A stretch of DNA of 33,181 nucleotides from Candidatus Falkowbacteria bacterium RIFCSPLOWO2_12_FULL_45_13 (GTDB lineage Bacteria; Patescibacteriota; Patescibacteriia; Patescibacteriales; GWC2-42-12). This document shows positions 1 through 33,181 of the stretch, piece by piece. Numbering within the stretch: position 1 is the first letter of the stretch; each line of letters opens with the position of its first letter. The translations under genes were made by a program, and so were the position numbers. The DNA lies in contig MFFY01000036.1 of NCBI GenBank assembly GCA_001778055.1, positions 1 to 33,181 on the forward strand. The letters are read 5' to 3'. Under the pieces are notes generated by a model. The model made no database searches and was not told the origin of the DNA. It worked only from the letters and a program-made list of their open reading frames with translations.

Positions 1-716
1 AGAATATTAATAAAAAATAAAATAATCGCCATTTCAAAGCTGACTAGCCAATTGGCTATGAATAACCGCCAGCCTCGTTTAAGCGCTTGACCGACCGTGG
101 ACTTATTGATTACCGCGTCAGCGATAGCGTACTTAGTGATAAAAGACATGATGATAGCCAGCGGAAAAGCCATGATCAAGGCTAAAATATAAAAAGGGTT
201 GGCGTTAAGGCTCCCCTTGATAAAAATTACCGGCAGGCTGATGGCAAAAAGCATTAGATAAACCGCGGCCTTAACTAAAATATTCAAAGTGAAAACCGGC
301 CAAAAATTTAACATGCCAGATTCCCAGCCGTCCCTTAAGGTGGACTTTTTCTGATTTAAAAGCGCGGCCGAATTGTTGACAATGGCCGCTTGCGAGACTA
401 TCACCAGCCAGACTAAAAACAGCAGCGCGGCCAAAGCCGCCAGAGCGAGAATTAAAACCATAACCATATTCAGGGTGTCGTATTTCAGCAAATTGCCGAT
501 ATTGGCGTAAGTTTTAAAACTAAACACGTCGGTTGAAGCCAGGCCTTGCCAGGCGGGAAACAACGCCCGCCCGGGGTTGCTGCCGGCGTTGTTAAATAAA
601 ATTTCAAATACGCCGCCGTTGCCCAAGAGCGCGGCGAAGATGCCGAGCCACCAGAGATATTTATTGCGCCAAGTTATTTTCCAGGCTTGTTTTAAAATAT
701 TTCGATAAAATGACAT
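1..716 (-). CDS. Multi-pass membrane protein, partial (runs off left edge)
   Basis: Open reverse-strand frame from ATG at 716 (MSFYRNILKQAWKITWRNKYLWWLGIFAALLGNGG...) to position 1 with several hydrophobic segments; GGAGG Shine-Dalgarno just upstream. Not in the ORF track because it is truncated. Confidence 0.8.
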   Translation of the reverse strand, partial: MSFYRNILKQAWKITWRNKYLWWLGIFAALLGNGGVFEILFNNAGSNPGRALFPAWQGLASTDVFSFKTYANIGNLLKYDTLNMVMVLILALAALAALLFLVWLVIVSQAAIVNNSAALLNQKKSTLRDGWESGMLNFWPVFTLNILVKAAVYLMLFAISLPVIFIKGSLNANPFYILALIMAFPLAIIMSFITKYAIADAVINKSTVGQALKRGWRLFIANWLVSFEMAIILFFINI

Positions 717-792
717 AGAACCTCCTCCGTCGCTTAATTAAAGCGAAGCTAATTATTAATAATCTTATTATAACATAAAAATTTAAACTAAC

Positions 793-831
793 AAAATAGC
801 AACCCGCCGCCAATGGTTTGGTTGCTATTTT
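793..831. terminator. Hairpin terminator downstream of ftsH
   Basis: AAAATAGCAACC (793-804) pairs with GGTTGCTATTTT (820-831), with flanking A/T tracts. Confidence 0.7.
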
Positions 832-859
832 TTGAATTCGGGGCTGGCGTCAATTAACC

Positions 860-2692
860 TTATGCCTCCGCTTTCGCCTTCTCGCCCACGATCTTTTCAA
901 ATTCCTCTTTTTCCAAAGTCTCTTTGGCCAAAAGCTCAACTACGGTCTTTTCCAGAAAATCGCGCTTAGCCTTAATAATACCTTTAGCTTTAAGCGCCGC
1001 CAGATCAATAAAATTAGAAATTTCCCGATCGATTTGCTCGGCTATTTTTTCGCTGTAATCCCGCTGTTCGTGGATCTCCCGGCCCAAGAAAATCATTTCC
1101 TCCTTATCGCCGTAAGTTCGCGGGCCCAAATTGTCGCTCATGCCGTAATCGGTAATCAGTTTTCTGGCCAAGCCGGTGGCGCGCCGCAAATCGGAGGTGG
1201 CTCCGGTGGTAACTTCGCCAAAGATTTCCTTTTCCGCGACGTAACCGGCGAGCAAAACGGCGATCTCCTCGACATATTCCGTCTTAGAATACATATGCTT
1301 GTCTTCCAGCGGCAATTTTAGGGTGTAGCCGCCGGCTTGGCCGCGGGCAATAATGGAAATTTTCTGTACCGGATCGGCCAGAGAAGAAAAATGGGCCACC
1401 AGCGCGTGGCCGGCCTCATGATAGGCCGTAATTCTTTTTTCTTTGCTGGATAAAATTCTCGATTTCCTTTCCGGTCCCATCATGACTTTCTCAATGGATT
1501 TAAAAATATCTTCCAGGCTGATTATTTTACGATTTTTCATGGCCGCTAAAATCGCGGCTTCGTTTAACAGGTTGGCCAGATCCGCGCCGGTAAAACCCGG
1601 CGTCCTTTCGGCCACTCTTTTAAGGCTGACTTCTTTAGACAGCGGCTTCTTTTTGACGTGCACTTTTAAAATCGCCTCGCGATCGGCTAAATCCGGCTCA
1701 TCCAAAATAACCCGGCGGTCAAAACGGCCGGGCCGGAGTAGCGCCGGGTCTAAGACATCCGGCCGGTTAGTGGCCGCGATGACGATGATATTGGTGTTAG
1801 GATCAAAACCGTCCATTTCCACCAGAATTTGGTTTAGGGTTTGCTCGCGCTCATCATGGGAGCCGCCCAAACCCGACCCGCGCTTGCGGCCGACCGCGTC
1901 GATTTCGTCTATAAAAATAATGCAGGGCGCGCTTTTTTTGGCCTTGCGGAATAAATCCCTAACGCGGGAGGCGCCCACACCGACGAACATTTCCACGAAT
2001 TCAGAGCCGGACAAACTAAAAAACGGCACCTCGGCTTCGCCGGCCACGGCCCGGGCCAGCAATGTTTTACCCGTGCCCGGACTGCCTAACAGCAAAACTC
2101 CCCGCGGAGTGCGCGCGCCCAGCTCGGAAAATTTCTGCGGATTTTTTAAAAACTCTACCACTTCTTTTAATTCTTCCTTGGCTTCTTTAACCCCGGCCAC
2201 TTCTTTAAAAGTCACCTTGTCTTTAAATTCCCGGCCGATTTCTTTGGCTTGAGACTGGCCGAACATCATCGCCTTAGAATTCGCGCCCTGAACCGAACGC
2301 AGCATAAAATAAATAAAAACGCTGATCAGCAAAAAAGGAATTAAGAACGGCAAGATCGCGCCCAGCCAATAGTTAAGGCCTTCATCGCTTTTAACTTCAA
2401 TCTTAATGCTCGCGACTTTAACCGGATCAAGATTAAAATTCTTAACGATTTGCGAGAAAGTGTCGCCGATTTCTTTTTTTACCACCTCGGTCTGGCCTTG
2501 TTTTAAGGTTACTTGCATTTCACTGCCCGCGATTACGATTTTTCCCACTTCCTGATTATTTATTTGAGCCACCAAAGTATCAATGCCCACGATTTCGCTC
2601 TTTCGGCCGGCGCCGGAAAAAAAACTGAAAACCGCGGCGATTAACAAAAAAGTCGTAAAAAATATCAAAAAATTTTTAATTAAGCTTTTCAT
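860..2692 (-). CDS. ftsH: ATP-dependent zinc metalloprotease FtsH
   Basis: N-terminal TM segments, Walker A GSPGTGKT, Walker [15 protein letters not shown] zinc motif. Start taken at MKSLIKNFL (2692); the extra 26 aa of the ORF-track start lie in a leader hairpin. Confidence 0.97.
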
Positions 2693-2721
2693 TAGTTTTA
2701 ATTCTTTAATTATGTAAAGAT

Positions 2722-2883
2722 TAGACTTGTTGCTTAATAAGATTTCGTCGCGAAATGAAGAAATTTCCAACGAAAAATTAGAAAAGCGACGATGTTTATA
2801 GACTAATATAAGCAGAGGAGCTTTTCTTATTTTGCAGCGGAAATTTCAAATTACAGCAGAAAGATTATTAAGCAACAAGTCTA
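2722..2883. repeat. 162-bp long imperfect inverted repeat upstream of ftsH
   Basis: TAGACTTGTTGCTTAATAA (2722-2740) is the exact reverse complement of 2865-2883. Nested arms GAAATTTCC (2760-2768)/GGAAATTTC (2839-2847) and 2773-2787/2820-2834 (13/15). Confidence 0.85.
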
Positions 2884-2884
2884 T

Positions 2885-2912
2885 TGTATAATACTATAAC
2901 TTATTTTGCAAC
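2885..2912 (-). promoter_or_regulatory. Candidate sigma70-type promoter for ftsH
   Basis: Reverse strand reads TTGCAA - 17 nt - TACAAT, immediately upstream of the hairpin leader (coordinates approximate). Confidence 0.5.
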
Positions 2913-2929
2913 CTTGCCTTAAAAAAGTC

Positions 2930-2997
2930 TATCGCAAAATTTTAAAAAGCTGAACTTTCTCGGCCGAGAAAGTTCAGCTTTTTAAAATTTTGCGATA
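2930..2997. terminator. 68-bp perfect palindrome, probable rpsA terminator
   Basis: TATCGCAAAATTTTAAAAAGCTGAACTTTCTCGG (2930-2963) followed with no spacer by its exact reverse complement (2964-2997); reverse-strand T6 tract at 2921-2926. Confidence 0.85.
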
Positions 2998-3005
2998 AGC
3001 CCTGG

Positions 3006-4457
3006 TTATTTTTTCTTTTTCTCGGTTTTTTCTCTTCCGCCAGAGGCGCCGTGCCCGCCGGCCGGCCGGCCGGCGAGGTAGGCAGGCAGGGATCCGCTTG
3101 GAGCGGATTTCACTTTTACTGCCGCTCCTTTTTCCTTCTTGGCCTTTTTAACTTTGGGCTTTGCCATGGCGGCGCCGCTGGAGGGTGTCTCTGCCAGAGC
3201 TTCAATTTTTTTGATCGCGCCGGCTTTTTCTTCGGCGCCGGCGGCGCTCGCCTTGGGCTCTCTAGATAAAGCGGCTTCAAAGGCCGGCTTTTTCTCCGCC
3301 TCCGCCGCTGTCTTGTCTTTAGCCGAAATGGCCAAGCCCAAACGATGATCTTTGGGCTCAATGGAGACCACGGTGAATTCCTTTTTTTCGCCGACTTTGT
3401 AGGCTTCATTGATTTTCTGCCCGGCCGCGAGTTCCAGTTGACTGATATGCGACAGGCCGTGGATATCTTTGTCCAATTCAACAAACAGGCCGAAAGGATT
3501 AATTTTTAAAATAGTGCCGGTAACGCTTTGCCCGACCTGATATTTTTTCTCCACCTCGCGCCAGGGGTCAGCCAGAAGTTTTTTAACCGATAAAAATATC
3601 TTTGAGCCCTCAATGGAAATAATTTCGGCCCTGACCTTGTCTCCGACCTTGAATAAATCAGAGGGATCGTCAATTCTTTGCCAAGCCAATTCGCTGATAT
3701 GGATTAAACCTTCCAGATTTTCACCAAAGTTCAAGAAGACGCCGAAGTCAGTCAAAGCGGTGATGGCACCGCTAACCACGCTGCCGACCCGATATTTGGA
3801 AATAATGTCTTTTTGCTTTTCCTGCCAGGCCTCTTTTTCGCTGACAATCAATTTTTCGTCCGGTTCGTCCAGGGTCATGACTTTAACTTCAAAATCAACG
3901 CCGATGAAAGATTTCAGTTTATCCAAAATTTTGCCTTTATCGCCGCCGTTGACCCTGGGGTAATTTTCCGGCGCCAATTGCGAAACCGGCAAAAATCCCT
4001 GAATTTGGGCGAAACTAACCAGCAATCCGCCCTTGTTGGCGTCGTTAATCCTGACCTTCAATATTTTCCTGTTATCATAAGCGTCAATCAGGGTGCTCCA
4101 GGCCTTCTGCTGGCCCGCGCTCCTGAATGACAATTCCAGTTCGCCATTCTCGTTTTCTTCTTCAATAATCGTGGCCTCAACTTCATCCCCCGACTTCAGG
4201 TTGGCGTATTCCTCGGCTTCAAAATAAAGTTCGCGGCCACGGACCACGCCGGTGGTTATGCCGCCCACGTCCAACTTAACCTCGGCTTTAGAAGCGGCCA
4301 AGACCGTACCCTTGACGATATCGCCGGCCACCGGAATTTTTATGTTTTCCTTATCCAATAATTTTTGAAATTCCTCCCGGCTGGCCGGGTCATGGTTCAA
4401 CTCGTCCGGGTTGAACGGCTTCTGGATACTATTATTCTTTTTTGTTTCTTCGGCCAT
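3006..4457 (-). CDS. rpsA: S1 RNA-binding domain protein (30S ribosomal protein S1-like), about 4 S1 repeats
   Basis: Repeated S1 motifs (VKGTVLAAS..., VVSGAITALTDFGVFLNFG...GLIHISEL, VTGTILKINPFGLFVEL...GLSHISQL); low-complexity Ala/Lys/Gly C-terminal tail. Confidence 0.92.
   Translation of the reverse strand: MAEETKKNNSIQKPFNPDELNHDPASREEFQKLLDKENIKIPVAGDIVKGTVLAASKAEVKLDVGGITTGVVRGRELYFEAEEYANLKSGDEVEATIIEEENENGELELSFRSAGQQKAWSTLIDAYDNRKILKVRINDANKGGLLVSFAQIQGFLPVSQLAPENYPRVNGGDKGKILDKLKSFIGVDFEVKVMTLDEPDEKLIVSEKEAWQEKQKDIISKYRVGSVVSGAITALTDFGVFLNFGENLEGLIHISELAWQRIDDPSDLFKVGDKVRAEIISIEGSKIFLSVKKLLADPWREVEKKYQVGQSVTGTILKINPFGLFVELDKDIHGLSHISQLELAAGQKINEAYKVGEKKEFTVVSIEPKDHRLGLAISAKDKTAAEAEKKPAFEAALSREPKASAAGAEEKAGAIKKIEALAETPSSGAAMAKPKVKKAKKEKGAAVKVKSAPSGSLPAYLAGRPAGGHGASGGREKTEKKKK
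3037..3108. repeat. Cluster of short palindromes in the rpsA 3' coding end
   Basis: CCGCCAGAGGCG, (GCCG/GCCGG)n palindrome at 3057-3074, GGCAGGCAGG, and ATCCGCTTGGAGCGGAT (3092-3108), translated as SGSLPAYLAGRPAGGHGASGGRE. Confidence 0.7.
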
Positions 4458-4589
4458 ATTTTGTTCCGATTTTTATCCGAAAATAAAAAAACTTTTCTAA
4501 CCTCCCGCCGCCGTCCGGCGGTCAAAGGAAGCCCCTCGGTCACCTTATACCGAAGGTTTAATTATAGGTGCTTATTTAATTGTTTTACT

Positions 4590-4617
4590 ATTATACACTA
4601 TTTGATAATAATTACAA
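4590..4617 (-). promoter_or_regulatory. Candidate promoter for rpsA
   Basis: Reverse strand TTGTAA - 16 nt - TATAAT, about 130 nt upstream of the start codon. Confidence 0.6.
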
Positions 4618-4659
4618 GGCCTTGTTTTGCCCTTGTTTTGCCCACCAACCTTTTTATTT

Positions 4660-6111
4660 TCACCACAACTTTTTTCCAGTAGGTACCGGCCTATCTCCTG
4701 GCGTGACATATTGACCTCCCTCGTTCATTGTCTTGCTCTGCCTTAAAAAAGATACTGTGCCGTCTGGTAAGAGGTAATGCCCGGGAGAACAGGCCATAAT
4801 GTCTTGCTCTTTTTTATTTTCATCATGCTCCATATTCTTGGCGCGCCCGGAAAAATAAGATATTTTGGGCTGTCGCTTTATAAACCATTTGTCATAATCT
4901 GGGCTAGCTTGCTTTATTGCCTCCTTAAACATATTGGCGAAATCGTCGTTACCATGTAGAAGTATTTCGGGTCGAAGTGGTTGTAGCGTTCGGCAGACAT
5001 TCACCATGTCTGACATATATTGTTTGGGATTTTTTCTCGCCCGTACTTCGTAGGGACTGACTGAAATTCTTACCCTATCCAAAAACTCTCCTCCCTTTTT
5101 TACTATCTTTTCTGCCGCGCCTTGCGCGACTGAATCCGGCTGATACCAGCCGGCAGTAGTAATATGTATTCTCCGCTTCTTTGACGCCAGGACTTCTACT
5201 ACGTCGCCATAATCTGCCGGAGAACCGTCGCTATGTAAAAATTTATTATCGCGATAGTCAAAGGGGTCGCTATCGTTATAATTCATAATGCTAGAAAAAA
5301 ACTGTGAGGTAGTAATAGGAAAACCAAGTCCTTTTACATAATCAGTTACAAATAACTGGTTGCCGTCGCGATAGTCGCCCATAGGTCCATTGACAAACGC
5401 AAGAAGTTCCTCGGGAGTTTTTTTAGCACCCCTAAAATATTCAATCAACACCGGGTAGCTGGGCACCATTTTAATAAGCAATTCATTGATCTCACGAACC
5501 GTTTGGGGATTAAAGCCGCGGCCCCGTAAACCAAGAGCCTTAGCCAGCGCCGTCCGCGCGTCCCACTCACCGCCCGTAGAAGAATCGGCTTTAAAGCGGT
5601 CATCATGCATAAACGATGTGTCAATTTTAAGTTGAGCACCAAGGTCATGGCAAAACTTTATCCAATCTTTCTCAATAAGAGCCTCTCTTCTTCGCATCCG
5701 TTCGCCAATTTTAAGCACGGCTTGGAACGGCATGGTTTGCACCTCTCGTGAAGTGTCCGCGGCGCAGAAAGTGCACTGATGGCGGCAGCCTTTGGTTGTT
5801 TGAACCACGGCCAAGTGCGCCCCATATAATTCTTTTTCTTCCGCCGGTTCCAGTTCCGCCAATCCGGAAAAATATTCTCCATGAGGATTTTCCACGGTCG
5901 GCAGTTCCCGCGGGTCCATCCTTAAACCAGCGGCAATTTTTCCCGCCACTTCTTTTCCCTTCGCACTCAAAGGAAAATGAGGCGTAAGCAACGGCCGCGC
6001 CAGTTTGACGCATAGGTCTTCCGCCGCTTTTTTGTCCGCATTTTCTGACACCAAAACATCGGCGCCGACTTTCGGTTTTAGCGGTTCACGATGTTTAAAT
6101 TCAAATCCCAT
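4660..6111 (-). CDS. Radical SAM protein of unknown function
   Basis: CxxxCxxC motif in TTKGCRHQCTFCAAD; 483 aa; further conserved-looking C-terminal PDGTVSFLRQ segment. Confidence 0.8.
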   Translation of the reverse strand: MGFEFKHREPLKPKVGADVLVSENADKKAAEDLCVKLARPLLTPHFPLSAKGKEVAGKIAAGLRMDPRELPTVENPHGEYFSGLAELEPAEEKELYGAHLAVVQTTKGCRHQCTFCAADTSREVQTMPFQAVLKIGERMRRREALIEKDWIKFCHDLGAQLKIDTSFMHDDRFKADSSTGGEWDARTALAKALGLRGRGFNPQTVREINELLIKMVPSYPVLIEYFRGAKKTPEELLAFVNGPMGDYRDGNQLFVTDYVKGLGFPITTSQFFSSIMNYNDSDPFDYRDNKFLHSDGSPADYGDVVEVLASKKRRIHITTAGWYQPDSVAQGAAEKIVKKGGEFLDRVRISVSPYEVRARKNPKQYMSDMVNVCRTLQPLRPEILLHGNDDFANMFKEAIKQASPDYDKWFIKRQPKISYFSGRAKNMEHDENKKEQDIMACSPGHYLLPDGTVSFLRQSKTMNEGGQYVTPGDRPVPTGKKLW

Positions 6112-6148
6112 ATTGATGTAAAATTATTTATGATATCTAATATTTTAC

Positions 6149-6613
6149 CTATTCCGTAAATAAAGTTGGTTTGATTTGTTTCAAATACCCCATGCAGTCG
6201 GCCCATTCGCTGGCCGGGCCGGTCAGGTCAAAAACCAGAACCAGGCCGTTATAGGGAACGATAACCCTGCCATCGCTTTCCGTTCCCGCATCAGCCTGCT
6301 TCGCGATTATGTTATAATGCTTGGCCGGGCAAGTTTTCTTGCCGTCCTCTTCGCGGTAAAATTCAAGATTCCTGGCTCCCGCGGTTTTAAAGCCTCGGGG
6401 CAGGTTGAAGCCGTAGCCCATAACCACATTATCCACGATTAGCCGGCCATCAGCGGCTTCGGTCACGGCATAAGGCGAAGCCTGATGCACGATTTGAGCG
6501 CTGATCCAGTCCGCGCTTTCCTCTCGCACTAAAGCATACCAAATAATAAAAATACTAACTAAAGTTGAGAGAAATAAAACGGTAATTTTTATAGAATAAT
6601 CGGTCTGATACAT
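6149..6613 (-). CDS. Hypothetical N-terminally membrane-anchored protein
   Basis: ORF with one N-terminal hydrophobic helix (ITVLFLSTLVSIFIIWYAL); 37 nt upstream of the radical SAM gene on the same strand. Confidence 0.7.
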   Translation of the reverse strand: MYQTDYSIKITVLFLSTLVSIFIIWYALVREESADWISAQIVHQASPYAVTEAADGRLIVDNVVMGYGFNLPRGFKTAGARNLEFYREEDGKKTCPAKHYNIIAKQADAGTESDGRVIVPYNGLVLVFDLTGPASEWADCMGYLKQIKPTLFTE

Positions 6614-6630
6614 AAGCAAAGCATGTTTGT

Positions 6631-6675
6631 CTTCGCCAAGAGTCCCCCGCTAAAATTTAGCGGGGGACGGCGAAG
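6631..6675. repeat. Long GC-rich hairpin
   Basis: CTTCGCC-AAGA-GTCCCCCGCTAAA-A-TTTAGCGGGGGAC-GGCGAAG: 13-bp and 7-bp stacked arms. Confidence 0.8.
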
Positions 6676-6781
6676 CCATGGCCGACAGTGCTAAAGTCAT
6701 CCATATTATAGCAATATTTATCCAAATAAAAAAGGCGCTGCACGCGCCCCTGATATTTGCCCTGTTAAAAAAATATAATAA

Positions 6782-6832
6782 TAGAACTTACGCGGTTGAA
6801 AAACCTCCGTTCAGTCAACCGCGTAAGTTCTA
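6782..6832. repeat. 51-nt hairpin repeat, copy A (possible terminator of the downstream-oriented lipoprotein gene)
   Basis: 18-bp perfect arms TAGAACTTACGCGGTTGA / TCAACCGCGTAAGTTCTA; reverse strand is followed by a T7 tract; 41/51 identity to 11848-11898. Confidence 0.8.
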
Positions 6833-6850
6833 AATAGGGTAAAATTAATT

Positions 6851-7804
6851 TTATTGCGGCGTGGCGCATCCGGCCGCGGCGTTGCTATTACTGACGCCGG
6901 CGCCGAATCCGGCCGCCGGAGAGACGCTGGATAACTGCTTGGAGCATTCGGCCGGTTTATTATTGAAAGCCGCGCAAATGCCGGCTAAATAACTTGCCGC
7001 GTCCCTGCCGGCATCGGACTGAACCCCGTTGATCACTAAAGTCGGGCTGCCCTGCACGCCATAACTCTGGCTTAAATCAGAATCGGTTTTATAATAATCT
7101 TTTGACTTGGCGGCAAGGCAGCTCGCCAATTTGATTTTATCAATCCCGGCCTGGGTCTGACAGATGCTGGTATCGCCTTGCTCGGTGAAACATTTTAAAT
7201 AATTATAATATTTGGCGGTTTGCTGCTCGCGCAGGCAAACTTGAGCATAGGTTTCCTGATTTTCCTTGTCGCCATGCATGAAATAATGGACGAACCTGAC
7301 CTTGGCGTCAATCTTATCGCCTAAAGCTTCAAAGGCGGGAATGATGCCTTTTTCCGCCTGCAAACCGTAAGGGCAATGAGTCATAACGAATAATTCAACC
7401 TTTGGTTTATCGGTTTTTGGCACATTAGCGGTCGGCGCAACGGCTTGAGAATTATCCGCCGAAGCCGCTGCCGTCGCTTGTTGGGCGGCGTTCTCCTGGG
7501 CGAAAGTTGCCATATCAAGGCCGCTTTGAAAAAATTTCCCGCCGTCCTTGGTCATATATGAAGTATAGTCCTTGCCGCTGACGTTTAAATTAATATTGTA
7601 GACATCGCCCTCCAAAATCGCGTTTTTAACCGTGGCCTTGATGTCTGACGGCAATAAATTTTCGTTAATAAATTTTTCCGCCGCCGCCTTGGCTTCTTCC
7701 GGGCTAAGAATTTTCCTGGCCTGCTGATCAATCTTGGCCAGCGGAATGGCGCAGCCGCTTACCAATACAGCCAAAAATAGGCTTAAAATAATTATTTTTT
7801 TCAT
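6851..7804 (-). CDS. Thioredoxin-fold (DsbA/GILT-like) lipoprotein with CPYG active site
   Basis: Lipobox LVSGC; PKVELFVMTHCPYGLQAEKGIIPAFEAL... and YGVQGSPTLVINGV (cis-Pro region). Confidence 0.8.
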   Translation of the reverse strand: MKKIIILSLFLAVLVSGCAIPLAKIDQQARKILSPEEAKAAAEKFINENLLPSDIKATVKNAILEGDVYNINLNVSGKDYTSYMTKDGGKFFQSGLDMATFAQENAAQQATAAASADNSQAVAPTANVPKTDKPKVELFVMTHCPYGLQAEKGIIPAFEALGDKIDAKVRFVHYFMHGDKENQETYAQVCLREQQTAKYYNYLKCFTEQGDTSICQTQAGIDKIKLASCLAAKSKDYYKTDSDLSQSYGVQGSPTLVINGVQSDAGRDAASYLAGICAAFNNKPAECSKQLSSVSPAAGFGAGVSNSNAAAGCATPQ

Positions 7805-7893
7805 GTTTTTAAAAATTAATCTTATTTAGATAGAATAACAAATTATCTTTAACAAGTCAAAAAAAATCTGCCTAATCAGTAACAGCCGCTTTA

Positions 7894-8694
7894 TCACTCA
7901 GCGCCAAATCTTGAAAGTTGGCCGTTTTTTAAATTACGGCGATAAATCATAATTAAAAAAATATACATCAACGCGAGATAAATTATGGCTAGCCCCGCGC
8001 CGGTTAAAAAATTAGCTAAAAGATGAGGCGTTGAAACAGCGCCGGTTAAACCACGAAAACTTTCAAAGACATACGAGGCTGGAATAATTTTAGAGACAGC
8101 TTGAAGCGCGGCCGGCAAGGTGCTAATCGGATAAAAAACCCCGGCAAAGATCGACAAAACGAACGGTATGGGCCAGCCCAGCCATTCGGCCGACGGGCCG
8201 AAGCGTAAAATTATGGCCGTCATAAAAATCCCCATGGCCACGGCAAAAATAAAGAGCACCAGCATAAAAGGCAAAATTATTAAACCGATTTTAAAAACAT
8301 TATAACCGAAAACCAGGCCGGCTACTGCGGCCATAACCAGAAAGCTAGCCAAGCCCATGGCCAGGCTGGTGGCTACCAGGCCGGCCACGTATTCTTTAAT
8401 CGTTAAGGGCGAAGCAAAAAAATTAATAAAACTCTGCGCCCAGACGTCTTCTAAAAAAGCCGTCATCACGCCCTGTTGAATGCGAGTTAAAAAATTCCAT
8501 AAAATAATCGCTCCCAAAATCACGCTGGTAAAATTAAAAGTGGCGTTGCCAAAAGCGCTTAAATATTTACTAATAAATCCCCACAGGATAATATCAACAA
8601 AAATCCATAAGAAAGGAGCGGTCAATCGCATGGGGTTGCCTTTGTATAAAAATACTTGGCGGATAAAAATGGCGTAAATTCTGGTCAGGCTCAT
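7894..8694 (-). CDS. ABC-2 type transporter permease
   Basis: Six hydrophobic segments and ABC-2 layout; directly follows an ABC ATPase gene. Confidence 0.8.
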   Translation of the reverse strand: MSLTRIYAIFIRQVFLYKGNPMRLTAPFLWIFVDIILWGFISKYLSAFGNATFNFTSVILGAIILWNFLTRIQQGVMTAFLEDVWAQSFINFFASPLTIKEYVAGLVATSLAMGLASFLVMAAVAGLVFGYNVFKIGLIILPFMLVLFIFAVAMGIFMTAIILRFGPSAEWLGWPIPFVLSIFAGVFYPISTLPAALQAVSKIIPASYVFESFRGLTGAVSTPHLLANFLTGAGLAIIYLALMYIFLIMIYRRNLKNGQLSRFGAE

Positions 8695-8730
8695 ATGATT
8701 CAAAAGTCAAAGGGGGAGAACATTATGACC

Positions 8731-9477
8731 TTACTTGTCAAAACTTAATGGCTCCCTGGCTGCGGCGATGAATAATTCTTCCAAATCCTTTTTGCCGTGC
8801 TCGGCCGGCAGAGTTTTCGGGTCGCCCGACAGCAAGATCCTGCCGTGCGACATAAACAACACCCGATTACAGACATCCACGATTTCAGCCATATTATGCG
8901 ATGTCCAAAGTACGGCCGAACGGGTTTCTGCGGCGTAATTTATTATTTTCTGCCTTATTGACTGGGCAATGCTTGGGTCCAGGGAGGCCGTGGGTTCATC
9001 CAGCAATAAAAGCAAGGGCTGATTTATCACGGCTTTGGCTAAATTCAGGCGGCTGGCTTCGCCCGAAGACAAAAAGCCGACTCTGGTTTTAGAAAAACTT
9101 TTCAAATCAAAATCCTTAAGCAAGATATCTACCCTTTTTTTTAAATTTTTAACGCCGTAAAGCAGGCCGAAAATATATAAATTCTGCCAAACCGTCAGGT
9201 TGGCGGGCAGATGAGCGTAAACCGCGGCAAAATTGGTCTGGCGACTGACTTGACAGCGGTCGGCCTTTAAATCTCGGCATAAAATTTCGACCGAACCGGC
9301 GCTGGGTTCTAAAATCCCCAAAATCATATTAATAGTGGTGGTTTTTCCAGCGCCGTTCGGGCCCAGTAGGCCGACAATTTCTCCGGCCCGCACCGAAAAA
9401 GAAATATTGTCCACCGCTTTGACCAGTTGGTATTGTTTTTCCAGCCGGCAGACGCGTAAAATTATTTCTTCAGGCAT
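8731..9477 (-). CDS. ABC transporter ATP-binding protein
   Basis: Walker A GPNGAGKTT, signature LSSGEASR, Walker B LLLLLDEPTASLDP. Confidence 0.95.
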   Translation of the reverse strand: MPEEIILRVCRLEKQYQLVKAVDNISFSVRAGEIVGLLGPNGAGKTTTINMILGILEPSAGSVEILCRDLKADRCQVSRQTNFAAVYAHLPANLTVWQNLYIFGLLYGVKNLKKRVDILLKDFDLKSFSKTRVGFLSSGEASRLNLAKAVINQPLLLLLDEPTASLDPSIAQSIRQKIINYAAETRSAVLWTSHNMAEIVDVCNRVLFMSHGRILLSGDPKTLPAEHGKKDLEELFIAAAREPLSFDK

Positions 9478-9503
9478 ATAAACTTACAGATTATGCTCAT
9501 TAA

Positions 9504-11789
9504 TTATTTTACAGGGCTTACGCGTTCTCTAAGATTACCTGACATTAAATAAAAGGCGATCGGCTTATAACTCTTCGGATCTTTAAAATAATCTTTTATT
9601 TTTTCAACAATTTCGCCCGGAATAAAGTGCTGTTTAACGAAATAGTCAATCATACCCAGCCCGGCGGCCCTGGCCACGTCCGCCTGCTGGCTCATATTGC
9701 ATAAACCGACTATGGGAATTTTCTTGGTTGCGGCGTGAGACTTTAAAATTTCCGCGGCCGTGAATCCATCCATCACGGGCATAATTATGTCCATAATAAT
9801 CAAATCCGGTTTTTCTTTTAAAACCACCGCTACCGGATTTTTAGAAGGACTGCCATAATTCACGTAAGCGAAGCCGGCTTTCTCGAATTTGGCGCCATAC
9901 ATTTTAGCCAGCATCCCATCGTCCTCAAAATGCAAAATTCTAAAATTCATTTTTTTTGCCGAGGCGCTAAACAACGACGCCTCTCCGGCCAATATAACCT
10001 GCTCGTTATTGTTTATAACCTTTCTGGGCAGAGCGCCCGCGCCCGGGCCGATGACGCCTTGCTCTTCCATCAGATCTAAAAGTCTGGCCGAACGAGCGTA
10101 ACTGATGTTAAGCTTGCGTTCTAAATAAGCGGCGGAGGCATGGCCGGATTTAATTACCAGCTCTTTGGCTTCTCCGAGCATATCATCAACCAAGGCCGGA
10201 TTGGCATTTTCCAGGGCGGCTCTTTTCTTCATCTTCTTGTACATCTCCGGCGTGATAAAAACTTCTCTCGGATTAGCGCCGCTGGCCGGGCCGATGACGC
10301 CGAAATTTTCCAGCTGATCCAGGATATACGAGGCCCGGGCATATTCGATGCGCAGCTTTCTTTGCAGCAACGAGATCGAGGCATGACCTTCTTCAATGAC
10401 TAGGCTTTTGGCCGTTTCGAGCAACTCATCCAAATCATCGCCCGAAGAAGCCAAATCTATCACATCGGCTGGTTTAAAATTTCCGCTCTGACCGCGAAAG
10501 TAATCAACCACGTTTTTTATAATTTCATGGCCAACGTAAGGAAGCTGGAGCCGAACCGGCTGGCTCATTTCGGCGTTAATAAACAAAGCCTCTCCCTTGC
10601 CGGACAGCCGTTCGGCTCCGCCCGTATTTAAAATCTCTCTGGATTCTTGTTCGGAGGAGGCGGCTAAGGCCAGCCTGGCCGGAAAATTGGCTTTCAATGC
10701 GCCGGAAAATAATTCATCGCCCGGCTTAGACGTTGCCGCTACTAAATGAAGGCCGCCCGCCCTGCCCAGCTGTAAAAGTTTAATCATTTTCCCCGCCAGT
10801 ATCTTCTTCTGATCGCCAATGCAAAAGTCAGAAATTTCAGCCAGGATAAAAATGATGTAAGGCAGCTTTTCCGGGCGGTCTTTATTATATTCTTCTAAAT
10901 TGCGCATTTCAGCCGCGGCAAAAATTTTGAGCCTGAGGTCCAGCTCGCCCGAGCACCAGTAAAGCGCGTTAATAATTTTTTGATAGGTAGTGATCACCGG
11001 AGTCAAAAGATACGGTAAACTATTGTAAACCGTCAGATCAACCCTCTTTGAATCGGCTAAAATAAATCTTAACACGCGCGGACTATGCTTAGTCATTAGA
11101 CTGATAATCAAAGAATTGATAAAAACCGATTTTCCCGAACCGGCGGCGCCGCCGATTAATAAATGGGGTAAATTATGCAAATTCACGCTCCGTTGCTTGT
11201 TTTCCGAATCTCTGCCAAAAGGCACAGTTAAAGGATTTTTGGTATTTATAAATTTATCGGTTTCCAGCTCATGCCCCAAGCTGACGCCGGCTTGGCGCCG
11301 GTATGGCACTTCTACGCCGATTAAATCTGTGCCGGAAATCGGCGCCTCGATTTTTATGGGATGGACCAAGAGCTCTGAAGCCAGGTCATGTTTTACGGCT
11401 AAAATTTCCGCGGCCTGGACGCCGGCGGCCGGCTTAAAAGAGAATGTCGCGGCCCGGGGTCCAATTAGGGGCTCATTCATGGTTTCAACTTTAATATTAT
11501 GGTCGCGTAAGGCTTTTTCAATAATTTCTTTAAGGTGCTTGACATCGTCCGAGCTGAATTTTTGGCCGGACGATTTCAGAAGTTTTAGGGGCGCTCTAAT
11601 GTCAGGCGTTTCCAGACACCACCAGCTGTTGCTAAGATGCCTCTGGCCAGGTTTAGACAATCGGTTTAAAAGACTGGCGTCCTTGGCCCGGCCCATTAAA
11701 TCGGTAATGGATTTTTTAATTTTGTCCAATTCCAAGATAATAATAATTAAAATGGCTAAAATAAGGATTAAAAAAATTTGTAAAAACAT
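9504..11789 (-). CDS. FtsK/SpoIIIE-like ATPase with tandem winged-helix (FtsK gamma-like) domains and a C-terminal receiver domain
   Basis: GGAAGSGKSVFINSLI Walker A; two repeats ...ARASYILDQLENFGVIGPASGANPREVFI and ...ARSARLLDLMEEQGVIGPGAGALPRKVI; C-terminal REC (ILHFEDDGMLAKMY...DLIIMDIIMPVMDGFTA...VKQHF). Confidence 0.88.
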   Translation of the reverse strand: MFLQIFLILILAILIIIILELDKIKKSITDLMGRAKDASLLNRLSKPGQRHLSNSWWCLETPDIRAPLKLLKSSGQKFSSDDVKHLKEIIEKALRDHNIKVETMNEPLIGPRAATFSFKPAAGVQAAEILAVKHDLASELLVHPIKIEAPISGTDLIGVEVPYRRQAGVSLGHELETDKFINTKNPLTVPFGRDSENKQRSVNLHNLPHLLIGGAAGSGKSVFINSLIISLMTKHSPRVLRFILADSKRVDLTVYNSLPYLLTPVITTYQKIINALYWCSGELDLRLKIFAAAEMRNLEEYNKDRPEKLPYIIFILAEISDFCIGDQKKILAGKMIKLLQLGRAGGLHLVAATSKPGDELFSGALKANFPARLALAASSEQESREILNTGGAERLSGKGEALFINAEMSQPVRLQLPYVGHEIIKNVVDYFRGQSGNFKPADVIDLASSGDDLDELLETAKSLVIEEGHASISLLQRKLRIEYARASYILDQLENFGVIGPASGANPREVFITPEMYKKMKKRAALENANPALVDDMLGEAKELVIKSGHASAAYLERKLNISYARSARLLDLMEEQGVIGPGAGALPRKVINNNEQVILAGEASLFSASAKKMNFRILHFEDDGMLAKMYGAKFEKAGFAYVNYGSPSKNPVAVVLKEKPDLIIMDIIMPVMDGFTAAEILKSHAATKKIPIVGLCNMSQQADVARAAGLGMIDYFVKQHFIPGEIVEKIKDYFKDPKSYKPIAFYLMSGNLRERVSPVK

Positions 11790-11847
11790 ATGATTTATAT
11801 TAATTCATTTAAATTTTAACATAAATCCGGCATCAGTTCAATTTAAG

Positions 11848-11898
11848 CAGGGCTTACGCGGTTGATTGAACGGAGGTATGTCAAATGCGTAAATCCTA
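11848..11898. repeat. 51-nt hairpin repeat, copy B
   Basis: CAGGGCTTACGCGGTTGATTGAACGGAGGTATGTCAAATGCGTAAATCCTA; 41/51 match to the reverse complement of 6782-6832. Confidence 0.75.
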
Positions 11899-11946
11899 TT
11901 AAAAATTAATCCTCCGCCAAATTATTTGGGTTACCGACCATTTAAA

Positions 11947-11982
11947 AAAAGGGACCTGCGAGCTTCTCTGGCCGCAGGTCTT
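11947..11982 (-). terminator. Rho-independent terminator
   Basis: Reverse strand GACCTGCG-GCCAGAGAAGCT-CGCAGGTC followed by CCTTTTTTT. Confidence 0.8.
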
Positions 11983-12015
11983 TGAAAAATTATAGCCCCT
12001 TGGCCGGACGTGAAA

Positions 12016-12459
12016 TCAGGCCGGAGGCGTTGGGCGCGCTTTAATGCGCGTCAGCAGCATGGTGATGACCGCCTGCGCGGCCCAATCCAATATAAGCTGG
12101 CTAACCGTATCGCCTTGGAGGAAGACGCCATTTTTTGCTTCCAAGATATGAGAATCGTGAAAATGCCAAATAATCTGGATAAGGGTTTGCTGCAAGCCTA
12201 CCTCCCCATGGCGGATGATATAAAGCTGATCTTCCTCGTTCGGGAAATTCTTTTGAATCCGCTCCTTAATCCCGGTTTTCCGAGCTTTCACGATTTTAAG
12301 CTTTTGAGCAGACAAGTGCGGCGCCCGCTCTCCTGGTTTCAAACAACCGACAAAGCTGTTCCAAATCTTCTCCTCCTTAATTCCCTCGGGGAAAAGTTTT
12401 TTCAAGATGGCGGTTGCGCGCTGTTTTTTGCTGGTTCTTCTGTTTAATTTCATTTTCAT
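12016..12459 (-). CDS. Hypothetical protein (147 aa)
   Basis: Reverse ORF bracketed by a strong promoter (12536-12564) and terminator; basic N-terminus; no family recognised. Confidence 0.55.
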   Translation of the reverse strand: MKMKLNRRTSKKQRATAILKKLFPEGIKEEKIWNSFVGCLKPGERAPHLSAQKLKIVKARKTGIKERIQKNFPNEEDQLYIIRHGEVGLQQTLIQIIWHFHDSHILEAKNGVFLQGDTVSQLILDWAAQAVITMLLTRIKARPTPPA

Positions 12460-12535
12460 TGTTTATGGCCATTCAAGGTGCCGGGCTCTTTCCCTCCAAA
12501 AAGTTGGGCTAAACTTAAAGAGCTTGGTGGGCGTA

Positions 12536-12564
12536 AGTATAGCGCTAAGCCTATTTTATGTCAA
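12536..12564 (-). promoter_or_regulatory. Sigma70-type promoter for the 147-aa ORF
   Basis: Reverse strand TTGACA - 17 nt - TATACT. Confidence 0.75.
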
Positions 12565-12660
12565 CTGCGGGTCGGGCGCAAATTCATATCAACCGCCTAA
12601 AACGCGATCATAATCGTGGCCGGACCAGAGCTGACGCCTGATTAATCAACTCTAATTGTT

Positions 12661-12689
12661 TTGACACTTCCCTGGTCTTGCTTTAAAAT
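12661..12689 (+). promoter_or_regulatory. Sigma70-type promoter for proS
   Basis: TTGACA - 17 nt - TAAAAT, 50 nt upstream of the proS ATG. Confidence 0.75.
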
Positions 12690-12738
12690 AAAAGAATACC
12701 AGACAGTTTACCGTCTTTAATTTAGCGCCCTAAAAAAT

Positions 12739-13968
12739 ATGAAACAATCTCAACTTTTCACTAAAACCGAGCGCTTCGCCCCTAAAGACGAAGAAACCGT
12801 CAACGCCAAGCTTTTAAGCCGGGCCGGTTATGTGGAAAAACTTATGGCTGGCGTCTATAGCTACCTACCCTTGGGTTTCAAGGCGCTCAAAAAAATTGAA
12901 CAGGTGGTGCGCCAGGAAATGAACGCCATTGGCGGACAAGAAATTTTGATGCCCATAATGCACCCTAAAGAAAACTGGGTAGCAACCGGCGGCTGGAGCG
13001 GCATTGACGTGCTGTTTAAGATTAAAAGCCGGACGGAAAAAGAATACGCTTTAGGCCAGAGCGAAGAAGAGGTGGCAACGCCGCTGGTCATGCGCTGGGC
13101 GAGGAGCGACAAAGATCTGCCTTTGGCGGTTTACCAGATCCACTGGAAATTCCGAGACGAATTAAGGGCAAAATCCGGACTATTGCGCGGACGGGAATTT
13201 CTCATGAAAGATATGTACAGCTTCCATGCCGATCAAGCGGATTTTGACAAATTTTATGAAATCGTCAAACAGGCTTATTTAAAAATATTTAAACGGTTTG
13301 GCTTAACGGCTAAAGTCACCGAAGCTTCGGGCGGAAGCTTTAGCGATAAAATATCTTATGAATTCATGGTGCTGACCGACGCGGGCGAGGACGATATCCT
13401 CTATTGCGATAAATGCGTTTTTTGCGTTAACCGTGAAATCGCCAAACAAAAAGAAGGCGATCCCTGCCCCAAATGTAAGTCCAGTAAATTAAGCGGCGCC
13501 AAAGCCTCGGAAGTGGGCAATGTTTTCGATTTGGGCAAAAAATACGGCCAAGATTTCAACCTGGGCTTTACCAATAAGGACGGAGAGAAGCAGTACCCGG
13601 TCATGGGCTGCTACGGCATCGGCATCTCGCGCCTCTTAGGCGTGATCGTGGAAAAATATCATGACGATCAAGGCATTGTCTGGCCCGAAGCCGTGGCGCC
13701 ATTTAAGGTTCATCTCCTGTCTTTAAATAAAAACGATCAGGCGGAAAAAATATACCGCGACTTAGAAAAAAACCAAATTGAAGTTTTATACGACGACCGC
13801 GACTTAAGCCCAGGCGAAAAATTCGCGGACGCGGATTTAATCGGCCTGCCCTACCGCCTGGTAGTGAGCGACAAGTCGCTTAAGGCCGGCAGCGTGGAAA
13901 TAAAAAAGAGAAATGAATATAAGGGCAAGATTATTAAAGATAAAGAGATTGTGAAAAAATTGAAATAA
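12739..13968 (+). CDS. proS: Prolyl-tRNA synthetase, short form
   Basis: Class II motifs (LPLGFKALKKIEQVVRQEM, FRDELRAKSGLLRGREFLMKDMYSFH, YGIGISRLLGVIVE) and anticodon-binding domain; 409 aa, lacks the large internal insertion; contains CDKCVFC...CPKC. Confidence 0.93.
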   Translation: MKQSQLFTKTERFAPKDEETVNAKLLSRAGYVEKLMAGVYSYLPLGFKALKKIEQVVRQEMNAIGGQEILMPIMHPKENWVATGGWSGIDVLFKIKSRTEKEYALGQSEEEVATPLVMRWARSDKDLPLAVYQIHWKFRDELRAKSGLLRGREFLMKDMYSFHADQADFDKFYEIVKQAYLKIFKRFGLTAKVTEASGGSFSDKISYEFMVLTDAGEDDILYCDKCVFCVNREIAKQKEGDPCPKCKSSKLSGAKASEVGNVFDLGKKYGQDFNLGFTNKDGEKQYPVMGCYGIGISRLLGVIVEKYHDDQGIVWPEAVAPFKVHLLSLNKNDQAEKIYRDLEKNQIEVLYDDRDLSPGEKFADADLIGLPYRLVVSDKSLKAGSVEIKKRNEYKGKIIKDKEIVKKLK

Positions 13969-14034
13969 ACATTCACATAAAAAAATGCAGAGACGCGATT
14001 AATCGCGTCTCTGCATTTTTTTATGTGAATGTTT
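13967..14034. terminator. 68-bp perfect palindrome, bidirectional terminator between convergent genes
   Basis: AAACATTCACATAAAAAAATGCAGAGACGCGATT / exact reverse complement, centre at 14000/14001; overlaps the proS stop and the last codons of the opposing gene. Confidence 0.9.
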
Positions 14035-15549
14035 GAACACCTGCGCCGTAAACACCAAAATCTCCGTGTCTTTATCTTTGTAAGCATCGGACGGCAGTCC
14101 GGCCTTCTGCCGGCAGAGCTGACTTAAAAATTCTTCCAGGCTCCAGCCGGTTTCGACCGCCACCTGGGGCAAAAAAACGCCACTATGATTTCCTTTTCTA
14201 ATAATTACTCCTTGTTCACCCAATTTTATTTTCCGCCAATCGTCAATCCGCCAAGGGGCGGATAAAACGCTTACCTCATATTCCAATTCGTCCAATTCGT
14301 CTTGACTAACCGGACTAAAACGATAATCTTCGCTGCAAGCCGCCACGGCCATATCGCGCACCACCTGCCAGAGCGGCTGGTCCAATGGCACGATCTGGCC
14401 AATACAGCCACGAAGCTGGCCGTTTTCATCCAAAGTTACAAACGCGCCTTGTTTTTCGTTTAATTTTTCATCGGCCACGCTGAATTCAGGCACCCGGCCG
14501 GTTTTTACATAAATCTCCACTGTGTCTTTAGCGATTTTCAGTAGTGTTTGCTGTTGCTTAATATTTAATCCACCGGTTGCCACGGCTTCAGCCGAGGTTG
14601 CATTTGCAATTTCATTTTCAACTTTGACTTTTACGCTTTCCACTTGAGCGAAAGCGACCGCTCCATACCCCACCACTTGATTTTTATCGCCAATCGGCGC
14701 GTCGCCGCTATTCATGTATTTTAATATTTTAATTTCATCCCAGCCGGCCAAATTCGCCAGCTCCATCACAGTCTTGACCGCGTCAATGCCGCATAGCGCT
14801 GTTTGCTCATTGGCGTAACTGGCCTGTTCCACCGTTGCCGCATATTTTTCTAACTCGGCTACGTCTCCGCTCTTAATTTTTTCCAAAGTGCCTTGATCAA
14901 TTTTATTGGCATCCGCGTACTTAGGATAATGCGACATGTCGGTTGAAATCACCACTAAATCGTTCTCGCCCAAGTTAGCGGCCAGCGCCCGCGCCAGTTT
15001 CTTGTAACCGCCATCGTCTTTATTGCCAAATTCAACGGGTACAATCTTAAAGCCCGGGCTTAAAACCGTTTGCAAAAACGGCAATTCCACTTCCAAGTTA
15101 TGGTCAGCTTGATGCGGCGCGCTGTCAAACTTTATGGCGCCGCCGCCGGCAACGACCAGCTTATCCGCCAATTTCTTATCAACCGCCGCCTGGCCCAAAG
15201 GCGTTTGCCAGGCATCGCTATCATCAATGGCCGCGCCGTCAAAATAGGCTTGATGTGAATTGCCGATCATCACCACCGTATTCACCTTTCTGCCCTGAAG
15301 CGCTTTAAAAGCGTAAGCGGCCACCGCTCCGCTATAATCGTAACCGGCGTGGGGCACCATAATGGCTCGAATTTGGCCACTCCCGCTTTCTCTCTCCGCA
15401 GAAGTTCCCCTCCTTACGAAGGAGGGGCCAGGGGAGGTTATTGAGGGGGTTGTTTGTTTTAAAAATCTTTCAATCTGGTCCGAGACAGCGCCCGGTTCGC
15501 TGGGATAAAACTGCCCGACCACGGCCGGCTGCCTGATTTTTTTTGGCAT
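13999..15549 (-). CDS. Fused MEMO-like (AmmeMemoRadiSam B) and AMMECR1 (AmmeMemoRadiSam A) protein
   Basis: N-terminal RQPAVVGQFYPSEPGAV...IMVPHAGYDYSGAVAAYAF...STDMSHY; C-terminal GAFVTLDENGQLRGCIGQIVP...DYRFSPVSQDELDELEYEVSVLS. Confidence 0.9.
   Translation of the reverse strand: MPKKIRQPAVVGQFYPSEPGAVSDQIERFLKQTTPSITSPGPSFVRRGTSAERESGSGQIRAIMVPHAGYDYSGAVAAYAFKALQGRKVNTVVMIGNSHQAYFDGAAIDDSDAWQTPLGQAAVDKKLADKLVVAGGGAIKFDSAPHQADHNLEVELPFLQTVLSPGFKIVPVEFGNKDDGGYKKLARALAANLGENDLVVISTDMSHYPKYADANKIDQGTLEKIKSGDVAELEKYAATVEQASYANEQTALCGIDAVKTVMELANLAGWDEIKILKYMNSGDAPIGDKNQVVGYGAVAFAQVESVKVKVENEIANATSAEAVATGGLNIKQQQTLLKIAKDTVEIYVKTGRVPEFSVADEKLNEKQGAFVTLDENGQLRGCIGQIVPLDQPLWQVVRDMAVAACSEDYRFSPVSQDELDELEYEVSVLSAPWRIDDWRKIKLGEQGVIIRKGNHSGVFLPQVAVETGWSLEEFLSQLCRQKAGLPSDAYKDKDTEILVFTAQVFKHSHKKMQRRD
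15402..15452. repeat. In-frame palindromic element in the MEMO domain
   Basis: CCCCTCCTTACGAAGGAGGGG hairpin plus flank, encoding SITSPGPSFVRRGTSAE; shares CTCCTTACGAAGGAG with ileS. Confidence 0.8.
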
Positions 15550-15663
15550 ATCAAATGTCGCCCGGAGACTTAAGCAGGCGGTTAAAAATAGCGGTGCGAG
15601 AAATATAAATAATAATTTTTCACAATTAATTCATTGAGATGGTCGCATAATTTGATGTTTAAA

Positions 15664-16440
15664 TTACTTTACGCCCACGGCTCTTAATATCTGCCTGTGC
15701 GCCTGGCCGTTTGACGCCGCGATATTGGGCCCGCCCAGACGCCAATCGCGGCCTTTAAAATCCGTCACTCGGCCGCCGGCCTCTCTAACTAACAAAACCC
15801 CAGCGGCCACGTCCCAAACCTTGATGCCGGGCGCCACATACGACTCCGCCCGGCCGGCGGCCACATAACCCAATTCAATGGCGGCCGAGCCCAACTGCCG
15901 GCAATCCAGTTGGTTCAACTTTTGCCGGCGGCAATAAGCCATGGCTTTTTTAATATCCGCGTCTTTACTGCCGTGGCAAAAAAGATTTAAAACTTTGCTT
16001 TGCCGAATGCCGGAAACATTAATTTTTCTGCCGTTTAAAAAAGCGCCTTGCCCGGCCTCGGCCGTATAAATATCCTCTAGCATGGGCGCGCAGACTAAAC
16101 CGAAAATCAGTTCATCTTGTTTGGCTAAAGCCAAAGAAACCGACCACAAAGGATTATGCATGGAAAAATTAGTCGTGCCGTCAAGCGGGTCAAGATACCA
16201 AACATATCCCGAGCCGCTTTCTCTGTTAGCTTGTTCTTCGGCGATTATACCATGGCCGGGAAAATGTTTTTTAATTTCCCTGATAATTATTTCCTGCGAC
16301 ATTAAATCAGCCTTGGTTAAAATTTCATGATTAGACTTTAAACTGACATCTAAGCGATTGAATTTAGTATAGGCTTTCTTTAGCATCCGACCCGACCGTT
16401 TGACCGCGGCCAAGGCCATTTGCTTTATTTGCTTGTCCAT
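15664..16440 (-). CDS. Inositol monophosphatase family protein
   Basis: IIAEEQA, WYLDPLDGTTNFSMHNPLWSVSLA, WDVAAGVLLVREAGGRVTD motifs. Confidence 0.93.
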   Translation of the reverse strand: MDKQIKQMALAAVKRSGRMLKKAYTKFNRLDVSLKSNHEILTKADLMSQEIIIREIKKHFPGHGIIAEEQANRESGSGYVWYLDPLDGTTNFSMHNPLWSVSLALAKQDELIFGLVCAPMLEDIYTAEAGQGAFLNGRKINVSGIRQSKVLNLFCHGSKDADIKKAMAYCRRQKLNQLDCRQLGSAAIELGYVAAGRAESYVAPGIKVWDVAAGVLLVREAGGRVTDFKGRDWRLGGPNIAASNGQAHRQILRAVGVK

Positions 16441-16469
16441 AATAATATTTTTTTATTATTAAATCTTAT

Positions 16470-16985
16470 TTACAATAACTCCAAAATTTTCAGCTCTAGG
16501 GGCGGCTGGCCAGCCGCCCCTACACTGTCCCAGACCGCGAAAGTCGCTTTAAAAAAAACTCCGCCCAAAGTTCCCGGATTAGCCATCATCACCCCATTTT
16601 TTTCCTCTAGCCACGGCCTATGCGTATGACCGTAAAAAATTATGTCGCATTTTTTCAAAGGCGCATGGCAATGCGCCGCTACTTTTTTTATAAACCAGGG
16701 TTCGTGGTATAAACCAACGGTTTTGCCGTCTATCTCAAACACGCCGAACCGGCCCAGATATTTTATATTTTTATACTGTCCAACTTCTGCCTCATCGTAA
16801 ATTTCTAAATTGCCGCGCACCAGATATATGGTTTTAAAATTTTTTGCCAGATAGGCCAAAGTATCGCTATTCACCACGTCGCCCGCGCAGACGGCATTTT
16901 CTATGCCCTGGTTTCTGCCCCAGTTTAAACATTTTTCCAGATTGACCAGGTTGTCATGGATGTCGGAGATAATTAAAAATTTCAT
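16470..16985 (-). CDS. YfcE/MJ0936-family metallophosphodiesterase
   Basis: SDIHDN, CAGDVVN, VRGN, YGHTHRP, ANPGTLGG motifs. Confidence 0.93.
   Translation of the reverse strand: MKFLIISDIHDNLVNLEKCLNWGRNQGIENAVCAGDVVNSDTLAYLAKNFKTIYLVRGNLEIYDEAEVGQYKNIKYLGRFGVFEIDGKTVGLYHEPWFIKKVAAHCHAPLKKCDIIFYGHTHRPWLEEKNGVMMANPGTLGGVFFKATFAVWDSVGAAGQPPLELKILELL
16497..16522. repeat. 26-bp perfect palindrome in the phosphodiesterase coding sequence
   Basis: TAGGGGCGGCTGG/CCAGCCGCCCCTA; translated as VGAAGQPPL. Confidence 0.85.
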
Positions 16986-17045
16986 AAGTTTATCGTGTTA
17001 CGCCCTAAAATATTTTATAAAAACGGCAGCAGGCAACGGCTAATT

Positions 17046-18179
17046 CTAATTAATTATCGCCCAAACCTCATAAATCACTCCCAAAATAAACAAACCGGAC
17101 AAGAAATAAGCCCAAGGCTTGGTTAGTTTATTGTTAATCGCCGAAACTTGCTCCGGTTTGGCTTTAACTTTGAAAACCAGCCAGATTAAAATCAGGCCGG
17201 ACAGACCGCCGGTAACCGCGCCGGTAAAGCTGATGACTCCGGTCAAATTGATCCAACCGATTAAAAATAAAAAATAGGGAATAAACCCGGCCAAAAACCA
17301 GGCCAATTTGTTGCTTAATTTAAAATCCCACTCAAAAATTTCTTCCGCGGCCTGGGCCGTAACGATGTGAGAGGTAATTACGGCCAACAGGCCGAAAATC
17401 AAAGCCAGGGTAATCACGCCGTCGTTTAAGGCCAGAGCCAACCCGGCCAGGGCGTCGGGCGAAGTCCGAGCGCCGGTGATGCCTAAAATTATTAAAACAA
17501 AAAACAACATTAAACCGGCGGCCAGAAACGTTCCCCAGGCAATGGCGCTTTTAATTTTATGTTTCTCATAAGCCAACAGGCGGCAGACTTCCGGAATGGC
17601 CGCGCCGCCGCCAACGGCAAAAAATATCGGACCATAGGGCAAAAAAATGTTTTTCCAATTAATTAAATCATAATTGCCGGGCTCTATCTGGCCAAAGCCC
17701 CGCCAGGCGATTAGTCCCATGGCTACGACTAAAAGAGCGGTTAAAACCAATTCCGTGCCGGCGATCAATTTTATGTCAAAAAACGTTATTAATGAAACCA
17801 GGGCAAACAGGCCGGTTGAATAAAGAAAAATACTGCCGCCCAAATAGGGATTCAACAGCTGATACAAAAAAAGCCCGCCCGCGATGATATAGGCTAAAAT
17901 CGCGCCATAAGAGCTGATGACATCAACTAAAAAAGTAAATTTTTTGCTTTTTTCGTTAATATACTTGCCCACGAAACCGGGCAACCGGTGCTTATCTTTG
18001 GTCGACAAAACCGCCTCGGCAAAAAGCAGATGTAAAAAATATTGAATAACCGCCAACCCTGACATGTAAACAAACAACGGTATAATGCCGGCCTGATTGA
18101 TCACAAAAGGTATGGCAAATAAGCCGACGCCGATGATGGCGCCGATCAGGGTGGTGATTGCCAGAAGGTAATTGGACAT
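17046..18179 (-). CDS. Amino-acid permease (aromatic/hydroxy amino-acid permease-like)
   Basis: About 11 hydrophobic segments; N-terminal TTLIGAIIGVGLFAIPFVINQAG. Confidence 0.82.
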   Translation of the reverse strand: MSNYLLAITTLIGAIIGVGLFAIPFVINQAGIIPLFVYMSGLAVIQYFLHLLFAEAVLSTKDKHRLPGFVGKYINEKSKKFTFLVDVISSYGAILAYIIAGGLFLYQLLNPYLGGSIFLYSTGLFALVSLITFFDIKLIAGTELVLTALLVVAMGLIAWRGFGQIEPGNYDLINWKNIFLPYGPIFFAVGGGAAIPEVCRLLAYEKHKIKSAIAWGTFLAAGLMLFFVLIILGITGARTSPDALAGLALALNDGVITLALIFGLLAVITSHIVTAQAAEEIFEWDFKLSNKLAWFLAGFIPYFLFLIGWINLTGVISFTGAVTGGLSGLILIWLVFKVKAKPEQVSAINNKLTKPWAYFLSGLFILGVIYEVWAIIN

Positions 18180-18190
18180 AGGATATCTTG

Positions 18191-18214
18191 CCCCCTTGAT
18201 AAAAGGGTTGGGGG
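18191..18214. repeat. Palindromic element in the intercistronic gap before the permease
   Basis: CCCCCTTGATAAAAGGGTTGGGGG, same architecture as the ileS insertions. Confidence 0.6.
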
Positions 18215-18215
18215 A

Positions 18216-18365
18216 TTATATTTTAAAAAATCTCAAATTATCCTTTTTGAAATAATCCAAGACCCCGATCTTTTGATAAAAAAACCAACCCGTCGAAATC
18301 ATAATTAAAACAAAAACCAAAGCCAAAAAACCGGCTATTTTAATAAACTTGTCTAATTTTACCAT
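18216..18365 (-). CDS. 49-aa single-pass membrane microprotein
   Basis: ATG at 18365: MVKLDKFIKIAGFLALVFVLIMISTGWFFYQKIGVLDYFKKDNLRFFKI*; too short for the ORF track. Confidence 0.6.
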   Translation of the reverse strand: MVKLDKFIKIAGFLALVFVLIMISTGWFFYQKIGVLDYFKKDNLRFFKI

Positions 18366-18371
18366 GCTTTA

Positions 18372-18401
18372 ATTATAGCTTAAAATAACCTTGTATACCA
18401 A
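18372..18401 (-). promoter_or_regulatory. Candidate promoter for the microprotein
   Basis: Reverse strand TTGGTA - 18 nt - TATAAT, ending 6 nt before the ATG. Confidence 0.55.
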
Positions 18402-18480
18402 ATATAGATTGAGATGGTTACAAAACTATTTTTGCTGCAATTTGCCTGCCTGTCGGCGGGCAGGTAGCGCGGCTCGCGAA

Positions 18481-18502
18481 GCCTGCCTGCCGGCAGGCAG
18501 GC
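18481..18502. repeat. 22-bp perfect palindrome
   Basis: GCCTGCCTGCC/GGCAGGCAGGC; related GCCTGCC...GGGCAGG at about 18443-18464 and GGCAGGCAGG in rpsA. Confidence 0.85.
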
Positions 18503-18510
18503 GATAACAT

Positions 18511-18540
18511 AAAAAAGCGCGCTACCTTGAGTGCGCGCTT
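18511..18540 (-). terminator. Rho-independent terminator
   Basis: Reverse strand AAGCGCGC-ACTCAAGGTA-GCGCGCTTTTTT. Confidence 0.85.
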
Positions 18541-18562
18541 GGCGTTTAACGCCGGATACCTC

Positions 18563-19072
18563 CTATTCGCCCCCGACGATCTCGTCAAGTTCTTCAAAAA
18601 AACCTATAAATAGAGTCCCCAACGAGATAGGCGGCGTATCGGTGACTTGCGGGTCAAGGTTTTCGTGTCTGCCACCCATATAGAGCTCGCGTAATTTCTT
18701 TCGGGTCGCTTCAACCAAGCTCTGGTCATCCAAATAATATTGCTCTTTATGAAACCATTGCACCCAATAGGCGTGCCACAAAGAAATGGGATTCGTATCA
18801 ATCTTCACCAGCTTGGGCCCATGTCTTTCGCAAACGGTAAAAGTCAGCTTAACGACGCGCCTAATCCACCAGCGCCGCCTGTTTTTAGAACTGCGCAAAG
18901 AAATTACTTCGTCTGGCGGGAGCAATATCTTGGATACGCGCTTTAACATGCGGCCGCAATCTTGGATGGTGCAACGACGCCCGATTCGCTTGTAGAGGCG
19001 ATAAAAAAACCAGCCGGGCGCGATTACGGCAAAGGCCGAAACTATCGCGCCAAAAATGAGATATATGTTCAT
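18563..19072 (-). CDS. Hypothetical protein with one N-terminal TM helix
   Basis: Start at MNIYLIFGAIVSAFAVIAPGWFFY with upstream AAAGGATAACG; followed by a terminator. Confidence 0.7.
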   Translation of the reverse strand: MNIYLIFGAIVSAFAVIAPGWFFYRLYKRIGRRCTIQDCGRMLKRVSKILLPPDEVISLRSSKNRRRWWIRRVVKLTFTVCERHGPKLVKIDTNPISLWHAYWVQWFHKEQYYLDDQSLVEATRKKLRELYMGGRHENLDPQVTDTPPISLGTLFIGFFEELDEIVGGE

Positions 19073-19216
19073 CGTTATCCTTTCGTTATTGAAATTACTT
19101 AGGTTTAACAAACCTGTTCAGATTGTTTTGGTTGGGCTCTTCGCCGCGGCGGGAAAACCTCCGGTTAAAAGAACGCTTCAAATTATTTAAACATTATCAT
19201 AAAATCTAATTTATAT

Positions 19217-19441
19217 CAAAACGAGGTTTAATACTTAAAAATGGTTGGTAATTTTTTGGCCAAATCAAAAATTTATCTTACGGACAGCTTATTTGTTGCT
19301 ATTTAGGCGCGTAAATACTAAATTAGTATATTGATACACACACTAATTCAAATCGATTTAAATTTGTTGTTAATCTACGCCTAATCTTACAACGAAAACA
19401 AAGTTTTCACCAACCAATTTTAAGTATTAAACCCAAAACGA
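19217..19441. mobile_element. MITE-like element (209 bp) with 8-bp target-site duplication
   Basis: TIRs 19225-19249 (GGTTTAATACTTAAAAATGGTTGGT) and 19409-19433 (24/25 match); exact direct repeat CAAAACGA abuts both outer ends (19217-19224, 19434-19441). Confidence 0.85.
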
Positions 19442-19443
19442 CC

Positions 19444-19495
19444 AAATAAAAAACGGCAGAGACGCGATTAATCGCGTCTCTGCCGTTTTTTATTT
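19444..19495. terminator. 52-bp perfect palindrome, probable terminator of the translin-family gene
   Basis: AAATAAAAAACGGCAGAGACGCGATT / exact reverse complement; 28-nt core identical to the palindrome at 13987-14014. Confidence 0.85.
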
Positions 19496-19502
19496 AACCA
19501 AC

Positions 19503-20072
19503 CTATTTTCTCAAATTCACCTCGTAATTTATCTGCTCAATTTTCCTTAGATGGCCCTTGGCCTGATCATACTTGGTCCTTAGATAACCTCTCATATCGA
19601 ATTCGACCAGTTCGGCCATAATGTCATCGGCAATCTGATGGATTTTTTTCACTTCCTTATATTTCCCCAGGGTTGCCATCTTAATCGCCCAGCGGACCAA
19701 TTCGCCGATTAAATCCGACAGGCCGCCCAGATAACTTTCATAAGTTAAGCCGACTTTATTAATCTTATCAATCTTTTCTCCGGTCATGACCAGAAAAAAT
19801 AATTTGGCTTCGGCGTATTCTTCCGCCGCCGCCCGGTACGAGCCTTCTTCCAAAGGCCGCTCCAAACCGAACTTCTTTTCCAGGTCGGATAAAATCCACT
19901 CGATTTCCACAAGCATCTTGGCCGCGCGGTCCAGGTCATCGCGATGCAAAGAAAAAATCGCTTTTTTAGCGTCATGCAAAACCGCATTGGCCAAACTGAT
20001 AATCTGCCGGGCTTGGCTGGCATGGTCGTCAAACTCCTTTTTCAACTCACGAATGAATTTTTTGTTGATCAT
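19503..20072 (-). CDS. Translin/TRAX-family protein
   Basis: All-helical; AEEYAEAKLFFLVMTG..., YLGGLSDLIGELVRWAIKMATLGKYKEVKKIHQIADDIMAEL..., LRTKYDQAKGHLRKIEQINYEVNLR match the translin pattern (ELxR...R...YDxxK..vxkvExxxyxxxlR). Confidence 0.8.
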   Translation of the reverse strand: MINKKFIRELKKEFDDHASQARQIISLANAVLHDAKKAIFSLHRDDLDRAAKMLVEIEWILSDLEKKFGLERPLEEGSYRAAAEEYAEAKLFFLVMTGEKIDKINKVGLTYESYLGGLSDLIGELVRWAIKMATLGKYKEVKKIHQIADDIMAELVEFDMRGYLRTKYDQAKGHLRKIEQINYEVNLRK

Positions 20073-20111
20073 ATAAACACAAATTAACACAAATTATCGC
20101 CTTACGGCGGA

Positions 20112-20163
20112 ACAAATTTACGCAAATTTATATTGAATCTGTAATAAATTTGTGTAAATTTGT
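20112..20163. repeat. AT-rich hairpin between the translin and pilB-like genes
   Basis: ACAAATTTACGCAAATTTA (20112-20130) versus TAAATTTGTGTAAATTTGT (20145-20163), 18/19 complementary. Confidence 0.7.
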
Positions 20164-20167
20164 GCCT

Positions 20168-21862
20168 TTACTCCGAAACCCTGAAGACCTCGTCCACGCT
20201 GGTGATGCCTTCCAAGGCTTTCAAGAGCCCGTCCTGAACCATGGTAATCATGCCATTTTTCTTGGCAATATCGCGCATATCATATTCGCTGGCCTGGCCG
20301 CTCAAAACCATTTTTTCCATTTCCTGATTCATATTCATTACTTCATAGATGCCGATTCTGCCTCTGTAGCCAATGCCCTGGCAAGCCTGGCAGCCGGCGC
20401 CCTGATAAAATTTTAAATCATTGAAATCAATGACTTTCTTATCCTCCTCCGAGAGTCCGGCTAAAAGATCTTTGACCCGCCCTAAAACTTCTGTTTCAAG
20501 CTTAATCTCGTGTTTGCATTGCTGGCAAATCTTTCTAACTAACCTTTGACCAACCATGGCGTTTAAGGCTGGCGCCAACAGATAAGGCTTAGCGCCCATG
20601 GACAGAAATCTCGGGACGGTTCCGGCCGCGTCGTTGGTATGGATAGTGGACAGCACCAGGTGACCGGTCAAAGCGGCCTGAATGGCGATTTCAGAGGTTT
20701 CCAGGTCGCGGATTTCGCCCACCATGATAATATCCGGATCCTGACGCACGATTGAGCGCAAACCTTGGGCGAAAGCATAATTTTTGCTGGTTTGCGATTG
20801 ATTGACGCCGGAGAGCTGATATTCAATCGGATCTTCAATGGTGATAATCTTGGTTTCCTGGTTATTCAGTTTTTTTAAAATCGCGTAGAGCGTGGTAGTT
20901 TTACCCGAGCCGGTCGGACCGGTGGTGATAACCAGGCCGTTGGGGCGCTCCACCTCTCTTTTAAGCTGATCAAAGGCTCGGCCGCGAATGCCCAAATCAT
21001 TGAATTCCAAGCCGACAGCGCTGGATCTTAGCAGTCTCATCACCACGCTTTCGCCGAAATTGGTCGGTAAAAATGACGCCCGGATGTCAATCCGGTCGGC
21101 TTTTAAATAAATCGACAGGCGGCCGTCTTGCGGTTTATCCAGCACGTTAATTTTCACCCCGGCCAAAAGTTTCAAGCGCGAAATTATCTTCCCCCATGAT
21201 GATTTGTCTATAGCGGCCGCGTCATGCAAAACACCGTCAATCCTAAACCTGACTTTTATGGCCTGCTCCTCGGCTTCAATATGAACATCGGAAGCGTTGG
21301 ATTTTACGGCCGAAGCCAAAATCATGGTAACAATTTCCGTGGTCTGCGCCTGATTTATGCCACTCTGCAAATCCCGGAAACTGGAAAAATTTTCTCCGTA
21401 CTTATTTAAATCTTCTTCGGTGATTTTAACGCCCCTGACCACCTCTTTTACTTTAGGTATGGTTTTGTACATGTTCAAGCCGTAATTAAAACTGTTTTCC
21501 GTAACCAAATAAATTTTTATTTCGGAAAAATATTTTTCCGCCAATTCTTTGGCCAGGCTGACCGCCAAAGGATTAGCGGGGTTCAGGCTGGCCAGGCGGA
21601 TGCTTTTGCCATCATAAAAAAAACATAAAACGCCAAGTTCCTTTGCCTGGCCTTCCCCAATTAAAACCAAAGCTTCCGGGCTGATGGGGAAACCAATTAG
21701 ATCAACATAGGGCCAACCCATACTGTCGGCTCTTTGTTTAGTCAGCCGTTCCAGCTCTTTAATTTTAAACGCCTTTTGCTTGACCGCGAATTTGGCTGCC
21801 GCGCTTTCCTCGTTACTTGGCTCGCCGTCGTATAAATCTTTAATGGATGGAGTATTGGACAT
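20168..21862 (-). CDS. pilB: GspE/PilB-type secretion/pilus ATPase
   Basis: TGPTGSGKTTTLYAIL, ITIEDPIEYQ, RSIVRQDPDIIMVGEIRD, CQQC...CQACQGIGYRGRIGIYEV. Confidence 0.95.
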   Translation of the reverse strand: MSNTPSIKDLYDGEPSNEESAAAKFAVKQKAFKIKELERLTKQRADSMGWPYVDLIGFPISPEALVLIGEGQAKELGVLCFFYDGKSIRLASLNPANPLAVSLAKELAEKYFSEIKIYLVTENSFNYGLNMYKTIPKVKEVVRGVKITEEDLNKYGENFSSFRDLQSGINQAQTTEIVTMILASAVKSNASDVHIEAEEQAIKVRFRIDGVLHDAAAIDKSSWGKIISRLKLLAGVKINVLDKPQDGRLSIYLKADRIDIRASFLPTNFGESVVMRLLRSSAVGLEFNDLGIRGRAFDQLKREVERPNGLVITTGPTGSGKTTTLYAILKKLNNQETKIITIEDPIEYQLSGVNQSQTSKNYAFAQGLRSIVRQDPDIIMVGEIRDLETSEIAIQAALTGHLVLSTIHTNDAAGTVPRFLSMGAKPYLLAPALNAMVGQRLVRKICQQCKHEIKLETEVLGRVKDLLAGLSEEDKKVIDFNDLKFYQGAGCQACQGIGYRGRIGIYEVMNMNQEMEKMVLSGQASEYDMRDIAKKNGMITMVQDGLLKALEGITSVDEVFRVSE

Positions 21863-22037
21863 ACAAAATTTAAAATGTAAATCTCCCCGGCCCGCCTCGC
21901 GTTAATTTGTCTGTTAATAATCGCTGATTATATCTAACGAACATTTATGATTAATAAACAATAAAACAGCGAGCGGGGCAGGCAAAATGAAAAATTAATA
22001 ATTTCTAATTCCTAATTAACCTAATTGATCTAATAAA

Positions 22038-22141
22038 ATCCCAAATCCGAATGACCAATAACCAAACAAATCCCAATGAATAAATCCCAAAAAATAAATT
22101 AAAATTTAGGGCTTCATTGGACATTGGGATTTGGATATTTG
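22038..22141. repeat. Imperfect inverted repeat built of ATCCCAA/TTGGGAT words
   Basis: ACCAATAACCAAACAAATCCCAATGA pairs with ACATTGGGATTTGGATATTTGGT. Confidence 0.55.
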
Positions 22142-22175
22142 GTATTATTCTCTAAATACATTATACCTCACGGGA

Positions 22176-23153
22176 CTAAGAATAAAAAGTCCGCGGATGT
22201 ATCAATTTTTTTTTGAACCTTTTCACCCTAATCAGTCCGGAAACGGGGATAACCTCCAGACCGCGCTTCTCCAGTTCATCCAGGAAAAGATTCATGCCCA
22301 GCGAATCCGACGACATGTGGCCGGCGATAACCACGTTGACGTGGCTCTTCTCCGCTTCTTTGCGATGATCTTCGCTCATATGCATGCCGATGATCGTGCC
22401 GATGCCGGCTTGCGCCATTTTTTCGTACATGTCCTTCGAACCGCTGGTGCCGCCGGTGAATTCGGTCACGGCGATACGGCCGCAGCTGGAATCGGGCGAA
22501 CCCACGAATATCTTCGGTCCGGCGCCGTATTTTATCGCCTCCCGATATTCCGGAATCTCCCGGAGCATCTCCATCACTTCGCCCACGGTTTCCGGTTGAC
22601 TTTTATCGAGAACACCAACCATGAAGCTTGCGCCCAGATTATCGGCCGCGGTATGCACGCACATATAATCCAATTTAAGCATCCTGGCCAAATCCACGTC
22701 ACGATTATGATTGATGGGCGAAATACCACGGCTAACTTCGCTGATTCTCGGCCTGATAACCGACTCGGCGATATTGATGGGCACGCCGTACTGGGCCAGG
22801 ACTTCAGCCTGCAGATCCATGACGCCGGACAGGTCGGCCAGCGCCTTACCTTCCGGATGGTGGCCGATAACCAGGTCGATGCCCAGCTTATCGGCGAGCA
22901 AAAGTTCGCTCCCTTTCATGTCGATACCGGCCAAAATTTTCTTCACGGCATTTCTCTCCGTATCCACCAGCACGCGGGTATCGCTGAAAGGATTGGACAG
23001 CTTTTCCGCGTCGAAATCCTTTTTTTCCGCCGCCGACATGGCTTCGTATTTCTTATTCAGACGCGCCAAATATTTTTTCACTTTTTCCAGTCCGCGCAAA
23101 TCGGCCTTGATGCCCATTTTAATCGCCAAATCGAAAATTTGTTGTGTGGTCAT
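22176..23153 (-). CDS. NIF3-like family protein
   Basis: DLVIGHHPEGKALADL, ARMLKLDYMCVHTAADNLGASFMV, VVIAGHMSSDSLGMNLFLDELEKRGLEVIPVSG. Confidence 0.8.
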   Translation of the reverse strand: MTTQQIFDLAIKMGIKADLRGLEKVKKYLARLNKKYEAMSAAEKKDFDAEKLSNPFSDTRVLVDTERNAVKKILAGIDMKGSELLLADKLGIDLVIGHHPEGKALADLSGVMDLQAEVLAQYGVPINIAESVIRPRISEVSRGISPINHNRDVDLARMLKLDYMCVHTAADNLGASFMVGVLDKSQPETVGEVMEMLREIPEYREAIKYGAGPKIFVGSPDSSCGRIAVTEFTGGTSGSKDMYEKMAQAGIGTIIGMHMSEDHRKEAEKSHVNVVIAGHMSSDSLGMNLFLDELEKRGLEVIPVSGLIRVKRFKKKLIHPRTFYS

Positions 23154-23162
23154 ATGACATCC

Positions 23163-23192
23163 TTAGGGTCGAACAGCCGTTCACCCCTACTT
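23163..23192. repeat. GTAGGGGC-type palindrome downstream of the RAYT gene
   Basis: TTAGGGTCGAACAGCCGTTCACCCCTAC; reverse complement matches 23465-23492 at 23/28. Confidence 0.75.
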
Positions 23193-23225
23193 TTAATTAT
23201 AAATATTTTTACAATAATTCTGCCT

Positions 23226-23774
23226 TTACGATTCTGTTATATTTTTATTTACGGCTAAATTTTCAATATCATTCGGCCAGTTGCCGGGATTGTTCCAAAT
23301 ATAATTTCGTATTCTATTTAAAGAATTTTCGTTTCTGATTATATGTTCGTAATAATTGCGCTGCCATAAATCCGTCCCGAGCATATTTCGAAATAAATTT
23401 ACCTGTTTTGTCGCGGCTGATTTATAACCGGCCATCAACGACGAAATTGATTTTGGCCGCATTCGTAGGGGCGAACGGCCGTTTGCCCCTACCGTTAGCG
23501 CATTGCCGCATTCGTTAATAAACACAATAAAATGAAAATAATTCGGCATGATGATAAATTCATCCAAATAAATTTCTTTTCTGATTACGCCCGTTCTCAA
23601 CCATTCCCTTTTAACGATAATGCCCAATTCATTTAACATCATTTCCTCTTCAACAATCTCCCCGAATAAACATTCCAGATTTTTTACGCAAATTGTCACG
23701 AAATACATGCCAGCCTGACTGTAATCATAGCCGGGCAAACGAATCGACCGCCGATTATATTTCCCTCCTTGCAT
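23226..23774 (-). CDS. REP-associated tyrosine transposase (RAYT, Y1/IS200-like)
   Basis: RRSIRLPGYDYSQAGMYFVTICVKN...IIMPNYFHFIV...SLNRIRNYIWNNPGNWPND; RAYT layout, but the HUH motif reads Y-F-H. Confidence 0.88.
   Translation of the reverse strand: MQGGKYNRRSIRLPGYDYSQAGMYFVTICVKNLECLFGEIVEEEMMLNELGIIVKREWLRTGVIRKEIYLDEFIIMPNYFHFIVFINECGNALTVGANGRSPLRMRPKSISSLMAGYKSAATKQVNLFRNMLGTDLWQRNYYEHIIRNENSLNRIRNYIWNNPGNWPNDIENLAVNKNITES
23465..23492. repeat. GTAGGGGC-type palindrome inside the RAYT coding sequence
   Basis: GTAGGGGCGAACGG/CCGTTTGCCCCTAC (13/14 paired), translated as TVGANGRSPL. Confidence 0.85.
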
Positions 23775-23777
23775 AAA

Positions 23778-24695
23778 TTAATTTTTTTCCATTCCCCTTA
23801 AGGCCGCGATTCTTTCTTCAATCGGCGGGTGGGTCATGAATAATTTTGTCAGCCAGCTGACCCGATGTTCCTCGTCTTCTTTAAAGGGCGAGGCGATATA
23901 GAGATGAGCTGTGGCGCGATTGGCCACTTCCAGGGGTTCCTTATCAGCCGAAATTTTTTCCAGCGCTCTTGCTAAACCATCGGGGTGGCGTGTCAACAGC
24001 GCGCCATCGGCGTCAGCCAGAAATTCTCGTTTACGGGAAATGGCGAATTGCATCAGATAGGCGAATATCGGCGCCAGGATTGATAAGATAATGGCGATGA
24101 TCATTAAAATCAGGCCTAATTGGCCGCCGCTCTTATTATCGTTTCTCCGGTGGCCGCCGAAAAATGACCATCTTCTAAACCAATCCGCCAATAAGACTAT
24201 CATGCCCACCATCACCGTGACCAAAGTAGCCAAGAGGATGTCGCGATTGCCGATATGCGATAGCTCATGGGCGATCACGCCTTCCAGCTCGGTCTTTTCC
24301 AACTTAGACAGCAACCCGCTGGTCACGGCCACCACCGCGTGGGCGGGATCTCGGCCGGTGGCGAAAGCGTTTGGCGCCGTGTCATTGATTATATAAATTT
24401 TAGGAACTGGCAAGCCGACTGTAATACAAAGATTTTCCACTAGGTGATAGAGCTCGCGGTTAGAGTCGTGATCAATTTCACGCGCGCTGGACATGGCCAG
24501 GACGATTTTGTCGCTCCACCAATAACTGATGAAACTGGAAACAATGCTAAAGGTAACGGCGAAATACAGAATCGCCTGATCGTTCATGATATAGCTAAAA
24601 ACATAGCCGATTAAAATGATGGCGACAAAAAAGGCGACAAACAAAGCCCAAGTCTTTCTTTTGTTGGAATCAATATGAGTATATAGGGTGGGCAT
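23778..24695 (-). CDS. htpX: M48-family heat-shock protease HtpX homolog
   Basis: NAFATGRDPAHAVVAVTSGLL, HELSHIGNRD, REFLADADGALLT, FMTHPPIEERIAAL; start at MPTLYTHID. Confidence 0.93.
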   Translation of the reverse strand: MPTLYTHIDSNKRKTWALFVAFFVAIILIGYVFSYIMNDQAILYFAVTFSIVSSFISYWWSDKIVLAMSSAREIDHDSNRELYHLVENLCITVGLPVPKIYIINDTAPNAFATGRDPAHAVVAVTSGLLSKLEKTELEGVIAHELSHIGNRDILLATLVTVMVGMIVLLADWFRRWSFFGGHRRNDNKSGGQLGLILMIIAIILSILAPIFAYLMQFAISRKREFLADADGALLTRHPDGLARALEKISADKEPLEVANRATAHLYIASPFKEDEEHRVSWLTKLFMTHPPIEERIAALRGMEKN

Positions 24696-24707
24696 AAATA
24701 ATATCAA

Positions 24708-24808
24708 TAAATTTCGCGACTGGAGCGAAGCGACAGGAGCAAATTTCTATCAATTTCAGAAATTAAGAAATTAGCTCCCCCGTGTCAAGCACGGGGTCGC
24801 GAAATTAA
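24708..24808. repeat. Composite hairpin repeat between lemA and htpX
   Basis: Outer arms AATTTCGCGAC (24710-24720)/GTCGCGAAATT (24796-24806); inner CCCCGTG-TCAAG-CACGGGG (24778-24796). Confidence 0.75.
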
Positions 24809-24822
24809 TGGAAATTCATACA

Positions 24823-25389
24823 TTAAAACTTGACGTTCACCGCTTCCCGTTCAGCCGCGTTTTCCACCTCAAAAAACTCTCTTTCTTTAAAGCCCAACGC
24901 GCCGGCCATAAAATTAGTGGGAAAAACCTGCAACTTGGTGTTAAGATCCCTGACGTTGCCGTTATAAAATCTTCTAGCCGCCTGAACTTTATCTTCCGTA
25001 TCGGTCAATTCTCTCTGCAATTCCAAAAAATTCTGGTTAGCCTTTAAAACCGGGTAAGCCTCTGATAAGGCGAACAACGATTTTAAGGTTCCAGAAAGCA
25101 TGTTTTCCGCTTCAGCCAAAGCCTTATTGTCGCCGCCGGCCTGCGCCTGCATGGCTTGATTTCTGGCCTTGATTACTTTATCAAACGTGCCTTGCTCATG
25201 GGCCGCGTAGCCTTTGACGGTTTCCACCAGGTTCGGTATCAGGTCGTGGCGCCGTTTTAACTGCACGTCAATGTCGCTCCAGGCTTCGTCCACGCGCAAC
25301 TTCAAACGAATTAAACTGTTGTAGATGACGATGGCCGCTAAAATTAAAACGGCGATAACCGCTAAAACAATCCAGAGAAATGTAGTCAT
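24823..25389 (-). CDS. lemA: LemA family protein
   Basis: IYNSLIRLKLRVDEAWSDIDVQLKRRHDLIPNLVETVKGYAAHE...NLFALSEAYPVLKANQNF-like region. Confidence 0.95.
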   Translation of the reverse strand: MTTFLWIVLAVIAVLILAAIVIYNSLIRLKLRVDEAWSDIDVQLKRRHDLIPNLVETVKGYAAHEQGTFDKVIKARNQAMQAQAGGDNKALAEAENMLSGTLKSLFALSEAYPVLKANQNFLELQRELTDTEDKVQAARRFYNGNVRDLNTKLQVFPTNFMAGALGFKEREFFEVENAAEREAVNVKF

Positions 25390-25454
25390 AAAATTTAACC
25401 TCGTAACTCATAACGCATAACTCATAACGCGATACAAGAAACGATCATTTTTAT

Positions 25455-26543
25455 TTATAAATTCTTACTTCTAACTTCTAACTTAACTTTTCTACCTCTC
25501 GCTTTAGTCGCGTAATAGCTAGCCAATAATGCCGCCAGGCTGATAATTTCTTCTCCGTTTTTTCCCTCGTCCATTTTTAATTCACTCATTTTCAACTCTT
25601 GGGGTACTTTTATTTCGCGCGTTTCATTCGTAATTTTTAATTCGTAATTTTTAATTCGTATTAAACTCGTCGGTCCGGCCGCCTCTGCCATATTGATTAA
25701 TATATCACCGGTCTGGACAAATCTCAATAAATTCTCATTGTCTTGTTGGTCCCGGCCCACTACCACCAGCGCCCTAGATCCGCCTTGGCGTCCCTTAGCG
25801 TCTTTTGACGTTTTCAGCGTCAGCCAATAAATCCTGCCGTGCTTTAAGAGCTCTATATCGTTACCAGAACATTCCGGCCAATATTCCATTAGTTTCATTA
25901 ATTTTTCGCTAAACACCGGATCGGTCAAAATACAGCCGCCGCCCGGGCTGGAATATTCCTTTATACCATACTTTTTTACCATTGCCAACTGGCGCTTTCT
26001 TCCCCGGCCGTTTAAATCCAAGAGCCGGCTCCTGTCCACCCTGCCGGTTTTTTCCAAATCCGATTCGTCCAATAATCTGGCCGAGAGCGGCCTGATCAGC
26101 CTGCCTTTAAGCCCGGCGATTTTCTCCACCAGCCGAAGCGCCTCCGGATTTTGCGACATGGGCCGCTCGCCCAAAACTTCGCCCGTGGCCACGAAGTCAT
26201 ATTCTCCGTTAACGTTCTCCCCCTTAGTAAAGGGGAGATTAAGAGGGGGGTTTTCTATTATCTCTCTAGCTTTTCCGAGCATCAGCGCGTGGCAATCAAC
26301 GCAGGGGTTCATGTTTTTGCCATAGCCGTATTGAGGATTTTTCACCATGGCCAGATGCTCTTCTGAAAAATCCATTTCAATTAATTTTACGCCTAATCGC
26401 TCGGCGACCTTTTTTGCCTTGGCCGTGCCAAAAAAATAACTCTTAAAAGACAGACCGGTAACTTCAACGCCCTGCTCCATTAAAAGCCTGGCCGCCAGCA
26501 TGGAATCCAGTCCGCCTGATAGTAAAATAAGAGCTTTAGTCAT
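25455..26543 (-). CDS. PP-loop tRNA thiouridylase/ThiI-MnmA-like protein
   Basis: N-terminal LLSGGLDSMLAARLL PP-loop, NPCVDCHALML, YSSPGGGCILTDP; exact substrate uncertain. Confidence 0.8.
   Translation of the reverse strand: MTKALILLSGGLDSMLAARLLMEQGVEVTGLSFKSYFFGTAKAKKVAERLGVKLIEMDFSEEHLAMVKNPQYGYGKNMNPCVDCHALMLGKAREIIENPPLNLPFTKGENVNGEYDFVATGEVLGERPMSQNPEALRLVEKIAGLKGRLIRPLSARLLDESDLEKTGRVDRSRLLDLNGRGRKRQLAMVKKYGIKEYSSPGGGCILTDPVFSEKLMKLMEYWPECSGNDIELLKHGRIYWLTLKTSKDAKGRQGGSRALVVVGRDQQDNENLLRFVQTGDILINMAEAAGPTSLIRIKNYELKITNETREIKVPQELKMSELKMDEGKNGEEIISLAALLASYYATKARGRKVKLEVRSKNL
26217..26255. repeat. In-frame palindromic element in the thiouridylase gene
   Basis: CTCCCCCTTAGTAAAGGGGAGATTAAGAGGGGGGTTTTCT, translated as ENPPLNLPFTKGEN. 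Confidence 0.75.
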
Positions 26544-29500
26544 ATTTTTATTCCCAACCTAACTTTTTCCCCGTTCACCTTCACCGCCTCGCCCCCAGCT
26601 TCGTTTTCCGTTATTTTCTCGCTCAAAGTATCCTTTTTCAATTCCCCGGCCGTTTCTTTAAAAACCTTTTTCACCATTTCCGAATCGCTGTGCCAGCTCA
26701 AAATTATCTTATCTTTTATGGTTAGACCGGCGTTTTTGCGCATATTATTAACCAAGCGCACGATTTCCCGCTTGAGGCCATCCAGTCTCAAGTCTTCGGT
26801 TATAGTCGTATCCAGCTCCGCCTTTATTTCGCCCTTGCCATTTTTGACCGTAACCTTTTTCACATTCAATTCATCTTTCAACAGTCCTTCATAGTCTTTC
26901 CCTAATTCATAATTTATAATTCTTAATTCACTAAGCATTTGCCTGACCTTAATGCCCGCTTCATCCCGCTTGGCCAATCCCAGTTCCACGACTTTCCTGA
27001 CTTTAGCCATCTCTGTCAAAACTCGCTCACCTCCTTTATCTGTGATCTGTGTTTTTGGCCAAGCCTCCAGATGCACGCTCCTATTTTTATCCTTAAAATC
27101 GAGCTCCGTAACTTTTTGCCAAATGGTTTCAGCCATGAAGGGCATGAACGGAGCCATAATCTTGGCCAGTTCGATCAAAACATGCTTAGTCACGGTCAGG
27201 GCATTATTTTTATCCGCTACGTCTTCGGACTTATACCGTTCGCGGCTACGCCGCAGATACCAGGTGGAGATATCGTTGATAAAATCGGTGATGGGCCGGG
27301 CGGCGCGCGGCAAATCATACTTATCCATACTTTCCGTGACTTCGCCTATCAATTGATTCAAGCGCGCCAAAATCCATTGGTCAAGGATGTTAACCCCCTC
27401 TTTTCCGCCAGAGGCGGATCCGCCTCTGGCGGAAATCTCCCTCTTAGTAAGGGTGAGAACCTCCCCCTCCTTAATAAGAAGGGGGTTGGGAGAGATGGCG
27501 TAAAGCTCGTAAAACTTAAAAACATTCCACAATAAAATGATATTTTTTCTTAAAGTGTTTTGGATATCAATTTCGGACAAACTCATGTCATCGCCGACCA
27601 TTATCGGGCTGGACATAAAATACATCCTGATGGCATCGCTGGTATATTTCTCCAGGGTGGCTTTGGGGTCGGGATAGTTGCCGTAGGATTTGCTCATCTT
27701 TCGTCCGTCGGTTCCGGCTAAAACGCCGGTAACGATAACATTCTTAAAAGCAACATTATTAAATAAAGAATTGGCCAAAACATGGAGATAATAAAACCAA
27801 CCCCGCAACTGTCCCGTATATTCAATGATGAAATCGGCCGGAAAAAGACGCTGCCATTCATCTTGACGGTTAAAGGGATAATGGAATTGGGCGAAGGGCA
27901 TGGCTCCGGATTCAAACCAGCAATCTAAAACTTCACGCACCCGTTTCATGGTGCCGCCACACTGAGTACATGTAAATTCAACCTCATCTATTGCCGGTTT
28001 ATGCAGATCAATAATTTTTTTTCCACTTAACCCTTCTAACTCTTTTATTGAACCAACAACCTTAATGTTATCACAAGGTTGATTATTTTTATATCCACTT
28101 TTGACTTTTGACTTTTGACTTTTGACTTCGGCCAAGCCGCTGCATTTCCAGACCGGAATCGGCGACCCCCAATAGCGGGAGCGCGACAGGCTCCAGTCCG
28201 GCGCTGATTTTAAATTATAGCGGAACCGGCCCGACTTAAAATGCTCGGGAATCCAATTTACCTTCTCCCCGTTCTTTAGGAGTTTTTCCCGTATCGCGGA
28301 AATCTTCAGATACCAGGCTTTCTGCGCCCGATATATGAGCGGCGTACCGCAACGATAACAAAACGGATAACTATGCGCATAAGCAAACGAGCTGAATAAT
28401 TTATCACCCAAATCGGCCAAAACTTTCGCGCCCGCTTTGGAAAAATAATGGCCAAACCAGGCCCCGGCGTTTTTGGTATAGATCCCGTTTTCATCCATTA
28501 AATCAACCACGGGTAAAGATTGTTTTTTCCCCAGTTCAAAATCATCCTCGCCGAAATTCGGGGCGATATGCACCACGCCGGTGCCTTCTTCAGTGCTGAC
28601 AAATTCCCCGCCGTATATCTTAAAAACGTTTTTATCTTCCGCAATCTGTTTATTGTTCAAATCAAAAATCGGTTCATAATTTAAATTTATCAAGTCCTTG
28701 CCGGCAAATTTTTTTATGATTTCATGCTTTTTATCTTTAAAAATATCCTTTACTTTCTCTTCGGCTATAATATAATACTCACCCGCAGATTCCACTTCCG
28801 CGTATTTTATCTTTTCTCCAACGGCTAAAGCCAAATTTCCCGGCAGGGTCCAAGGAGTGGTGGTCCAGGCCAGCAAATAAACGTTCTTGCCCCCCTTCAA
28901 AAGGGGGGTTGAGGGGGTTTTGCCTTTCAATTTGAACTTTACCACTACCGTGTTATCCGTGACGTCGCGGTAGGAGCCGGCATCCATGGTAATCTCAAAT
29001 TTGGACAAGGGCGTAGCGCAACGGGGGCAATGAAGAGAAGAGCGGTAACCTTCGTAAATCAAACCTTGATGATAAAGTTCTTTAAAAGCCCAGATGACGC
29101 TTTCCATATAGTTCAAATCCATGGTCCGATAAGCATGCTTCATATCCACCCACCGGCCGATCCGATTGATATACCATTGCCATTGCTCGCTACCCTGATC
29201 GACATAAATCCGACAGGCGTCAATAAATTTGTCCACGCCCAATTTTTCAATATCCTTTTTATTCCTTAACCCCAATTGTTTTTCCACCTGATTTTCCGCC
29301 GGCAAGCCGTGGCAGTCCCAGCCCCACACCCTTTCCACCCGGTAGCCTTTCATGGCCCAAAAACGCGGCACTACGTCTTTGGCGATACTAGGAAGCAATG
29401 TGGCGTAGTGCGGCAAGCCGGTTATGAACGGCGGCCCGTCGTAAAAAACATAATCTCTCTTTTTGCCCCCTTGATAAGATCCCCTCTCCTTACGAAGGAG

Positions 29501-29641
29501 AGGGTTAGGGCGAGGTTCTCCGGGGGGATTATTTACGCTTTTTTCAAAAATTTTATTCTTTTCCCAAAAATCCAAAACCTGCTCTTCCATTTTAGGAAAA
29601 GGATTGGTTGACTGCTTCGAATCTGATTTTTTATCAATCAT
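26540..29641 (-). CDS. ileS: Isoleucyl-tRNA synthetase
   Basis: DGPPFITGLPHYATLLPS (HIGH-like), WGWDCHGLPAE, DGRKMSKSYGNYPDP (KMSKS), AWTTTPWTLPGNLAL editing domain; 4-nt overlap with the downstream thiouridylase gene. Confidence 0.97.
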   Translation of the reverse strand: MIDKKSDSKQSTNPFPKMEEQVLDFWEKNKIFEKSVNNPPGEPRPNPLLRKERGSYQGGKKRDYVFYDGPPFITGLPHYATLLPSIAKDVVPRFWAMKGYRVERVWGWDCHGLPAENQVEKQLGLRNKKDIEKLGVDKFIDACRIYVDQGSEQWQWYINRIGRWVDMKHAYRTMDLNYMESVIWAFKELYHQGLIYEGYRSSLHCPRCATPLSKFEITMDAGSYRDVTDNTVVVKFKLKGKTPSTPLLKGGKNVYLLAWTTTPWTLPGNLALAVGEKIKYAEVESAGEYYIIAEEKVKDIFKDKKHEIIKKFAGKDLINLNYEPIFDLNNKQIAEDKNVFKIYGGEFVSTEEGTGVVHIAPNFGEDDFELGKKQSLPVVDLMDENGIYTKNAGAWFGHYFSKAGAKVLADLGDKLFSSFAYAHSYPFCYRCGTPLIYRAQKAWYLKISAIREKLLKNGEKVNWIPEHFKSGRFRYNLKSAPDWSLSRSRYWGSPIPVWKCSGLAEVKSQKSKVKSGYKNNQPCDNIKVVGSIKELEGLSGKKIIDLHKPAIDEVEFTCTQCGGTMKRVREVLDCWFESGAMPFAQFHYPFNRQDEWQRLFPADFIIEYTGQLRGWFYYLHVLANSLFNNVAFKNVIVTGVLAGTDGRKMSKSYGNYPDPKATLEKYTSDAIRMYFMSSPIMVGDDMSLSEIDIQNTLRKNIILLWNVFKFYELYAISPNPLLIKEGEVLTLTKREISARGGSASGGKEGVNILDQWILARLNQLIGEVTESMDKYDLPRAARPITDFINDISTWYLRRSRERYKSEDVADKNNALTVTKHVLIELAKIMAPFMPFMAETIWQKVTELDFKDKNRSVHLEAWPKTQITDKGGERVLTEMAKVRKVVELGLAKRDEAGIKVRQMLSELRIINYELGKDYEGLLKDELNVKKVTVKNGKGEIKAELDTTITEDLRLDGLKREIVRLVNNMRKNAGLTIKDKIILSWHSDSEMVKKVFKETAGELKKDTLSEKITENEAGGEAVKVNGEKVRLGIKI
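27393..27492. repeat. Composite in-frame palindromic insertion in ileS
   Basis: 34-bp perfect palindrome TTTCCGCCAGAGGCGGATCCGCCTCTGGCGGAAA (27402-27435) plus CCCCCTCCTTAATAAGAAGGGGGTTGGG; translated as SPNPLLIKEGEVLTLTKREISARGGSASGGKEGV. Confidence 0.85.
28097..28124. repeat. Heptanucleotide tandem repeat (ACTTTTG)x4 in ileS
   Basis: Four exact copies, translated as KSQKSKVKS. Confidence 0.9.
28889..28917. repeat. In-frame palindromic element in the ileS editing-domain region
   Basis: CCCCCCTTCAAAAGGGGGGTTGAGGGGG, translated as KTPSTPLLKGGK. Confidence 0.8.
29466..29530. repeat. In-frame palindromic insertion near the IleRS N-terminus
   Basis: CCCCTCTCCTTACGAAGGAGAGGGTTAGGGCGAGG within outer CCCCC/GGGGGG; translated as NNPPGEPRPNPLLRKERGSYQGG just before KKRDYVFYDGPPF. 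Confidence 0.85.
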
Positions 29642-29687
29642 AAATTTTCCGCTAACTTAGCGTTCAATTTTCTCTGTATTATTAATT

Positions 29688-29716
29688 ATTTTAGCCCAAA
29701 TTAAACTAAATGTCAA
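29688..29716 (-). promoter_or_regulatory. Promoter of ileS
   Basis: Reverse strand TTGACA - 17 nt - TAAAAT. Confidence 0.75.
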
Positions 29717-29751
29717 AAATTTTTTAAAATAAATCCTGCCACGGGCGCCCC

Positions 29752-29780
29752 TTGATAAAGAAGCCGGGCCGGACTATCAT
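29752..29780 (+). promoter_or_regulatory. Candidate promoter of uvrB
   Basis: TTGATA - 17 nt - TATCAT; divergent from the ileS promoter. Confidence 0.4.
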
Positions 29781-29913
29781 TAATATTAACCGCGTTAATT
29801 TATAACCTACAAAAGAGCGGGGCTAAAATCGCGCGCTTACAATTATTCAAACCCACCCACGGCGGCTGCCCTTAAAACTAAGCCAGGATCGGCAAAATGA
29901 TTTTTATTATTCT

Positions 29914-31770
29914 ATGCCCAAATTCATACTAAAAAGTAAGTTCAAGCCCGCCGGCGATCAGCCCGAGGCTATCGCCAAATTGGTGGACGGCTTAAAAAAA
30001 GGCTATCGCGACCAAACGCTCTTGGGCGTAACCGGCTCGGGCAAAACTTTCACCATGGCCGGCATTATTGAAAAAATTCAAAAGCCGACACTGGTGATTT
30101 CCCATAATAAAACCCTGGCCGCCCAGCTCTACGGCGAGTTCAAGCAATTTTTTCCGGGCAACGCCGTGCATTACTTTGTTTCCTATTACGACTACTACCA
30201 GCCCGAAGCCTATATCCCGCAAACCGACACCTATATTGAAAAAGAAACCGCCATCAACGAAGAAATAGACCGCCTGCGCCATGCCGCCACCCAATCCTTG
30301 CTTTACCGCCGGGATGTTTTAATCGTGGCCAGCGTTTCCTGCATCTACGGGCTGGGCGAAAAAGCGGATTACCAGGCCATGGGTAAAACCTTCCGGGTCG
30401 GCCAAAAAATAAAAAGAAATCAGCTGCTAAGAGAACTGGTCGCCATTCAATACGCGCGCGACGAAACCGAATTCAAGCGCGGCAATTTCCGCGTCCGAGG
30501 CGAAAATATTGATATTCATCTGGCCACCGGCGAAGCCGTGGCGCGGATTGTCCTGTTCGGCGATCTGGTGGATAAAATCAAAATCTACGCCATCCGGCCG
30601 GGGCTGGACGCTCCCTCCTGGTCGCTCGATTCCCGCCGCCTGGAGGCCGAGACGCTCTCGGAAATCATCATTCTGCCGGCCAAACACTTTATCACGCCGC
30701 CAGAAAAAATGGTGCGGGCGCTAAAAAATATCCGCCAAGAATTAAAATCCAGGCTTAAAGAACTAAAAAAACTCGGCCAAGAGGTTGAGGCTTACCGGCT
30801 GGAGAAAAAAACCAATTACGATCTGGAAATGATGGCGGAGGTGGGCTACTGCAATGGCATAGAAAATTACTCCCGTCATTTAACCGGCCGCGCCGCCGGC
30901 GAGCCACCGGAAACTTTGATTGATTTTTTTCCTTCGCCGCGCCGTAGCTTTAGCGAAGGCGAGCCCAAAGATTATCTCTTGCTGATAGACGAGTCGCACG
31001 TCACTCTGCCGCAAATCCGCGGCATGCACGCCGGCGACCAGTCGCGCAAGCAAACCCTGATTGACTTCGGTTTCCGCCTGCCCAGCGCCCGCGACAACCG
31101 GCCATTAAACTTCGAAGAGTTCAACGGCAAAGTAAAACAAGTAATCTACACGAGCGCCACGCCGGCCGATTATGAAATCAAAAATTCAAAACAAGTGGTG
31201 GAGCAGCTGGTCAGACCGACCGGCCTCCTAGACCCGGAAATAGAAGTCAGGCCCAACCCCGGGCAAATTCAGGACTTAATCAAAGAAATAAAGACGAGAA
31301 TCGACCATGGCCAGCGCACCCTGGTGACGACCCTGACCAAGCGCATGGCCGAGGAACTGACCAGCTACCTTGCCGAACAGAAAATCAAAGTGCAATATTT
31401 GCATAGCGAGGTGGAAACTTTAGAGCGGGTTGATATTTTGCGCGACTTGCGCTTAGGCAAGTATGACGTCTTAGTGGGCATCAATCTCCTGCGCGAAGGC
31501 CTGGACTTGCCTGAAGTTTCGCTGGTCGCCATTTTAGACGCGGACCTGTCCGGCTTTTTGCGCACCGGAACCTCTTTAATCCAAACCATGGGCCGCGCCG
31601 CCCGCCATTTAGAAGGCAAGGTCATTATGTACGCGGATAAAATCACTCCGGCCATGCGCTATACCATTAACGAAACCAAGCGCCGCCGAACAGTTCAGGC
31701 ATCATACAACAAAAAGCACGGCATCACGCCGCGACAAATTACGGCAAAATTTCACGAGAGTATGATATAA
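29914..31770 (+). CDS. uvrB: Excinuclease ABC subunit B
   Basis: [86 protein letters not shown]. Confidence 0.97.
30931..30961. repeat. In-frame palindromic element in uvrB
   Basis: CCTTCGC (30931-30937)...GCGAAGG (30953-30959); translated as [11 protein letters not shown]. Confidence 0.75.
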
Positions 31771-31805
31771 ACCCTTCCCTAACAAGGGAGGGTGGGGATG
31801 GGTTA
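31771..31805. repeat. Palindromic element directly after the uvrB stop
   Basis: AACCCTTCCCTAACAAGGGAGGGTGGGGATGGGTT, same architecture as the intragenic CCTCCTT...AAGGAGG elements. Confidence 0.65.
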
Positions 31806-31847
31806 TTCTTCGCCCACCAAATATTTTTGAAAAAAATCCAAATTTTT

Positions 31848-32339
31848 CTATAAAAATGTCTTTATCATCTCTTTCTTCCAACCGCCGGATTGTTTAAGCG
31901 CTTGGCGAAAAATTGAGCGCTTAAAAATTTTTTCCATTTGAACTTTATTACCGGTTCGCGCGTAAATAATTTTTAAATTTTTTACTAAATTCAACTCCTC
32001 TCTTAGTTCAGCCGGATTTTTTATTTTTTTAATAAACTTAACATAGCCCTGTCCATATTGGGCCAGGGTTTTGCAATTTAAAAAATTTTGCGGCCCAAAA
32101 AATTTTTTATCCCTGACGTTGCCTCGGTATAAGTCGGCCGTAAATTCGCCCGGCCTTTCTTTTTTAAGCAAATTAAACAAGCGGCAGTTGGCGCAATCGT
32201 TCTGGCAACGGCGCACATCGCCGGTATCATAAACAAAGCGCCAGCCGCGCCAGTCGTCGGCGATAACGAAAATAAAATCGCCGTATTTTTTCTCTAATTG
32301 CTTAAATTTTCTTTGAGCTTGTTTTATGATTAAATTCAT
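31848..32339 (-). CDS. Hypothetical Cys-rich protein (about 163 aa)
   Basis: Start at MNLIIKQAQRKFKQLEKKYGDF; contains RRCQNDCANCRLF and NFLNCKTL. The longer ORF-track start overlaps the upstream radical SAM gene and is not favoured. Confidence 0.7.
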   Translation of the reverse strand: MNLIIKQAQRKFKQLEKKYGDFIFVIADDWRGWRFVYDTGDVRRCQNDCANCRLFNLLKKERPGEFTADLYRGNVRDKKFFGPQNFLNCKTLAQYGQGYVKFIKKIKNPAELREELNLVKNLKIIYARTGNKVQMEKIFKRSIFRQALKQSGGWKKEMIKTFL

Positions 32340-32345
32340 AAATTT

Positions 32346-32389
32346 AAAAAAGGGGGCTGGAAACGTTTTTTTTTTCGTTCCCAGCCCGT
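32346..32389 (-). terminator. Rho-independent terminator after the radical SAM gene
   Basis: Reverse strand GGGCTGGGAACG-A10-CGTTTCCAGCCC followed by CCTTTTTT. Confidence 0.85.
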
Positions 32390-32392
32390 TGA

Positions 32393-33181
32393 TTAATGCC
32401 CGACACTTTCCCAGACTTTTACGCCCGGTCCCAGGGTCTTTTCCCCTAACGCCAGCAATTCTTCGCGCCCTGGCCAGTCGTGAAGATAGCAAAGCGGGTA
32501 AGAATCGGCTACCAGGCCCAGGGTTTCCCGTAAGGCCGTACAGCCGCCTAAGCAATTTTGCCAAAACTGGCAAGTCGCGCAAGGTCCGCTCTTGATGTTT
32601 CTTTGCTCGCAGCTTAGGCGGCGCGCCAAGAGGTCAGGGTGAGAAAAAACCGCCTCGGGTAAGTCCGTAAGCAGGTTAAGCTGCCGCCCGCTTTCATCCA
32701 GGAGCGGTTTGCCGCTGGTGCAGAGCCCGACCCGGCCGTCCCGCTCGGTTAGGAGCGCGCCTTGCTTAAAGGAAACGCAGCCCGTGCCCACGCCCGACGC
32801 GTTGCGGCCGGTTAGGTGCGGCATCATGGCCGTGTAAGCCGGGATGCCGTGGCGCTGGTTAATTTCTTGCACTGCCTGAACGCAGGCCCGAATCTGCTTT
32901 TTGGCCGGAAAAAGTTCCAGCCATTGGCGCAGGGCGCGAACGCCGCCAGCGAACGGGCAGGTGGGGATTTCCAGGTCTACGAAGAAGCCCATCTCTAACC
33001 CTACTTCATAGACTTGGGGCGCCAACTCAATGTTGGTTCTTCGAACCAGGTTCTCCACGCCGATTTTCCCCTTAGCGAAACCAGCCGCCAGCAGATTTTT
33101 TAGCCCCTGCCACATCTCGGTAACCTCCTTGGGCGGCGCGCCGATCAGCCTGGCTTGAAATTTGGCCTGTTCCGGGTCAAG
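32393..33181 (-). CDS. Radical SAM/SPASM-domain protein, partial (N-terminus beyond right edge)
   Basis: Frame open to the window end (LDPEQAKFQARLIGAPPKEVTEMWQGLKNLL...); C-terminal SPASM-like GPCATCQFWQNCLGGCTALRE. Confidence 0.82.
   Translation of the reverse strand, partial: LDPEQAKFQARLIGAPPKEVTEMWQGLKNLLAAGFAKGKIGVENLVRRTNIELAPQVYEVGLEMGFFVDLEIPTCPFAGGVRALRQWLELFPAKKQIRACVQAVQEINQRHGIPAYTAMMPHLTGRNASGVGTGCVSFKQGALLTERDGRVGLCTSGKPLLDESGRQLNLLTDLPEAVFSHPDLLARRLSCEQRNIKSGPCATCQFWQNCLGGCTALRETLGLVADSYPLCYLHDWPGREELLALGEKTLGPGVKVWESVGH

Follow-up and report, generated by a model that had tools for sequence, protein, structure and literature searches.

The gene at positions 9504..11789 (minus strand) of the window, the whole stretch of 33,181 nucleotides analysed here, encodes a protein in which an FtsK core with altered catalytic motifs is joined to two winged helices and to a response-regulator receiver domain (REC). 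Our preferred explanation is that this protein, FtsK-REC, is a lineage-specific second FtsK paralog turned pseudo-translocase, most likely a membrane-tethered DNA-binding regulator, possibly controlled by phosphorylation; we give it a probability of about one half. The pseudo-translocase is best read as young and restricted to its lineage, with a function that we infer from one sequence. The window is contig C36 of a genome of 938 kb in 61 contigs (91% complete), and the parts of the gene and its product are the following:

9504..11789, minus strand: ftsK-REC gene, 761 aa, a single open frame from ATG
11727..11789, minus strand: single N-terminal transmembrane (TM) helix, aa 1-21, Kyte-Doolittle hydropathy 3.4 over 19 residues
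11304..11582, minus strand: FtsK alpha domain, aa 70-162 (PF17854 FtsK_alpha, 60.4 bits)
10500..11267, minus strand: FtsK beta/RecA motor, aa 175-430, catalytically altered (PF01580 FtsK_SpoIIIE, 118.2 bits, aa 175-357)
10251..10436, minus strand: gamma domain 1, aa 452-513 (PF09397; 56-63% identity to canonical gamma)
9999..10187, minus strand: gamma domain 2, aa 535-597 (second stretch of PF09397)
9585..9941, minus strand: REC, aa 617-735 (PF00072 Response_reg, 619-731, 51.5 bits, cut-off 30.2)

All Pfam matches were above the curated cut-offs, with scores far beyond chance; the two FtsK_gamma stretches gave 141.9 bits. The original prediction of one ORF joining a TM helix, an FtsK core, two tandem gammas and a C-terminal REC is thus borne out by Pfam, hydropathy and the stop-free frame. 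In the Kyte-Doolittle scan, aa 1-21 were the sole strong hydrophobic segment, and a multi-TM (4TM) anchor was not found. In an AlphaFold single-sequence model of aa 437-761 both winged helices folded with moderate confidence (pLDDT about 70-81), and the REC was modelled poorly, as expected for a run without an alignment.

The reading frame contains no internal stop over its 761 codons. An in-frame stop lies 5 codons 5' of the ATG (open frame of 766), which makes a hidden upstream 4TM region impossible, and a tblastn search of the whole window with the N-terminus of canonical FtsK gave no match and no 4TM remnant. From these two results it follows that the single-TM N-terminus is genuine, and a frameshifted 4TM FtsK is ruled out. 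The coding log-odds of the gene was 0.294, with values of 0.13-0.40 in the neighbouring genes and negative values out of frame; codon usage was even from the N-terminus through alpha, beta and the two gammas to REC (0.24-0.38 per codon, about -0.38 out of frame). Two candidate expression signals were located upstream:

11813..11841, minus strand: promoter-like TTGAAC-17-TAAAAT with extended -10, 24 nt before the ATG of ftsK-REC (consensus match only)
11953..11980, minus strand: intrinsic-terminator-like hairpin followed by TTTTTTT, between a small upstream ORF and ftsK-REC (sequence inspection)

Downstream, an ABC ATPase gene begins 26 nt past ftsK-REC. Positions 12016-12459 (minus strand) hold an orphan 147-aa ORF with its own terminator and a near-consensus promoter (TTGACA-17-TATACT at 12564-12536); it gave no match in Pfam, NCBIfam or PADLOC.

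The flanking genes have counterparts in the genus. The products of proS, the ABC genes, the thioredoxin-like gene, S1 and FtsH were 66-86% identical to those of same-genus genomes (81-82% for the proS product, ProRS, in three genomes), and the ABC pair and the thioredoxin-like, S1 and FtsH genes were syntenic in at least one of these three. A frameshift or an assembly join between two genes, one of the objections foreseen for the original prediction, can be discarded together with contamination, given the clean frame, the uniform codon usage and the synteny of the flanks.

For the motor, FtsK-REC was aligned with 86 FtsKs of the same order, class and phylum, in which two sequences were present twice. 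Of the 140 columns with at least 95% conservation, FtsK-REC differed at 44; the other FtsKs departed at a median of 0.7% of these columns, and the next worst at 13.8%. In the beta/RecA motor, 32 of 91 such columns were changed. In the tree its end branch reached 5.41 changes per column (median 0.15), and the motor was not placeable, with no starred clade. Three motifs were altered:

11127..11153, minus strand: Walker A GGAAGSGKS, K220 kept, an invariant Thr replaced by A216 (alignment with the 86 FtsKs)
10836..10856, minus strand: Walker B IIFILAE, with A317 where all 86 FtsKs have Asp; the Glu (E318) is kept
10722..10730, minus strand: SKP replacing the invariant QRP motif, aa 354-356 (S354, K355; DNA-contact loop of P. 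aeruginosa R632); all 86 FtsKs have Q and R

These changes had been absent from the earlier description of the protein. Walker B therefore reads Ala-Glu instead of Asp-Glu, and A317 corresponds to position 304 of the 2IUS chain; calculated from the lengths of this chain and of the E. coli protein (1329 aa), this is E. coli D1121. FtsK with the Walker B Asp changed to Ala is inactive; a literature search on the label D1121A found no paper. The residues of the two DNA-contact loops of P. aeruginosa FtsK were taken from PMC7321959 and transferred with an offset of 245, fixed by the fit of the quoted residues. The arginine finger is kept (R620 to R343), as are K643 (K366) and R661 (R384), whereas R632, S634, V635 and K657 correspond to K355, G357, D358 and E380. 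Both mapped loops therefore contain an acidic residue, D358 and E380, and together with SKP this departs from the QRP loop and basic pore of FtsK, though K355, K366 and R384 are basic; E380 weighs little because K657 is not conserved among the 86 relatives.

Since the Walker B Asp and QRP, invariant in all 86 relatives, are replaced, autonomous ATP-driven translocation by FtsK-REC is unlikely, and the retained P-loop, arginine finger and E318 make residual ATPase activity possible. This result bears directly on the signal-gated translocation proposed in the original prediction, in which an active DNA translocase would have its motor switched by REC phosphorylation. Part of that proposal stands: the fusion is real, the phosphoacceptor features of REC are kept, and the full alpha-beta-gamma-gamma-REC architecture, with the Walker A Lys, E318, R343, K366 and R384, is what such a motor would present. 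However, a working motor is hard to reconcile with the Ala at the D1121 position, the change of QRP to SKP, the acidic residues in the DNA-contact loops and the extreme divergence of the protein, and we consider an active translocase quite improbable.

The gamma domains seem better preserved than the motor. Identity to canonical FtsKs was about 43% for alpha/beta and 56-65% for the gammas, and canonical FtsKs showed 68-71% in all parts. Gamma 1 had a median identity to canonical gammas of 56%, reaching 63%, and the best match of gamma 2 among the 86 was the canonical FtsK of its own genome (65%); gamma 2 alone links FtsK-REC to its genus. The contrast is suggestive only, since 3 of 19 invariant columns were changed in gamma versus 41 of 121 in the motor, a difference that was not significant (Fisher p = 0.18).

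A REC combined with winged-helix DNA binding follows the usual logic of response regulators. This, the good preservation of the gammas, the single TM and the location of the downstream ABC genes just 26 nt away would fit a membrane-bound, transcription-factor-like response regulator acting through its gamma pair, with the FtsK part as a membrane-linked scaffold and REC controlling dimerisation. Nevertheless, the P-loop, the arginine finger and the RecA/alpha signature (118 and 60 bits) exceed what a scaffold needs, and we regard this explanation as very improbable.

The canonical FtsK whose existence elsewhere had been raised in the original prediction is present in the same genome, on contig C11; it has 832 aa, a multi-TM (4TM) N-terminus and intact motifs. 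No tyrosine recombinase (PF00589) was found in this 91%-complete genome, so activation of XerCD by the gamma of FtsK-REC is unlikely. The search thus gave no such partner for the canonical FtsK either, and XerCD/dif dimer resolution is maybe absent or encoded on a missing contig.

In comparison with FtsK/SpoIIIE proteins (E. coli, P. aeruginosa and the 832-aa FtsK of this genome), FtsK-REC presents the same alpha-beta-gamma order, with alpha and beta recognised by profile, the P-loop Lys of Walker A and the arginine finger, but it has one TM instead of 4TM, a second gamma and a C-terminal REC, and lacks the Walker B Asp and QRP. Secondary FtsK paralogs likewise diverged from the canonical set were observed in the related Patescibacteria-type genomes G002 (C72) and G050 (C151) and on the IMG/VR contig L198, and in G002 and G050 the extra copy occurs beside a canonical one, as in the genome of FtsK-REC. 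In contrast to FtsK-REC, these three have 4TM-like N-termini, a DELGD Walker B, QRP and one gamma, and no REC. A common motif set, with a VVVVDELGD Walker B and intact QRP, was observed in the second paralogs of related genomes (L130, 2159-4327; L131, 83-2404) and of L198 (1814-3922); the copy of L198, a viral contig, adjoins a tyrosine recombinase, a hint that mobile elements carry such genes. The EssC/EccC ATPases of type VII secretion are FtsK-like and gave weak matches to FtsK-REC, but they work in protein secretion, lack alpha and gamma domains and carry FHA instead of REC, FHA being the signalling domains of EssC. A defence system was rejected, as PADLOC matched the FtsK/HerA ATPase parts only.

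In the receiver, the acidic pocket (E622/D623/D624), the phospho-Asp (D667) and the beta5 Lys (K719) are all present, and only the Thr/Ser switch position of beta4 is changed, to C697; the concern that the REC could lack phosphoacceptor features is thereby answered. A Komeilibacteria REC with 51% identity to this receiver likewise has Cys at that position. The nearest named relatives are from Candidatus Komeilibacteria and Patescibacteria, and one identical REC protein is shared by the Komeilibacteria record and a genome of the same class and another order (G393); from this we take the host to be a Patescibacteria-type organism. The Patescibacterial RECs compared (that of the genome's own pilus operon and those of the Komeilibacteria loci L084 and L085) were 42-54% identical to the FtsK-REC receiver; members of this subfamily are fused to various sequences, in those compared never to FtsK. 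As the relatives either stand alone or have unrelated sequences attached on the N- or C-terminal side, the subfamily appears to move between partners. Two close relatives (L164, L165) have Ser in place of the phospho-Asp (ILMSVIMP, ILMSITMP), which shows that the subfamily includes pseudo-receivers. The search for histidine kinases had a mixed outcome: the genome encodes two complete kinases (on contigs C4 and C15) and one fragment of a kinase, as well as five REC domains. A phosphodonor is thus available, but no kinase adjoins ftsK-REC.

The fusion was found in a single genome. ftsK-REC is absent from all three same-genus genomes (G005, G006, G007): in G007 two large secreted proteins are encoded between proS and the ABC pair, and proS of G005 and G006 adjoins the thioredoxin-like gene. 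This absence and the different content of the slot indicate an accessory gene in a variable site. The proS-ABC slot of a same-genus genome (L155, 7195-13256) encodes secreted proteins of 1231 and 535 aa, the latter with a metallopeptidase-like motif, HEFGHSF. The search for the architecture in related genomes covered 111 genomes of the order, 381 of the class, 380 of the phylum and 36 of a second order. In these, which amount to about 806 distinct genomes, FtsK and REC occurred in one gene nowhere else; the FtsK matches ended before residue ~552 and the REC matches were separate. FtsK-REC is therefore not a conserved system, and a conserved FtsK+REC family was rejected. Among 85,462 named species genomes, a single-protein scan, which reaches close relatives only, returned REC relatives and no FtsK+REC. 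We also rejected a phage or plasmid gene, as no phage or plasmid record covered 80% of FtsK-REC and a viral scan with the protein alone gave no relative; a viral scan aimed at alignment building gave one FtsK only. A literature search found no described FtsK-REC protein, in agreement with the original prediction.

The main rival explanation is a decaying paralog, in which a duplicated ftsK would have fused with a REC gene, either a neighbour or a mobile one, and would drift under relaxed selection with no function of its own. Its occurrence in one genome, its very long branch and the variability of the slot between same-genus genomes are consistent with this, and against the pseudo-translocase reading we found no ortholog that would show selection on the altered residues, the gammas or REC. 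On the other hand, the 761 stop-free codons with neighbour-like coding usage in every domain, the preserved gammas and REC pocket, the promoter-like site and the gene's own upstream terminator speak against decay. We consider decay unlikely.

In the pseudo-translocase reading, the second FtsK paralog has only one TM left of the 4TM divisome anchor, and its Walker B Asp and QRP are gone. It would still have the P-loop for nucleotide binding, the arginine finger and two gammas that read DNA, and would have acquired a probably phosphorylatable REC. The gamma pair would hold or read chromosomal DNA at the membrane, and ATP binding would let the ring or its subunits assemble without productive hydrolysis, perhaps in mixed rings with the canonical FtsK of the genome; alternatively, the protein may simply tether DNA at the membrane. 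A histidine kinase of the genome would then phosphorylate D667 and so alter assembly or DNA access. A broken ATP site together with two DNA-binding modules and a receiver makes a signal-controlled DNA anchor or brake more likely than a signal-driven motor. Mixed rings are physically plausible, given a statement in PMC4728128, citing Crozat 2010, that FtsK/SpoIIIE rings tolerate isolated inactive subunits. A more specific version places the chromosome pump under two-component control: an FtsK subunit deficient in hydrolysis and switched by phosphorylation would enter the rings of canonical FtsK at the membrane, or compete with them, and would brake the pump or set its position. This version is speculative and rather doubtful.

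If FtsK-REC is merely a decaying paralog, it shows how readily a Patescibacterial REC subfamily becomes attached to unrelated proteins. If it has a function, we know of no earlier case of an FtsK-type protein that contains a receiver domain; the protein would also be a natural equivalent of the Walker B mutant made in the laboratory, and it would offer a route to ask whether inactive, signal-controlled subunits regulate the rings of DNA pumps. If two-component control is true, a signal would directly control chromosome handling in a bacterium with a minimal genome.
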